Assembly (NCBI RefSeq): GCF_001956985.1
Contig: NZ_CP019082.1
Coordinates: forward strand, 6,076,001 to 6,140,000
Source: Paludisphaera borealis
GTDB lineage: Bacteria > Planctomycetota > Planctomycetia > Isosphaerales > Isosphaeraceae
DNA length: 64,000 nt
Direction: 5' to 3'
The first letter of the stretch is position 1; every line of letters starts with the position of its first letter. This document shows, piece by piece, positions 1-64,000 of the stretch. The notes below the pieces were generated by a model. The model saw only the letters and a program-made list of their open reading frames with translations. It was not told where the DNA came from and ran no database searches. Made by a program: the position numbers and the translations under genes.

Positions 1-612
1 GCCATCCCGGTCAGCTCGATCGAGGACCAGAAGCCGGGCCCCTCGCTCATGCCCAACGGGTTGACCGATCCGCTCACCCGCGCCGAACTGGTCGACCTGG
101 TCCGGTTCCTCTCCGAGCTGGGCAAGATCGGCCCTTACTCAGTGGGCAAGGATCGGGTCCTTCGCCGCTGGCAGGCGCTTGAGAGCACGCCCGAAGCCGC
201 CACGGCGATGATCCGCACGAGCATCGAGGCGGTGATCCAGAACCAGCAATCGTGGGCGTGGCGGCCGATCTACACGACGGTCGGCGGCGTCTTGCCGTCG
301 GGCGAGCTGCCGGTCAATCCCCGCGTCAACCAGGCGCCGCCGATCGCCGTCGCGCAGTCGGCCGTCCAGTTGACGACTCCAGGAAAGATCAAGCTCCGGT
401 TCGATTCGGCGAAGGACCTGTCGTTCTGGATCGACGGCCGCCGCGTCGAACCGACCTCGGCTGAACCCGATGCGCTCGTGCTCGACCTCGACCGCGGCGC
501 TCACATGTTGTCGGTCGCCTTCGAGCCGGCCCGCCGCCCCGAAGGCGTGCGGTGCATTCTCGAAGACGTCGCCGGTTCCTCGGCCCAGGCCCTTCCGGTT
601 CTGGGGAAGTAA
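1..612 (+). CDS. C-terminal part of a cytochrome c-type (PVC heme-binding domain) protein, partial
   Basis: The frame is open from the first base, so the start lies outside the window. The visible part begins with a stretch like the tail of the planctomycete heme-binding cytochrome domain: SLMPNGLTDPLTRAELVDL followed by VRFLSELGK is the usual end of that domain after its CxxCH motif and axial Met region. The CxxCH itself would lie upstream. The remaining 150 residues look like a C-terminal beta-rich extension, with no recognised motif. The natural stop is at 610-612. By family, such proteins are secreted or periplasmic electron-transfer or dehydrogenase components. The heme role is inferred from the tail only. 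Confidence 0.6.
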   Translation, partial: AIPVSSIEDQKPGPSLMPNGLTDPLTRAELVDLVRFLSELGKIGPYSVGKDRVLRRWQALESTPEAATAMIRTSIEAVIQNQQSWAWRPIYTTVGGVLPSGELPVNPRVNQAPPIAVAQSAVQLTTPGKIKLRFDSAKDLSFWIDGRRVEPTSAEPDALVLDLDRGAHMLSVAFEPARRPEGVRCILEDVAGSSAQALPVLGK

Positions 613-643
613 CGCCAGTCGTCTCTCATGTGTGAGTCGTTTC

Positions 644-844
644 ATGGCGGACGAAGCCTCGATACAGCCGCTGCCACCGTCTCCGCCGCCGTCGCCCGCG
701 TCCGCGTCCGCCGACGATTCTCCGCAAGACCGCTGTCCGGCGTGCCCGGTCTGCGGCGGGCGGCTGGTCGAGCGGCGCGGGAAGCTGATCTGTTCGCGAT
801 GTCGGACAATCTGCGAGACGTGCTGCGAGGGCGGACGCGGCTGA
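644..844 (+). CDS. small zinc-ribbon protein
   Basis: This encodes 66 residues. A Pro/Ser-rich N-terminus of about 30 residues is followed by a compact cysteine cluster: CPACPVCGG, then ICSRCRTICETCCEGG. The spacing of CxxC pairs on either side of a short hairpin is that of a zinc ribbon. The gene lies 31 bp after the preceding stop and 16 bp before the GspE-like gene, so it could be cotranscribed with the secretion cluster. The start at 644 was chosen because it gives a protein just long enough for the ribbon; the frame is open further upstream but overlaps the preceding gene. Function unknown. Confidence 0.5.
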   Translation: MADEASIQPLPPSPPPSPASASADDSPQDRCPACPVCGGRLVERRGKLICSRCRTICETCCEGGRG

Positions 845-860
845 GGAAGAATGGGATTCC

Positions 861-2072
861 ATGCCTGAGACGTCGCTGCACGAGGCGTTGAAAAAGCTTG
901 ACCCGAGCCGTCCCCAGTACGCGACCGAAGTCGTCGATCGCGTACTGGCGGCGGCCGTTCAATCGGGCGCGAGCGACGTCCATTTTCAGCCTGTCGAGAA
1001 CGGGCTCGACCTCCGCTGGCGGATCGACGGCGTGCTGCGATCGGTCGCGACGCTGGGCCGGCAGGGGGCTCCCAACGTCGTCGCCCGGCTCAAGGTGCTG
1101 GCCGACCTGCTGACCTACCGGACCGACGTCCCCCAGGAGGGCCGAATTCGCGGCGTGGCCGGCCAGGTCGAGATGCGGCTCTCCAGCTTTCCGACGCTCC
1201 ACGGCGAGAAAGCCGTCGTCCGACTCTTCGCCGGGCCGGGCCGCTATCTGACGCTCAATGACCTGGGACTCCCCGACGAGGTCGGCCGGGTCCTCTCGGG
1301 TCTACTCGACGAGACTTCCGGCGCGATCGTCCTGTCGGGACCGGCCGGAAGCGGCAAGACGACGACGATCTACGCGTGCCTTCGCGAGTTGGCCAAGCGG
1401 TCGGCGGGGGCCCGCAGCCTGACCACGCTCGAAGACCCGATCGAGGCGGCGATCGACGGCGTCTCGCAGTCGCAGGTCAACACCGCCGCCGGCCTGACCC
1501 TGGAGGCCGGCCTCCGCGCGCTCCTGCGGCAAGACCCCGAGGTGATCGCCATCGGCGAGGTCCGCGACCGCACGACCGCCGAGATCGCGCTTCAGGCCGC
1601 TCTCACCGGACACCTGACGCTCACGACCTTCCACGCCGGCAGCGCCTGCGAGGTCGTCGGCCGTCTGCTCGACATGGGCATCGAGCCCTACGCCATCCGC
1701 AGCGGGCTCCGGGCCGTGGTCGCCCAGCGCCTCGTCCGCAAGCTCTGCCCCGCCTGCTCGACCCCTTCCGAGGCCGTCGAAGACCGCCTCGGCCTCGCTG
1801 TCCGCCAGGTTCGCCTCCCCAGGGGCTGCGAGGCGTGCAACGCGGGTTACTCCGGCCGGATCGTGCTCGCCGAACTGCTCTTGCCCGAGAGCGAGGAAGT
1901 CGGCCAGGCCGTCCTCGCCCGCGCCGACGTCCGCCGGCTTGAGGCCGTCGCCGTCGCCGCCGGCATGACCACGCGCTGGGACCGCGCCCTCCAGGCCGTC
2001 GAGGACGGTCGAACCTCCCCCGCCGAAGTCCGGCGCGTCCTGGGCATGGGCGAAGGACCACGTCCCGGCTGA
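861..2072 (+). CDS. GspE/PilB-type secretion or pilus assembly ATPase
   Basis: This is a 403-residue hexameric ATPase of the type II secretion/type IV pilus family, expected on the cytoplasmic face of the inner membrane. Walker A GPAGSGKT is at about residues 160-167. It is followed by the Asp box (TLEDPIE), Walker B with VIAIGEVRD, and the His box (LTLTTFHAG). The C-terminal zinc-binding CPAC ... CEACNAGY module typical of GspE/PilB is present. The protein is shorter than the usual 500-570 residues because the N-terminal N1/MshEN-type domain is missing. It is the only assembly ATPase gene in this cluster. It probably drives the pseudopilus made from the downstream pilin-like proteins through one or more of the three GspF-like partners. 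Confidence 0.9.
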   Translation: MPETSLHEALKKLDPSRPQYATEVVDRVLAAAVQSGASDVHFQPVENGLDLRWRIDGVLRSVATLGRQGAPNVVARLKVLADLLTYRTDVPQEGRIRGVAGQVEMRLSSFPTLHGEKAVVRLFAGPGRYLTLNDLGLPDEVGRVLSGLLDETSGAIVLSGPAGSGKTTTIYACLRELAKRSAGARSLTTLEDPIEAAIDGVSQSQVNTAAGLTLEAGLRALLRQDPEVIAIGEVRDRTTAEIALQAALTGHLTLTTFHAGSACEVVGRLLDMGIEPYAIRSGLRAVVAQRLVRKLCPACSTPSEAVEDRLGLAVRQVRLPRGCEACNAGYSGRIVLAELLLPESEEVGQAVLARADVRRLEAVAVAAGMTTRWDRALQAVEDGRTSPAEVRRVLGMGEGPRPG

Positions 2073-2121
2073 CCCGCCCCACGTCAGTCCGACAAATGTC
2101 GTCTAAAGCGAAAGCCGCTGC

Positions 2122-2163
2122 TTGACGCCCTGTGACAATTGTGATAGGAATAAAACTGTCACA
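2122..2163 (+). promoter_or_regulatory. candidate sigma70-type promoter with overlapping inverted repeat
   Basis: TTGACG at 2122-2127 and TAGGAA at 2145-2150 are separated by 17 bp, a good sigma70-like arrangement in the 150-bp gap before the first GspF-like gene. TGTGACA at 2131-2137 and TGTCACA at 2157-2163 form 7-bp inverted arms that straddle the -10 position, so a repressor could act here. This suggests that the GspF/pilin block has its own promoter separate from the ATPase gene. Prediction from sequence only. Confidence 0.4.
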
Positions 2164-2222
2164 CATGTCGGAGGCAAGCGGATCGGTTTGCGACGGCCGC
2201 GTCGCGCGGGGGTCGAGCAGTC

Positions 2223-3305
2223 ATGTCCGAGGCGAGTTCGGCGGGGAGCGGCGCGCGGCCGGTCACGATCGACCAGTTGATCGCCCTGAACGAGGAGATC
2301 GTGGCGCTTGTCAGGTCCGGTTCGCCGCTCGAGCGCGGGCTGGTGAAGGCGGGCGAGGACCTGCCCGGGCGGCTGGGCGCGGTCACGAAGATTCTGGCGG
2401 ATCGGATGGGACGCGGCGAGGACCTGGTCTCGGCTCTTGAGGCCGAGAAGGACGCCATCCCGCCGCTTTACCGGGCGGTCGTGGAGGCGGGGAGCCGGAC
2501 CGGCGACCTGGCTTCGGCCCTTCAGGGGCTCACCCGCTATCTCAGGGGGTACTCCGAGACCCGCGCCGCGATCGGGTTGGCGCTCTGGTATCCGCTGCTC
2601 GTCGTGACGCTGGCTTACGGGCTGTTCATCGGGGTGGTGACGCAGCTCGTCCCCCGGTTCCGGGAGGCGTTCGAGCAATTCGACCTGCCGGCGACGCGGG
2701 CGCTGTCGTTCGTCGAGCGGGTTGGCGAGCTGGCGCCGTACTGGTGGCCGATCTGGCCGATCATGCTGTGCTGGATGGCCTTCGCCTGGTGGCGGTCGGG
2801 TCGCGCGGTCCAGTTCAGCGAGAGCGGCTGGACGTTCTTGAGCTTCTTTCCGTGGATGCGGCCGATGCTCAAGGACCATCAGTCGGCCGGCTTCGCCGAG
2901 CTGCTGGCGCTTCTGCTCGAAAACAAGGTCGCGTACCCCGAGGCCGTCTCGCTGGCGGCGGAGGCCACGGGAAGCACGCCGCTCATCAACGAGGCTCACG
3001 CGTTGTCGAAGAATCTGGAGCAAGGCCGGCCGGCCGGCGAGGCGCTTCGCGGCGCCCCCGGTCCGGCGTTCAGCCCGCTGCTCCGCTGGGTGCTGACTAG
3101 CGATCAGCAGCAGGGCTCGATCGTCGAGGCGCTGCGGAACCTGGCGCCGATGTACCGCAAGCGCGCGGCGTATCGTGCCGAGAAGCTCCGGCTGTTCCTG
3201 CCGTCGATCGTAATGATCCTGGTGGGGGCGTCGGCGACGTTGCTTTATGCGTTGACGTTGTTCCTGCCGCTTACCGGCATGTTGAGTCGGCTGGCGGGCC
3301 CGTAA
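2223..3305 (+). CDS. GspF-like inner-membrane platform protein (first of three)
   Basis: This encodes 360 residues with the duplicated T2SSF architecture: a cytoplasmic helical half (about residues 10-115, with the LVSALEAEKDAIPP and VVEAGSRTGDLASAL segments), a hydrophobic segment near 120-140, a central pair of membrane segments, a second helical half (GFAELLALLLENKVAYPEA), and a C-terminal membrane segment ending FLPLTGMLSRL. In the family, GspF/PilC couples the ATPase to pseudopilin assembly. The start is an ATG at 2223; upstream in-frame codons exist but lack a better ribosome site. It is followed by two further GspF-like genes, an unusual triplication. Confidence 0.88.
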   Translation: MSEASSAGSGARPVTIDQLIALNEEIVALVRSGSPLERGLVKAGEDLPGRLGAVTKILADRMGRGEDLVSALEAEKDAIPPLYRAVVEAGSRTGDLASALQGLTRYLRGYSETRAAIGLALWYPLLVVTLAYGLFIGVVTQLVPRFREAFEQFDLPATRALSFVERVGELAPYWWPIWPIMLCWMAFAWWRSGRAVQFSESGWTFLSFFPWMRPMLKDHQSAGFAELLALLLENKVAYPEAVSLAAEATGSTPLINEAHALSKNLEQGRPAGEALRGAPGPAFSPLLRWVLTSDQQQGSIVEALRNLAPMYRKRAAYRAEKLRLFLPSIVMILVGASATLLYALTLFLPLTGMLSRLAGP

Positions 3306-3368
3306 AGCCGGCGCCGCGGGAGTCGATCGGGCTGAACCTTCCGACCACGAATCAAGGCTTTCCGAGAT

Positions 3369-4559
3369 ATGGCGGATTCACAAGAGAAACCTGGCGGACG
3401 AGACCCGCTGACCCGGAGCGAGACCGAGCGGCTGTCGGACCAGATCGCCGGCGTCGCGCGTTCGGGCCTGCCGCTGGGGCCCGGGCTGAGGGCGCTCGGC
3501 GAGGAGCTGTCGCAGGGCGGCTTTCGCAACTCGCTCATCGAGCTGGCCGACGCGATCGACCGGGGAAGCCCGCTGACGACGGCCCTCGAAGCTCAGCAAG
3601 ATCGGATTCCCTCGCATATCCGAGGGCTCGTGCTCGGCGGCCTTCGCACGGGGAAGCTGGGCGACGTGCTCGGCCGCTTCTCCGCGTACGCCAGCGTCGG
3701 GACCGAGTTGAAGCGCGGGCTCTGGCTGGGGCTGGCCTATCCGCTGTTCACGATCGGTCTGGCGTTGACGCTGTTGCTGCTCGTCGACATTTTCCTGGTG
3801 GGGCAGTTCGAGAACATATTCCGCGACTTCGGCATCCCGCTGCCCGCGCTGACGATCATGCTGGTCGGCACCTCGCACCTCGCCCGCGCGGGCTGGCCGG
3901 TCCTGGTAGCCTTCGTCGGCCTGGTCGTGGCCTTCTGGCTGATTCTCCGCTTCCTGCTGCCGACGCCGGTCCGGAACAGCGTCATCGGTCGGATACCGGT
4001 CATCGGCAAACTGTGGCGATTCACCTCCTGGGCGGAGTTCTGCCACCTGCTCGCGATCTTGCTTGAGTCCGATCTTCCCATGCCCGAGGCGCTGCGGTTG
4101 ACCGGGCAGGGGATTCAGAATTCGGACATCGACCGAGCGTGCCGCGCCATGGCGAACGACGTCGAGCAAGGCAAGACCCTGTCCGAGGCGATGGCGGGCC
4201 GGGCGCCGGTCGTCGCGCCCGTGGGACCGTTCGACCATCTCGACAAGAAGGCCGCCCTGGCGCCTCCGGCCCCGACGATGGAAAACCTGATCAGCGCCAA
4301 GGAAGGGGCGGCGGCGGTGCGACAGGCCATGCCGCGCAGCCTGGCCAGGCTCTTGCAATGGGCCGAGAGCCACAGGGCCATCGCCGAGATCCTCCACATG
4401 GCCGGCGAGATGTTCGAGGCCCGCTCGCGGTCGCAGGCGGCCTTCGCCGGCACGGTCATGGGGGTGCTGGCGGTCATCGGCGTGATCCTGGGGATCTTCA
4501 TCGTGGTCGTGGGTCTGATGCTGCCGATGATCACGCTCCTGAGCAAGCTTTCCGGGTGA
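3369..4559 (+). CDS. GspF-like inner-membrane platform protein (second)
   Basis: This encodes 396 residues and is a paralogue of its neighbours with two T2SSF halves. The first half is marked by LTTALEAQQDRIPSHIRGL and LVLGGLRTGKLGDVL. Strongly hydrophobic segments follow at about 120-145 and 175-200. The second half starts SWAEFCHLLAILLESDLPMP, and the C-terminal membrane segment ends LPMITLLSKLSG. Compared with the first copy it carries an extra Ala/Pro-rich loop of about 40 residues within the second half (around 280-320). It lies 63 bp after the first GspF-like gene on the same strand. Confidence 0.87.
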   Translation: MADSQEKPGGRDPLTRSETERLSDQIAGVARSGLPLGPGLRALGEELSQGGFRNSLIELADAIDRGSPLTTALEAQQDRIPSHIRGLVLGGLRTGKLGDVLGRFSAYASVGTELKRGLWLGLAYPLFTIGLALTLLLLVDIFLVGQFENIFRDFGIPLPALTIMLVGTSHLARAGWPVLVAFVGLVVAFWLILRFLLPTPVRNSVIGRIPVIGKLWRFTSWAEFCHLLAILLESDLPMPEALRLTGQGIQNSDIDRACRAMANDVEQGKTLSEAMAGRAPVVAPVGPFDHLDKKAALAPPAPTMENLISAKEGAAAVRQAMPRSLARLLQWAESHRAIAEILHMAGEMFEARSRSQAAFAGTVMGVLAVIGVILGIFIVVVGLMLPMITLLSKLSG

Positions 4560-4588
4560 GTCCACGCACGATTCGGGAGTCGATATCG

Positions 4589-4834
4589 ATGAGAGCGACG
4601 GCGAAGGTTTTTGCGATGCGGATCTGCGACGAGTCGACCGCCTTGCGCGCGGCGCAGGTGCTTTGCCACGCGGCGAGCCCGGCCCTCCTGATCGTGGCCC
4701 TGTTCGGGATCGCTCGACTGTGCACGAACCGGGCCGAGATGCTGATCGGTACGCTGGCGGCCGTGGCGGCGTCGCTCAGCCTGGCGACGTCGGGTCTGGT
4801 GCTCGGGGTTCTGGCCGAAGTGCGGAGACGTTGA
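4589..4834 (+). CDS. small membrane protein in the secretion cluster
   Basis: This encodes 81 residues with two predicted membrane segments (SPALLIVALFGIARL and MLIGTLAAVAASLSLATSG). It sits 29 bp after one GspF-like gene and stops one base before the ATG of the next at 4836, so translation is probably coupled. The frame opens much further upstream, but that part only overlaps the GspF-like gene; ATG 4589 is the first start in the free interval. No family is recognised. Position suggests an accessory to the membrane platform. Confidence 0.5.
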   Translation: MRATAKVFAMRICDESTALRAAQVLCHAASPALLIVALFGIARLCTNRAEMLIGTLAAVAASLSLATSGLVLGVLAEVRRR

Positions 4835-4835
4835 G

Positions 4836-6077
4836 ATGACCGAGGAACCGCGAGCCGAATTGCCTGACAAGCCGACCGACGACTGGCGCGCTGAACTGGC
4901 GGAGTCGCTCACCGCGCCAAATCCGTGGCGGTTGAGCCATCTGCTCTACCTGATCATGGCGATCGCCGTCGTCCTCTGGATGATGGTGACGTTTCGTGCC
5001 GTCGTGATTCCGCTGATCTTCGTCCTGGGGATCGCCCTTCTGACGGGCGCGGCGGTGATCCTGATCCGTGGGCGTGCCGGTCAGCAGGATTCGCTGCTCT
5101 GGATGCTGGCGATCGCGGCCGAGCACCAGATGCCGCTGGCGAGGACGGTCGCCGCGTTCGCGGACCAGTATTCCGGCCGCTATCGACGCCGCGTGCTGCG
5201 GGTGGCCGCGCTGCTGGACGGCGGCCTGAGCCTCCCCGAGGCCCTTGAGCGAACGCCGCGCGTGGTGTCGAGCGACGCCCTGCTCCTGGCCCACGTCGGC
5301 CACGAGAGCGGCGAGCTGGCGGAGGCCCTGCGGACGGCCGCGACGATCCGCGCGGCCCGGGCGCCGATCTGGGCGGCGATCTCGTCCCGCGTCGCCTACA
5401 TCCTCGGCGTGCTGTTCATCATCCAGGGGATCGTTGGATTCATCCTCTACTTCATCATGCCGAAGTTCGAGGCGATCTTCAAAGACTTCGGGGTCTCGCT
5501 GCCGCAGACGACCATCTTCGTCCTCGAGGCGTCTCATTTCCTGATCAAGTACCTCTTCTGGTTCCCGGCCCTCAACGTACTTCTGTTGTTCTTCCTCCCG
5601 TTCGTATTCGCGGGCCGGTCGAACTTCGAGATCCCGTTCCTCGACCGGCTCTTGAAGCGCCGCCACACCGCGTTGATCCTGCGATCGCTGGCGATCTCCA
5701 TCGGAGGCGGCCGGAAGATCGAAGGGGGCTTGGAGACGTTGGCGAGCCACTACCCCACCCGCTGGGTGCGGAAAAAGCTCGCCGGGGCGGCCCGCGAGGC
5801 GCGCGAGGGGGGCGATTGGCGCGAGGCCCTGCTGAGGTGCCGGCTGCTGGGCTACACGGACTACGAGGTGTTGTCGTCGGCCGCGGCCGTCGGCAACTTG
5901 GCCTGGGCCATGAACGAGCTGGCCGAGACGGCTGAGCGTCGACTCGGCATCCGCGCTCAGGCCGTGGTCCAGACGCTGTTTCCGCTGGTCATTTGCGCCA
6001 TCGGGGCGTTGATCCTGGTCATAGCGGTCGGATTCTTCGCGCCGCTGGTCGAGCTGATTGGGAGGCTGTCGGGATGA
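4836..6077 (+). CDS. GspF-like inner-membrane platform protein (third)
   Basis: This encodes 413 residues. Unlike the other two copies it begins with a pair of membrane segments (about residues 30-75) before the first T2SSF half (QMPLARTVAAFADQYSGRY, LSLPEALERTPRVVS). The second half contains LAISIGGGRKIEGGLETLA and the protein ends in a hydrophobic helix, GALILVIAVGFFAPLVELI. The stop overlaps the start of the next gene by 4 bp (ATGA at 6074-6077), indicating translational coupling to the pilin-like genes. It is the most divergent of the three GspF-like proteins. Confidence 0.85.
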   Translation: MTEEPRAELPDKPTDDWRAELAESLTAPNPWRLSHLLYLIMAIAVVLWMMVTFRAVVIPLIFVLGIALLTGAAVILIRGRAGQQDSLLWMLAIAAEHQMPLARTVAAFADQYSGRYRRRVLRVAALLDGGLSLPEALERTPRVVSSDALLLAHVGHESGELAEALRTAATIRAARAPIWAAISSRVAYILGVLFIIQGIVGFILYFIMPKFEAIFKDFGVSLPQTTIFVLEASHFLIKYLFWFPALNVLLLFFLPFVFAGRSNFEIPFLDRLLKRRHTALILRSLAISIGGGRKIEGGLETLASHYPTRWVRKKLAGAAREAREGGDWREALLRCRLLGYTDYEVLSSAAAVGNLAWAMNELAETAERRLGIRAQAVVQTLFPLVICAIGALILVIAVGFFAPLVELIGRLSG

Positions 6078-6508
6078 TCGCGCGGAGACGAGTGGGACGA
6101 TCGCGACGGGGTTCGCTGCTGGCCGAGATGGCGATGTCGGCCGTGATGCTGATGATCGCCATGAGCTTGATCGCCAGGGTCGTCGGCTGGACCGCCGCCG
6201 AGCGCCGCAACCTGGATCGTCGCCAGTGGGCCGTGCAAGAAGGGGCCAACCTCATGGAACGGCTGACCGCGCGACCGTTTGAATCCCTGACGACCGACGC
6301 GGTCAAGAACACGGCCCTCTCGCCCGAGGCCGCCCGAACCCTGCCGGACGCCCAGCTTCACATCGAAGTGACCGAGCACGACCCCTCGGGCGGCGACGAC
6401 TCGAAGCGGATCGCGCTGGGGCTCCGCTGGCGCAGCCGGTCCGGCGGGTGGGAAGCGCCCGTGCGGCTCACCTCGTGGGTCTATCGCCGGAAAGGGGGCC
6501 CACGATGA
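6074..6508 (+). CDS. pseudopilin-like protein (GspI-like)
   Basis: This encodes 144 residues. A basic leader (MIARRRVGRSRRGS) is followed by LLAEMAMSAVMLMIAMSLIA, a prepilin-like N-terminal helix in which Glu sits near the +5 position of the predicted mature protein. The cleavage site is atypical: Ser-Leu follows the glycine where a Phe/Met is usual. The rest is a short C-terminal globular part. The start overlaps the preceding stop by 4 bp and the gene's own stop overlaps the next start by 4 bp. By size and gene order it corresponds to a minor pseudopilin such as GspI. Confidence 0.65.
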   Translation: MIARRRVGRSRRGSLLAEMAMSAVMLMIAMSLIARVVGWTAAERRNLDRRQWAVQEGANLMERLTARPFESLTTDAVKNTALSPEAARTLPDAQLHIEVTEHDPSGGDDSKRIALGLRWRSRSGGWEAPVRLTSWVYRRKGGPR

Positions 6509-7074
6509 TTCGTGCGAACCAACGCGTTCTCGGACGCCGTCGCCGGGGGATCACGATCATCGAGACTCTGGTCATGATGACCGGCGTGGCTGTCCTGCTC
6601 GGGATGACCGTGATCGTCTTGCAACTGGCGATGAAGCTCGAAGCCGACAGCCGGGGACGGCTGGATCGGGCGGGGGCGCTGGGCCGCCTGGCCCGTCAGT
6701 TCCGGTCCGACGTCCACGCCGCGAGCGGCGTCGAGATCGTCACGACCGACCCCAAGCGACAGCCTGGCCTGCGGATCGCCCCCGGGCCGAATCGTTCGAT
6801 CGATTACCAGCCCCAGGGCGACGGCAAGCTCGCCCGCGTGGACACGGTCGGCGGCAAGGTCGCCAGCCGCGAGACGTTCATCGTGCCGCAGTCCGGCGCG
6901 GTCCGGCTGTCGCTTCGCGAGCTGGACGGCCGCAGGTTCGCGGTCGTCGAGGTCGATACGATCGCCCGCAAGAACCGGATCGATCCCGTGCGTACCCTGG
7001 AAATCCTGGGGGCGGTGGGCAAGGACGTGCGATCGCTCGCGTCCGAGGCGAAGACTGAAGGAGGCAAGCCATGA
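6505..7074 (+). CDS. pseudopilin-like protein (GspJ-like)
   Basis: This encodes 189 residues. The leader [15 protein letters not shown] ends in Gly and is followed by [20 protein letters not shown], a type IV prepilin helix with Glu at +5. Downstream, [15 protein letters not shown] is the segment seen after the helix in GspJ-like minor pseudopilins. The gene is coupled by 4-bp overlaps at both ends. Its expected place is the inner membrane before assembly and the tip of the pseudopilus after prepilin peptidase cleavage. No peptidase gene is in the window. Confidence 0.7.
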
Positions 7075-7502
7075 GAGCCGCGCAAGGAAAGCCGAAGCGT
7101 CGCGGGCTCACCGCGGCGGCCGTCCTGGTCTGCCTGATGGTCGTCACGCTCGTCAGCGGGGTGCTCGTCAAGCTGGGAGTCGCATACCGCGATCAGGTCC
7201 GCGTCCAGGAGCGAAGGCTCCAGGCGGAATGGCTCGCCGAGTCGGGAGTCGATCGGGCGTTCGCCCGCCTGGCCGCGAAGCCCGATTACACGGGCGAACG
7301 GTGGGAGATCAGCGCCGAGGCGCTCGGCCAGCCGGCCTCGCTCGCCCCCGAGAAGGGTCCGTCGGCCGTGGTGACGATCCGGGTCGAGCGGCCGTCGGCC
7401 CAGGGGGAAGCCCGGATCGTCCAGGTGCAGGCCGATTACCCCCCCGATCCCCCGCGCCGGATTCGATACACACGAGAAGTCGTCGTCCCTCAAACGCCCT
7501 GA
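7071..7502 (+). CDS. PilX/GspK-like minor pilin-type protein
   Basis: This encodes 143 residues. A basic N-terminus ([24 protein letters not shown]) leads into one membrane helix. Next comes [19 protein letters not shown], the 'AEaGi..A' segment that marks PilX/GspK-type proteins. The glutamate at +5 is not conserved, as in GspK. At 143 residues it is much shorter than a full GspK (about 300), so it resembles a trimmed minor pilin. It overlaps the preceding gene by 4 bp and is followed after 17 bp by the first DUF1559 gene. Confidence 0.65.
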
Positions 7503-7519
7503 TTCCGAGGAGATCCGCC

Positions 7520-8461
7520 ATGCCTTCGCGTTCGTCAGACGTTCCCCACGCCGCGCCTCTCCTTTCGGGGGAGGACGGCGGGCCTCGGTTCGGCTTCACG
7601 CTGATCGAGCTGCTGGTCGTCATCGCGATCATCGCCGTGTTGATCGCGCTCCTCTTGCCGGCCGTCCAGTCGGCCAGAGAGGCCGCCCGTCGGGCGCAGT
7701 GCCTGAACAACCTGATGCAGATCGGCATTGCGCTCCAGAACTACGAGGGGGCGTTCGAGGTGCTTCCCCCCGGCTCGGTCGGCGATGGCAACGGCCCGGT
7801 CCTCGACCAGCCCAAGGGGTACGGCTTCGGCTGGATGGTCGGCGTCTTGCCATACATGGAGCTGAAGAACGTCTACAACCACTTCAACTACAAGATCGGG
7901 CTCTACGATCAGGCCAACCTGACGACCCGGACGAACCTGGTTCGAAGCTTCCTCTGCCCGTCCGACTCCGGCGCCGTGCGCGACAGCCAGCGCGTGGCGA
8001 TGACCAGCTACGCGGGCGTCCACCACGACGTCGAGGCGCCGATCGCCGCCGACAACCACGGCGTCTTGTTCCTCAACAGCGCGATCAGCTATGAGAAGAT
8101 CACCGACGGTTCGAGCCAGACGATTTTCGTCGGCGAGAAGCTCAACAACGGCCTCGACCAGGGCTGGGCGTCGGGAACCCGGAGCAGCCTCCGCAACACG
8201 GGAACGCCGTTGGCGGGCGGCGGCTGGCGCTCGACCGGCGTCGTCGTCGACGGGCCGGAGACGAAGCCGCTTGATCCCAAGGAGGCCGAGGAAGCGCAAC
8301 TTCGTTACGTCGGGGGCTTCGGCAGCCGGCACCCGGGGGGCGCCAACTTCCTGTTCGGCGACGGCTCGGTCCGGTTCATCAAATCGACGATCGGCGCCAA
8401 CGTCTTCCAGCTCCTGGCCAACCGCGCCGATGGCGAGGCCATCGATTCGGATCAGTATTGA
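7520..8461 (+). CDS. DUF1559 pseudopilin (first of three)
   Basis: This encodes 313 residues. A prepilin cleavage and helix region ([20 protein letters not shown]) follows a leader of about 28 residues. It continues with the DUF1559 signature [20 protein letters not shown], then a globular part with [13 protein letters not shown], and the C-terminal H-X9-DG motif ([16 protein letters not shown]). Proteins of this kind are expanded in planctomycetes and are thought to be exported pseudopilin-like surface proteins; their exact role is not established. The start at ATG 7520 gives the normal leader. It forms a tandem with two paralogues and closes the secretion cluster. Confidence 0.88.
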
Positions 8462-8474
8462 ACGAGGCGGGAAC

Positions 8475-9356
8475 ATGAAGCGCAACGCCGGTTTCTCGGT
8501 CGTCGAATTCCTGGTCGTCCTGGCGATCATCATCGTCCTGATCTCGCTGTTGCTGCCCGTATTCGTCCGGGGCCGCGAGGCGGCTCGACGGATCTCCTGC
8601 ATCAACAATCTGAAGCAAATGATCCTGGCGACCCAGGGTTATTACTCGATGAACAACGTCCTCCCGTCGGGAAGCGTCGACTACGGCGGGCCGAATCCGG
8701 ACGTGGCCGGCGGCGATCGGATGAGCTGGATCACCTCGTTGCTCCCCTATAACGAGCAACGTTCGCTCTTCGACTCGATCAACTTCGATCTCGGCGTCCT
8801 CAACGCGGCGAACCACACGGTACGGGTGTCGTCGATATCGATGCTTCTCTGCCCGACCTCGGCCGCGTGGCGACAGTCGTTTCAGAACTGGCGAACGCCC
8901 TCGGTGCGAGTCGTCATACCAGGCGTTCAGGATGGGCTGTCCACCTACGCCGGCTGTCACCACGACGTCGAGGCGCCGATCGACGTGAACAACAGCGGAG
9001 TGTTCTTCCGGAACAGCCGCATTCGCTTCGACGATGTGACCGACGGCCTGTCTCAGACGCTGTTCATCGGCGAGGTCGCCGAGCCGTCGTCGCTCGGCTG
9101 GATGTCCGGGAGCCGGGCCACGCTCCGGAACACCGGACACCCGATCAACGACGAGCAAGTCCCGTCGATCCAATCGAAAGACGTCCCCCTCCCGCCCCAG
9201 TTCGTCGGCGGGTTTGGAAGCAAGCACACGGGCGGGGCGATCTTCGCGTTCGGCGACGGTTCGGTCCGGTTTCTCAACGAGTCGATCGATCCGGCCGTGC
9301 TCCGGCTGCTCGGGAATCGATCCGACGGGGAGGCGATCGATGACTCCAGCTACTGA
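8475..9356 (+). CDS. DUF1559 pseudopilin (second)
   Basis: This encodes 293 residues. The leader is short, and the helix reads [20 protein letters not shown], so the usual TLIEL is changed to SVVEF while Glu +5 is kept. The DUF1559 segment [17 protein letters not shown] follows. The globular part contains [15 protein letters not shown], and the C-terminus carries the H-X9-DG motif [19 protein letters not shown]. The gene starts 13 bp after the stop of the first copy, with GAGGCGGGAAC upstream as a possible ribosome site. It has diverged clearly from its neighbours, so the tandem is not a recent duplication. Confidence 0.85.
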
Positions 9357-10269
9357 CACGCCCATGGATTCCACATCTCCGCGCGGCCGACGGTCGTCCC
9401 GATCGTCGGGCTTCACCCTGATCGAGCTGCTCGTGGTCGTGGCGGTGATCGCGGTGCTGATCGCCCTGTTGCTGCCGGCGATCCAGTCGTCGCGCGAAGT
9501 CGCCCGCCGCACGCAGTGCACCAACAACCTGCTCCAGCTCGGCACGGCGATCAGCAACTACGCCTCGTCGAACCGCGTCTTCCCCCCCGGCGTGGTCAAC
9601 GACAAGGGGCCGATCTCCAACGTACCCGCCGGCTACCATTTCGGCTGGGCGGCGCGGATTCTGCCGTTCATGGAGCGGGGGACGACCTACAACCAGTTCA
9701 ACTTCTCGTTCGGCGTCTACCACGCCAGCAACGACACGGCCCAGCAGATCTCGATCCAGACGTTCATGTGTCCGTCGAACGGGTTTCGAGGGGCGAGCAA
9801 CTACGCCGGCTGCCACCACGACGTCGAGGCGCCGATTGATGTGGACAACCACGGCGTCTTCTTCCTCAACAGCCGGATCGGCTACGACGACCTTGTCGAC
9901 GGGCCGGCGTACACGATCCTCCTCGGCGAGTTTTCCCGCGCGATCACCTCCAGCTCGTGGGCGGTCGGCACGTCGGCCACGCTCCGCAACACCGGCTGGG
10001 GCGTCAACGGCGGCAACGACCCGTTCGCCAGGCTCAAGCCGGCTGGCGGGAAGCTGATGTTCGATACGACCGTCATTCAGAACATGATCGACTCCGGCGA
10101 GCTTGCCGCGGAGGTGGTCGGCGGCTTCTCCAGCCAGCATCCGGGCGGCGCGAATTTTCTGTTCGGCGACGGCTCGGTTCGGATGCTCAAGAATAAGATC
10201 CGCCCTGACGTCCTCCGCTCGCTGGGCCATCGCAGCGACGGCAACCTGATCGACGACGACGCCTATTGA
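9340..10269 (+). CDS. DUF1559 pseudopilin (third)
   Basis: This encodes 309 residues from ATG 9340. The helix region is [20 protein letters not shown], then [35 protein letters not shown] and the C-terminal [19 protein letters not shown]. Start choice: ATG 9340 has GGGGAGG 6 bp upstream and overlaps the previous gene by 17 bp. ATG 9364 would avoid the overlap but lacks a ribosome site. The gene ends the plus-strand cluster; 40 bp further on a convergent gene ends. Confidence 0.83.
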
Positions 10270-10287
10270 TCGCCGCGATCAGGTTTT
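10267..10287 (+). terminator. weak hairpin after the pseudopilin cluster
   Basis: TGATCG and CGATCA form a 6-bp stem with a 3-base loop that overlaps the stop codon and is followed by GGTTTT. It is short but lies between convergent genes, where a terminator is expected. Confidence 0.25.
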
Positions 10288-10311
10288 CACGTCGCGATTC
10301 CAGGATTGTGA

Positions 10312-13300
10312 TTATTCCACCGTCATCACGCCGTTCATCACCATCCAGTGTCCGGGGAAGGTGCAGAGGTACGGATAGCGGCCCGGGGTCGTCGGGGCCT
10401 TGAAGAAGATCCGGGCGTCGGAGCCGGGGTCGATGATGTCGACGTAGACCAGCACGTCGTCGGACCTCGGAATGTAGTTGCGGGCCGCGGCGTCGGGCTC
10501 GGCGATGATCTTGTTGACGAGGTCGCCGACGCGGGCCAGGCTTCCCGGGCGCGTCAGCACCCAGTTGTGCGGCACGACGTCGGGGTTCTCGAACCGCAGC
10601 TTGATCGTCTCGCCCGCCTTGACCTTGAACGACGGGACCGTGAAGGTGAGGTTCTTCCCCGCCCCGATGCCGACCAGTCGGGCGTTCGGCAGGGCGCCGG
10701 CCCAGGGGTTGGGCGCCTTCTTGATCTTGAGCGTCGCCATGTCGGCCAGGATCGGATGCGCGGCGATCGTCTTGGCTACAGGCTTGTAGCCCTCGAAGTC
10801 GGTGAACGGCGAGGCCAGCTTGTTGATGGTCGCGAACAGCTCGTGCGGCGGACCGGCGTCGACTTCGAGCCGCAGGTGCAGCGTGTTGACGGGCTGGACC
10901 TCGGGGATCTCCAGGAACAGCGTTTTCCCGTCGGGCTGGACATGCACCGAGCGGATCGCCAACGGGTCGTGGCCGGCGACGCCGGGGTGTCGGGTCGAGT
11001 ATTCGAGCGAGCCGTATCCGCTGCTGTAGCGGTAGTTCCACGCCTGCGCGAACGTGTTGCCGGCCCGCGTCGCGATCGACGGGTCGACAGGCTGGCTGAA
11101 GCCGATCAGCACGCCGTTCTCGACTGCCCGGAAGGACACGGGCATTTGCACCGGATCGCCCGTGTAACGCACCCGCTGGAAGCAGCCGTCGAGCGCCGTG
11201 TACGAGCCCCAGCCCGCCATCCCGGAGACGTAAAGCTGGCCGTCGCGGGGGCTGAATCGGCCGCGATGAACGCCCGACAGGAAGTCGCTGGGGAACGGGA
11301 CGACCGCGCCTTGCGGGACGCCGTCGACCGGGTCGCGAAGCACGAGGAACGCCGCCCCCGCGCCGTACGAGAAGTGGACGAGGTTTCCATTGAGCGGGCC
11401 CCAGCGGTCGCTGGTCACTTCGACCGCGCCACCGCTCGAATTATCGATCCCGCGCGGCAGGTAGACCATCGGCGGCTCGGGCGCGCGGTCGTCCTTCGGC
11501 CCCGGATAGCCGAAGTGGTTTCCGGGGCGAGCCTCGCAGATCATCGACGTGGGAACCCATTCGCCCTCGGAGTTGGGCACGGTGAGCACGCCCGACGCCG
11601 TCAGGCCGAGGCCGTCCGGGTTGCGGAATCCCGTGGCGATCGTCTGCGCGGGCTTGCCGTCGCCGGGGATGCGGAGCAGGCCCTGGGGGCCCGAGGCCGA
11701 GTAGAAGTCGCCGGTCTTGTCGCGCTGAAGACCGCAGATGAAGTCGTGGCCGGCGGGCGAGGTCGTGAACGCGTTGTTGACGCATCGGTAGTAGTCGGCC
11801 TCGCCGTCGCCGTTGCGGTCCTGCAATTCGGTGATCTGATCGCGGCCCAGGACGTACGTCTTGTCGTCGGTCACTACCAGCCCGAGCGCCTGGTGCAGGC
11901 CCGAGGCGTACCGCCGCCAGGAGACGTTTTCGAGACTCCCATCCAGCCCCTCGACCCGCCAGACGTCCCCCTGCATCGTGCAGATCATGGCGGTTCCGTC
12001 GGCCAGGAAATCGTGGTCGCCGAAGAACAGAAGGGCGTTCCAGGGGTTGTTGAACGGCGGCTCGATGGTGTCGGTCGTGTAGGGACGGGTCGCGCCGAGC
12101 TTCCCCTTGGTGATGAGGATCTGCGGCCATTCGGCCGGGCCCCCCTTCGTGAAGTCGCGGAGCGGGTGCTTCGCGGCCGGGAACGCGTTGCGGGCGAACT
12201 TGCCCCCCTCGACCCACGGCGCGTCGAGCCATTCCTCGCCGTCGATCGTGTAGGAGATCAACACCCGTTTGCCATGTCGATAAAAACCGTTGTAAACGAA
12301 CGGCTTGGCGGGCTTCGCGCCCTCGGGCCTTGGCAGCGGCTGACCGTCGAGGATCAGGCCTTCCATGAAGCCGTGGCGGACGCTCGTGAAACGGACGAAC
12401 CCGCCGTTCCAGAGCGCCTCGTAGCAAAGCGTTTGGGGATCGAAGCAGGTGGAAAGTTCGCCCTGGTCGCCGAGCTTGAGGCAGACCGCCTTGGGCACGG
12501 TGACTCCCGCGCCCCGGAAGACGCCGCTCATGACGGAGCCGAGGATCGTCTTGTTCCAGCGACCGTCCGCCCACGTTTCTTCATTCTGGTTGCCCCAGTG
12601 CCCGTTGACTCCGCCGTCGAGACCGGGATAGGAGGGCAAGAGCGTCGGCGGAGTCGGCTGCTTGCGGAAGTAGTCGGCTTCCTTGGCGTAGAAGTCGTAG
12701 ATCCGCTCGCGATTGACGTGGTGTCCGAGGCTCGCGTAATACTCCGGTCGGAGCGGTTGGCGATCGTAGGGAAAGCTCGCCGGCGCGTGGCCGTGAGCGG
12801 GCATGGCCATCGCGAGATTGCTCGACGCCCCGGGCTTGCCCAGGCTCGTCAAGAAGCTCAGCAGATCGGCCTGCTCGCGCGAGGTCATCGTCGCGGCGAG
12901 GCCGTCGGGCATCAGCGTGCCCAGCGACTTGATCTCCTCGATCGACGTTTTCGGAATCGTGACGACCTCGCCCATCGCGGCCTCGCGAACCGTGATCGCG
13001 GTCGCCGTTTCGCCTTGCTTGTAGCCCTGAATCAAGCGGCCGTCGTCGATAGAGAGAGCGAAGGCTTCGTACCCTTCCTTGACTTTCCGCTTGGGCCAGA
13101 GGAACGACTCGGCCAGCTCTTCAGGCTTGAGGGTCTGGCCGATGGTGGTCAGATCCGGCCCAACGGTCCCCCCCTGGGCGCCGACCTTGTGGCACGGCAA
13201 GCAACTGAAGCGGGCGTCCGCGAAGACGGCCGCGCCGCGCGCCGGATCGCCGTCGTGCTGGGCGGCGTCGACGAGGGCCGCGACCTGACGCGCTTCCTCG

Positions 13301-14340
13301 GGCGTGAGGGGCGTGGCCGCCGCCGGGGGCGCCGCGGGACGAGGTGCGACCGGCGTGCGCGGCGTCGGCTTGGGGCCGGGCACCTTGCCGTCAAGTTGGG
13401 GGACGAGCCAGTCGAGGCCGTCGAGGTTGTCTTGCAGTCGCTCCTCGGCGTCGTCCATCGTGTGCCCGAGGATGCCGATCAGCCCGTGATAGCCGCTCTC
13501 GCGGATCGTCCGCAGGAGTTCGAGGTCGAGTTCGCCCTGGCCCAGCGGCAGGATCTTGCGATCGTGGCGGTCGCCGGCCGGGTCCATGCCGTTGATGTTG
13601 AGCGCGACGAGGTAGGGCATCATCTTGGCGAGCAACGGCTTGATGCGGTCGAGGTGGTCGTGGCCGTGGTGGAAGTTGTAGACGACGCCGACGTTCGCGA
13701 CCCCGTCCTTTTTGAGTCGTTCGATGATCGCGATCTGGTTCTCGGGCTCGCCGAACCATCCGCCGTGGTTGTACAACGCGACGGTGCAGCCGATCTTGGC
13801 GGCCTCGTCGGCCAGGGGCTTCAGCTTCTTCGCCGCCGCTTCGACCCGACGCTCTTGCTCGGCGCCCTCGACCTTGTCGGCACCGAAGTCGAGCAAGGAC
13901 CAAAGCTGCGCCTTGACGTTGTGCCGCTTGAGGACGTCGAGGATGTTCCGCGTTTCGTTGTTCAGCTCGCCGGACATCCAGAAGGCGTCGAGCGAGACGC
14001 CGTGCCGCTTGAGGGCCTCGACCTCGGCGTCGAACGTCGGGATGTGCTCGGCGCGCCAGTCGTAGGCGAAGTGCTTGAACCCCAGCCGTTCGAGCATCGC
14101 CGCCCGCTCTTCCGGGGGCCGTTTCTTGGAGTCGAACGGGACGATGCACCAGGCGATGAGGTTGTCGCGCGCATACAGCCCGTCGCCAGGCTTGGCGGCG
14201 GCCGGGGCCGGCGCGGGCTTCGCGGCGTCTTGCGTGACCTGCGCCCGGATGAAATCCGCGGTCAGGAGCGTCAAAATCCCCAGGAGCCCAATCCAGGCCC
14301 AGGTTCGCGACGGCCTTCGATTCGACGACGAACGGTTCAT
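10312..14340 (-). CDS. multidomain secreted protein: isomerase-like, cytochrome c, DUF6797-like, propeller and cupredoxin domains
   Basis: This encodes 1342 residues. A signal segment (WAWIGLLGILTLLTADFIRA) is followed by a TIM-barrel domain resembling sugar phosphate isomerase/epimerases (about 50-310; NFHHGHDHLDRIKPLL). A Pro/Ala linker leads to a cytochrome c domain with C380-L-P-C383-H384. Then comes a DUF6797-like region (about 500-690; GGVNGHWGNQNEETWADG), a glucose/sorbosone dehydrogenase-like propeller (about 750-1050), and a C-terminal cupredoxin with ligand pattern H1258, C1326, H1331 and Met at 1333 or 1335. The start at 14340 gives the signal peptide and has a GAGG ribosome site; the frame extends 15 codons further. 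Each domain is known separately in planctomycete heme proteins. The fusion suggests periplasmic oxidation of a sugar-like substrate with electrons passing through heme and copper; that role is inferred. Confidence 0.85.
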   Translation of the reverse strand: MNRSSSNRRPSRTWAWIGLLGILTLLTADFIRAQVTQDAAKPAPAPAAAKPGDGLYARDNLIAWCIVPFDSKKRPPEERAAMLERLGFKHFAYDWRAEHIPTFDAEVEALKRHGVSLDAFWMSGELNNETRNILDVLKRHNVKAQLWSLLDFGADKVEGAEQERRVEAAAKKLKPLADEAAKIGCTVALYNHGGWFGEPENQIAIIERLKKDGVANVGVVYNFHHGHDHLDRIKPLLAKMMPYLVALNINGMDPAGDRHDRKILPLGQGELDLELLRTIRESGYHGLIGILGHTMDDAEERLQDNLDGLDWLVPQLDGKVPGPKPTPRTPVAPRPAAPPAAATPLTPEEARQVAALVDAAQHDGDPARGAAVFADARFSCLPCHKVGAQGGTVGPDLTTIGQTLKPEELAESFLWPKRKVKEGYEAFALSIDDGRLIQGYKQGETATAITVREAAMGEVVTIPKTSIEEIKSLGTLMPDGLAATMTSREQADLLSFLTSLGKPGASSNLAMAMPAHGHAPASFPYDRQPLRPEYYASLGHHVNRERIYDFYAKEADYFRKQPTPPTLLPSYPGLDGGVNGHWGNQNEETWADGRWNKTILGSVMSGVFRGAGVTVPKAVCLKLGDQGELSTCFDPQTLCYEALWNGGFVRFTSVRHGFMEGLILDGQPLPRPEGAKPAKPFVYNGFYRHGKRVLISYTIDGEEWLDAPWVEGGKFARNAFPAAKHPLRDFTKGGPAEWPQILITKGKLGATRPYTTDTIEPPFNNPWNALLFFGDHDFLADGTAMICTMQGDVWRVEGLDGSLENVSWRRYASGLHQALGLVVTDDKTYVLGRDQITELQDRNGDGEADYYRCVNNAFTTSPAGHDFICGLQRDKTGDFYSASGPQGLLRIPGDGKPAQTIATGFRNPDGLGLTASGVLTVPNSEGEWVPTSMICEARPGNHFGYPGPKDDRAPEPPMVYLPRGIDNSSGGAVEVTSDRWGPLNGNLVHFSYGAGAAFLVLRDPVDGVPQGAVVPFPSDFLSGVHRGRFSPRDGQLYVSGMAGWGSYTALDGCFQRVRYTGDPVQMPVSFRAVENGVLIGFSQPVDPSIATRAGNTFAQAWNYRYSSGYGSLEYSTRHPGVAGHDPLAIRSVHVQPDGKTLFLEIPEVQPVNTLHLRLEVDAGPPHELFATINKLASPFTDFEGYKPVAKTIAAHPILADMATLKIKKAPNPWAGALPNARLVGIGAGKNLTFTVPSFKVKAGETIKLRFENPDVVPHNWVLTRPGSLARVGDLVNKIIAEPDAAARNYIPRSDDVLVYVDIIDPGSDARIFFKAPTTPGRYPYLCTFPGHWMVMNGVMTVE

Positions 14341-14571
14341 GAACGAGACCTCACAGGACGAATACCGCATGCAGTGTCGATCCAAAGTTTAACATGGGCC
14401 ATTCCTCGCCTCAAAGTCTCCTTGATTCGGGCGAGGGGCCTTTTCGTGATCGTCGCATGATCCCGGAGCGATCCGACGATTCGAGTTGACAGGTCCGGGG
14501 CTCGGGCTACAACTCACGTTTTCGAGGGTCGTTGGAACGTCGGGTTCCGAACCAGGAGCAGGGAGCCTTTG

Positions 14572-15957
14572 ATGAGCGACAGCCGACGGCGACGATGGGG
14601 GACGCTCCTGTTCGGCTTGGCCTGGGGCGGGGCGTTGTGGCTGGGCCTGCGGGTCGGCTGCACGGCCTTCGACACGAACCCCGAGCATCTCACGGGCCTG
14701 CTCGGCCTCGCTTACATGGCGGCCTGGGGGCCGTTCTTCGCCCTCTCGCGGCTCGCCCCGGTCGGCAAGGCGGCCCGGTTCGCGTTGTGCACGTTCTCGA
14801 TCGCGTCGACCTTCGCGGTTCTGGAAGTTCCCGCGCTGCTCCGGATCATCGACTACCGGACCGTTTTCACGACCCCGACGCCCCCCTGGCAACGGTCCGG
14901 AAATCGGCCGGACCCCGACCTGATCTACGTCCGCCAGGGGCATCAGCGGACGCGGTTCCGATACGACGGCGCCGAGCTGTACGGGCTTCGCGGCGCGAAG
15001 CCGTGGCAGCGCTACAACTGCGAGCTGGCGCTCGACGCCAACGGGTTTCGTAATCCGACCGACGCCGATTCGACCGACGTCGTGGTGGTGGGCGACTCGT
15101 TCGTGGAGGGTCTGCACGTCGAGGCGCCCGAGCTGATGACCGCCCGCCTGGCGGAAAAGCTCGGGCAGACCGTGACCAACCTCGGCCGCACCGGCTACGG
15201 GCCGCAGCAGGAGCGGAACGTGCTCGTCCGGCACGGGCTCAACCTCGGGCCGAAGACCTGCGTCTGGGCCTTCTACGAAGGCAACGACCTGCAAGACCTC
15301 CACGAGTTCGACGCAAACCAGAAGAACCTGAAGTGGATTCTCGACGACCGGCGGTCGAGCAGTTTTTACAGCCGTTGCTTCGTCCGGAACAGCCTCGGCT
15401 TCGCGGTCCGCAACTGGCTGCGTCCCGAGCCGACGCGGCCCGCGGCTTCGTACGCCGGCCGGTTCACCGACCGGGCGGGGAAGGACGTCGAAATCTACTT
15501 CAGCACGGGCATCCAGCACGGAGCGGGGGGGCCGGAGCTTCCCCGGGGAGGCTCGGACGAGCTGAAGCGGGTGCGGGCGATCCTGGCCGAGGCTCACGAG
15601 TTGTGCGCCGCGCGGGGCATCGAACTCGTCGTCGCGTTCATCCCGGCCAAGTTCCGCGTTTACCAAGACCTCTGCCGGTTCGCCGCCGATTCCCCCTGCC
15701 GCGATTGGCCGATCGACGATCTCCCCGACGTCATGGCCCGGACCGTGGCGGCGATTTCGCCCGAGATCGGCTACGTCGACCTCAGCGGGCCGCTGCGGGC
15801 CGCCGCCCGCTCCGGGGGCCTGGTCTATCTGCCCGACGACACCCACTGGTCGGCCGAGGGGCACGAGGTCGCGGCCCAAGCGATCGCCGGTCGCCTGGCC
15901 GGTCGTCCCTCGCCCCGAGACGCGGTGGAATCGAGGCGAGGGCTGACGCAACGCTGA
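14572..15957 (+). CDS. SGNH-hydrolase-like membrane protein
   Basis: This encodes 461 residues. Two to three N-terminal hydrophobic segments (LLFGLAWGGALWLGL, LLGLAYMAAWGPFFAL, FALCTFSIASTFAVL) precede an extracytoplasmic SGNH domain. The nucleophile block is VVVVGDSFVEGLHV with S176 as the likely catalytic Ser; WAFYEGNDLQD resembles the Asn block. The C-terminal DDTHWSAEGHEV gives the Asp-x-x-His pair (D422, H425). It has ATG 14572 with GGGAG upstream. This arrangement resembles membrane-anchored acyl-transfer or deacetylation enzymes of the AlgX/DltD type acting on glycans; the substrate is unknown. It is transcribed away from the large fusion gene and converges with the DinB-like gene. Confidence 0.75.
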   Translation: MSDSRRRRWGTLLFGLAWGGALWLGLRVGCTAFDTNPEHLTGLLGLAYMAAWGPFFALSRLAPVGKAARFALCTFSIASTFAVLEVPALLRIIDYRTVFTTPTPPWQRSGNRPDPDLIYVRQGHQRTRFRYDGAELYGLRGAKPWQRYNCELALDANGFRNPTDADSTDVVVVGDSFVEGLHVEAPELMTARLAEKLGQTVTNLGRTGYGPQQERNVLVRHGLNLGPKTCVWAFYEGNDLQDLHEFDANQKNLKWILDDRRSSSFYSRCFVRNSLGFAVRNWLRPEPTRPAASYAGRFTDRAGKDVEIYFSTGIQHGAGGPELPRGGSDELKRVRAILAEAHELCAARGIELVVAFIPAKFRVYQDLCRFAADSPCRDWPIDDLPDVMARTVAAISPEIGYVDLSGPLRAAARSGGLVYLPDDTHWSAEGHEVAAQAIAGRLAGRPSPRDAVESRRGLTQR

Positions 15958-15965
15958 GCCGGAGT

Positions 15966-16463
15966 TCAGCTCGGCGACGCCGGCGCGACGATGAAGGTCC
16001 GCTGCATCAGCTTGCGGAGCAGCTTGATCTCGCCGCTGTGACGGGCCTCGTCGTGGAGGCCGTGCATCAGGCCGTAACGGACCGTGCGGATCGGGTTGCC
16101 GGGCTCGGGGGCGTCGAGCTGCTCGTCCGACAACGAGTTGAACAGCTTGCGAAACCGTTCGAGCTGCTCGGTCAGGGCCTCGATGACGGTCTCCAGCGGC
16201 GGCCAAGCCTCCGGCGACACGTGAGCCGGGTTGCTCTCCCAACTGAACATCTTCAGCCAGCCCTCGGGCAGCTTCGGCTCGCGCCCCAGGGCGCGCGCGG
16301 TGAGGAACTCGGTCACGACGTAGGAATGCCCGCCGTGCCACAGGCAGGAATTCTGCAAATTCGACGGCGCCCAGCGCGCCTGGGCCTCGTCGAGCCCCTT
16401 CAGGTCGTTCAGGGTCTTGGTCCGCACGTCGTCCAGAAGCATCAGGAGAGTCTTGTCGGCCAT
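15966..16463 (-). CDS. DinB-like four-helix protein
   Basis: This encodes 165 residues from ATG 16463; an in-frame GTG five codons upstream is an alternative. The DinB/YfiT-type metal-site pattern is visible: HGGHSYVV near residue 45, and GLMHGLHDEARHSGEI in the last third, where two His residues follow in the usual HxxxH spacing. This family (not DNA polymerase IV) includes metal-dependent thiol transferases of unknown substrate. The gene ends 8 bp after the SGNH gene's stop in convergent orientation. Confidence 0.75.
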   Translation of the reverse strand: MADKTLLMLLDDVRTKTLNDLKGLDEAQARWAPSNLQNSCLWHGGHSYVVTEFLTARALGREPKLPEGWLKMFSWESNPAHVSPEAWPPLETVIEALTEQLERFRKLFNSLSDEQLDAPEPGNPIRTVRYGLMHGLHDEARHSGEIKLLRKLMQRTFIVAPASPS

Positions 16464-16684
16464 GTTGCAGTCCATCACCCCGGTCGCACCCGGGGTCTCG
16501 TCTATAAGAAACGGAAATCAATGAATCGGCCCGATCCGGAAGCGATTTCCCGGAGGGGCGACCAGGCTTCCAGAGTCTAATGGTCGGCCGAGAGACGCAA
16601 GCCCAGCTTGAGCGCCGATCGCCGAGTGCGAGCGAACCCGGCGCGACCGTCGTGAATTCTCTTGCGTTGGAACCCATGCAACCC

Positions 16685-16720
16685 GGATGATCATCTGTAT
16701 CAGGATGGTCATCCGTATCA
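16685..16720. repeat. tandem 18-bp direct repeat
   Basis: GGATGATCATCTGTATCA at 16685-16702 is followed directly by GGATGGTCATCCGTATCA at 16703-16720, 16 of 18 identical. It lies about 60 bp upstream of the next plus-strand start at 16783 and could be a binding site pair. Nothing else is seen in the 16464-16782 interval. Confidence 0.6.
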
Positions 16721-16782
16721 ATTGGCGCAGGATGCGAGGACCCCTTCGACGACCATGGACGCCGGACGCCCCGGATTTGACC

Positions 16783-17148
16783 ATGAATCGCAATAAGCCG
16801 ATCGTCATGAGGCGCGAGGGAGTCCCCGCCGCCGTCAAAGCCCCGATGGAACGCCGGTTGCCCGTCGTCCCCGACTTCGTGCACAGTCGGATTCTGGCGT
16901 TCACCGCGGAGAACTCCCACGGTGTCGGCGTGCGGAAGGACCGTCACGGCTTCACTTTGTTTCGTGAGGACACCGGCGACCCCGTGGCACGGCTGCGGCC
17001 CCAAGGAGAGCATCAATTCGCGGTGCTCTATTGGAGTCGATTCGGCCAGCGCTGGCGGACGATCGGCGACTTCGGCGATATGATCCTCAGGCTTGACGAC
17101 GCCCTCGACTTCATCGCCGTCGACCCGATGGGTTGCTTCTGGCTCTGA
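16783..17148 (+). CDS. hypothetical protein
   Basis: This encodes 121 residues from ATG 16783. It has no signal peptide or membrane segment. The middle contains ENSHGVGVRKDRHGFTLF and LYWSRFGQRWRTIGDFGDMI, giving a basic, aromatic-rich beta-type protein. I do not recognise a named family. The frame is open 32 codons further upstream, but that part covers the tandem repeat and is unlikely to be coding. It converges with the glycerol-3-phosphate dehydrogenase gene, 17 bp between stops. Confidence 0.5.
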   Translation: MNRNKPIVMRREGVPAAVKAPMERRLPVVPDFVHSRILAFTAENSHGVGVRKDRHGFTLFREDTGDPVARLRPQGEHQFAVLYWSRFGQRWRTIGDFGDMILRLDDALDFIAVDPMGCFWL

Positions 17149-17165
17149 GGCTTCGCAGCGTCGGT

Positions 17166-18763
<1,598 letters not shown>

Positions 18764-19011
18764 GATTCCTCAACTGTGGTCGCGAGTGAGCGTCGGTTCT
18801 TGTGATGACTCGACGCGTGATCGGTCGTCAGGTTGATTGTCGGGGCTTCGACCTGCCAGAGCCAGCGGTCGCGGCCTTGGGTGCGTGCTATTGTGGGTCG
18901 AGTTCAGCGGCGGTACGCTACAGTTGTCGGGGCGTCGAGCCGGAAGGTGAGACGCCGGAGACCGCCACCTTCGCGTCGGTTCCCGTCCCCTGTCTCGGAA
19001 GACGACTCGCC

Positions 19012-20841
19012 ATGTTCCCAGGTCCGGTCTTTTACAGCGAGCTGAGGACGTTGGCGCGGCGGCGGCGGTTCTACGCGCTGCGATTCGGATTCGGGCTCCT
19101 GCTGCTCTATTTCGTCGTCCAGACCTATTCGTCCCTTCGCTGGATGCTGTCGAGGTATCCGAACTCGTCGGCGTCGACGATCGAGTTGACCGTGTCGGAG
19201 ACGGCCCTGCTGGGTACCAGTCTGTTCAGCACGGTCTTCTGGCTGCAATCGATCGCCGTCCTCTTCTTGACGCCCGCGCTCCTGGCCGGCGCCATCGCCG
19301 AGGACCGCCAGCGCCGGGTGCTGCTTTACCTGCTGACCAGCCCCCTGAACGCGGCGGAGATCGTCCTGGGCAAGGTGGCCGCGCGGCTGTTCAACGTCGT
19401 GGTGATCGTGGCGAGCTGCTTTCCGATCATCAGCCTCGCGCTGCTGTTCGGCGGCATCGACCCGATGGACCTGCTGCTCTCGTACGCGGGGACGTTCTCG
19501 ACGATCTACTTCCTCGCGGGCGTCTCGATCGCCGTCTCGACCATGACGGCGAAGCCGCGCGAGGCGATCCTCCGCACCTACTTCTGGGAGCTGGTGTGGC
19601 TGGGCTGGCCGGTTCTCGACACGATGCTGACCAAAGGTCCGGCTCGCTTCTTCCCCTCGTACCGGATCATCGCCCCTTATCTCAGTTGGCTGACCGACTC
19701 GAGTCCGACGGGCCTGATCTTTACCAACGCCTTCGGCGGCAATTACCTCGAACCAGTCCTGTGGATGATGGGACTCCAGGTCCTTTACGGGTCGATCTTC
19801 CTGCTCTGGGCGACGCTCCGACTCAGGCCGATCGAGCAAGGCGCGCGGATCTTGTTTCGCGCGACCATCGAACCCCAATCGCCCGTCGCTCGACGCCTCT
19901 GGGGACGCAAGCCGTGCAGCGACCGGCCGATGATCTGGAAGGAATGCACCGGGGCGCCGATCTCGCGAAACCTCCTGAGCACCATTCTCGCCGGGCTGCT
20001 GGTCCTCGTCGCCCTCGGCGGCCTGGGTTATCTCGCCGTGAGAGTGGGCGGCCCCGCCATGGAGGAGGTCTGGAGCTTCGGTTACGGCGAGGGGCCTAAT
20101 AACGCCCGGGACGACCTCAACGCCGCGGTTCGCATTTTGACGGCGGTCCTTTACGTGCTCCTGCTGTTCATGCTCGCGGGGGTCGCTGGGACCAGCTTCA
20201 CGTCGGAGCGCGAGAAAGACACCTGGATCAGCCTGCTGGCGTCCCCGCTTGAAGGCAACGAGATCGTCGCCGGCAAGTTCCTCGGGTCGATCTGGCGGGT
20301 GCGGTACGTGCTGGGACTGCTGGTGGCCGTATGGGTCTTCGGCGTCGTCTGCGGCGCGGTTCATCCTCTCGCATTCCTCCTGATCGTTTTTTTGACGGCT
20401 CTGGATGTGGCGTTCGTCTCGGCCATGGGCTGCTACGTCTCGCTGCGGATGACCAGCTCGGCGCGGGCGATCGCCGTGACAATCGGGATCGGGCTCTTCC
20501 TTAAAGGGGGGTATCTTTTCTGCTGCGTGCCCTTGTTCCGGGGGGAGTCAGCGATCATCCTGGCCGGGGCAACCCCTTTCATCGTTACATTCGCGACCGC
20601 GACCCATGCGCAGGTTTCCGATTTCTTCCTGAACAGACAGCAGAATACGACCGACTGGACGGCGGTCGTCTGCGTCTGCATCATGGCCCACTCCTACCTC
20701 CTCTTCGTGCTCGCCAAGGAACTTCCCAAACGCTTCGAGGTCGAGGCCGACCGGCCCGACAGGGTTACCAGCCTGGCATGGTTGGCGTTGGACAAATGGG
20801 AGGGAGACGGCCGACCACCCACCTGGAAACCCGATCTTTGA
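19012..20841 (+). CDS. ABC-2 type transporter permease protein
   Basis: This encodes 609 residues with many hydrophobic segments in two similar halves. The first half starts FYSELRTLARRRRFYALRFG and has RRVLLYLLTSPLNAAEIVLGKVAAR-like architecture (cut here: LTSPLNAAEIVLGK). The second half repeats it as KDTWISLLASPLEGNEIVAGK. That repeated 'L..SPL...EIV.GK' motif marks ABC-2 permeases that move an unknown substrate or modify the envelope. No ATPase gene lies beside it. The start is ATG 19012, where similarity begins; the upstream open frame is low in family-like sequence. It is divergent from the glpD locus. Confidence 0.75.
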   Translation: MFPGPVFYSELRTLARRRRFYALRFGFGLLLLYFVVQTYSSLRWMLSRYPNSSASTIELTVSETALLGTSLFSTVFWLQSIAVLFLTPALLAGAIAEDRQRRVLLYLLTSPLNAAEIVLGKVAARLFNVVVIVASCFPIISLALLFGGIDPMDLLLSYAGTFSTIYFLAGVSIAVSTMTAKPREAILRTYFWELVWLGWPVLDTMLTKGPARFFPSYRIIAPYLSWLTDSSPTGLIFTNAFGGNYLEPVLWMMGLQVLYGSIFLLWATLRLRPIEQGARILFRATIEPQSPVARRLWGRKPCSDRPMIWKECTGAPISRNLLSTILAGLLVLVALGGLGYLAVRVGGPAMEEVWSFGYGEGPNNARDDLNAAVRILTAVLYVLLLFMLAGVAGTSFTSEREKDTWISLLASPLEGNEIVAGKFLGSIWRVRYVLGLLVAVWVFGVVCGAVHPLAFLLIVFLTALDVAFVSAMGCYVSLRMTSSARAIAVTIGIGLFLKGGYLFCCVPLFRGESAIILAGATPFIVTFATATHAQVSDFFLNRQQNTTDWTAVVCVCIMAHSYLLFVLAKELPKRFEVEADRPDRVTSLAWLALDKWEGDGRPPTWKPDL

Positions 20842-21007
20842 TCCGCTCGCCAAGCGTCCGGGCGAAGAATCCTCAAGTTCGGCGACCGATTGGCCGACAG
20901 CCGCGGTTGACCGGATCGGCCGGCGGCCGTAAGATCCCGGCCGAATCCGACCCAGGATAGGTCGACACGCGGTTCCGGGATCGAGAAGACGAAACGGAGG
21001 TCGTCGC

Positions 21008-22540
21008 ATGGGCAATACGCTAGGATGTCTGGCTCTCGTTCTGGCCGCCGCGGGGCCCGCTGCGCCGCCGAAGGCAAAGCCGGAAATCACCTACCAGTTC
21101 CAGATGGTCGAAGTCCGCGGCCTCTCCTGGCGCGACCCTGGACAGAGCATGCTCCGGTCGGTCGCTCATCACGGGGCCGTCAGCGTCTGGACCGCCCCCG
21201 GCGACTTCCTCGACTCGCTGCCGAAAGAAGCCCGCGGCGCGATCACCACGAACTCCAAGATCCACGGGCCGGCTCAGGTCCCCACGCACCTCACAACCCG
21301 CAAAGAGCAAGCATTCGTCACACGGGTCTCGTGGAAAGGCGAAGGCAAGGCGCCCAAGCAGATCACCGAGAACATCCGCGAAGGCATCGCCGCCACGGTG
21401 ATCGGCCGGAAGATCGACCAGGGGGTTCTTGTCCAACTCGTCATCGACGACACCGACATCCGCTCCGTGCACACGATCGACGTCCCCAGCCCCAAGAAGG
21501 TCGCGAAGGTCGACAGCCCATTGAGCGCCACCTCGGTGGAGGTCTCGGCGTCGATGGACCCCGATGATTCGACCTGCACGTTCAACGAGGTCGACGTCGC
21601 CTCCTTGCCGGAGTCGGAGGCGTGCGACAAGTCATGCCCGATGACGCCCGCGGAGCACAAGGCCGCCCGCAGTTCCGAGACGAGCCAGTCGGGCTGGGCG
21701 CCCACCAAGGCCGAGGCGGTCGCCGCCAGGGCGAAGACCGACGCGAAGGCGGTCCGCGCGGGCTTCAAGGCGTCGACGACCGGTTCGCAGATCCAGCTTC
21801 CCGAGATCGGCCGCGCATCGGCCGCCGGCGAATGGCTGATCCCTGAAGACGGCGTCCTCGTGATCGGTTTCGGCCCGCACACGGTGGCAGACGCCGATGG
21901 CAAGGCGGTCGTTCGCGAGCACGTCGCCGTGATCACCGCCGAGGCCGAGGAGGGAACGCAGATTCAGGTCGACGCCCTCGCACCGCCGCCGCCGATCGCC
22001 GAGTCTTCCGAGCCGGCTCCGGCCCCCGCGACGACCACCGCCCCCCGCACCGCGGCGGCGATTCCCAGCCTCCCCAGCCGCACGCTCCCCCAGGGCCTGA
22101 ACGTCGATGGCACCCCCTCGGTCCTGCCGCCGCTCCCCGACGAAGCGAAGGCCGATGAGAAGGCCGACGACTCGAAATCCGACGAGCCGCTCGCCAGCCC
22201 GCAGTCCAAGCGAAAGGTGACGCCTTCCGCCGAGTCGCCCACCCCCTTGCCTCGGCTGCCGGTCCCGGCCGAGGCGCCGGTACCGGCGCCGACGGAGCCC
22301 AAGGCCAAGAAAGTCGACCACAAGGCGGCCAAGACGTCGTTCTCCTTCCCTCAGCTCTCGCAGTTCCGAGCCAGCAGCCTCTTCCCCCTGCCGCTGCCGG
22401 GGGCGCAGTTCCTGTTGCCGCTCAAGGCGTTCGGTCTCAAGCTGCCGTTCAACCAGAAGCTCGAATTCGAGCTTATCGGGCGGATCGTCCCCGACCCCGA
22501 CGCCGCGACCGAGGATCAAGTCGTCGCCGTGGGCAACTGA
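21008..22540 (+). CDS. secreted Pro/Ala-rich hypothetical protein
   Basis: This encodes 510 residues. A short hydrophobic N-terminus (LGCLALVLAAAGPAAP) suggests export. Residues about 25-180 form a folded region (ITYQFQMVEVRGLSWRD, ITTNSKIHGPAQVPTHLTTR) that I do not recognise as a named family. Residues about 280-320 contain EWLIPEDGVLVIGFGPHTV. A long Pro/Ala/Lys-rich linker (about 330-430) precedes a short hydrophobic C-terminus. A ribosome site GGAGG is 6 bp before ATG 21008. The pattern suits an envelope-spanning or surface-linked protein; function unknown. Confidence 0.6.
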   Translation: MGNTLGCLALVLAAAGPAAPPKAKPEITYQFQMVEVRGLSWRDPGQSMLRSVAHHGAVSVWTAPGDFLDSLPKEARGAITTNSKIHGPAQVPTHLTTRKEQAFVTRVSWKGEGKAPKQITENIREGIAATVIGRKIDQGVLVQLVIDDTDIRSVHTIDVPSPKKVAKVDSPLSATSVEVSASMDPDDSTCTFNEVDVASLPESEACDKSCPMTPAEHKAARSSETSQSGWAPTKAEAVAARAKTDAKAVRAGFKASTTGSQIQLPEIGRASAAGEWLIPEDGVLVIGFGPHTVADADGKAVVREHVAVITAEAEEGTQIQVDALAPPPPIAESSEPAPAPATTTAPRTAAAIPSLPSRTLPQGLNVDGTPSVLPPLPDEAKADEKADDSKSDEPLASPQSKRKVTPSAESPTPLPRLPVPAEAPVPAPTEPKAKKVDHKAAKTSFSFPQLSQFRASSLFPLPLPGAQFLLPLKAFGLKLPFNQKLEFELIGRIVPDPDAATEDQVVAVGN

Positions 22541-22567
22541 ACCGCGCCCGGTCCGGCGATCTCCCGG

Positions 22568-22945
22568 ATTGGGTTCGTTTGCTCCCGAATTCCCCCTCCC
22601 GCAACTCTGCCGACCGCCCCGCCGCCGTGGCGCGTCGGGCTTTCCGCCAGGCAGGCGAAAGCCGCCCGGCCGGCTGCCGCGATTGGGTTCGTTTGCGGTC
22701 CCCCTCGGCCCGATCCTGGAGCTTAACTCCTTATCCAGGTGGATTTTGGAGTCGATGCGGGCTTTGGCTTCGATCGCGCGGAAAACGGTCGTTTTCACGT
22801 TCCACACCGCCGCTCCTTCCCGGCTCGATCGTCCCCGATTCGCGTTCCCGGGAACGGCATCCCCTCTGGGTTTGTTCGCGCGGTTCTCTCCGCAAGTCGT
22901 CGCCCGCTGGTCCTCCGGCGATTGGGATTGTTCGCGCGGTTTTTC
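22568..22945. repeat. dispersed ATTGGG-TTCGTT motif array in a 548-bp non-coding gap
   Basis: The gap 22541-23088 holds four related copies of a short motif in one orientation: ATTGGGTTCGTTTGC at about 22568 and 22681, a variant CTGGGTTTGTTCGCGCGGTT near 22866, and ATTGGGATTGTTCGCGCGG near 22920. They are spaced about 50-190 bp apart. Open frames across it differ in every frame and give no family-like protein. It looks like an intergenic repeat family, not a gene. Confidence 0.5.
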
Positions 22946-23088
22946 GAAGTCTCGTCGCTCGGCTCTCGCCCCCTCCGACTGGCGCATTGTCAACGAATCG
23001 AGGAGCCTCCGAGGAGTCTCCTATCATCAATGTACGATGAGTTTCGATTCTTGAATCAGGCGATCGTCGTAAGACGGCCGAACTCGCG

Positions 23089-23856
23089 TCAGAGCGTCGA
23101 GGCGTAGCCGCCGTCGACGGGGACAGCGACGCCGGTGACGTAGTCGCTGGCTCGGCTCGCCAGCCAGACGGCGGTGCCGGCCATGTCGTCGGGGGTGGCC
23201 CAACGGCCGCAGGCGATCCGCGCCAGCACGCGTTCGTGGAGGCCGGGGATCTGCTGGCGGGCCTGCTGGGTCAGCTCGGTGTCGAACCAGCCGGGGAGGA
23301 TCGCGTTCACCTGGATGTTGTCGGCCGCCCAAGCCATGGCGAGGCTCTTGGTGAGCTGGACGATTCCTCCCTTGGACGCGCTGTAGGCGGCGGCGAAGCT
23401 CGATCCGAAGATCGACGTCATGCTGCCGATATTGACGATCTTGCCCCCTCCCGCCTGCTTCATCGCCGGGTGGACGGCCTTCGACGTCAGGAAGGCGCTC
23501 GTCAGGTTCACGGTCAGAACCTGGTTCCAGTCGTCGAGCGTCAACTCCTGGGGAGGCTTGCGGATGTTGATGCCGGCATTGTTGAACAGGATGTCGATCC
23601 GCTGGAAGTGATCGAGGACCTCGGCGACGGCGCGGTCGACTTCGGCCGGGACCGAGACGTCGGCTGTGACGGCCAGCGTCTTCGCGCCGGTCTCCGCGCG
23701 GATGGCTTCGGCGGCGGCCTGCGATTTGGGTTCGTTCCGCCCCAGGACGACGACCGAAGCCCCGGCGTTTGCGAGCCCCTTGGCCATCCCCAGGCCGATG
23801 CCGCCGTTGCCGCCGGTCACGATCGCCACTCTGTCCGTCAGGTCGAAGAGATTCAA
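23089..23856 (-). CDS. SDR-family oxidoreductase
   Basis: This encodes 255 residues of the classical short-chain dehydrogenase fold. The cofactor motif is VTGGNGGIGLGMA, the NNAGI segment is present, and the active site shows the Ser of IGSMTS followed by YSASK (Tyr-x-x-x-Lys). The C-terminal part ends GVAVPVDGGYAS, as in gluconate 5-dehydrogenase/2-deoxy-gluconate 3-dehydrogenase-like members. The open frame runs 75 codons further upstream, but the fold begins at LNLFDLTDRVAIVTGG, and a TTG at 23856 with AGGGAG 7 bp before it fits as the start. Substrate not known. Confidence 0.88.
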   Translation of the reverse strand: MNLFDLTDRVAIVTGGNGGIGLGMAKGLANAGASVVVLGRNEPKSQAAAEAIRAETGAKTLAVTADVSVPAEVDRAVAEVLDHFQRIDILFNNAGINIRKPPQELTLDDWNQVLTVNLTSAFLTSKAVHPAMKQAGGGKIVNIGSMTSIFGSSFAAAYSASKGGIVQLTKSLAMAWAADNIQVNAILPGWFDTELTQQARQQIPGLHERVLARIACGRWATPDDMAGTAVWLASRASDYVTGVAVPVDGGYASTL

Positions 23857-24097
23857 CGCGCCGCTCCCTTGGCGCTCGAAGCGTGAGCCTCGGCGCGGTT
23901 CCGTCGTCCCGTCGGCTTGCCGTCGCGGATCGCACGGTGGATCATGTTGAGGGACGAGAGGTCGTCGGAGGCCTTTCTGCGTCCCGGTTCCTCGTAACCT
24001 AATCGACGGCCGCGCCGGTCGCAAGAACGCCGCCGCCGCGATCGTCGTCTCTTCAAGGTGCCGTCTACGAACGGCGTCCAACAGTTGATGCAGAAGA

Positions 24098-24250
24098 ATT
24101 CACCACGGAGGACACGGAGGAAACACGAGAGGAACAAGGGCTGAATCGTCTCTCGAATTCAACGTCGTTCCTTCGCGAGTCGGCATCGCCCGCATGATCG
24201 TTGGAATCGTTTCCTCTCCGTGTCCTCCGCGTCCTCCGTGGTGAATTCCT
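24098..24250. repeat. 153-bp element with long imperfect terminal inverted repeats
   Basis: The left arm begins GAATTCACCACGGAGGACAC (about 24101) and the right arm ends in its near-perfect complement, CCTCCGTGGTGAATTC (to about 24247). Similarity extends roughly 38 bp on each side, including a flanking GCAG/CTGC. The interior, about 75 bp, shows no gene. The size and long arms are those of a MITE-like or palindromic intergenic repeat. It occupies most of the gap between the SDR gene and the aminopeptidase gene. Confidence 0.7.
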
Positions 24251-24304
24251 GCTCGGAGGTTGGATGTTCTTCGTGGACGACTCTCAAGGAAGGTGTGAAA
24301 GCCG

Positions 24305-25420
24305 ATGCCCGATCCGCGATGGGATGCGCTGGCCGAGATCCTGATCAATCACTCCGTCCGCCTGGCTTCGGGCGAGACCCTCTTGATCGAGTGCTTCGAC
24401 CTGCCCGATTCGACGCTCCCTCGACTCTTGATCCAGAAGGCGGCGGCGCGCGGCGGCCGGGTGCTCGTCGAAACCCGCGACAACCGGATCGTCCGCGAGC
24501 TAGTGCTTCGCGGCTCGGCCGAGTCGATCGAGTCATGGGGGCGCATCGACCGGCAGCGGATGGAGCAGGTGCAGGCGTACCTCGGCCTGCGGGGATCATT
24601 GAACATCAGCGAGATGAGCGACGTCCCCGCCGAACAGCTTGAGCTGTACAACGCCCTCTACCAGAAGCCGGTCCACTTCGAGCGCCGGGTGACGAACACC
24701 AAGTGGTGCGTGCTCCGGTTGCCGACCGCCAGTATGGCCCAGCAGGCGGGGATGAGCACCGAGGCGTTCGAGGATTTCTATTTCGACGTCTGCACACTCG
24801 ACTACGGCCGGATGGCCCAGATGCTCAAGCCGCTGGTCGCCCGGATGGAGAAGGCCCACGACGTCCGGATCACCGGGCCGGAGACCGATCTGAGCTTCTC
24901 GATCGCCGGAATCCCGGTCGTACCGTGCTCGGGCACGATGAACATCCCCGACGGCGAGGTCTTCACCGCGCCGGTGCGCGACTCGATCAACGGCGTGATC
25001 CGGTTCAATACTCCGACGATCTACCAGGGGGCGTCGTTCGACGGCGTCCGACTCGAGTTCGAGGCCGGCAAGATCGTCCGGGCCGACTGCGCGGGGGGCG
25101 ACGTTGAGAAGCTGCGGCGGATCTTCGACGCCGACGAGGGTGCCCGCTACACCGGCGAATGGTCGATCGGCTGCAACCCGAAGATCCTCAAGCCGATGCG
25201 CGACATCCTGTTCGACGAGAAGATCGCCGGCAGCTTCCACCTGACCCCCGGCAACGCCTACGACGAAGCCGACAACGGCAACAAGTCGAAGATCCACTGG
25301 GACCTCGTCCAGATCCAGCGCCCCGACTACGGCGGCGGCACCATCGCCTTCGACGGCGAGCCGATCCGCATCGACGGCAAGTTCGTCGTCGACGACCTGC
25401 GACCGCTTGATTCCTACTGA
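24305..25420 (+). CDS. aminopeptidase, peptidase M29-like
   Basis: This encodes 371 residues, the normal length for the M29 (thermophilic, AmpS/AmpT) family. Candidate metal ligands are visible in NIPDGEVFTAP (Glu), YTGEWSIGCNP (Glu), SFHLTPGNAYDEAD (His and Asp) and KIHWDLV (His). This is the order seen in the family's two-metal site. The enzyme would remove N-terminal residues from peptides in the cytoplasm. ATG 24305 is preceded by GGAAGGTG. The gene stands alone between the inverted-repeat element and the toxin-antitoxin pair. Confidence 0.85.
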   Translation: MPDPRWDALAEILINHSVRLASGETLLIECFDLPDSTLPRLLIQKAAARGGRVLVETRDNRIVRELVLRGSAESIESWGRIDRQRMEQVQAYLGLRGSLNISEMSDVPAEQLELYNALYQKPVHFERRVTNTKWCVLRLPTASMAQQAGMSTEAFEDFYFDVCTLDYGRMAQMLKPLVARMEKAHDVRITGPETDLSFSIAGIPVVPCSGTMNIPDGEVFTAPVRDSINGVIRFNTPTIYQGASFDGVRLEFEAGKIVRADCAGGDVEKLRRIFDADEGARYTGEWSIGCNPKILKPMRDILFDEKIAGSFHLTPGNAYDEADNGNKSKIHWDLVQIQRPDYGGGTIAFDGEPIRIDGKFVVDDLRPLDSY

Positions 25421-25430
25421 TGGGAGATGC

Positions 25431-25456
25431 GGTACAATAGCTAGCTAGTCTAGCTA
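25431..25456 (+). promoter_or_regulatory. candidate promoter/operator of the toxin-antitoxin pair
   Basis: TACAAT at 25433-25438 could be a -10 element. It is followed at once by TAGCTAGCTAGTCTAGCTA, which contains overlapping palindromes of AGCT/CTAG. Such symmetric sites just before the antitoxin start are the usual operators for autoregulation by an antitoxin-toxin complex. GGGGAGGG at about 25460 is the ribosome site for the antitoxin. Confidence 0.45.
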
Positions 25457-25473
25457 TGGAAAGGGGAGGGCTT

Positions 25474-25713
25474 ATGACCTGGAAACTTGCCGAAGCCAAA
25501 AACCGACTCACCGAAGTTGTGAACCTGGCGCTCACCGAGGGGCCGCAGACGATCACCAGGCGGAGTGATACGGTCGTCGTCATTTCGGCGGCGAGGTATG
25601 CCGAATTGACGGGTCGGAAGCCCGATTTCAAGGACTTTCTCTTCCAGGGGGAATCGTTCGAGGGGCTCGACCTGACGCGTGATCAGAGCCCGATGCGGGA
25701 CGTCGAGTTGTGA
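25474..25713 (+). CDS. Phd/YefM-type antitoxin
   Basis: This encodes 79 residues. WKLAEAKNRLTEVVNLALTE followed by GPQTITRRSDTVVVISAARY is the Phd/YefM DNA-binding fold. The C-terminal tail (PDFKDFLFQGESFEGLDLTR) is the toxin-binding part. ATG 25474 is preferred over an ATG six codons earlier because AGGGGAGGG lies 3-5 bp upstream of it. The stop overlaps the toxin's GTG start by 4 bp. It would neutralise the PIN toxin and repress the operon. Confidence 0.88.
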   Translation: MTWKLAEAKNRLTEVVNLALTEGPQTITRRSDTVVVISAARYAELTGRKPDFKDFLFQGESFEGLDLTRDQSPMRDVEL

Positions 25714-26132
25714 AGGTGCTGCTTGACACCTGCGTCCTCGCGGAGATTCGGCTGCCCGAGGGCGATCCCTTGGTGAAGTCGGCGGTACGGGAGATTCCCG
25801 CGGACGACCTTTACCTTAGCGTGCTGTCCGTTGGCGAGATCGCCAAAGGCATCGCCCTGCTGGCCGTCGGCCGGAAGAAGAAAGCCCTCTCCTCGTGGCT
25901 TGTGGCGCTCGAAACGCAGTTCGGCGACCGCATCCTCGGCGTCGACGTCGAGACGGCCAGGATCTGGGGCGAATTGACGGCGCGATCGCAAAAGACCGGC
26001 GTCGTCATCCCCGCCTCCGACGGCCTCCTCGCCGCAACCGCCCTCCGTCATGGGCTCCACGTCATGACCCGAAATACGCGTCACTTCGAGGCAAGCGGGG
26101 CGCTTCTCATCAACCCTTGGCCGGGCGCGTGA
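25710..26132 (+). CDS. VapC-like PIN-domain toxin
   Basis: This encodes 140 residues with a GTG start inside the antitoxin stop (GTGA). PIN-domain acidic residues are placed as expected: VLLDTCVLAE (Asp), SVLSVGEIAKG (Glu), and VVIPASDGLLAATALRHGL (Asp), then MTRNTRHFE. This suggests a ribonuclease toxin, most like the FitB/VapC branch, with tRNA or rRNA as the usual family target. It is paired with the Phd-type antitoxin immediately upstream. Confidence 0.88.
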   Translation: MKVLLDTCVLAEIRLPEGDPLVKSAVREIPADDLYLSVLSVGEIAKGIALLAVGRKKKALSSWLVALETQFGDRILGVDVETARIWGELTARSQKTGVVIPASDGLLAATALRHGLHVMTRNTRHFEASGALLINPWPGA

Positions 26133-26252
26133 CGGCCGTGGGCGGAACAGGGGGACGGGGCGCATTCTTGATCGCTAGAGGCTCCCATCCCCCTCTTGGG
26201 TCGTCCCCCGCAGTTGCGGATTCGCATCGATGATTCGGCTTGGAGCTTGCTC

Positions 26253-26663
26253 ATGAGACACGAAGCTTGGGCACCTACTTCCCGGCGACGGACGCTCTCA
26301 ATCTTCATGGTGATCCTAGCCGCGATGGGGTATCGACGATGGTTATCCCGCCCCTGGCAATGGTCGCTGAAAGACTACATGGTCGTCGTCGCCGTCTGCT
26401 CGGCGGGACTGCTGGCCTGCCGCTTCCCGACGCCCATGATCGTCTTCTTCACAGCGCTCGCCGGAGCCGTCTTCGCCTGCCTGAGCCTGGCCAGGCACGG
26501 CTTCAGGCTTGCCGACGTCACGACCCTCATAGCGATCATCCTGCTCACCGCCGCGATCCTGCTTCCGGCGATGGAGAGGACGAGAAACCGCACGCTCGGA
26601 AAGAGCTGTTTTCCATTTGCGGTGCCCTCCAGGTATATCCCCCTGTTGTATGGCTCGGAATAA
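26253..26663 (+). CDS. hypothetical membrane protein
   Basis: This encodes 136 residues from ATG 26253, which has GGAG 9 bp upstream. Two or three hydrophobic segments (YMVVVAVCSAGLLACRF, MIVFFTALAGAVFACLSLA, LIAIILLTAAILLPAM) suggest a small inner-membrane protein. The last hydrophobic segment resembles a pilin-type helix without its leader. No family recognised. Confidence 0.4.
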   Translation: MRHEAWAPTSRRRTLSIFMVILAAMGYRRWLSRPWQWSLKDYMVVVAVCSAGLLACRFPTPMIVFFTALAGAVFACLSLARHGFRLADVTTLIAIILLTAAILLPAMERTRNRTLGKSCFPFAVPSRYIPLLYGSE

Positions 26664-26676
26664 GGACCGTTGATCG

Positions 26677-26772
26677 AACGAATCGTCATGCCGCCAGTTT
26701 GGGGTGCCCGACCTCATGTGAATTTCCGGTCGGCCAGCGGGGAATTCACTCGCTGGCGCTTCGGGCTTCCAT
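26677..26772. repeat. composite intergenic repeat: unit B plus half of palindromic unit A
   Basis: The gap 26664-27012 has no convincing gene. AACGAATCGTCATGCCGCCA starting at 26677, followed by GCCCGACCTCATG, matches a second copy at 33302-33352 and an inverted partial at 38421-38450 (unit B). At 26743-26768, ATTCACTCGCTGGCGCTTCG plus GGCTT is one arm of the palindromic unit A found complete at 38300 and 41140. The rest of the gap shows nothing recognisable. Confidence 0.65.
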
Positions 26773-27012
26773 TTCGCTCCCCGGGCCAGGAAAACTCGGA
26801 GCCTTCCTCCGTCGGCTTCTCGTGCCATCATGGACATTCGTCTAGGTCTAAGCTCGCAGGCCGTTCACACGGGGTATATTCTGGAGAGGCGTTCCGTCGA
26901 GTCGATGCCGAGAAGGTCGGGAGCGTGAGCGCCACATTGGATCGTTGCTGTAATTGAATCGAACGCCGGGACCGGTATGGAAGACGAGGGGGGCTTCACG
27001 GCCTGAGCTGAG

Positions 27013-28140
27013 ATGGCGTTATCCAACGTCGAGCGGCAGGGGGGCGTGAGTGTGATGCTCCTTCAAGGGGATGCGCTTCAACGCAAGATTATTCATGTCG
27101 ACATGGACGCTTTCTACGCGTCGGTGGAGCAGCGGGATCATTCGGAGCTGCGCGGCAGACCGGTCGCGGTGGGTGGGGCGCGCGAACGGGGCGTCGTGGC
27201 GGCGGCGAGCTATGAGGCACGGAAATTCGGCGTGAAGTCCGCGATGCCCTCGGTGACGGCGAGGAGGAGGTGTCCGGAGCTGGTTTTCGTGAAACCTCGG
27301 TTCGATGTGTATCGAGCGGTGTCGCAGCAAGTCCGTCGGATTTTCGAAGAGTACACGCCGCTCATCGAACCGCTCTCGCTCGATGAAGCCTATCTCGACG
27401 TCAGTGAAAACTCGAAGGGTATTCCCACCGCGACCGAGATCGCCCGGCAAATTCGGGCGAGAATCCACGCCGAGACCGGGCTCACCGCGTCCGCGGGCGT
27501 CTCCTATAACAAGTTCCTCGCCAAGATGGCGTCCTGTGAGCGCAAACCCGATGGGTTGTTCGTCATTACACCGAAGATGGGCCCGGCCTTCGTCGAAACC
27601 CTACCTATCGGAAAGTTCCACGGCATAGGCCCGGCGACGTGCGCGAAGATGGAGCGACTCGGCATTCGCCTCGGCACCGATCTCAAGGCCCAGACGTCGT
27701 CGTTTCTTCAGCAGCACTTCGGCAAGGTCGGCCCCTACTACTATGGGCTGGCGCGGGGCGTCGACGAACGCCCGGTCTGCGCCGATCGCGTTCGCAAATC
27801 CATCGGAGCGGAGAACACATTCAGCGCCGATCTCTTCACCCTCGACGAGGCGATCGCGGCTCTAGAGCCGTTGATCGCGAAGGTGTGGTCGTACTGCGAC
27901 GACTCCAAGATCCGGGGGCGCACGGTGACCCTCAAGGCCAAGTTCGCCGACTTCGAACAAGTCACCCGCCGGCGGACCGTCCCGACCCCCTTCACGACCC
28001 AAGAGGCGGTCGAGGAGATCGTCAGATCGCTCCTCGAATCCCTGTTTCCAGCAACCAAGGGCATCCGCCTGCTCGGCGTCACGCTGTCGTCGCTCGGCGA
28101 AGGAGCCGCCAATGAGCGCCAACTTCGCCTGTGGTTCTGA
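27013..28140 (+). CDS. dinB: DNA polymerase IV (Y-family, DinB)
   Basis: This encodes 375 residues. The Y-family palm motifs are intact: IIHVDMDAFYASVEQRD (metal-binding Asp), and EPLSLDEAYLDVSE (catalytic Asp-Glu). The ASYEARKFGVKSAMP and ASAGVSYNKFLAKMAS segments typical of DinB follow, with a helix-hairpin-helix thumb (FHGIGPATCAKMERLGI) and a C-terminal little-finger domain (SIGAENTFSADL). The C-terminal beta-clamp binding end is short (RQLRLWF). It performs translesion synthesis. ATG 27013 gives a 25-residue extension before the fold; ATG 27055 is an alternative. Confidence 0.92.
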   Translation: MALSNVERQGGVSVMLLQGDALQRKIIHVDMDAFYASVEQRDHSELRGRPVAVGGARERGVVAAASYEARKFGVKSAMPSVTARRRCPELVFVKPRFDVYRAVSQQVRRIFEEYTPLIEPLSLDEAYLDVSENSKGIPTATEIARQIRARIHAETGLTASAGVSYNKFLAKMASCERKPDGLFVITPKMGPAFVETLPIGKFHGIGPATCAKMERLGIRLGTDLKAQTSSFLQQHFGKVGPYYYGLARGVDERPVCADRVRKSIGAENTFSADLFTLDEAIAALEPLIAKVWSYCDDSKIRGRTVTLKAKFADFEQVTRRRTVPTPFTTQEAVEEIVRSLLESLFPATKGIRLLGVTLSSLGEGAANERQLRLWF

Positions 28141-28189
28141 ACCGACGCCGAATCTTCTTCGCCAAAGTGTCCATCGTGAAGGAGAGCCC

Positions 28190-28339
28190 ATGCGCAGATT
28201 GGATTTTCTGATCTTCCAAGATCGGTCCAGTCGAGACCTGACGGGCGGAAAGCCGAATCGATCGATACTCTTCGAGTGGATGGAGAGCACGTCCTCGGGC
28301 TCGAGGAATAGGGGCTCGCTCATTCGGCGAGCGCTTTGA
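28190..28339 (+). CDS. possible small protein
   Basis: This encodes 49 residues (MRRLDFLIFQDRSSRDLTGG...). The only support is a good ribosome site, GAAGGAGA, 6 bp before ATG 28190. It overlaps the end of the AbrB-like gene by 20 bp in convergent orientation. No family recognised. Confidence 0.25.
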   Translation: MRRLDFLIFQDRSSRDLTGGKPNRSILFEWMESTSSGSRNRGSLIRRAL

Positions 28340-28616
28340 AGGCCTTGGCGTGCACCTTCATGACACGGTCGATCGCCTTCTCGACCCGGGCGCGATGGGC
28401 CGCGCGATCCTCCTCGGATCGTGGCTCGGCGTCGGCCGCCGCCGGCGTCAGCAAAAGGCCCTTGCCGTCGGGGGCGAGCGTCACGTCGACGGTCGAGCCG
28501 TTCACCAGCCCGAGCAGGTCCAGGACAGGCTTGTCGATAATGATGCCGAGGCTGTTGCCGATCGGCCGGATGGTCCGAAGGATATCGCCCCCCTTGCGAG
28601 ACTTCGCCGTTCTCAT
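28320..28616 (-). CDS. SpoVT/AbrB-like (MazE-type) protein
   Basis: This encodes 98 residues. ILRTIRPIGNSLGIIIDKPV and LDLLGLVNGSTVDVTL form the swapped-hairpin AbrB/MazE DNA-binding fold seen in antitoxins. The C-terminal half is a charged helix (SEEDRAAHRARVEKAIDRVM) such as antitoxins use to hold a toxin. No toxin gene is adjacent on either side, so it is either an orphan antitoxin or a stand-alone regulator. ATG 28616 is chosen; a GTG two codons earlier is possible. Confidence 0.7.
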   Translation of the reverse strand: MRTAKSRKGGDILRTIRPIGNSLGIIIDKPVLDLLGLVNGSTVDVTLAPDGKGLLLTPAAADAEPRSEEDRAAHRARVEKAIDRVMKVHAKAFKALAE

Positions 28617-28690
28617 GCCCACTGGCGTTATAACAATACGAGCGCCTCAGTGGGACGTCAAGGGGAGCGATCGAAGACCGCTGGCTCGGG

Positions 28691-30619
28691 TTAGTGGTGC
28701 TGTTCCCAGCTCAGAATGGCGCCGGTGTCGGCGCTGGTGGCCATGGCCTGGTAGCGGGCGAGCCAGCCGGTCTTGAAGACGGGCGGGCGGGGCTTCCAGG
28801 CTTCGCGGCGGGCGGCGAGTTCGGCGTCGGTGAGGCGGACGGCGAGCTTACCGTTGGGGATGTCGATCTCGACGACGTCGCCGTCCTGGATCAGGCCGAT
28901 CGGGCCGCCGACGGCGGCTTCGGGGCTGACGTGGCCGATCGACGCGCCGGCGGTGCCGCCGGAGAACCGGCCGTCGGTGATGAGCGCGCACTTGTCGCCG
29001 AGGCCGACGCCCTTGACGGCGGTCGTGGGGGCGAGCATCTCCTGCATGCCGGGGCCGCCGCGCGGGCCTTCGTAGCGGATCACGATCACGTCGCCGGCCT
29101 TGACCTTGCCGAAGACGATGCCGTTGTAGGCGTCGATCTCGCTCTCGAAGATCACGGCCGGGCCGGTGTGGACCAGCATCTTGGGATCGACGCCGGCCGT
29201 CTTGACCACCGCGCCCTTGGGGGCGAGGTTGCCCTTGAGCATCGTCAGGCCGCCGGTCTGGGAGTAGGCGTTGTCGACGGTCCGGATGACGTCGAGCGGA
29301 TCGAAGCCGTCCGAGCCATTGGAACCGCCGTCGCCGTTGTCGAGCGGGATCGGCCCGCCGTCGTCGGGCGTTTCGGACTCGCCTTCCGACTCGAGCACCG
29401 CCAGTCCGGCGGACTGTGACCCGGCCGCGCCGACGCTTGCGACGGTCCAGGCCTGCGAGGTCCGCTCGCCGCCGGCCCGGACCCGGGTGAGAAGCTCGGC
29501 CGCCTGGGACGAGGACGTACTGCGGACGTCGAACTCGGCGATATTCTCGCCCAGCGTCTTGCCGGTCACGGTCGAGCACGAGAGATCGAGCAGCCCCGGC
29601 TTGCCGCGGGCGATCTCGCCGAGGATCGCGTGGATGCCGCCGGCCCGCGCGACGTCCTCGATGTGGTAGCTGCTCGACGGGCTGACCTTGCAGATGTTGG
29701 GCGTCTTCTTGCTCAGCTCGTCGATCCGGTCGAGCGTGAACGGCACGCCGGCCTCGTGGGCGATGGCCAGGATGTGGAGCACGGTGTTGGTGCTGCCCCC
29801 CATCGCCATGTCGAGGATCATGGCGTTGTCGAAGGCCGTCGCCGTGGCGATCTCGCGGGGCAGCAGGCCGTGGCCCTCGCCGACGCGGCCGAACTCGCGG
29901 GCCATCTCGACGATCCGCTTGGAAGCGTTCTCGTACAGGATCTTGCGGTCGGCCGAGGTCGCCAGGATGGTTCCGTTGCCGGGCAGCGACATACCAAGCG
30001 CTTCGGCCAGGCAGTTCATGCTGTTGGCCGTGAACATGCCCGAACAACTGCCGCAGGTGGGACAGGCGATCTTTTCGATCTCCTCCAGCTCTTCGGCCGT
30101 GATCTCGCCCCGGGCCTTCTGGACGCCGCCGACGAAGGCGTCGATCAGGTCGACGGTCTTGCCGCTGGCGGTCTTGCCGGCTTCCATCGGCCCGCCCGAG
30201 ACGAAGACCGTCGGCACGTTCACCCGCATCGCGCCCATGAACATACCGGGGACGATCTTGTCGCAGTTGGGGATGCAGATCATCCCGTCGAACATGTGCG
30301 CCTGGATCATCGTCTCGACGCAGTCGGCGATCAGCTCGCGCGACGGCAGCGAGTACTTCATCCCGTTGTGGCCCATCGCGATGCCGTCGTCGACGCCGAT
30401 CGTGTTGAACAGGAACGGCACGCCGCCCGCCGCCCGCACGCATTCCTTGACGTAGTTGCCGACCTCCTGAAGATGGACGTGGCCGGGGATGATGTCGACG
30501 TGGCTGTTGCAGATCGCGATGAACGGCTTGCCCCAGTCGTCCTCCCGAACACCCGTCGCGCGCAACAAGCTGCGGTGGGCCGCGCGGGAATCGCCTTGCT
30601 TGATTTCATCGGAACGCAT
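28691..30619 (-). CDS. ilvD: dihydroxy-acid dehydratase
   Basis: This encodes 642 residues of an IlvD/Edd-family Fe-S dehydratase that converts dihydroxy-isovalerate and -methylvalerate to the keto acids for branched-chain amino acids. Cluster-binding Cys regions are present: [18 protein letters not shown] and [12 protein letters not shown]. The family C-terminus [19 protein letters not shown] is also intact. It is longer than usual members because of a Gly/Ser/Asp-rich insertion at about residues 393-443 ([20 protein letters not shown]) in a region where relatives have only a short loop. The start has a GAGGACG site upstream. Confidence 0.93.
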
Positions 30620-31006
30620 GGGCTCGTCCTCGGTCTGGCTGGGGGGGGCGGGGGGGCGTCGCTACTGAACCATTAATCGTAGCAGAGCCCTATCCGACAT
30701 CCAAGTCGAGTAGCGGGCCGCGGGGTGATCGCTCAGGTGGGCGAGTCGATTTAGGGCCCTACGTCGCCAGGACTCCCACAGTCCACTTCCAGTGCAAGAC
30801 GATAGGAGCCTTTGGAGCCGCATGCTTCCACGTCTGCTCTGCCAGGAGGCGTGGTGGACCGTCAACCCGTATTTCGAGGAGTGAAAGGCGAATCAGGCCG
30901 GAGCGTCGACGAGTCTTCGGCTGCGTTGAATCCCGCCCTGGCTGTGCGAAGCAATCAGCCGTCGAAAGTCGCTCTCGAATTCGACCTGCAAGAGATCCTT
31001 GACTCA
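30620..31006. other. non-coding gap between ilvD and the IS5-type element
   Basis: The interval contains a G8-C-G7 tract at about 30638-30653, close to the ilvD start (on the ilvD coding strand a C-rich leader). A plus-strand frame at 30812-31006 has no recognisable product and is cut by the insertion sequence. It would stay open beyond the element if the insertion were removed, but there is no family support. Nothing else is seen. Confidence 0.4.
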
Positions 31007-31941
31007 GAGGCTATCCCGTAATTCTAGAAGATCGTAAACTCTTGTCCTCCCAGGAGGTTCGCAGGATTCATCGCCGCAGGAGCACCGTTCGATGCGTAAG
31101 CCCTACCCGTCCGACCTGACCGACGAACAGTGGGCGATCGTCGAGCCCTTGATCCCCGTTCCCCAGGTCGGACGGCCCCGGACCAACGACATGCGGGAGG
31201 TGCTCAATGCCATCCTCTACCTCAACCGCTCGGGGTGCCAGTGGGATATGCTGCCGCACGACCTGCCGGCCAAGAGCACCGTCTACAACCACTTCGCCCA
31301 GTGGCGGGACGACGGCACATGGCAACTCATCCTGGACGCCCTGCGCCGCCAGGTCCGCACGACGGCCGGGCGGGAGCCGTCCCCAAGCGCCGGGAGCATC
31401 GACAGCCAGACGGTCAAGGGGACCGAGACAGGGGGCGAACGGGGCTACGACGGCGGCAAGAAGCTGACCGGCGTGAAACGACATATCATCGTGGATACGC
31501 TGGGGTTGCTGCTGGTCGTGGCGGTCTCGGCGGCGTCCGCCGACGACGGGACGCACGCCCCCCAGGTGCTGGGGCGGCTGACGGCCGAGCATCGAAGCCG
31601 GTTGGCGTTGGTCTGGGGCGACGGCAAGTATCGCAACCACCACCTCGACGGCTGGCTGGCGGAGGCCTCGGCCGGGTACAGGATCGAGGTCGTGGAGCGG
31701 CCGCCGGGAAGCCAAGGGTTTGTGAAGCTGCCGAGGCGCTGGGTGGTGGAGCGGACGTTCGCCTGGCTGGGGCGGCATCGGCGACACAGTCGGAATTACG
31801 AGCACCACGCCGAGAGCAGCGAGTCGATGATCCGCATCAGCTCTATTCATCGCATGCTCAAGTTCTTGAAGCCCGATCGCTCAAGGCCGGCGATCCCGTT
31901 CAAGTACCATAAAAACCAGGACATCATTACGGGATAGCCTC
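31007..31941 (+). mobile_element. IS5-family insertion sequence with 16-bp inverted ends and TCA target duplication
   Basis: The left end GAGGCTATCCCGTAAT (31007-31022) and the right end ATTACGGGATAGCCTC (31926-31941) are perfect 16-bp inverted repeats. TCA at 31004-31006 and at 31942-31944 is the likely 3-bp target duplication; TNA duplications are typical of the IS427 group in the IS5 family. The 935-bp element holds one intact transposase gene. It looks recently inserted. Confidence 0.88.
31092..31937 (+). CDS. IS5-family transposase
   Basis: This encodes 281 residues in a single frame. The N-terminus ([36 protein letters not shown]) is the DUF4096-like domain of IS5-type transposases. 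The DDE triad can be placed at IDSQTVKG (Asp), VWGDGKYRN (Asp) and [14 protein letters not shown] (Glu). The stop codon lies within the right inverted repeat. The protein appears complete and may be active. Confidence 0.93.
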
Positions 31942-32002
31942 TCACAACGGCCGCCGACGCACTTGATTCATATCGGGACAGTCACAAACCACCCACCGTT
32001 AT

Positions 32003-32773
32003 TCAGAGAGTGTAAAAATGCATACGCCCGAAAAGCCCGGCTGAAATCCAAGCAATTCCGATAGCCAAGCCGAGCCAATCCAGCCACCCGCGAATTCGAA
32101 ATCTGCGGCTCAATACAAGGCCGATCCAAATTACCGCGATGCTCCCTCCGACGTATCCCGTCATCCCTCCTGAAAATAGTCGCATCATACCTTCGGGTTC
32201 TGGCATCTCCACCAACATAATAAAAATCAAAATAGACAACGCAGACGAACTCGCGTGAGTGGCAGTGGCTAGCACAGGAATGAATCTGATACTAAGCACC
32301 AAATGTTTAAAGCGAGGCCGAGGTGATCGTAAACACAGTAACGCAAAAGCAAGCGAAAACACGGTGAGAAAACTAGCGACGGAAGTTACCAGAGAGGCGT
32401 GGCGAAATGCGTCAACAGTCTTGGCCACCTCGACTGCAAGGACCGTAGGCCCTTTCGTAGGCCGCATGGTAAAAGGGGACCTGTACGCCTCCGGTGGAAG
32501 GGGGGGCACCTCAAGTGAATCCGGGGGGGACACCTCAAGTGAATCCTGGGGCGGCACCTCCAATTGGTCAGGCGATTCCTGTACTTCTGAATCCGCCCAA
32601 GGCACAGGCGGCTGCCCCACCGGAGTGTCGACGAGAACTCGCGAAAATAGGGCTCTGGTCTTGTTGGTTTCAAGTTCGAATTGCGCAAGCGACAACGCCA
32701 GCCCAACGGCGATTATCGCGATAATCAACATTGCATCAGAGACTGCAAATGGGCGCGAATTCGAGGTCGCCAT
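32003..32773 (-). CDS. hypothetical membrane protein with LEVPP repeats
   Basis: This encodes 256 residues from ATG 32773, which has GGAGG 7 bp upstream. It has an N-terminal membrane segment (LIIAIIAVGLALSLAQF), then a periplasmic or extracytoplasmic stretch with three near-identical short repeats (DQLEVPPQDSLEVSPPDSLE). Three further membrane segments follow in the C-terminal half. Base composition is clearly less GC-rich than its neighbours, suggesting foreign origin or relaxed selection. No family recognised. It lies 62 bp from the right end of the IS. Confidence 0.5.
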   Translation of the reverse strand: MATSNSRPFAVSDAMLIIAIIAVGLALSLAQFELETNKTRALFSRVLVDTPVGQPPVPWADSEVQESPDQLEVPPQDSLEVSPPDSLEVPPLPPEAYRSPFTMRPTKGPTVLAVEVAKTVDAFRHASLVTSVASFLTVFSLAFALLCLRSPRPRFKHLVLSIRFIPVLATATHASSSALSILIFIMLVEMPEPEGMMRLFSGGMTGYVGGSIAVIWIGLVLSRRFRIRGWLDWLGLAIGIAWISAGLFGRMHFYTL

Positions 32774-32791
32774 GATCACGCCTCCACCTAG

Positions 32792-33271
32792 CTATTTCCA
32801 GACGAAATGACCTGTAAGGAGGCCGGCGAGGAAGGCCAGGGGGACGGCCATCAGGACCAGCAGCGACCAGGCCAGGACGATGAGCGGCGAGAGGATGACG
32901 TCGTGCGCCGGGCGTTCGGACTCGTCGCGGTCGCGACGGATCGAGGGGGGCTCGACCTGGATGGCGACGATCAGCGAATCGTCGACGGCCGGCCGCGACG
33001 CCGAGGGGGTGACCGAGAAGACGTCCGGAATCGCGACGTCGGGTTCCGGCTTCGCGGCGGCCGAAGCTGAGGCCGAGGCCGGCTCGACGGCGACCTCCGG
33101 GCTCGCGTTCGGGGCCGTCGGTTCGGTCGCGCTTTCGAGGCGCGGCACCTGCAACTCGGCCTGGCAGCGCGGGCATGCCACGATCGAGCCCACCTTGCGG
33201 GCCGGGACGCCGAGAAGCTTGTTGCATTGATAGCAACGGAACTTGATAGGTTCCTCAGAGATCGCCGACAT
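32792..33271 (-). CDS. zinc-ribbon protein with C-terminal membrane anchor
   Basis: This encodes 159 residues. It begins with a zinc-ribbon-like module (FRCYQCNKLLGVPARKVGS followed by ACPRCQAELQVP), two CxxC pairs of the kind common at the N-terminus of planctomycete membrane proteins. An Ala/Pro/Glu-rich linker follows, and a single C-terminal membrane helix (LIVLAWSLLVLMAVPLAFLA) ends the protein. ATG 33271 is taken as start because similarity of the ribbon begins right after it. It is probably cotranscribed with the membrane protein downstream (18 bp gap). Function unknown. Confidence 0.6.
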   Translation of the reverse strand: MSAISEEPIKFRCYQCNKLLGVPARKVGSIVACPRCQAELQVPRLESATEPTAPNASPEVAVEPASASASAAAKPEPDVAIPDVFSVTPSASRPAVDDSLIVAIQVEPPSIRRDRDESERPAHDVILSPLIVLAWSLLVLMAVPLAFLAGLLTGHFVWK

Positions 33272-33301
33272 TGCGAACGCCTCTCCGCCCCAGCCTGAAA
33301 C

Positions 33302-33352
33302 CAACGAATCGTCATGTCGCCAGCATTGGGACGCCCGACCTCATGAAAATGA
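33302..33352. repeat. repeat unit B, second copy
   Basis: CAACGAATCGTCATGTCGCC followed by GGGACGCCCGACCTCATG matches unit B at 26677 and, inverted, 38421-38450. It lies in the 346-bp gap 33272-33617. A plus-strand frame is open across that gap but is not family-like before 33618; no other element is seen there. Confidence 0.65.
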
Positions 33353-33617
33353 GCTGACGAGACGTCCCTCGTGCGACCACCCACCGATCGACGTCCATCC
33401 AGCCTACGGTGTTCCACCGATTGTCGCCACACTTCGATGCGCGACCAGGAGCGACGGCAGAGCCGGAAGGGGCCTTGCGAATCGAATAATCGGCAAGCTT
33501 GATACGTCTCGCCTCGACCGGGACCGCGCTTCTTCGGCTACAATAGAAAGTTGGTGGAGCGGGTCGCCGTTCCGGTCGCGGCGGGACGGAGTCTGTTCAG
33601 GGAGGCAGCGATCACCC

Positions 33618-35945
33618 ATGAATGTTGATCCGAGAAGTGGATGGGTCTTGCGGCTCGCGGCGCTCGTCCTGGCGGCGACGGCGCCCGGCTCGCCCATCCT
33701 GGCCGACTCCGTGATCATGAAGAACGGCATGACGTTCCGCACGGTCGGCCCTCCCGACAAGGACGGCACGCTGGTCTTTTTGTGGGACGGCCTCAAAAAG
33801 ACGGTGATCCGCGACTCCAAGATCGAGCGCGTGGTCCCCGACAACACGCTGCGCACCGGCGAGAAGTTCCAGCTCGTCCAGCCCTTGATCGTGCATGCGG
33901 GGATCATGCCCAAGGAAGTCATCAGCGTGGAGGCCGGGCCCTGGAACGAGAAGGGCCGCCGCCAATTCCGCTACGCGGGTTCGAAGTCGAACCGGCCGAT
34001 CGCGATGGAACAGGCGATCAACGAGATCGGCCCGTACCTGGTCCGGTATCGGGGCGTCGACGGCTTCTGGCACGGCGAGTTGGCCGTGAGCCAGGTGCCG
34101 AGACCTGTGATGATGAGCCTGCTGCATCGCGTCGAGCAGAAGAACCAGGACGAGCGCGAGCGGGTCGTACGCTACCTGATGGGCGCGGGGTGGTATCCCG
34201 AGGCGCGGGAGGAACTCGACCGGCTCATCAAGGAGTTCCCCGCGAGCGACCTGAGCGAGCGCGCGGCGAGCGCCCGGACGTTCATCGTCCAGGCCGAGGC
34301 CACCCAGCGCCGCGCCGAAGTCGACGTCCGCCGCCGAGCGCAGCAGCCCGAGGCCGCTTCAGCCCTCTTGAAGACGTTCACGGACAAGGAGATCGGCACC
34401 GAGATCCAGGTCGAGGTCCGCGACGTGATGCGCCGCGACGACGACCAGCGCGCGGCCGACGCCGAGGTCGACAACGACCTCCGCAAGCTCGAACTCAAGC
34501 TCTCGCCCAAGGTCCACGGCGAATGGAAAGCGCGGATCGCCGAAGTCCACAAGGCGCTCGACGAGGCTCCCGACGCGGTCCGCGGCCGGTTGGCCGCCTG
34601 GCGGAAGGCGCGGAGCGGAGCGGCGATCAGCGACGACGCTCAGCTCGCGCTGGCGATGTCCGGATACGTCGTGGGTCATGAGGCGGCGGTCTCCGAACTG
34701 GAGGCGGCCGACGCCCTCTGGAAGGCGCGCGACCTGATCGCGACCTACCTCGGCGACGGCGAGGACGCGTCGCGCGAGGAGATCCTGGCCCAATTGAACG
34801 ACGTCGCCTGGCCCGGCGGCGAGACCGGCGTTCCGGGCTATCGCCAGCTCGAACTCGCCAGCCTGATCGTTCCGCTCCTGCCGCCGACGCTTCCCAAGGG
34901 CGAAGCCGAGGGGGACAAGGGGCGGATCCACAACGTCGTCGAGGCCGCCGACTCGGAGCCGACCGAGTACTACGTCAAGCTGCCGCCGGAATACCACCCG
35001 CTCCGTTCTTATCCCGCCCTCGTCGTGCTGCATTCGGGGAGGGGGCCGCAGTCGGCCCTCGAACAATGGGAGGCTGAGGCGGCGCGTCGCGGCTACATCT
35101 TGATCGCGCCGGGATACAACGTGGCCGGCCAGTCTCCCGAGTACCGTTATTCCGCCAGCGAGCACGCGGCCGTCGAACTGGCCTTGCGCGACGCCCGCAA
35201 GCGGTACGCCATCGATTCCGACCGCATTTTCCTGGCCGGCCAGCTTCAGGGGGGCAACATGGCCTGGGACTTCGGCCTGGGGCACCCCGACCTGTTCGCG
35301 GGGCTCGTCGTCGTCTCGGGGTTCCCGGCCAAGTACGTCCCTCGATACCTCAGCCAGCACGAGCGCCTGCCGCTCATCTGTGTGCTCGGCGACCTCGCCC
35401 CGGCGTCCAACGAGGTCGTGTTCGCCAACTACGTGAAGCCCATGATTCTCAAAACCTGGGACGTCACGTACATGGAGTTTCACCATCGCGGGCTGGAGGA
35501 GTTCCCGGAGGAAATCCCCACGTTCTTCGACTGGATGGACCGCCGCCGCCGCGACCCGGTGCCCAAGGCCTTTGACGCCGTCTCCGCCCGGACCTGCGAC
35601 GACCGCCGCTACGGGATGGTGATCCGGGGCTTCGCCGAGGGGCGGACCACCGCGCCCGAGGCCGCCGAGGTGCTCGGCCAGAACCTTCGACCGGCCACGT
35701 TGAAGATGAAGACCAGCAGCATCAGCAATCTGGTCGATCTTCAGCTCGACGGAATCACCCAGGTCGACATCTGGCTGAGCCCGAAGCTCGTCGACTTCAA
35801 GCGGAAGCTGGAGATCCGGATCAATCGCGGCCGCAAGTCGTTCTACAAGGGACAGCCGATGCTCGAACTCAAACCCATGCTCGAAGACCTGCGCGTGCGC
35901 GGCGACCGTCAGCAGATTTACTGGTTCAAGATCGCCGCCGGCTGA
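33618..35945 (+). CDS. secreted alpha/beta-hydrolase-fold protein lacking the nucleophile Ser
   Basis: This encodes 775 residues. The signal peptide ends near SPILADSVI. The N-terminal 400 residues are charged and helical, with no named domain. From about residue 440 an alpha/beta hydrolase (esterase/PHB depolymerase-like) domain follows: [40 protein letters not shown]. At the nucleophile elbow the sequence is [11 protein letters not shown], where G-x-S-x-G is expected, so Leu543 replaces Ser. A possible His lies in [15 protein letters not shown]. The C-terminal 150 residues form another domain ([16 protein letters not shown]). It may be a non-catalytic binding protein. Confidence 0.7.
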
Positions 35946-36009
35946 TCGATCGTCCGACTCAGGAAATCGGGGCCGCCGTGAATCCTTCGTATCGCTCGGG
36001 AGTTTATTC

Positions 36010-37482
36010 GTGTCAGATGTGCAAGTGGATACGCCGCAATGGGTGCGGGACGCAATTTTCTACCAGATTTTCCCCGATCGATTCGCGCGTAGTCTGAGCG
36101 TGCCGAAATCCAACCACCTCGACGAATGGGGCTCGCCGCCGACCTACAACGGCTACCAGGGAGGCGATCTGGCGGGCGTCGCCGAACGCCTCGACTACCT
36201 GCGCGATCTGGGTGTCAACGCCGTCTACTTCACGCCGGTCTTTCAGTCGGCTTCGAACCACCGCTACCACACGCACGACTACGAAAAGGTCGATCCGATG
36301 CTGGGCGGCGACGCCGCGCTCAGGCGACTGATCGACTGCGCCCACGCCCGAGGGATGCGCGTGGTCCTCGACGGCGTGTTCAACCACGCCAGCCGAGGCT
36401 TCTTCCAGTTCCACGACATCCTCGAGAACGGCTCCGACTCGGCCTACCTCGACTGGTTCAATGTCTCCCAATTCCCGCTCAACGCCTACCACCCGGACCA
36501 GCCGCCGAATTACCAGGCGTGGTGGAACCTGCCCGCCCTGCCGAAGTTCAACATCAAGTGCGACGCCGTGCGCGAGTTCCTGCTGAGCGTCGCGGTCCGC
36601 TGGATCGAGTTCGGCATCGACGGCTGGCGGCTCGACGTGGCCAACGAGATCGACGACGACGGCTTCTGGCGCGCGTTCCGCCAGCGCGTCCGCCAAGCCA
36701 ACCCCGACGCCTACATCGTGGGCGAAGTCTGGACCGACTCCGAGCACTGGCTTCAGGGCGATATGTGGGACGCGGTGATGAACTACCAGTTCACCCGCGC
36801 CTGCGTCGCCTACTTCATCGGCGACCGCGTTGAGAAATCGGAGCTGGAGCGGACGAGCCTCCACCCGGTCGGCCCGAAGGGGGCCGAGGCGTTCGCGAAA
36901 TCGATCCAGCGGCTGCACGGCCTGTACGCGCCCGAGGTCACGGCGGTGATGCTCAACCTCCTGGGCAGCCACGACACCGCGCGGTTCGTCTCACTCGCCC
37001 GGGGCGATTTCTCGGCGCTCCGGCTGGCATCGCTGTTTCAGATGACCTACCCCGGCGCCCCTTCGATCTACTACGGCGACGAGATCGGCATGCAAGGGGG
37101 CCACGACCCCGCCAACCGGGGCGCGTTCCCCTGGCACAAGACCGACTCCTGGGACGTCGACCTGCTGCGCTACTTCCAGCGGCTGACGAGCTTGCGGACG
37201 TCGCGCAAGGCCCTGCGGCGGGGCTCGTTCCGGGTCTTGCACGCGGCTGGCGACGTCTTCGCCCACGCGCGGAAGCTCGGCGACGACGTGGTCGTCGTGA
37301 TCTTCAACGCGGGAACGTCGACTCAGCGGCTCGACCTTCCGGTCCACGATCAGGCGGCCGACGGGGTCGAGCTGACCGATCCATGGTCACACCAGGGGGC
37401 TCAAATCGACGCCGGAATGATCCGCGGTCTGGAGCTGGCGCCGCGATCGGGGACGGTGCTCGCCACGCGTCTGAACTCGTGA
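36010..37482 (+). CDS. GH13 alpha-amylase-family enzyme (neopullulanase/cyclomaltodextrinase-like)
   Basis: This encodes 490 residues with a GTG start at 36010. The conserved GH13 regions are all present: [13 protein letters not shown] (region I), [13 protein letters not shown] (nucleophile D209), IVGEVWTDS (acid/base E239) and [10 protein letters not shown] (D322). The [15 protein letters not shown] segment and the lack of an N-terminal domain suggest an intracellular member acting on maltodextrins. The methyltransferase-like gene begins 10 bp after the stop, so the two are probably one transcript. A signal peptide is not seen. Confidence 0.9.
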
Positions 37483-37492
37483 GGACGCAACG

Positions 37493-38293
37493 ATGAACGC
37501 ACGCCGTCCGCCCCCTTCCTGGCGGTTGCCCGAGGGGGTCAACCCACCCCTCTGGGAATACCTGAACACGCCGAGGCTCGCCGCCGAGGAGGACGCCTAC
37601 TTCGCCGGCCACCCACTGTTCGACGCCGACGCGCGCGCCGTCGACGAGCGGTTCCAGACGCCGGGCCGGCTCATCGACCTGGGCTGCGGCGCGGGGCGAC
37701 ACGCGGTCCGGTTCGCGTCGCGCGGGTTCGACGTCGTCGCCGTCGACCTCTCGCAGACGATGCTCGACATCGCCCGGCGGAAGGCCGAGCAGGCCGGCGA
37801 CCGCCTGCTCGCGGTGCAGGCCAACCTCTGCGATCTCGGCTGCTTTCCGGACGCCGGTTTCGACTATGCGCTTTCGATGTTCAGCACGCTGGGGATGATC
37901 CGTGGCCGAGACGCCCGGCGGCGGGCGCTCCGGGAAGCGTTCCGGATTCTCAGGCCCGGGGGCCGGATCGCGCTCCACGCCCACAACCTCTGGCTCAACC
38001 TCCGCGATCCCCAGGGTCGAAAATGGCTGTTCGGCCAGGCCCGGCGATGGATCGCCAGCGGGGGCGAGCTGGGCGACCGCCGAATGACGTACCGCGGCAT
38101 CCCCGGCATGGAAGTCCACCTCTACCGCTGGCGCGAGCTGACGAGCGACCTCCGCGCCGCCGGCTTCGTCATCGACGAGGCCGTCCCGCTCGACGAGGTG
38201 ACCGCCCAGCCGATCGCCCGCCCGCGCCTGCTGCCGGGCCTCCGCGCGGGGGGATGGTTCGTGTTCGCGCATCGGCCGGGCGAGGGGGCGTAG
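37493..38293 (+). CDS. class I SAM-dependent methyltransferase
   Basis: This encodes 266 residues. The AdoMet-binding motif I is LIDLGCGAGRHAVRFA, then VVAVDLSQTMLDIARRKAEQ (motif II region), and FRILRPGGRIALHAHN (motif post-III). These are characteristic of the Methyltransf_11/25 group, with a small-molecule target likely but not identifiable. It starts 10 bp after the GH13 gene, and the stop is 7 bp before palindromic repeat A. Confidence 0.85.
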   Translation: MNARRPPPSWRLPEGVNPPLWEYLNTPRLAAEEDAYFAGHPLFDADARAVDERFQTPGRLIDLGCGAGRHAVRFASRGFDVVAVDLSQTMLDIARRKAEQAGDRLLAVQANLCDLGCFPDAGFDYALSMFSTLGMIRGRDARRRALREAFRILRPGGRIALHAHNLWLNLRDPQGRKWLFGQARRWIASGGELGDRRMTYRGIPGMEVHLYRWRELTSDLRAAGFVIDEAVPLDEVTAQPIARPRLLPGLRAGGWFVFAHRPGEGA

Positions 38294-38299
38294 TCCCGC

Positions 38300-38450
38300 T
38301 ACAAGCCCGAAGCGCCAGCGAGTGCATTCCGAGCCAGCGTGCTGAATAAGCAAACGCAAAACAATGCACTCGCTGGCGCTTCGGGCTTGTATTCGGAGGC
38401 CGCCGACGTGACTCCTCGGTGCCCCATTTTCATGAGGTCGGGTGTCCCGC
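38300..38450. repeat. palindromic unit A followed by inverted unit B
   Basis: TACAAGCCCGAAGCGCCAGC with GAGTGCAT (from 38300) is answered by ATGCACTCGCTGGCGCTTCG with GGCTTGTA (38364-38391), a 28-bp inverted pair. The 35-bp core contains GTGCTGAATAAGCAAACGCA. After about 30 bp, 38421-38450 is the reverse complement of unit B. The transcript could fold into a very stable hairpin, so it may act as a 3'-end structure between the methyltransferase gene and the convergent serine acetyltransferase gene. Confidence 0.85.
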
Positions 38451-39415
38451 TAGATCTGATAGTCCAGCCGCTGGAAATAGGCGTCGTCCATGCGGACGTC
38501 GGGGCTCTCGCGGTAGCGGAGCTTGGGGTTCTCGATGGTCACGGTCGTGTACGGGGCGACGCTTCGCGTGAGCCAGGCCGACGAGCCGATCACGGCGTGG
38601 TGGCCGATGGTGGTGGCGCCGCCGAGGATCGTGGCGTTGGCGTAGATGACGACGTCGTCCTCGATGGTCGGGTGCCGCTTGGTGCCGCGGACGACTTCGC
38701 CTGTGGACTCGTCGCGCGGGAAGCTGATCGCGCCCAGGGTCACGCCCTGGTAGACCTTCACGCGTTCGCCGATCTCGGTCGTCTGGCCGATCACGACGCC
38801 GGTTCCGTGGTCGATGAAGAAGTGGCTGCCGATCCGGGCGCCGGGATGGATGTCGATTCCCGTCTTGCCGTGGGCGTACTCCGACATCATCCGCGGGATC
38901 AGCGGGACGCCGAGGTTGTAGAGCAAGTGGGCGAGCCGATAGACGGTCACGGCCGACACGCCGGGGTAGCAGAAGACGATCTCGTCGAGGCTGCGGGCCG
39001 CCGGGTCCCCCTCGAAGGCGGCTTCGACGTCCTGGGCCAGGATTCCGCGGAGTTCGGGGATCTTCTCCAGGAACCCGACAGTGAGGTGCTGAGCCCGCTC
39101 TTCAATCTGGTCTTCTGGCTCGCGCGAACGACAGTCGTGCTGAAGGGCGCGGGCGATCTGCTGGCGGAGCCGGTCGTACAAGCTGTCGACGAGGTCGCCG
39201 ACGTGGTACGCGACGTTCCCCATATGGAGGTTCTGCCGCCGGCCGTAGCCGGGATAGAGGATCTCGCGGAGGTCGCCGAGGATCTCGACGACTTCGCGGT
39301 AGCTCGGCAGCGGGGAATGGCCCAGGTGGTTGATCGAGCCGCATTCCTCGTAGGTCGCGACGATCCGCCCGGTCAGTCCGGGGAGCACTTCCCGTATCGT
39401 TGGTTCCGTCGCCAT
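38450..39415 (-). CDS. cysE: serine O-acetyltransferase
   Basis: This encodes 321 residues of the CysE/EpsC type, making O-acetylserine for cysteine synthesis. The N-terminal helical domain ([20 protein letters not shown]) is followed by [20 protein letters not shown] and [14 protein letters not shown], the left-handed beta-helix with the catalytic His region. [20 protein letters not shown] then closes the helix. It resembles long forms found outside enterobacteria. ATG 39415 with AAAGG upstream is preferred to an earlier in-frame start. Its stop codon abuts repeat unit B. Confidence 0.9.
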
Positions 39416-39617
39416 GTGCCGCCTTTCGCGCTCGCCGTAGTCTCGAATTCCTATCGACATCTTACGGGAAGGCCGCCGGGCGAATCAACGTGGACGACGT
39501 CCGCGCGGCTCGCGCGGGGGCTCGCGTTGCGTTGACTTCGCCTGGGAGCCTGCCTAGCATAACTTTGAGAACCCCTGGAATCACGAGATCCGAATTCCTT
39601 CGAGAGGCAGGCGATTG

Positions 39618-41054
<1,437 letters not shown>

Positions 41055-41139
41055 GGAGTCGCTCCGACCCCGTGCGGAACGGCCGAGGCTCTTGGGGCAC
41101 GGGGGGAGTACGACCCGTGGCACCCGGCACCCGGCGAAA

Positions 41140-41236
41140 TACAAGCCCGAAGCGCAAGCGAGTGCATGGTTTTGCGTTTGCTTATTCAGCACGCTTTCTG
41201 GGAATGCACTCGCTGGCGCTTCGGGCTTGTATTCGG
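41140..41236. repeat. palindromic unit A, second full copy with inverted core
   Basis: TACAAGCCCGAAGCGCAAGC with GAGTGCAT (from 41140) pairs with ATGCACTCGCTGGCGCTTCG with GGCTTGTA at 41204-41231. The core GGTTTTGCGTTTGCTTATTC is the reverse complement of the core at 38300, so the arms are alike but the core is flipped. It lies in the 243-bp gap between the MoxR-like and VWA genes. Confidence 0.85.
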
Positions 41237-41297
41237 AACTGCGTCCGCCCATGCTTGCTCAACTCCACCGTCGTCGCCCAGGGAGGATCACTCGATC

Positions 41298-42440
41298 ATG
41301 TCGGAATATGAATACTCCAAGTGGGACGGCTCGCAAGAGTTCCTACCGCAGTCGGCCGACAAGCTGTTCGACCAGCTCTCCGAGTACATCCTCCAGTACG
41401 GCGACGACGTCCTGAGGAACCTCGAAGACGTCGACGACGACGATCTCCCCGAGGTGATCGAGCTGATCCAGAAGGACGGTCTGATCGAGCGTGACGACGA
41501 GGGCAAGTGGCGGGTCACACCCAAGGGAATCCGGCGCATCCAGGACAAGTCGCTCCACGAACTCTTCCAGACGTTCAACCGCGACGGCATCGGCCGGCAC
41601 GAGACCCAGCAAAAAGGGGAGGGGACCGTCTCGCTCGAAGACACCCGCCCGTACGTCTACGGCGATTCGCTGGCCAACATCGACATGCACGAGACGCTCA
41701 AGAACGCCTACATCCGCCAGGGGGGCGGCGTGCCGATCCGGCTCAGCCACGAGGACTACATCGTCCACGAGACCGAGTACCAGACCCGGTGCGCGACCGT
41801 CGTTCTGATCGACATGAGCGGCTCGATGGGCCGGTACGGGAAATACTACACGACCAAGAAGGTCGCGATCGCGCTCCAGGCGATGGTCCGGGCCCAGTAC
41901 CCGCAAGACTCGATCCAGATGATCGGCTTCTACACGTTCGCCAGCCCGATGACCGAGCGCCAGCTTTTGAACTCGGCGCCCAAGCCGGTGAGCATGTACG
42001 ACAGCCGGGTGCACTTGCGGTTCGACCTCGACAAGCCGCAGGGCCGCGTGCCGCAGCACTTCACGAACATCCAGGCCGGCCTTCGCCTGGCGCGCAGCCA
42101 CCTGCTGCGGCAGTCGGCGGCGAACAAGCAGATCATCGTCATCACCGACGGCGAGCCCACCGCCCACCTCGAAGGCCGCGAGGTCGTCCTGATCTACCCC
42201 CCCGCCGAGAAGACCGCCGCCCACACCTTGAACGAAGTCCGCCGCTGCGCCGGGGCGGGGATTCGCGTGTCGAGCTACGCCTTGATCGAGGATTACTTCT
42301 ACATCGGTCTGGTCAACTTCGTCCAGGAGATGGCCCGCGTCTCCAATGGCGTCGCCGCGTATTGCTCGGTCGACGACCTCGGCAAGTTCGTCTTCGAGAG
42401 CTTCATCGGCGGACGCCACACGCGAAGGTATCGGGAGTAA
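41298..42440 (+). CDS. von Willebrand factor A domain protein
   Basis: This encodes 380 residues. The N-terminal half is acidic and helical (LEDVDDDDLPEVIELIQKDG). A VWA domain follows with a full MIDAS signature: VVLIDMSGSMGRY (DxSxS), a Thr in TNIQAGLRLARSHL, and VITDGEPTAH (Asp). This is the usual partner of the MoxR/ChlI-type ATPase encoded just upstream, and the pair probably forms a metal-binding chaperone complex acting on an unknown client. ATG 41298 with GGGAGGA upstream was chosen; the larger frame upstream reads through the repeat element. Confidence 0.85.
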   Translation: MSEYEYSKWDGSQEFLPQSADKLFDQLSEYILQYGDDVLRNLEDVDDDDLPEVIELIQKDGLIERDDEGKWRVTPKGIRRIQDKSLHELFQTFNRDGIGRHETQQKGEGTVSLEDTRPYVYGDSLANIDMHETLKNAYIRQGGGVPIRLSHEDYIVHETEYQTRCATVVLIDMSGSMGRYGKYYTTKKVAIALQAMVRAQYPQDSIQMIGFYTFASPMTERQLLNSAPKPVSMYDSRVHLRFDLDKPQGRVPQHFTNIQAGLRLARSHLLRQSAANKQIIVITDGEPTAHLEGREVVLIYPPAEKTAAHTLNEVRRCAGAGIRVSSYALIEDYFYIGLVNFVQEMARVSNGVAAYCSVDDLGKFVFESFIGGRHTRRYRE

Positions 42441-42458
42441 ACCGCGTCGCTCACGCGC

Positions 42459-43787
42459 TCACGCCCACTGCTTGGCCATGCTGTAAGGGAGCACCTTGAC
42501 GCCGCGCTCGCGGAGCGACGACAGGCTCTGGCGAAGCAGGTCGAGCTGCTCGGCCCAGGCGGATTGGTCGAGCGGGGTGAGGCCGGGATTCGACGAATCG
42601 GCGATCTCCCGCTCGTCGAGCAGGAAGACGAGGTCGCCGCGCGTGAGGGCCAACGACTTGATGAGGCGGGCCGTCCTGGCGATGTGATCCGCGGCCCGTT
42701 CGTTTCCGCCCCCGCCGACGAGCGTGAGCACGCTCAGTTCGACGTCCGACTCCTTGGCGCGGGAGACGAAGTTCTGAAGGTCTTCGTCCAGCCAGTCCTT
42801 GCCGTACAGCCGCCTGACGTCCGGATCGCCCGACTCGACCCCGAGCGCGATGTGCGACAGCCGGCGTTTATGGGCGCCCGCGAGCAAGTCGACTCCGGCG
42901 ATCGGCCGGGAGAAGTCGTCGAGGAAGACGTGGACGTCGTCGATCATCGGGCTCGATTCCGGATCATCCGACCGGGTCGTCCGCGCGTTGGCGCTCAGAG
43001 GGAGCACACGGCCGATGGCGTCGAGGTAGCCGAGGACGTCGTCGGCCGGCCGGCGGAGGACGTCGGCACCGGCGAGGAAGACGGCCCGGGTCTGGAGCAA
43101 CCGGCGGCCGAGCAGGGAGGCGACGTCGCGAACGTGCCGCTCGAACTCCTCGGGCGTCCGGACGCCGTGGTCGTGAATCGGCCCACCACCGAAACTCCGC
43201 CCCCCCGCGTCTCCCCGGGTCGCCTGGAGGATCACGGCGTTCTGGCAGTCCGGGGGGGTGAACGGCAGCGGTCCGTACGAGTCGTGGTAGAGCTTCCGAT
43301 GCGCGCTCCAGGCGGAGGCGTCCCAGGCGGCGATCCGGTCCAGGAACTCGCGCAGCGCGGCGTCGTCGATCACCTTGGCTTTTTCGCCCGGCGGGTTCTC
43401 GACCCGGAACGCCTGTGCGTCGAGCCCGGCTCGCAGGATCTCGGCCACCTCGCGGATCTCGGAATCGAGCCCTTGGGCCTCGGCGTCGTCGAGCACCCGG
43501 CGCTTGAGGACGAGGTTCGCCCCCTCGCGAACGCGATTGATCTCGTGGATGGAGGCGTCCAGCCGCTTCAGGTAGTGGCGGTCACGGACGTAGGCGCGCT
43601 GCCAGCGGCCTTCGAGGTCGAAGTGGAAGATCGGGGCGTCGCCGAAATAGAGCGAGAACGCGCCCTGCTTGAAGCCGGCGAAAACGAAATCGCCCTCGCC
43701 GTCACCCGGCTGGAGGCCGATCCGATGGTGATAGATCGCGCCGGACTGGAGGAGGCATGCGGCCTCGGTCTGGTGGTGTTGCGACAT
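42459..43787 (-). CDS. radical-SAM-like protein lacking the Fe-S cysteines
   Basis: This encodes 442 residues. The overall pattern resembles a planctomycete radical SAM family: ILQATRG, a short loop, RTPEEFERHVRDVASLLGRR, then HIALGVESGDPDVRRLYGK and VELSVLTLVGGGGNERAADH late in the barrel. At the place where such proteins have CxxxxRCxFC, the sequence is GDAGGRSFGGGP (about 192-203), so all three cluster cysteines are absent. An [4Fe-4S]-AdoMet site is therefore not possible as written. ATG 43787 has GGAG 5 bp upstream. It converges with the VWA gene with 18 bp between stops. Confidence 0.65.
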   Translation of the reverse strand: MSQHHQTEAACLLQSGAIYHHRIGLQPGDGEGDFVFAGFKQGAFSLYFGDAPIFHFDLEGRWQRAYVRDRHYLKRLDASIHEINRVREGANLVLKRRVLDDAEAQGLDSEIREVAEILRAGLDAQAFRVENPPGEKAKVIDDAALREFLDRIAAWDASAWSAHRKLYHDSYGPLPFTPPDCQNAVILQATRGDAGGRSFGGGPIHDHGVRTPEEFERHVRDVASLLGRRLLQTRAVFLAGADVLRRPADDVLGYLDAIGRVLPLSANARTTRSDDPESSPMIDDVHVFLDDFSRPIAGVDLLAGAHKRRLSHIALGVESGDPDVRRLYGKDWLDEDLQNFVSRAKESDVELSVLTLVGGGGNERAADHIARTARLIKSLALTRGDLVFLLDEREIADSSNPGLTPLDQSAWAEQLDLLRQSLSSLRERGVKVLPYSMAKQWA

Positions 43788-43953
43788 CTCTGCTCCGTCG
43801 ATTGCGTTACGAGGGTCCGGCCTGGCGTTCGCCTCCATCCATGAAGGGGTCGCCAATCGAGCCGGGCGGCGGCTCAAGGAATCACTCTCGCCGGAATTCC
43901 AGGTCCGATTATACTACGCGACGGCTGCGGTGCGGCCGACTTGATCGGTCTCG

Positions 43954-43986
43954 AAAAAAACAACGGCCGCGCCGGACGGCCCGTTG
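43954..43986 (-). terminator. intrinsic-terminator-like hairpin in the leader of the radical-SAM-like gene
   Basis: On the minus strand, CGGCCCGTTG-type arms (43977-43986 and 43961-43969) form a GC-rich stem with a one-base bulge, followed by seven T (complement of A7 at 43954-43960). This is the shape of a Rho-independent terminator, but no minus-strand gene ends here. It lies 167 bp before the radical-SAM-like start and between divergent genes, so it could attenuate or insulate. Confidence 0.5.
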
Positions 43987-44010
43987 TCGGTATGCGCGGA
44001 GGACTTGCAC

Positions 44011-45747
44011 ATGGGCCAGGACGGCCTCGATCCGATCGACCCGACGACCCTGGACGATGCGCGGGCGATGCGGATCTCCTGGCGCGAGCCCGCGCTGATC
44101 GTGATCGTCTGCCTGATCCTCTTCCTGGCCGGCAACGCGCGGACGGGCTTGTGGGATCGCGACGAGCCCCGCAACGCCGTCGCGGTTCATGAGATGCGCG
44201 CCCGGGGCGACTGGCTGTTCCCCAGCTTCAACGGCGAGCCGCGCTATCATAAGCCGATCCTCATCTACTGGCTGATGGGCGTCTCGACGGCGGTGTTCGG
44301 TGAGAACCCGGCCGCCGCCCGGTTGCCCTCGGCTCTGGCGGGGACGGGTGTCTGCCTGCTGACCTGGCTGCTCGGCCGGCGGATGTTCGGGCCCCGGGTC
44401 GGATTTTTCTCGGCCTTGATGCTGGCCGTCGCGCCGATCATGGTCGCCGAATCGAAGCTGGCGACGACCGACGCGACGCTCACGCTCTGGCTGACAGGCT
44501 GCCAACTCTGCCTCTGGGAGCTAAGCCGGCGCGACGCGCCACGACTCGCCGCGACGTTCTGGGTGCTGCTCAGCCTGGCGACGCTGACCAAGGGCCCCGT
44601 CGGGCCGGCCTTGCTGGCGATGACCGGCCTGTTCGCGTGGTGGTGGGGATGCCCCGCCGCCGCCGTCTGGCGACGGCTGCATCCGCGCCGGGGCCTGATC
44701 GGCTTCGCCCTGCTCACCGCGCCCTGGTATCTCGTGGCGTTGCTGGGCTCGAACGGACGCTTCTTCCAGGTGGCGGTCAACCAGCAGCTCGTCCAGCGGG
44801 TCGCCACGGGGATGGAACAGCACGGGGCGTTTCCTGGATACTACGCGGCGCTCTCCCTGCTCGTCTTCTTCCCCTGGTCGTGCCTCGTCCCGATGGCGGT
44901 CCTCGGCGCCTGGCGAAGGCGCAAGGTCGACAGGAACCTTGGGTTCCTGCTCGCCTGGGTGGTCGGTCCGATGATCTTGCTCGAATGCGTTCAGACGAAG
45001 CTGATCCATTACTATCTCCCCGCCTATCCGGCCTGCGCGCTGCTGGCCGCCTGGGTGGTGGTCGCGGCGAGCCGTGAGGAAGTCACGCTGCGGCGATGGA
45101 CGCTGGGACGGCTGGGGCAGGGCCTGATCGCCGGGATCGGCCTGACCGTGGGGGTCGGGATGACGGCGGCGGCGATCGTCGTGTCGGCCCGGCTTCGGCT
45201 GCCGCTGATCACCTGCGGCGCCGTCGTCTCGCTGGGCACGCTCGCCAGCCTCTTGCAGTTGCAACGCGGCGCGACCCAGCGCGGGACGTTCGGCCTGATC
45301 GCCACGACGGGCGGGATGATGCTCATCCTCGCCGGCTGGCTGATCCCCTCGGCCGAGTCGCTGCGCGTGTCGCGAATCGTCGGCGAGCGGCTGGCGGCCC
45401 TTGAGGCGGAGACGGGCTTCGAGCCGCTGCTGATGAACTACCAGGAGCCCGGCGTGATCTACGCGATCGGCAAGCCCGTGGCCGCCGTGCGCGACCCCCA
45501 GGCCTTGCTCACCTGGCTCGACGAGAAAAAGGCCATGATCACGGCCGTCACGCCCGAGGAACTCGAACTCTTGTCGACGAATTTCGGCGTCGCGCTCACG
45601 CCGCTCGAAGAGGTGAAGGGGTTCAACCCGGCCAGAGGCACGAGATACAAGCTGCTGCTGGCGGTCGTTCGCCGCGCGGTGGACGCGCCTCGGCCGGACG
45701 AGTCAACGGCCCGCGCCGGCGGCGACGAGCAGACGCTCGTAAAGTGA
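44011..45747 (+). CDS. GT39-like (ArnT/PMT family) membrane glycosyltransferase
   Basis: This encodes 578 residues with about ten hydrophobic segments. The N-terminal region has NARTGLWDRDEPRNAVAVHEM, where the Asp-Glu pair after the first membrane helix is the catalytic motif of GT39-like lipid-linked sugar transferases. EPRYHKPILIYWLMG and LATTDATLTLWL are also family features. The C-terminal 120 residues form a soluble domain. ATG 44011 has GGAGG 8 bp upstream. It would transfer sugar from a polyprenyl carrier on the outer face of the membrane. The last 45 bp overlap the convergent GT4 gene. Confidence 0.82.
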   Translation: MGQDGLDPIDPTTLDDARAMRISWREPALIVIVCLILFLAGNARTGLWDRDEPRNAVAVHEMRARGDWLFPSFNGEPRYHKPILIYWLMGVSTAVFGENPAAARLPSALAGTGVCLLTWLLGRRMFGPRVGFFSALMLAVAPIMVAESKLATTDATLTLWLTGCQLCLWELSRRDAPRLAATFWVLLSLATLTKGPVGPALLAMTGLFAWWWGCPAAAVWRRLHPRRGLIGFALLTAPWYLVALLGSNGRFFQVAVNQQLVQRVATGMEQHGAFPGYYAALSLLVFFPWSCLVPMAVLGAWRRRKVDRNLGFLLAWVVGPMILLECVQTKLIHYYLPAYPACALLAAWVVVAASREEVTLRRWTLGRLGQGLIAGIGLTVGVGMTAAAIVVSARLRLPLITCGAVVSLGTLASLLQLQRGATQRGTFGLIATTGGMMLILAGWLIPSAESLRVSRIVGERLAALEAETGFEPLLMNYQEPGVIYAIGKPVAAVRDPQALLTWLDEKKAMITAVTPEELELLSTNFGVALTPLEEVKGFNPARGTRYKLLLAVVRRAVDAPRPDESTARAGGDEQTLVK

Positions 45748-46872
45748 TCGAAGCTGGCTGGTCATCGTCTCATGGCGAAACTGGTCGGCGAACCGGCGTC
45801 GGCCTTCGCAACCCATCGCGTCGCGGAGACTCGGGTCGGCCGCGAGCCGGAGCACGGCGGCGGTCAAGCCGGGAAGGTCGCGAGGCGCGAGCAAGATCCC
45901 CGTCTCGGGCAGAACGACCTCGCGCGCGCCGTCGACGTCGTAGCTGATCACGGGACGGCCGACGAGGAGCGACTGCGGCAAGACCCGGGCCAGCCCCTCG
46001 CGGAGGCTGGGGTGAATCACGCCGTCGACCGCCGACAGCAGCTCGGGAATGCGATCCGGGGCGACGAGCCCGGTCAGGATGAAGGCGTCGCGGACGCCCC
46101 GGGTTTCGAGGTCGGCGATCAGCTTGTCGCGGAGGATACCGTCGCCGATCCAGACGAACCGGACGCGCGGATCGGCCTTCAGGATCTCCGGGGCGACCGC
46201 CACGACGTCGTCGTGCCCCTTCAGCTGGAAGAGTCGCGCGACGGTCGCGAACGCCACGTCGTCGGCGGCGAGCCCAAGCTCGCGCCGGACCTCGTCGCGC
46301 GGGCGTCTCGGATGAAGGAAGGCTTCCGTGTCCATGCCGCTGTAGACGGTGGAATACTGCTCCGGCCGACCGACTCCGGCGTCGAGCGCCTGCCGGGTCA
46401 TGGCGTCGCACACGCTGACGATCGCGTGGCAGCGGCGGGCCGCCCAGCGTTCCAGGGCGATGTAGAGGCGGTTACGCGCCGAGGACTCGAACGGCCCGAA
46501 CGGCAGGCCGTGGATCGTGTGGACGACGGCCGGCACGTTCTCATGCCAGGCCGCCGCGCGGCCCACGATTCCGGCCTTCGAGCTATGCGTGTGGACGACG
46601 TCGGGCTTGAGCCGTCGAAACGCGGCGCGCAGCTTCCGGTAGGCTTTCCAGTCGGTCGCGGGCCGGACCGCGCGGACCAGCTCGGGCATGACCTCGACCT
46701 TCAGCCCGAGTTCCTCGGCCCTGCGGAACAGGTCGCCTTCGGGCCCTTCGGCGGGTCCGGTGATGAGGGTGACGTCGTCTCGATGGTGATGGTGCAGACC
46801 CTCGACGGTCAGCAGCGTATTTTCCTGGGCGCCGCCGACGATCAGCCGGGTGATGACGTGGACGATCTTCAT
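45703..46872 (-). CDS. GT4-family glycosyltransferase
   Basis: This encodes 389 residues of the GT-B fold. The N-terminal domain begins MKIVHVITRLIVGGAQENTL and has DVVHTHSSKAGIVGR. The C-terminal nucleotide-sugar domain has FATVARLFQLKGHDDV and the EX7E-type region VIHPSLREGLARVLPQSL. The stop lies inside the convergent GT39 gene and the start overlaps truA by 4 bp, so it is probably cotranscribed with truA. Acceptor unknown; such enzymes usually build envelope glycans. Confidence 0.85.
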   Translation of the reverse strand: MKIVHVITRLIVGGAQENTLLTVEGLHHHHRDDVTLITGPAEGPEGDLFRRAEELGLKVEVMPELVRAVRPATDWKAYRKLRAAFRRLKPDVVHTHSSKAGIVGRAAAWHENVPAVVHTIHGLPFGPFESSARNRLYIALERWAARRCHAIVSVCDAMTRQALDAGVGRPEQYSTVYSGMDTEAFLHPRRPRDEVRRELGLAADDVAFATVARLFQLKGHDDVVAVAPEILKADPRVRFVWIGDGILRDKLIADLETRGVRDAFILTGLVAPDRIPELLSAVDGVIHPSLREGLARVLPQSLLVGRPVISYDVDGAREVVLPETGILLAPRDLPGLTAAVLRLAADPSLRDAMGCEGRRRFADQFRHETMTSQLRSLYERLLVAAGAGR

Positions 46873-47633
46873 TCCGAGCCGGCCTTCCGGGCGTCGCCGT
46901 AGTCGACGCGGAGGAGGAAAAGTCCGTGCGGAGGCGCCGTGGGGCCCGCCTCGATCCGGTTCTCGGCGCGGAGGACGTCGCCGACCCAGCCCTCGGGGCG
47001 CTTGCCGCTTCCCACGAACGACAAGGTTCCGGCGATCGTCCGCACCATGTTGTACAGGAAGCCGTCGGCCTCGACCTCGACGAACACGAGGTCGCCCTCG
47101 CGGATCGTGACGACGTCGAAGATCGTCCGGACGGAACTCATGCGGTTGGGCCAGTCGGTCTCGAAGCTGCGGAAGTCGTGGCAGCCGAGCAGGGCTTCCG
47201 ACGCGCGGTTCATGGCGTCGACGTCGAGACGGTGGAAGACGTGCCAGGCGTATCGAAGCTCGAACGGATTCGCGATCCAGGCGTTGTCGATCCGATAGCG
47301 ATAGCGTTTGGAACGGACGTCGAGCGTCGCGTGGAAGACCTGGGGCTTCTCGCAGGCTTCGAGCACGCGGACGTCGTGCGGGAGGATGGCGTTGAGCGCC
47401 TTGACGAACACCTCGGGGCCGTGCCGCGAGGCCGTCAGGAACTGGACGACCTGGCCCATCGCGTGAACCCCCGCGTCGGTCCGGCTGCTGGCGGTGGTTC
47501 GCGGCCTTGAGCCCGTAAGCTGCTCGATCGCCTCGTTGAGCACCTGCTGAACCGTGCGGAGGTCAGGCTGACGCTGCCAGCCGTGGAAGTCGGTGCCGTC
47601 GTAGGCGATCGTGAGCTTGATGTTGCGCATCAT
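46869..47633 (-). CDS. truA: tRNA pseudouridine synthase A
   Basis: This encodes 254 residues. The catalytic motif ASSRTDAGVHAMGQV (Asp) and the N-terminal YDGTDFHGWQRQP are those of TruA, which makes pseudouridine at 38-40 in tRNA anticodon stems. FLYNMVRTIAGTL and GLFLLRVDYGD in the C-terminal half are also typical. Two ATG codons are adjacent (47633, 47630) and either may start the protein. The gene's end overlaps the start of the GT4 gene. Confidence 0.93.
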   Translation of the reverse strand: MMRNIKLTIAYDGTDFHGWQRQPDLRTVQQVLNEAIEQLTGSRPRTTASSRTDAGVHAMGQVVQFLTASRHGPEVFVKALNAILPHDVRVLEACEKPQVFHATLDVRSKRYRYRIDNAWIANPFELRYAWHVFHRLDVDAMNRASEALLGCHDFRSFETDWPNRMSSVRTIFDVVTIREGDLVFVEVEADGFLYNMVRTIAGTLSFVGSGKRPEGWVGDVLRAENRIEAGPTAPPHGLFLLRVDYGDARKAGSE

Positions 47634-47698
47634 GCGGCGTCAGGTGCGGTTTTCTTTCGGATTGCGGAGAGTGATCAAAACAGGCTGCCGCGAGCATG

Positions 47699-47837
47699 CC
47701 TTCTCCCCTTGCGGGAGAAGGTGGCCGGAACGGCCGGATGAGGGGTTTCATCATCATAGGGATTCGTCGGACGCCTCGGCGACCGAAGAACCCCTCATCC
47801 GCCCCTGCGGGGCACCTTCTCCCGCAAGGGGAGAAGG
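47699..47837. repeat. 139-bp inverted-repeat element
   Basis: CCTTCTCCCCTTGCGGGAGA with AGGTGG (47699) and its inverse TTCTCCCGCAAGGGGAGAAG (to 47837) form long arms. Each arm itself contains a smaller palindrome (CTCCC-TTGC-GGGAG). The next-in segments GGATGAGGGGTTTC and AACCCCTCATCC also pair. The 40-bp centre is not conserved with either side. The motif resembles a widespread bacterial intergenic repeat class. It occupies the gap between truA and asd. Confidence 0.75.
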
Positions 47838-47883
47838 GAATACGGCCCCGCCTGCGTGCAACCTAAATGCAAACCGCGCTCGA

Positions 47884-48900
47884 TCACGCGCGGGCCGGTT
47901 CGAGCTTCAGCAGCTCTTCGGCGATCTGCACGGCGTTGGTCGCGGCCCCCTTGCGGAGGTTGTCGCTGACGCACCAGAACACCAGGGCGTTCGGGTTGCT
48001 CAGATCGCTCCGAATCCGGCCCACGAAGACGTCGTCGCGTCCCACGGCGTCGGACGCCAGGGGGTATCGCTTGTTCGCCGGGTCGTCGACCACAGTGACC
48101 CCCGGGGCCTTCATCCAGAGGGCGACGGCCTCCTCGGCGGTGATCGGCCGCTCGGTCTCGACCACGATCGATTCGCTGTGCGAGTAGGCCACTGGAACGC
48201 GGACGCACGTCGGACAGACGTCGATCGACGCGTCGCCGAGGATCTTCCGCGTCTCGTTGACCATCTTCATTTCTTCCTTGGTGTAGCCGTTGGGAAGAAA
48301 GTCGTCGATCTGCGGGAGGCAGTTGCCGAGGATCGCGTGAGCGAACTTGGAGGGCGCCGGAATCGGCTCGTTGCGGACGCCGGCGCCAGTCTGGGCCTCA
48401 AGCTCGACGATGCCCGTCATCCCCGCGCCGGAGACCGACTGGTAGGTGCTGACCACCACGCGCCGAATCCGCGCGACGTCGTGCAGCGGCTTGAGGGCGA
48501 CGACCATCTGGATCGTCGAGCAGTTGGGGTTGGCGATGATCCCCTTGTTCCACAAGACGTCCTGAGGGTTGACCTCGGGGACGACGAGCGGGACGTCGGG
48601 GTCCATGCGGAAGGCGCTCGAATTGTCGATCACGACCGCGCCGACCGCGGCCGCGATCGGGCTCCATTCGCGCGACACGCTCGCCGGCGTGCTCGACAGG
48701 ACGATGTCGACCCCCTCAAGGGCTTGCCTCGTGATCGGTTGGATCACGAATTTCTCGCCGCGGAACGTCACCGATTTGCCCGCGCTGCGCTCCGACGCCA
48801 GGAATTTGATCGAGGCGACGGGGAAGTTCCGTTCCTCGAGCAGCCGGACCATTCTCTCGCCCACGGCCCCACTGGCGCCGACCACGGCAACGTTTTTCAC
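47884..48900 (-). CDS. asd: aspartate-semialdehyde dehydrogenase
   Basis: This encodes 338 residues, usual length. The NADP-binding N-terminus is VAVVGASGAVGERMVRLLEE. The catalytic Cys lies in IANPNCSTIQMVVAL, with VSTYQSVSGAGMTGIVEL and VRVPVAYSHSESIVVE following. It reduces aspartyl phosphate to the semialdehyde for lysine, threonine, methionine and diaminopimelate synthesis. The start is taken at GTG 48900 with GGAG 9 bp upstream; a GTG at 48906 is an alternative. The open frame further upstream carries no family-like residues. Confidence 0.93.
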   Translation of the reverse strand: MKNVAVVGASGAVGERMVRLLEERNFPVASIKFLASERSAGKSVTFRGEKFVIQPITRQALEGVDIVLSSTPASVSREWSPIAAAVGAVVIDNSSAFRMDPDVPLVVPEVNPQDVLWNKGIIANPNCSTIQMVVALKPLHDVARIRRVVVSTYQSVSGAGMTGIVELEAQTGAGVRNEPIPAPSKFAHAILGNCLPQIDDFLPNGYTKEEMKMVNETRKILGDASIDVCPTCVRVPVAYSHSESIVVETERPITAEEAVALWMKAPGVTVVDDPANKRYPLASDAVGRDDVFVGRIRSDLSNPNALVFWCVSDNLRKGAATNAVQIAEELLKLEPARA

Positions 48901-49264
48901 GATCACGATCTCCGAACGATGATGAGAAGGCGGAAGGCCCTCGAAAGCGGGGGGGATCAAGCGGAGGCCAAGATGCACGACCTGGCGGCGGTCGGGCCGA
49001 CGTCGGCCCGCGGAATCAACCATGTCATCTTACGATTTCGCGGCCTGCGCCGCCACGGTAAGGCGTCGGACGCCCGTCTCGAAAAGTCTGTGCTGTTCGC
49101 CGCCGCGCGACGTTCTTAGAATAAAGGTTTGAAGTCCCCGTGCCTTCGGCCGTGCCGAGGACCGGCCGCCCTCGCGGCGGCCTTTCCCGAGGCGTGCGAC
49201 GACCTTCGGTTGGTTCGACGCGCTCGATGCCTGTGAGGTTCGTGTTTTCCCCGGGAGTCGTCTC

Positions 49265-50785
49265 TTGAAAGTTCTGGTCATCGGCAAGGGAGGACGCGAG
49301 CACGCGTTATGCTGGAAGCTCCTTCAATCGCGGCGTGTGAAGGCGGTCTTCTGCGCGCCCGGCAACGCGGGCACGGCGCTCGACGTTCAGAACGTCGCCA
49401 TCGAGCCGGGGGACCATCGCGGCCTCGCCCAGTTCGTCAAGCGCGAGGGGATCGGGCTGACGATCGTCGGCCCCGAGGAGCCGCTGGTCAAGGGCCTGGT
49501 TGACTTCTTCCAGCGTGAGGGCCTCCGCGTCTTCGGTCCCCGCAAGGACGCCGCCGAGCTCGAAGGCAGCAAGGTCTTCGCCAAGGAGCTGATGCGGCAG
49601 GCGGGCATCCCGACGGCCGATTACCGGATCTTCCGAGGAGCGCCCGACGCCGAGCATTACATCCTCTCGCGCGAGGTCGCCCTGATCGTCCGGTCGCGCG
49701 GCCGTTCGACAGTCCGCAACACGATCCACTGCCGGACCGCCGCCGAGACCCTCGAAGCGGTCGAGCACATCCTCGACCCGCGCGAGATGCTCGCCCCGGG
49801 GGTTCAGGTCGAGATCGAGGATCGCGGCGAGAAACGCGTGTACAGCAGCCTCGCCGAGGCCCGCGACTTCGTGCTTGGGCGTCCGCTCGGCGTCGTGGTC
49901 AAGGCCGACGGGCTGGCCGCAGGCAAGGGCGTGTACGTTTGCAGCAACCTCCGTCAGGCGATCGAGGCGATCGACCAGATCATGGTCCGGCGGATCTTCG
50001 GCCAGGCCGGCGACCGGATCATCATCGAGGAACGGCTCGACGGCCACGAGACCAGCATCCTCGCCTTGACCGACGGTCGGACCATCGTGCCGCTCGTCTC
50101 CAGCCAGGATTTCAAGCGGGCTTTCGACAACGACGAAGGCCCGAACACCGGCGGCATGGGGGCGTTCTCGCCGACCTCGCTGGTCACCCCGCAGCTCATG
50201 GAGGAGGTCGAGCGGGAGATCCTCGTGCCGATCGTCCACGCGCTCAAGCGGGCGCGCCGGCCGTTCCGCGGAGTGCTCTACGCGGGCCTGATGTTGACCA
50301 ATCAGGGGCCGAAGGTGCTGGAGTTCAACGTTCGCTTCGGCGATCCCGAGACCCAGGTGATCCTGATGCGGCTGAAGTCCGACCTCCTCGACGCGCTCGA
50401 GGCCGTCGTCGACGAGCGGCTCGACACGATCAACCTGGAGTGGGATCCGCGGCCGTCGGTCACCGTGGTCATGGCGGCCGAGGGCTATCCGGGGCACTAC
50501 GAGCGGGACCGGCTGATCGAGAATACGGCGGCGGCCGACCGGCTTCCGGACGTCAAGGTCTTCCACGCCGGGACGAAGCTCCGGAGCGAGCAGGGGTCGG
50601 GACTCGCGCCGCGGATCGTCAGCGACGGCGGCCGGGTCCTCAACGTCACCGCCCTGGGCTCTGACCTGAACCAGGCTCGCGAGCGGGTCTACGAGGCGGT
50701 CCGAACCATCCGCTTCCCCGGCGGCTTCTACCGTCGCGACATCGCCGAGCAGGCCGCCCGCGAGGGCGAGGGCGGCGGCTCGTGA
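49265..50785 (+). CDS. purD: phosphoribosylamine-glycine ligase with an inserted region
   Basis: This encodes 506 residues, longer than the usual 420-430. The N-terminal domain is KVLVIGKGGREHALCWKLL, and the ATP-grasp region has VVVKADGLAAGKGVYVC, NTGGMGAFSP and LEFNVRFGDPETQ. An extra stretch at about residues 136-208 (IVRSRGRSTVRNTIHC) separates the linker from the ATP-grasp domain. The start is TTG 49265, with GGGAG about 8 bp upstream and no better ATG before the glycine-rich loop. It acts in purine synthesis. Confidence 0.9.
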   Translation: MKVLVIGKGGREHALCWKLLQSRRVKAVFCAPGNAGTALDVQNVAIEPGDHRGLAQFVKREGIGLTIVGPEEPLVKGLVDFFQREGLRVFGPRKDAAELEGSKVFAKELMRQAGIPTADYRIFRGAPDAEHYILSREVALIVRSRGRSTVRNTIHCRTAAETLEAVEHILDPREMLAPGVQVEIEDRGEKRVYSSLAEARDFVLGRPLGVVVKADGLAAGKGVYVCSNLRQAIEAIDQIMVRRIFGQAGDRIIIEERLDGHETSILALTDGRTIVPLVSSQDFKRAFDNDEGPNTGGMGAFSPTSLVTPQLMEEVEREILVPIVHALKRARRPFRGVLYAGLMLTNQGPKVLEFNVRFGDPETQVILMRLKSDLLDALEAVVDERLDTINLEWDPRPSVTVVMAAEGYPGHYERDRLIENTAAADRLPDVKVFHAGTKLRSEQGSGLAPRIVSDGGRVLNVTALGSDLNQARERVYEAVRTIRFPGGFYRRDIAEQAAREGEGGGS

Positions 50786-50797
50786 CGCGGCCGGCGA

Positions 50798-52597
50798 TCA
50801 TTTGGAGCGGCGGAACGTGCCGTCGCGGCGGAACGCTCCCTTGAGCGCGCCCTGCCACTTGGGCGGCGTTTGCGGCGTGGGGTTGTACGGCGGCTGGTTG
50901 ACGGCCGGCGGGAACACCGCGCCCTTGACGACGCTGACGCTCTTCGCGAAGAAGGCCGAGTTCGATGGCACGTCGGCGGACACCAGTTGGTTCGAGCCCG
51001 ACTGGATGCCGGAGTTGTCGATCTCGCCCTCGACCTTGGCGTTGATGTAGCCGCGAGGCAGGACGATGTTCTCGGGCGCTCCGAACGGGAACCGCTTGTT
51101 CGAGATCCCTTGGAACTGGCCGGGCTCGTTGATCCCCGACGGGTCGGGGTCGACCGAGACCGAGACGACCGAGTTGACGACGCTGCCGGCGATCCGGGCG
51201 TTGATCCCGCCGCCGCCGTGGGCCGTCGGCAGCGAGCCGCCGGCGAACGTGTTCTGAACGCGGTCGCGGATGTTGGGCGGAGCGACGCCGTTGAACGCGC
51301 CTCCGCCCGCCGAGAACGTCGAGCCCGGCGAATTGGCGTCGGAGACCAGGGTCTGCGTGTAGCCCGACTGGATCAGCGAGTTGACGAGGTCGCCGCCCAG
51401 AACCACGCTGTCGATCGTCCGCGAGGCCGTCACCGACGAGTTGACCGCGCCCCGATTGGCGTGCAGGTGCGAGATGAACTGCGTGTTGATGACGACATTG
51501 TCCATGCCCTGGCCGAACGACACGTCGCGCGAGCCCCCCGGCGCGACCATCATGACGTTGTTCGTCTCCCCGCCGATCATGAAGTTGGTGATCTTGGGGT
51601 CGAGCGAGTCTCCGGACGCCGTGAAGACGTCCACCGGCAGCGCCAGGACCGTGAAGTTGGTCGCGTCTCCACCCACGCGAACGTAGCCGATCTGGCCCGT
51701 CACCGCGCCCCCTTGCGAGACCACGTACGTGCCGCCGGGGCTCGTAGCCGTCGAAGACGAGTTGAACTGCGACGGCGCGAGGCCGGAGGTGGTGTTGCCG
51801 TAGATGGCGTTCGCCTGGAACAGGTTGATCCGGCCCGTCACCAGGAACGTGACGCTCTGCTGGTTGATGGTGGGGGTCGTCGAGCCCGACGTCACATCCG
51901 AACTGGCGTCGGTGGTGACGCTGTCCACCGTGATGGACGTGCCGGTGGTGATCGGCAAGCCCAGAAACACGACGAACTCGTTCTTCTGGGCGGTGGACGT
52001 CAGGGGGGTGCCCCCAGCAGGCGTGTAATCGACGTTCACACCGCCGAACCGCAACACGTTGATCCCCTCCGGCGCGGTGATTCCGCCCGCGAGGAACGAG
52101 CCGGGATGGACCTGCGAACTCACCGTCGGCTTGACGCCGCTGGTGTTGCCCAGCCAGAAGCCAGGCATGTCGACCAGACCGATGCCGTTCTGGGAGATCT
52201 TGCCGAGCCGGTCGACGTGGGAGGGGTCGATCTCACCGTACGTGCCGTTGGCCTGAACATTCAGGTTCTGAAAGTAGACGCGGCCGTCCGAACCCGCCGC
52301 CGGAGTCACACTGCCCACCAGCCGGCTGCGCGACGTGACCGTCCCCGCGACCGTGATCGTGTTGATCAGGTCGGGCGTGTTGGCCGTCGCCTTGGTGAAG
52401 GCGGCCCCCGTCTTGTCCACGACGTTCAACGTGCCGGGACCGTAGAGCGTGAGCGTCCACTTGTCTCCGTCCGCGTCGGTTCCCGAGACGGAGGCCGTCG
52501 GAATCGTCGAGTACGCGGAAAGCAACTGTCGGGTTTCCAGACCCTCGGCCTGGGGCCGAAGGAAGCGTCTCGAAGGCGTTCGCTTTCGCGTAGACAT
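50798..52597 (-). CDS. LEPR-type extracellular protein
   Basis: This encodes 599 residues. The N-terminus MSTRKRTPSRRFLRPQAEGL followed by ETRQLLS matches the planctomycete LEPR-xLL signal-like motif (here with ET in place of EP). The body is rich in Gly/Ser/Thr/Asn and appears to be beta-rich, with repeated VV...GG... stretches and no catalytic motif seen. It probably forms a secreted or surface structure. It converges with purD, 12 bp between stops. Confidence 0.7.
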   Translation of the reverse strand: MSTRKRTPSRRFLRPQAEGLETRQLLSAYSTIPTASVSGTDADGDKWTLTLYGPGTLNVVDKTGAAFTKATANTPDLINTITVAGTVTSRSRLVGSVTPAAGSDGRVYFQNLNVQANGTYGEIDPSHVDRLGKISQNGIGLVDMPGFWLGNTSGVKPTVSSQVHPGSFLAGGITAPEGINVLRFGGVNVDYTPAGGTPLTSTAQKNEFVVFLGLPITTGTSITVDSVTTDASSDVTSGSTTPTINQQSVTFLVTGRINLFQANAIYGNTTSGLAPSQFNSSSTATSPGGTYVVSQGGAVTGQIGYVRVGGDATNFTVLALPVDVFTASGDSLDPKITNFMIGGETNNVMMVAPGGSRDVSFGQGMDNVVINTQFISHLHANRGAVNSSVTASRTIDSVVLGGDLVNSLIQSGYTQTLVSDANSPGSTFSAGGGAFNGVAPPNIRDRVQNTFAGGSLPTAHGGGGINARIAGSVVNSVVSVSVDPDPSGINEPGQFQGISNKRFPFGAPENIVLPRGYINAKVEGEIDNSGIQSGSNQLVSADVPSNSAFFAKSVSVVKGAVFPPAVNQPPYNPTPQTPPKWQGALKGAFRRDGTFRRSK

Positions 52598-53043
52598 GGA
52601 TCAGAACCCCTATATCAGGAGGCGCGCCTCGGTGGTCATCCGTGAGCGACCCCCGAAATCCAACCAAGGCGTCAGCTCAACCCAATCTCCAGCTTGATAT
52701 CCGAAATCAGAGGCGATATGCCGCAAGCAGTCTTGCGTGTATGCGGTCGTCTTGCCCGGGGGAGATGACCCTGGAGATTTGGCACACCTTGTTCGATAAT
52801 CGGTTCACCAGCCGGCGTCCTTGAGAAATTCGTCAAAATCGACATATTCCTCACAAGCCGAACAGGGCTGTCCTTTCTATCGACCATCGTCTCGGGTTCC
52901 GTGACTCGCGGAGAGGGATTTCTCGGCATGTCGCGGAGTCGGGACGCCTTTCGACCGCAGTTCGAACGTCCGCGCCGGGATGGCCGGACCAAGTCTCAGG
53001 ACCTCAAGGAAGAGCCCGCATCGGTTTGGAAGGACTGTCTGAC
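52598..53043. other. 446-bp gap with no gene seen
   Basis: Neither strand gives a family-like frame. The sequence includes the leader of the minus-strand LEPR gene and the leader of the next plus-strand gene, which has AGGACTGTCTGAC before its start. No palindrome comparable to units A or B was found. Confidence 0.4.
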
Positions 53044-53454
53044 ATGACCGACTCTCCTAGCGGCCGGCGACGTCCCTCGATCCATATCACGCTAGCGAGG
53101 GCTTCCCGACTTCATCGGCTGATCTTGTTTCTGGGCGAGTCCCCACGCACGCGCGACGTGGTGCTCTCGCAACTCGGCATCGGCCTGCGGACCTTCTATC
53201 GCGAACTCGAACTGCTCGCTCGATGCGGCGTGAAAGTCCATCACAAGGGCAAGCAGTACACGCTGATGGCGACGGTCGAACAGGCCGAGGGGCGGCTGCC
53301 GTTCCCCGATCCTCAGCTCAGCTTCTCCGAGATGGCCGAGCTGGCGCGCTGCGATTGCGAATCCGCCCGACGGCTGTCCCGCCTTCTCACCTCCGTGACC
53401 AGTCACCCCGGACCAACCCCCAAGAAGACCCCCCGGGCCAAGAAGCCCAAGTGA
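53044..53454 (+). CDS. helix-turn-helix regulator-like protein
   Basis: This encodes 136 residues from ATG 53044. LHRLILFLGESPRTRDVVLS followed by LGIGLRTFYRELELLARCGV is a winged HTH of the DeoR/HTH_11 type. The wing is KVHHKGKQYTLMAT. The C-terminal 50 residues are acidic then basic (ending PKKTPRAKKPK). No effector domain is present. It probably binds DNA; the target is unknown. The upstream six codons in frame could extend it. Confidence 0.65.
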   Translation: MTDSPSGRRRPSIHITLARASRLHRLILFLGESPRTRDVVLSQLGIGLRTFYRELELLARCGVKVHHKGKQYTLMATVEQAEGRLPFPDPQLSFSEMAELARCDCESARRLSRLLTSVTSHPGPTPKKTPRAKKPK

Positions 53455-54599
53455 TCGCGACGACGCGTCTCGCTTCGCCCAACTCGAACGCCTTCATCGC
53501 GCTCGCCGCAGCCTTTTTGCTCAGTTCTGGGCATGGCGCTTGGCCGTATAAAGTGTCAAGTCCCCACCGGGCCGTTTAGGACGATGCCGTCCGCGTCGGG
53601 GCGATGCGACGGAAGGTCGCAAAAGCCCACATTGAAGGGGAAGGCGACGCACGACGGCTGCTCCAGGTCGAAAGGCCCTTTCAGCGGTCTAATCGGATGG
53701 TTGATCGCGGGGATCGAGACGTCAGAGCCGGATCCATCAGTTTGAGAAGTCCTGATTCCAGTCGGCGACGCCCTCGACTCGTCACGCGTTGAGGGTGCCG
53801 TCCAGGTGCCTGAGGGTATCCGTCGAGCGTTCCGCTCGCGCGGAGGAACCACGGGGGCGTCTCGCCAGAACAAGGCCAACGCTCTCGGTTGGACGCATCG
53901 TCGCTCGCTCTCCCTCATGCGCCGCGACGGTCTGCAAGCCGAAGGCTTCCGTTCGTGATTCGCCACTCGATCCAGGATGGGGCTATCTGGTCCGACCCAG
54001 CTTCGAGTGGATCCCACTCATCTTAAATCTAGAAAGAAAACAGTCGCAATTCATCCATCAAGGCATCGTGCGGGGCTCGAATCGGGGGGCACCGGGCTTC
54101 GTCACCGGCGGCGGCGGGCTGTTCTCAAAAACTGGAACCATCATGGATCGTCGACAAAGCCTCGCCGTTCTTCTCGCATTGAATGTTGGACGTTCGTCTC
54201 GCGGGACCGTGATCCTCCAGGAAGTTCATCGACGAGATGTCGAGGTACGTCGAGCAGTGGGACGAACCGGTTACTGCGTTCATGGAGCCAACGGATCATT
54301 CGGGGGCGAATCTCGACGAGGAGGAGATTGATCCGGCGAGCTTGCCGTTCCAACTCACGGTGGGTTCGTTGATCGACTCCTACGTCGGGCGGCATCTGGC
54401 CAATCGTCGACTCGTCCTGGGCTGTCACTCCCACCGACAGAACCACCTCGCGCGACTCAGCGGAACGCCCGGTGCCCTTTCGTTTATATCGTATATCGCC
54501 GAAAACGCCGTGAAGTCGCGAATTCAGATGGCGCGGTCGACCTCGAAGAATTTCGTCGTCGCCCTCCGCCGTCATTGGTGGGAGCTTGGTCAGGAGAGG
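53455..54599. other. decayed region without an intact gene
   Basis: Open frames are short and shift strand and frame. The frame at 54237-54641 (MSRYVEQWDEPVTAFMEPTD) has a protein-like first part but no family I recognise, and it changes character after about 54400. Part of this stretch could be the lost N-terminal half of the glycosyltransferase that follows. Composition is lower in GC around 54010-54070. Confidence 0.35.
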
Positions 54600-55132
54600 C
54601 GGCATCGCGCGGCGATCCGTCAGGCGACGGGAGTTCGATGAAGGCCGACGTCGAGCGATTGAGGCTCGGCGACGGCGTCCGATTCGCTGGAGTGCTCGAT
54701 TTCAAGACGGAACCGACGCCTTTCACGAAGCGCTGGGCCCACCTATTCGTGTGTTGCCACCGCTCGGGAGACCCTTCCTGCACCTATCTGGGGACGATGT
54801 CATGCGGGGTGCCGATCGTCGGCTACGAGAACGAGGCGTTCAAGGGGCTCTCTCAAGAGTCCGGCGCAGGTTTGGTGACGCCGATGGATCGGCCAATCCA
54901 GGTGGCGGCGAAGATCGCGGAACTTGGCATGAATCGTTGGGCCATGGTCGACGCCTCGCGTCAAGCCCTGGCATTCGCACAACGCTGGACTTTCGAGGAG
55001 ACGTTCAAAGCGAGGATCAAGCACCTGAAGTCGTGCTTCGCCCAGGCGCGTCCCGCGTCGGATTGGAGCCGTCGGACCAGCGTTTCGAGCCGACATCAAA
55101 ACAACCAAGGCCAACACGTATCTTCGTCGTAA
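54600..55132 (+). pseudogene. C-terminal fragment of a GT4-like glycosyltransferase
   Basis: The frame contains GDGSSMKADVERLRLGDGVR and FAGVLDFKTEPTPFTKRWAH, then DPSCTYLGTMSCGVPIVGYE, and ALAFAQRWTFEETFKARI. This is the C-terminal, donor-binding half of a GT-B glycosyltransferase, including the EX7E-like region (here GT-M-SCGVPIVGYENEAF without the first Glu: YLGTMSCG). The N-terminal half is missing, so it is a remnant. It stands next to a tRNA fragment. Confidence 0.65.
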
Positions 55133-55160
55133 ACTTTTGTAGCTAGAGCGTTTACTTAAG

Positions 55161-55202
55161 TGACCGGGGTGGGGCTCGAACCCACGACCAACGGATTAAC
55201 AT
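55161..55202 (-). other. 3' half of a tRNA gene (Asn-like), fragment
   Basis: On the minus strand the sequence reads TGTTAATCCGTTGGTCGTGG then GTTCGAGCCCCACCCCGGTC and A. This fits the anticodon loop GTT, its 3' stem, a 5-base variable loop (TGGTC), T stem GTGGG, loop TTCGAGC, CCCAC, and the acceptor 3' strand with discriminator A. The 5' half cannot be found next to it, so it is not a functional tRNA. Such 3' halves are left as attachment-site copies by integrative elements. Confidence 0.65.
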
Positions 55203-55401
55203 TCCTCCGAACGGCCCTAGTAAGGCGAAGCCAGCCAAGGGGTTGCGGCTTTCGCCCGAGTCTGTTGCCCACCATTTGCCCACCGACACTCGTCGGAGTG
55301 AAACCGACGCCGATCTCACCGAATTAGTGGATGCATGGACCCGCCTGCCCGACGCGATCCGCTCCGGCATCCTGGCGATGGTCCGCGCGTGCAAGCAGTA
55401 A
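55200..55401 (+). pseudogene. C-terminal fragment of an integrative-element-associated gene
   Basis: The frame ends SVAHHLPTDTRRSETDADLT then ELVDAWTRLPDAIRSGILAM-VRACKQ. The 'DAW..LP.AIR.GI.AMVRA' end is a pattern I associate with short planctomycete proteins next to integrases; that association is from memory. There is no start upstream; the open frame runs back to the tRNA fragment boundary. It is consistent with a cut gene at an element end. Confidence 0.4.
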
Positions 55402-56250
55402 TTCGACTCACAGGGCGGGGCCTTCGCATCCGTCCTCAAGATGTACTACCGGGGGAGGCCCGGCGGGGAGCCGCATCCGATGCGTTCTATCCGCCCCGTG
55501 CACACTATGCGTCGCTCGTTGCCCGCCGCTTAGACACCGAATTGGGGGGGGGCGGCGAGCATCGAGCATTGGACGCGAAGCGCGCGGCACGAATCAGCCG
55601 ATCCGTCTACCACAACCGCCGCGCCATATTACACAGAATGCGGCGATAAGGCGATCTGCAAGGCACAAGGCGAAATGGCGGCCTTGCGTCTCACTGACGA
55701 ACTCGCCGCCGACCTGCGTCTCGATGTGGAGAATACAGCCTCTGCCGCTCTCGTCCTCCTAACCAACCGGCGACCGAGGCTTGGCCATGCTCCGCGCCGA
55801 GCTGGAACGCGCGGCGTTCTCTACCGCCAGGTGATCGGTCTGGAGTACGACTTGACCCGAGGCCGCCGACTCTCGTCAGGCCGACTCCGGTCGAGCCGAG
55901 GCCGATGTATCGCTGCGTTCTCCCGAGGTGATCCGCGGGCGATGCGAGAACGACCCGGAGCGGTCCGGGCCGCCCTGATTAACGTTAATGGCCCGAGCAA
56001 ACCGCCGGCAGACGCCGAGTAGGCTGAGAACTCCAACTTCCTCCGCGGCGCGCGACGACAGGACCTCCGAACTCGGACGGCGATCACATCTTCGACGGCG
56101 GCGCTCGGGCCGCAGTCGATCACGGCTCCTTGCGGCCGCATGCCGGGTGGATCTGGATCCGCGAGCGGGCGCAGCGCTATGGATGACGGCCGGCGACGAT
56201 TCAAAGGCCGATCTCTCCGACCTTCATGGGCTGCATCGTTCGATCCCCGA
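55402..56250. other. region with no intact gene
   Basis: Frames are short and overlapping. A palindrome ATTAACGTTAAT at 55978-55989 recurs at 60578-60589. Nothing else recognised. Confidence 0.35.
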
Positions 56251-56259
56251 GGAACGACT

Positions 56260-56885
56260 CTTCGCCGTCCCATCTCGGACGAGGTGGGCCTCGGAACGTC
56301 GGCGGCGACCGCCGGCCCATTGGGCCTTCCGTCAGGCTCGGCGCCGACTCGGCGTCGCGCGGCTGCGTCGCCTGGTCTTTGAGACGGCGCGGCCGATGGA
56401 GACTTATCAAGAAGCCGGCGCCCTTCGGCCGCGGCCGGCGGTTGATGGGGGTCGACTGGATCTTACTCGAGCTGCCCGACTCACTCGCCTGCGAACGCCC
56501 GGTCTGTCTAACGGCCCTCGACTCGATGCGCCGAAGGGGAGTTCCCGCAAATCCGGCTCCCGGCGCTCTGCGAGCTGGGTATGCACGCCGTATGAGGGCC
56601 GGCGGTCAAGCTGTTTCGTCGCGGCGCGACTTCGGTGGTCGGCACGTTGCTGGACCAGTTCGGACCGGGGACCTGCTGATCCGGGACCGCGGATTGTTCG
56701 GAGACGCCCTGATCGCGGAGGTCCTCCGCCGCGGCGCCCACTTCCTGGCGAGGGCCAAGTGCAACTCCGTCCAGAAGCCGATCCGCAGCCTGACGGAGGG
56801 GGCGTTTCTCTCCAAAGATCCATCCGAGAGCGGAAGGCCGGTCGCGAGACTGCAACGGGTTGTTGCTCCGTGGCATCGAGTGCAA
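56260..56885 (+). pseudogene. degenerate IS4-type transposase
   Basis: Pieces of an IS4-like transposase are found in successive frames: AFRQARRRLGVARLRRLVFE, then RRLMGVDWILLELPDSLACE, then FPQIRLPALCELGMHAV, and finally VGTLLDQFGPGDLLIRDRGL with FLARAKCNSVQKPIRSLTEG. At least two frameshifts separate them and the 3' end is lost. The pattern parallels the intact IS4-type protein at 60930-62315 but is not the same copy. Confidence 0.7.
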
Positions 56886-56919
56886 CTACGACGGCCGACC
56901 CAGTTATTCTGACGTAACC

Positions 56920-57180
56920 CTTTCGGTAGGCGTTAGTTCTGGTTGTCTTAAGGGCGTTGGGTCTAGGCGGCGTCGGGGGCGGAACGCGTTGGATGTAGTT
57001 TGAAGTAATCAAATTCGTGAAGCTTAATAGATGTAGTCAAATGAAACATGGGAATTGTCCTAGTGAGTCCTGTGGCGAAGGTTAAAAGTCATTCATTTTA
57101 TAGCTGGCGTGATTTTTTTAATTGACTAGGTTTAAGTATATGTTGATATTTAGTACGTCAGTACTACGTCGTTGAGAGGC
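56920..57180. other. AT-rich stretch
   Basis: About 250 bp with clearly lower GC than the rest of the window, many short T and A runs and no open frame. It separates the IS4 remnant from the truncated LEPR gene and may mark foreign DNA. Confidence 0.5.
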
Positions 57181-57317
57181 GATGACGCCGTCTGCGGCTC
57201 CCCAAGACGCCGTTCGCGTCATCCGTCGTGCACTCGTTCTCGACGACGCCTGTTTCGGGTCGTGCTCCCCCACCGTCTCGAACTCCGCATCGCTGATCGT
57301 TACAGCAAGGTGGCACC

Positions 57318-57731
57318 ATGCGCCGAGAGAGCTTCTCGCAGCGTCGTCGCTTCCAGTTGGCGCTCCGGCCGGTCGCGGTCGAGGCGTTGGAGCCTCGGAG
57401 CCTGATCACCGATCCGCTCAACCTGACCGCCATGGCCTTGGGACTGCCGCTCGCCCTGCGAGGAGTCGTTTCGGCGCAAACCGGAGGGCTCGCTCCGGCG
57501 CGTCATGCGGCCGTCGCCAAGGGGACGGCCGCGAGGTCGAGGTCCGTCGCCCGGCCTGCGTCCGGGGAAGGCCCGAACGCCGTCCTCCCCGTCGCGAAGG
57601 CCGAGGGGGGCCGATCGAGCGAGGGGCTCGCACGGCCGCTCGATTCGCGGGCCGCCAAGACCGGCGACTGGCTCACGCTCCGGGCGCTGGACGGCGACGC
57701 GGCCGAGGATGGGGCCGGCCCTGCTCTGTAG
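57318..57731 (+). pseudogene. N-terminal fragment of a LEPR-type protein, cut by an IS
   Basis: The frame starts MRRESFSQRRRFQLALRPVA followed by VEALEPRSLITDPL, a match to the LEPR-xLL motif with Leu-Ile after it. AAGGTGG lies 5 bp before ATG. The coding character continues to about 57720, where the left inverted repeat of the next insertion sequence begins. The stop at 57729-57731 lies inside the IS end. The rest of the gene is not on the other side of the IS. Confidence 0.6.
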
Positions 57732-58691
57732 AAAACCCGCAGTCGCACAATCATAACGTTATGGGTAATGGCCCGGAGGACGATCTCGCGGCACTGGGTC
57801 GGATGCTTCCGCGCGAAGGGCCGAGCCCAGACGCCGCTTGAGCATCGCGTTCACCGTCTCCACCTGCCATCGTTGGCCGTACTTACGCTTGAGCCGGGCG
57901 AACCGCTGTTTCATGACCCGTCGCCAGCGGCCCGACGGGGGCTTGTCGGTCGGCCGGCCCCGCTTCGGCGGGATGATCGTCCGCACGCCGTGGGATCGCA
58001 CGGCCCGGTGGATCCGCTCGGCGTCGAAGTCGGCGTCGGCCAGCAGCGTGTCGATGCGGGCGCGGCGCACGGCCTGGGTCCAGGCCCGGCCGAACTGCAC
58101 CAGGTCCGACGCCGGGCCGCGCCCCGGGACCGCCGAGAGGATCATATGGCTCTTGCAGTCGACCACGAAGACGACCTTCGGATAGTGCGCGTAAGTCCTG
58201 GCGGGGTCGGAGTCTCCGGCGTAGCGTCGCTTGGCGTAGTAGCGGCTGACGTGCCGCGACTCCATCCCCGTGCCGTCGACGGCCGCCAACGGGACGCGGC
58301 GTTTCAGCGTCCCGTCCCGCCGCGCCCGATCGAGCACGGCGTCGAACGTCCGGCGGCCGGGGGCCGAGGCCAGCAGGCTTTGCGCGGCCTTCTGGAACGT
58401 GGTGAAGTGGGGGACGGTCTTGAGCCCGATCCGGTCGCGGAGGTCGACGTGGTCGGCCAGATGCGCCGCCAGCCCCCGATAGTCGAGGCGGAGGAACTCC
58501 TTGAGCACCAAGCACGCCACGAGCTGAGGCTGGGTGAACTTCTTGGGGCTGAACGGGTGGCGGTGCGCCGGGAGGGCGCGGCTAGCCGCCTCGTAGGCGA
58601 CCTGGAACACACGCAGCGGTGATTTGCTCGTAGTCACATGTCATTCTACGACCGCGACTGGACGACGGTTCACGGGTTTTCTGCAGAGCAG
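57721..58691. mobile_element. IS5-like element with 19-bp inverted ends
   Basis: CTGCTCTGTAGAAAACCCG at 57721-57739 and the inverse of CTGCTCTGCAGAAAACCCG at 58673-58691 match at 18 of 19 positions. The 971-bp element contains one transposase gene on the minus strand. No target duplication is seen (GGCC before, CGGGCC after). The two flanks belong to unrelated genes, so a rearrangement has happened. Confidence 0.8.
57759..58637 (-). CDS. IS5-like transposase with a C-terminal frameshift
   Basis: This encodes 292 residues. The catalytic Asp, Asp, Glu can be placed at LAAVDGTGMESRH, TLLADADFDAER and WQVETVNAMLKRRLGSALRA. After SALRA the frame departs from the family: in the next frame the expected KHPTQCREIVLRAITHNVMI continues to the end of the element. 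A 1- or 2-base indel near 57820 therefore replaces the last 20-25 residues with EASDPVPRDRPPGHYP. The triad is intact, but activity is doubtful. Confidence 0.8.
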   Translation of the reverse strand: MTTSKSPLRVFQVAYEAASRALPAHRHPFSPKKFTQPQLVACLVLKEFLRLDYRGLAAHLADHVDLRDRIGLKTVPHFTTFQKAAQSLLASAPGRRTFDAVLDRARRDGTLKRRVPLAAVDGTGMESRHVSRYYAKRRYAGDSDPARTYAHYPKVVFVVDCKSHMILSAVPGRGPASDLVQFGRAWTQAVRRARIDTLLADADFDAERIHRAVRSHGVRTIIPPKRGRPTDKPPSGRWRRVMKQRFARLKRKYGQRWQVETVNAMLKRRLGSALRAEASDPVPRDRPPGHYP

Positions 58692-58822
58692 CGGGCCGTG
58701 GATTCCTGATGTTCGAGGACCTGCTGCGGCGTCGACTGCCGGATGTAGACGACGGCAGATCGGTCGAGGTGCCAGGACTTGAGCTTGGAGGACGATGGTG
58801 CGTCACGCGAAAGGGTGGTCAT
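58692..58822 (-). pseudogene. 5' end of a serine recombinase gene, cut by the IS
   Basis: From ATG 58822 (RC), with AGGGGAGG 5-7 bp upstream, the frame reads MTTLSRDAPSSSKLKSWHLD then RSAVVYIRQSTPQQVLEHQE and STAR. VYIRQSTPQQVLEHQEST is the N-terminal resolvase motif with the active-site Ser. The frame is lost where the IS right end begins at 58691. Only 43 residues remain of a protein that is usually about 500-700 residues. Confidence 0.7.
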
Positions 58823-59003
58823 GACTTGCCTCCCCTGGCGCAGCCGCGTCGGTGTCCAAGGGGCGTGCGAGGAGTTCGGCGAGGAGGCGTTGGAGCCTCC
58901 GCCGACGATCCGGCGGGAGTTGAGCCCAGATCGCGGTCAGTGGGTTCGGCGGAGAAACCGCGGGCGGGGGGGGGGACGCAGATGGATTCACTATTGAGCA
59001 TGA
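58803..59003 (-). CDS. small protein upstream of the recombinase, with a G10 tract
   Basis: The frame giving NPLTAIWAQLPPDRRRRLQR followed by LLAELLARP (58803 stop) is the likely real product, since short proteins with this pattern precede recombinase genes in planctomycetes (from memory). It could start at GTG 58991. But the best ribosome site (GGAGGTGA) and ATG at 59001-59003 are in another frame (MLNSESICVPPP), and the two frames would join by one base in a run of ten G (58966-58975). It is therefore either frameshifted or phase-variable. Confidence 0.45.
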   Translation of the reverse strand, partial: SCSIVNPSASPPPPAVSPPNPLTAIWAQLPPDRRRRLQRLLAELLARPLDTDAAAPGEASHDHPFA

Positions 59004-59004
59004 G

Positions 59005-60072
59005 TCACCTCCGTGGTCCTGAGTGCTTCTGTCGCTCCACGCGGCCAACGCTAACAGAGCGTCTACGGCGATGGTAATCGGCCCTTCTGACGGCGCACAA
59101 GTTGTTGCGTCGTGGGCCTTCTGGCTGGGGGATCTCCACCGACCAGTAGCCTCGCACGGCGCGGGCGAACAGGTCGACGTCGACCGCCAGGCTGCTGAGG
59201 TAGTAGCGGATCTCGATCGACTCCTCGCCATTCTTCACCCGTCGCGACGTGACCACGCCGATCGACTTCAGCCCCTTCCACGCCGCTCGGCCGGGCAGCG
59301 TCTTGGGGACCGGGAGTTGAAGATACGTCCGTTCGTCCTGGCGGCCGTGCCCGCGCTCGCGCATCGTCAGTTCCTGGGCGCCGGCGAGGTCCCGTTCGAG
59401 TCGCTCGTCGATGTGCGCGACGACGTCGTGGTGCAGCGATTCGTGGTTCCTCTTCAGGGCCAACACGTAGTCGGCCTTGCCGCGGACCACCTCCTCGGCG
59501 ATCGTCTTCTGAGCGCCCATCGCGTCGATCGTGACGATCCCGCAGCGGACGTCGATCTTCTTGAGGAGTTCGGGGATCGCCGTGATTTCGTTGGATTTCG
59601 CGGCGCAGGCCTCCTGGCCCAGGGCCAAGCCGTACTCGCCGGCCCAGGCGGTGACGACGTGCAACGCGCCGAGGTTGTTCTTGGCGTCATGGCTGCGGCG
59701 GGCCGTCTTGCCGTCGATCGCGACGATCGGCCGGTCGATGCCCGTGGAGGCGACGGCCTCGTCGCGGAGCCGCGCGATCCAGGCGTTGAAGGCGGCCTCG
59801 AAGGCGTCGGGCTTCAGCAGCATGAGGACGCGGCGGAACACGTCCTTGTCGGGGACGCCGCGCGGCAGGTCGAGTATCCCCGTGAGGAGGTCCTCCTTGT
59901 ACTTCGCCCAGCGGGCGATCGCCGTCGGCCCGGCGGCCCCGGCGAGCACCGCCAGAACGGCGATCACCAGGATGCTCGGCAACGGATGCCGCCGGTTGAT
60001 CTCCGAACGGGGATCCTCCAGCGTGGAGAAGGATTCCACAATCTCGTCCAGCTTGCTGCGCGTGCTCGACAT
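59005..60072 (-). CDS. ISAs1-type transposase, C-terminally truncated
   Basis: This encodes 355 residues. DPRSEINRRHPLPSILVIAV, PIVAIDGKTARRSHDAKN, VTIDAMGAQKTIAEEV and IRYYLSSLAVDVDLFARAVR are characteristic of the ISAs1 (H-repeat) family. The usual sequence after RGYWSVE (N-x-LHWVLDVTF..) is absent; instead the frame runs into unrelated residues IPQPEGPRRNNLC. The last catalytic Glu is just kept. The 3' end of the element is therefore lost, near 59135. The start has no clear terminal repeat upstream. Confidence 0.85.
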   Translation of the reverse strand: MSSTRSKLDEIVESFSTLEDPRSEINRRHPLPSILVIAVLAVLAGAAGPTAIARWAKYKEDLLTGILDLPRGVPDKDVFRRVLMLLKPDAFEAAFNAWIARLRDEAVASTGIDRPIVAIDGKTARRSHDAKNNLGALHVVTAWAGEYGLALGQEACAAKSNEITAIPELLKKIDVRCGIVTIDAMGAQKTIAEEVVRGKADYVLALKRNHESLHHDVVAHIDERLERDLAGAQELTMRERGHGRQDERTYLQLPVPKTLPGRAAWKGLKSIGVVTSRRVKNGEESIEIRYYLSSLAVDVDLFARAVRGYWSVEIPQPEGPRRNNLCAVRRADYHRRRRSVSVGRVERQKHSGPRR

Positions 60073-60126
60073 CGCCTCACTCCGCCCACCGGGTCTCGTT
60101 CACGACACAGTGGACGGTATACCAGC

Positions 60127-60438
60127 TCAACCCGTCAGGCGAAACGCCGCAAACTCCGCCGGATCGTCATGAAAGTGCGCGCTGGCCCTGGCGCTCGGAT
60201 CCCCTGACATCGCCGTGACGTATACGGCGCGTTTGACGCTCGGATTCATTTTGCGCGTCCAGAAGACCTTCGCGCGCGGCTGGACGAGAATCAGCCTCGA
60301 GTCGCTCTCGCCTTTGTATCGCAGCTGCTCGAGGAGGGCTTGATCGCCATGGATCTGCTTCCACGCCTCCTGGGATCGGATGAAGTGCGACTCGCCGTCT
60401 ACGTAGAGATACGAGCTATTGGAGGACGATGTCTGCAT
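60127..60438 (-). pseudogene. truncated NYN-domain-like protein
   Basis: This encodes 103 residues. SSYLYVDGESHFIRSQEAWK and RAKVFWTRKMNPSVKRAVYV resemble the N-terminus of a planctomycete family with a NYN/PIN-like nuclease fold (DG near the start), recognised from memory. The end HFHDDPAEFAAFRLTG departs from it, and only about a third of the usual length is present. The ISAs1-type transposase gene starts 55 bp downstream, so an insertion or deletion probably removed the rest. Confidence 0.4.
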
Positions 60439-60621
60439 AAGCTGACCCGAAATCGACGATCGGCTGCGCGGCCCCGGCGCTCTGGCATATCCGCCTTGCC
60501 AGGGCGGTAGATTCTCTGTTATTCACTTCCAGGAGTCAAGTTGCGTCGATCAACCCTGACCGGTGCGGTATCCGTCGATTAACGTTAATCACTCGGCCAG
60601 ACGGACCTATGCAAAAGAGAA

Positions 60622-60657
60622 AGACCCGCGGGCGCTGCTGGACTCGCGGGTCTTTGT
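60622..60657 (-). terminator. Rho-independent-type terminator
   Basis: AAAGACCCGCG (60622-60632) and CGCGGGTCTTT (60647-60657) form a perfect 11-bp stem with a 14-base loop. It lies 22 bp after the stop of the minus-strand fragment that follows, with T-rich bases on both sides, so it could work in both directions. Confidence 0.75.
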
Positions 60658-60679
60658 ATTCGCCGTAGATCAGCGTTCG

Positions 60680-60910
60680 TCATCTGCGCTGGAACTTGGG
60701 GATCGAGAACTCGGTCCCCCTGAGTTCAATCACCGCCCTGTGCGCCGCCTGCTGGAGATAGACCGCGTACTCGGCCGACATCCCCTCGGGGCGGAACGCG
60801 CACCCGACCGCCGTCTTCCCGTAGAGCGACTCGTAGAAGACCAGCGCCCCCAGATACTGGCCCGCATCGTTGGCGTGGCGGAAGTCCTCCTTTCGAGTCG
60901 CGTGGCCTGG
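60680..60910 (-). pseudogene. C-terminal fragment of a secreted hydrolase-like protein, cut by an IS
   Basis: The minus-strand frame reads KEDFRHANDAGQYLGALVFY then ESLYGKTAVGCAFRPEGMSA and EYAVYLQQAAHRAV, ending FSIPKFQRR at the stop 60680. 'H.N..G.YL.A.VFYE.L.G' is the end of SGNH/DUF4886-type hydrolases in planctomycetes (from memory). The upstream part is missing; the IS4-type element begins at 60921 after its target copy. No continuation is seen beyond the IS, where the frame meets a stop. Confidence 0.45.
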
Positions 60911-60920
60911 GACCTAGACG

Positions 60921-62380
60921 CAATACCGTTCAACAGCGGATGACGATCGCCTCTCGGAACTCCTTGGTTGGCTGAGGGTGGTGGCGATGTTCGGGGCGTT
61001 TCTTCTTCCAGTTGCTCATCTTCCGTTTGATGACCCGGGGGTTGATGCGATTGCGGCGTTCGGGCAGGACTTCCTCGCCGATTTCAGCGAGCACCGCCTG
61101 ATACCATCGACTTCGGCCCTCGCGTGATCGCGGGCATTCGGGGAGGCGGCAGCGGAGGATCTTCAGCGTCGCCGTGAACGACAGCCGTCGGGGGTCGACC
61201 TGCTGGCGTTTCGCCGTCTCCTGCATCAGTACGCGGTCCACGTAATGACCAAGGAGCAGGCCGTACAACTCCTGAACCACCCCTCGGGGCGTCTGGCTCC
61301 TCAAGACCGGGCGTTCGCGTTGGTGGGTCTTCAACTCGTCGATCGCCAGCTCTTGTTCCCAGCGTTCGTGGTAGAGGACGATCAGCGTCTCCGCCGGGTC
61401 CGGCTCCGGGTCCAGGAGCGTCGTCAGCAGGCGGTGGACCTCCCCCGAGCCGGCGCGGTTCGGATCGCCGAGCGTGTATTCGATGATCCGAACCGCGATC
61501 CCGCCCCGATCCTCGCGACGGTCCTTGGCCGAGGCGTAGAACCGGGCCAGGAACGAACCGTCGGGCAGGACGCGGATCGGCTCGAAGATCCAGTTCGACT
61601 TGACCCGGGCCAGGAGGTGGGCCTTGGTCGCTTGGACCTCCGTGAGCGTCTTGTAGCTGAGGAAATTGCGGTCCCAGAGCAGAAGCATATCGGGCTGGAG
61701 GTATCCCAAAAGCCTGTGCGCCATCGTGACTTCGCCGACGTGGCAGGGCCTGATCCGCCACCGCCAGAGCACGTGGCTGCCGATCTCGCAGAGGGCCAGG
61801 ACGCGGGCCTGGGGGAAGGCTCCCGGGGCGCGACGACCGCCAGGACGTCCGAAGGCATGATCATTCTTGGGCGTGTCGGAAAGGTCGACGGTGAAGCCGT
61901 CCAACGCCATCAACCGCATGTCGCGATAGAACGCCCCCGGGGTCAGGGGTCGTCCCAAGAGGCGGACGACCTCGCGGGCCAGCAACCGCAACGGAGCGAG
62001 CCCCAGACGGCGGCGGGCCTCGCAGAAGGTCGATCGCGGCGGGACGCCCCCCGGCCGATAGGGTTGGAGCCAGCGGAACACCTGGCGATAGCAATCGCGG
62101 GAGAACAGCCCCAGAGCGACGACGAACCAGACCATGAACCACCCCGGAAGCCGCGAGCAGGGGGAGCGATCTTGGCCCGTCCGAGCGAGGATGTCTTCCA
62201 CGCGGGCGCGGGGCAGGATACGTTTCAAGGCGCGGAGTCGGTCGTGAGTGGGCCACGACGCGAGAGCGTCGGCCTCCTTGCGGATGTCGATCACCGTAGC
62301 CTCCTGACCAGTCATGGAGTTGTGGCAAACCCATGCTGGTCAGAGGCTTTCAGTTTAGCAACGCCCGTTGAACGGTATTG
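60921..62380. mobile_element. IS4-family insertion sequence with 10-bp target duplication
   Basis: CAATACCGTTCAAC at 60921-60934 and GTTGAACGGTATTG at 62367-62380 are perfect 14-bp inverted ends. GACCTAGACG is present directly before (60911-60920) and after (62381-62390) the element, a 10-bp duplication typical of the IS4 family. The 1460-bp element carries one intact transposase gene on the minus strand. It looks recent. Confidence 0.93.
60930..62315 (-). CDS. IS4-family transposase
   Basis: This encodes 461 residues. The catalytic residues can be placed at LMALDGFTVDLSDTP (Asp), DMLLLWDRNFLSYKTL (Asp) and YHERWEQELAIDELKTHQ (Y-x-x-R/W..E motif, Glu). LPGWFMVWFVVALGLFSRDC at the N-terminus is the DUF4338-like/IS4 N-terminal part. 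Its stop codon lies inside the left inverted repeat. It is full length. Confidence 0.93.
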   Translation of the reverse strand: MTGQEATVIDIRKEADALASWPTHDRLRALKRILPRARVEDILARTGQDRSPCSRLPGWFMVWFVVALGLFSRDCYRQVFRWLQPYRPGGVPPRSTFCEARRRLGLAPLRLLAREVVRLLGRPLTPGAFYRDMRLMALDGFTVDLSDTPKNDHAFGRPGGRRAPGAFPQARVLALCEIGSHVLWRWRIRPCHVGEVTMAHRLLGYLQPDMLLLWDRNFLSYKTLTEVQATKAHLLARVKSNWIFEPIRVLPDGSFLARFYASAKDRREDRGGIAVRIIEYTLGDPNRAGSGEVHRLLTTLLDPEPDPAETLIVLYHERWEQELAIDELKTHQRERPVLRSQTPRGVVQELYGLLLGHYVDRVLMQETAKRQQVDPRRLSFTATLKILRCRLPECPRSREGRSRWYQAVLAEIGEEVLPERRNRINPRVIKRKMSNWKKKRPEHRHHPQPTKEFREAIVIRC

Positions 62381-62450
62381 GACCTAGACGCCATTCCAAG
62401 TGGGCGGCGAACCACAGACGTCCGTCCCAGGCCAAGTTGGCTGGATCGCG

Positions 62451-64000
62451 TCAGTTCGTCGTTTCCGAGGCGACGTCGCGAACCACGCCCAAGCCTTGCC
62501 ACGCCCCCGCGAGCCTTCGGCCGGAACGAGTCCATCCTGCTGGAAGCCTTCGCTGCACCATCAAGTTGGTTTGCGGCGTCGCCGACCACCAAGCCGGTCT
62601 TCTCGACCCACTCATCGATCGGACGATGGAAGAAGTCGGAGCGGACGTCCCGCCGGTGGACGTCGCGTCGACGGCCGCAATCTGGGCGAACGCGTCGTTC
62701 GTCGAAAGAGCGGAAGCAGCCGCAGTGTCCCCTCCGCCTTCCGACGTCGGCTCGGCGGCCACTCCCTCGACGCTCGATGCGTCGAGAAAGACCATGGAGG
62801 ACGCCGGCGTATACGTCCCGACGGTGCTCGCCTCGTTGATGGCCAGGATCTTGACATTCGAGTTACTGGGGAGCGTTATCGAAACGACCACTTTGGCCGA
62901 ATTGACCGTGAAGCTGTATCCATACACGTAGCTCGTCACGCCAATCTGAGAGCTTGTGGTCCCGTTATAGTAATTGTAGTGGCCGAGCGATTTGGCGATC
63001 GACTCGCCCGGCGCAGTCGCGCCCGTGTACGCGCCGTTGTAGCCCGAGACCCAGTCGCTGATGCTCTGCGTGAAGGTGTCGGAGGTGCCGCCTTCGTAGT
63101 TGACGGTGAACGTCTGGTTCAGCTGGGTCCCGTTGGTCGCCGCCCCCAGGATCATCAACTTGTTCATGTAGCCGTGAGGCAAGGCGACCGTCTGGCCCGT
63201 GGCCTTGATCACGTTGTTGTTCAACACCCCGCCGACATTGAAAACCTGACCGTTCCACGCGATGGTGTTGCCCAGCATCACAGCCGAATAGCTGTGCCCT
63301 CCGCCGTCGAGATCGGCATACTGGGCGCCGCCGTCGAGTGAGATGCCTACCTGGTTGAACCCGGCGCTGGTAGTGTCGGTGGCCACGCCCAGGTTCACCT
63401 GTGAGGGGGCCGAGACGAGGTCGAGCGCGAAGATCATCATGTTGTCGTTGTTGTTCAGCGACAGGGATTTCACCGTCTTGGTCGGGTCGAGCGTGAAGGT
63501 GTAGCCGTAGATATAAGAGTTGTCGAAAACCTGCCCCGTGCCGGCACGGTTGTATCTGGTTGGCTTGGCGGCGATCGACTCGCCAGGAGCCGTCGACCCC
63601 GGCGTGCCGTTGTAACCTGAGAGACGGTCACTGATGGTCTGGTTGAAGGTGACGCTGGTGCCGTCGTCGTAGATGACGGTGATGATGGCCGCCTGGGGCT
63701 GCTGCATGGCCGTGGCCAGCATCATGAGGCTCGTGTACTTGCTCCGCGGCAAGTCGATGAACTGGCCGCGGAAAGGGCTGACGTTGGGCTGCCCCGCCGG
63801 TCCGAGGTTGAAGGTCTGGCCTTTCCAGACGTACGCCTTCCCCGAAGTCCAATTGGCGGCGGTCGCCAGAGCATTGGCCGAGAAGGAGTCCTGCGTCGTG
63901 TTGAGGCGTCCAAGGTCGACGTTGTTGTCGGCGGTGATCCCCACCACGCTGAACGGGATTGAACGATTATCGCCGCTCGTCTGGTTGAGCAACGACCCGA
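62451..64000 (-). CDS. extracellular repeat protein, partial
   Basis: The frame is open to the window edge, so the start is outside. The visible 516 residues contain two copies of an about 170-residue beta-rich unit. Copy one includes TVIYDDGTSVTFNQTISDRL and SGYNGTPGSTAPGESIA; copy two includes TVNYEGGTSDTFTQSISDWV and SGYNGAYTGATAPGESIA. Each ends with YGYTFTLDPTKTVKSLSL or YGYSFTVNSAKVVVSITL. The C-terminus is Ala/Ser-rich then basic and shows no sorting signal I recognise. It is probably secreted; possible carbohydrate-binding units. Confidence 0.65.
   Translation of the reverse strand, partial: GSLLNQTSGDNRSIPFSVVGITADNNVDLGRLNTTQDSFSANALATAANWTSGKAYVWKGQTFNLGPAGQPNVSPFRGQFIDLPRSKYTSLMMLATAMQQPQAAIITVIYDDGTSVTFNQTISDRLSGYNGTPGSTAPGESIAAKPTRYNRAGTGQVFDNSYIYGYTFTLDPTKTVKSLSLNNNDNMMIFALDLVSAPSQVNLGVATDTTSAGFNQVGISLDGGAQYADLDGGGHSYSAVMLGNTIAWNGQVFNVGGVLNNNVIKATGQTVALPHGYMNKLMILGAATNGTQLNQTFTVNYEGGTSDTFTQSISDWVSGYNGAYTGATAPGESIAKSLGHYNYYNGTTSSQIGVTSYVYGYSFTVNSAKVVVSITLPSNSNVKILAINEASTVGTYTPASSMVFLDASSVEGVAAEPTSEGGGDTAAASALSTNDAFAQIAAVDATSTGGTSAPTSSIVRSMSGSRRPAWWSATPQTNLMVQRRLPAGWTRSGRRLAGAWQGLGVVRDVASETTN

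Follow-up and report, generated by a model that had tools for sequence, protein, structure and literature searches.

We analysed a window of 64,000 nucleotides from Paludisphaera borealis and confirmed an open reading frame at 42459-43787 on the minus strand, 443 codons including the stop. It is referred to below as the query. As the earlier note had it, the VWA gene (41301-42440, plus strand) converges with the query; a PMT-type gene is divergent from it. The VWA gene belongs to a MoxR-type ATPase and VWA pair at 39615-42440, in which AAA_5 and VWA_2 score above cut-off and chelatase models lie far below theirs. Family members were compared in two alignments. A1 has 36 rows, taken from 40 sequences found, without L013 (internal TGA), L039, L040 and L045, and with the fragments of G035 and G036 left out. 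A2 has 33 rows, includes L040 and is without the eroded g20 sequences (L030, L034, L035, L037), L013, L039 and L045, so that any count out of 33 refers to barrels that are better preserved. The features of the query are as follows.

42459..43787, minus strand: whole coding sequence, Cys-less radical SAM-derived protein of 442 aa
43398..43787, minus strand: N-terminal beta domain (N-domain), residues 1-130, which other families of the class carry with no barrel attached
43263..43397, minus strand: linker with two helices, residues 131-175, from the structure model
42504..43262, minus strand: radical SAM-type barrel, residues 176-428, from the structure model and structure matches
43176..43214, minus strand: degenerate cluster loop, residues 192-204, with D193, S198 and G201 at the canonical cysteine positions of the joint barrel alignment
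42834..42836, minus strand: E318 of the GxESG motif, kept in 26/33
42615..42617, minus strand: D391, gained in the Cys-less clade, in 33/33 of A2 and 33/36 of A1
42462..42503, minus strand: C-terminal tail, residues 429-442, with K431, Y435 and K439 invariant in 36/36

The barrel-type signatures described in the earlier note are real, resting on a match to PF04055 and on a predicted structure that resembles radical SAM structures. The PF04055 match covers residues 299-370 at 21.4 bits, below the curated cut-off of 29.5. Among the family members 21 of 36 match at E ≤0.01 (best 2.1e-8), and all five of the fused Cys-bearing homologues that were scanned pass the cut-off (33.7-52.7 bits). No NCBIfam model came near its cut-off on the query. 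The xylose isomerase-like TIM barrel (PF01261) reached 14.9 bits against a cut-off of 31.1, PF04072 and TIGR00027 were both under cut-off, and a sequence search against solved structures gave a best E of only 0.29.

A model of the query built with the 36 family members had a mean pLDDT of 92.2, a pTM of 0.89 and a well formed barrel. The best solved match of the barrel in Foldseek was MgmA (9ccb, methyl-coenzyme M reductase glutamine methylase; E 9.7e-8), followed by viperin, SkfB, MiaB-type proteins, HydG, lipoyl synthase and RimO. We then took a second look at the Foldseek matches with VIA-align 2, counting rows no more than 1 Z apart as tied, and MgmA was again at the top (Z 16.2, rmsd 3.1, 217 aligned), ahead of MiaB, Elp3, HemN, viperin and RlmN. 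In Foldseek and VIA-align 2 alike, all 50 matches listed for residues 169-442 were radical SAM proteins. By model and structure matches the query has the partial TIM-barrel fold of the radical SAM superfamily. MgmA, the nearest structural match of the barrel, is 17% identical to it, the scores of further radical SAM rows differ from that of MgmA by no more than 1 to 2 Z, and the query is without the cluster cysteines.

The cluster loop of the query reads LQATRGDAGGRSFGGGPIHDH and, as claimed earlier, is free of cysteine; the loop sequence GDAGGRSFGGGP agrees with the previous reading. The single cysteine of the barrel half is residue 181, in the motif PPDC ahead of the loop. We found a homologue in 42 of the 45 genomes of the query's family, and the three genomes with no match are 89%, 68% and 77% complete. 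None of the 36 members aligned in A1 has a cysteine in the loop, and none carries the three cluster cysteines after strand 1 that mark a catalytic radical SAM protein; one member (L029) has a single Cys in the strand immediately before the loop. By comparison, 48 of 49 Cys-type relatives have at least three cysteines in the corresponding alignment columns. The absence is therefore neither chance nor a sequencing slip. Six of the 36 (L030, L034 to L038) have a shortened loop or none at all, and the common cysteine columns of the family, residue 11 (31/36) and residue 181 (23/36), both lie outside it. The alternative of a mere mutation in this copy, raised in the earlier note, applies in part: relatives outside the family do carry the cysteines, but the loss is common to all 36 members.

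Searches of its own genome with the Cys-less barrel profile, and with the Cys-bearing one at E 1e-12, each hit the query alone. When a single Cys-bearing protein was used to search that genome, it retrieved one further frame of weak similarity besides the query. A separate scan of genome contigs yielded one distant relative. In another genome of the family, G012, the 445-aa frame of the family member (L140:7299-8633) keeps the N-domain and has no recognisable barrel.

Running the Cys-less barrel profile over 119 genomes from the phylum brought up two kinds of protein, stand-alone radical SAM proteins about 300 aa long and longer fused ones. A second profile, built from five of the fused proteins, was run on 392 genomes and led to 15 fused homologues outside the family (L151-L165), and the motif GCxxxxCxFC is present in 15/15. 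With the Cys-less barrel profile 12 of these outscore the best stand-alone protein (99.6 bits), L158 being highest at 169.5, and the other three score 86.7, 94.3 and 99.5 bits. The fused proteins, from the same phylum as the query, share with it an N-terminal extension and a radical SAM barrel, and the joint alignment extends to a C-terminal PYxxE-type tail. They differ in that all 15 keep the cluster cysteines, and the N-domain profile is clear only in L158 (E 1.3e-16) and L152 (3.1e-6). L157 is weak (0.029) and the remaining 12 are unrecognised at E 1, so that with 2/15 below E 1e-3 the same architecture is clear for few by that test. No curated family name was found for L151-L165. In the class the fused-type profile matched 40 of 248 genomes at E 1e-12, all 40 in the query's family; hence no Cys-bearing fused form was found among the 203 class genomes outside it.

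The stand-alone proteins (RPPSEAxSLxLQxTxGCxxNxCxFC type; L082-L105 and others) have a homologous barrel that shares GxESG, K, GxGG and H with the query. They differ from it by having no N-domain, by their cysteines and by forming a separate clade in trees. Proteins L082-L105, about 300 aa with GCxxxxCxxC, are common in the phylum; L085, the only one of them scanned, stays below every NCBIfam cut-off.

The expectation that Cys-less versions form a clade was borne out. All 33 Cys-less rows came out together (SH-aLRT 100) in a quick tree built from 82 barrels, and the group was kept with support of 98 when the loop columns were removed. In a careful tree of 61 of the 82 rows, thinned, without the long branches L031 and L155 and with loop columns included, the Cys-less clade received 100/100. 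Since both other barrel groups bear cysteines, the simplest reading is that the cysteines would have been lost once, on the stem of the Cys-less clade. The fused Cys-type rows form one group in the loop-free quick tree (support 82) but not in the other two trees, and in the careful tree L158, the best-scoring Cys-bearing homologue, falls with the stand-alone proteins (74/77) rather than beside the Cys-less clade. The trees fix no sister group for the Cys-less clade, which speaks against a simple picture. Descent of the barrel from a radical SAM protein with cysteines and an N-terminal extension already in place is well supported.

We found the N-domain in 143 of 248 genomes of the class, 42/45 in the family and 101/203 outside, with no genome of the family coded f3 among the matches. 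Outside the query's family the frames are mostly 165-250 aa and the fused-type barrel was not seen. The stand-alone N-domain proteins (MARxExxREDLL type) carry the same domain, 19-28% identical to that of the query among 12 aligned copies, and differ from it by having neither barrel nor tail; L106-L115, L121 and L122 are about 160 aa from the likely start. Of 246 genomes sampled from the phylum, a single one outside the class matched, G283, through its fused protein, and L158 was found later as a second case when the N-domain profile was run on the fused homologues. That two fused proteins with cysteines carry the N-domain speaks in favour of an old fusion, with the barrel perhaps lost later across most of the class. 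The N-domain is modelled with a pLDDT of 96.6. Scans of two stand-alone copies gave no Pfam or NCBIfam match of note, Foldseek against the PDB gave nothing at E ≤0.001, and the best VIA Z was 4.6 (8tvj_E, rmsd 4.3, 97 aligned); because the PDB alone was searched, the missing relative does not establish a new fold. Our work points to an N-terminal domain that is widespread in the class and has no known function.

We next compared the barrel positions that persist. Sixteen columns are more than 90% identical in both Cys-bearing groups, and four of these, the three cysteines and Y204, are kept in 0/33 Cys-less rows. The other twelve are kept to differing degrees: P178, P179 and G316 in all 33, H368 in 31, L310 in 29, G192 and G358 in 28 each, L356 in 27, E318 in 26, F237 in 23, K330 in 21 and L305 in 10. 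G360 and G361 are also present in 33/33, and D391 is new in the Cys-less rows, 87% of the fused relatives having Pro at that position. In A1, G316, G227, P178 and P179 are invariant (36/36). Most ancestral positions of the barrel outside the loop have survived. The positions on strands 2, 4 and 5 that presumably bind SAM (G316, H368, G358, E318 and K330) are kept in part. In the four g20 members most of these barrel motifs are eroded.

Both halves of the query protein are under purifying selection. By Nei-Gojobori, dN/dS was 0.16-0.45 for the barrel and 0.06-0.45 for the N-domain over 13 pairs, which are non-independent, more than 66% identical and probably underestimated in dS owing to GC-rich codons. 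Mean column entropy was lowest in the tail (1.27), followed by the N-domain (1.42), the loop stretch 176-210 (1.77) and the rest of the barrel (2.00). The barrel is the most variable part of the protein and is eroded in some members.

On balance we think it probable, by a little over even chance, that the protein is a radical SAM pseudoenzyme fixed in one family, in which the N-domain and tail act and the barrel is a scaffold. The origin is well supported and the present function is what we infer. The earlier suggestion of a pseudo-enzyme is probable, given radical SAM descent and the clade-wide loss of the cluster cysteines; a regulatory, scaffold or new non-redox use of the query protein is possible. 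The three cluster cysteines of a radical SAM ancestor with an N-terminal extension are absent in one clade, and the gene is under purifying selection. With the cluster ligands gone, no 5'-deoxyadenosyl radical would be made. The active parts would be the conserved N-terminal beta domain and C-terminal tail, which would most likely bind a partner or ligand, and the barrel would now hold them in place, perhaps with a cluster-free ligand pocket. The lower entropy of N-domain and tail relative to the barrel speaks for this reading, as does the N-domain without the barrel in 101/203 outside genomes. Against a mere scaffold, the barrel is selected about as strongly as the N-domain in most pairs, and it seems to keep pocket-type positions that a scaffold alone would not need. 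Two more points count against the reading as a whole: variability around the loop does not exceed that of the remaining barrel, and the N-domain profile, as a sequence test, is clear in only 2/15 Cys-bearing fused homologues. If the reading is right, the defining cofactor site has been lost clade-wide in a radical SAM lineage while the rest of the barrel is still selected. One phylum would then offer barrels with cysteines, barrels without them and N-domains with no barrel, a series in which the role of a barrel without its cluster can be tested; a barrel match by itself should then not be annotated as a radical SAM enzyme.

The retained positions could instead mean that the barrel, though cluster-free, still binds SAM, SAH or some other nucleotide and acts on the N-domain in a sensory or regulatory role. 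We regard this as doubtful. P178, P179, G316, G360 and G361 in every A2 row, the high retention of H368, G192, G358 and E318, and the new D391 all argue for it, but E318 is lost in 7/33 and K330 in 12/33, the four g20 members, which lie outside the 33, are without most of the motifs, the frame of G012 has no barrel match, and the SAM-pocket role of these residues is presumed. More specifically, that a small-molecule pocket made of GxESG, GxGG, H368 and D391 in a cluster-free barrel senses SAM or a nucleotide and so controls the N-domain seems to us rather unlikely. The erosion could also mean that the barrel is a vestige in the course of being lost, with the N-domain, perhaps with the tail, alone mattering. 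This has perhaps one chance in five: the shortened or missing loop in 6/36, the match of G012 in the N-domain alone (residues 6-187) and the barrel-free N-domains of the class outside the family fit it, but barrel dN/dS, the well formed barrel model and the four residues invariant in 36/36 do not. That other residues, such as His or Asp in the loop, hold a metal or cluster is highly improbable. The first Cys position is His in 14/33 and Asp in 8/33, but the other two vary (Ala, Ser, Gly and others) and six members have a short or missing loop. We looked for metal ligands elsewhere, as the earlier note had proposed, and found no replacement site in the barrel half, where H218 and D391 are the only His, Asp, Glu or Cys columns conserved in at least 90% of the 36. 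A literature search by title found none on a Cys-less radical SAM family; publication elsewhere is possible.

The neighbourhood was compared across loci. Within the stretches taken, MoxR and VWA accompany the homologue at 12 of the 18 family loci; PMT does so at 17, GT and TruA at 15 and ASD at 13. Near relatives outside the family (stand-alone N-domains and fused Cys-type) MoxR, VWA and PMT were found in 0/17 loci; these stretches measure 4.6 to 17 kb and would not show copies lying further off. The tie to the MoxR/VWA pair drawn earlier finds no support in these loci beyond the family, and we do not take the pair for partners. Clustering of the neighbours of 12 stand-alone N-domains gave no constant partner: GCV_T-like proteins occurred at 5, HD, Lar_N and AhpC/TSA-like proteins at 4 each and M50 peptidases at 3, and ten further neighbours that were scanned had mixed functions. 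At the 15 fused Cys-type loci the sets common to five overlapped the fused gene itself on other frames, and other sets covered at most three loci.

Two inverted pairs of a 27-base repeat, with arms 38 bases apart, lie at 38300-38391 and 41140-41231. In its own genome the repeat occurs 292 times (154 forward, 138 reverse) at up to 2 mismatches, against 0 for a reversed control. It is an abundant dispersed, often hairpin-forming element.
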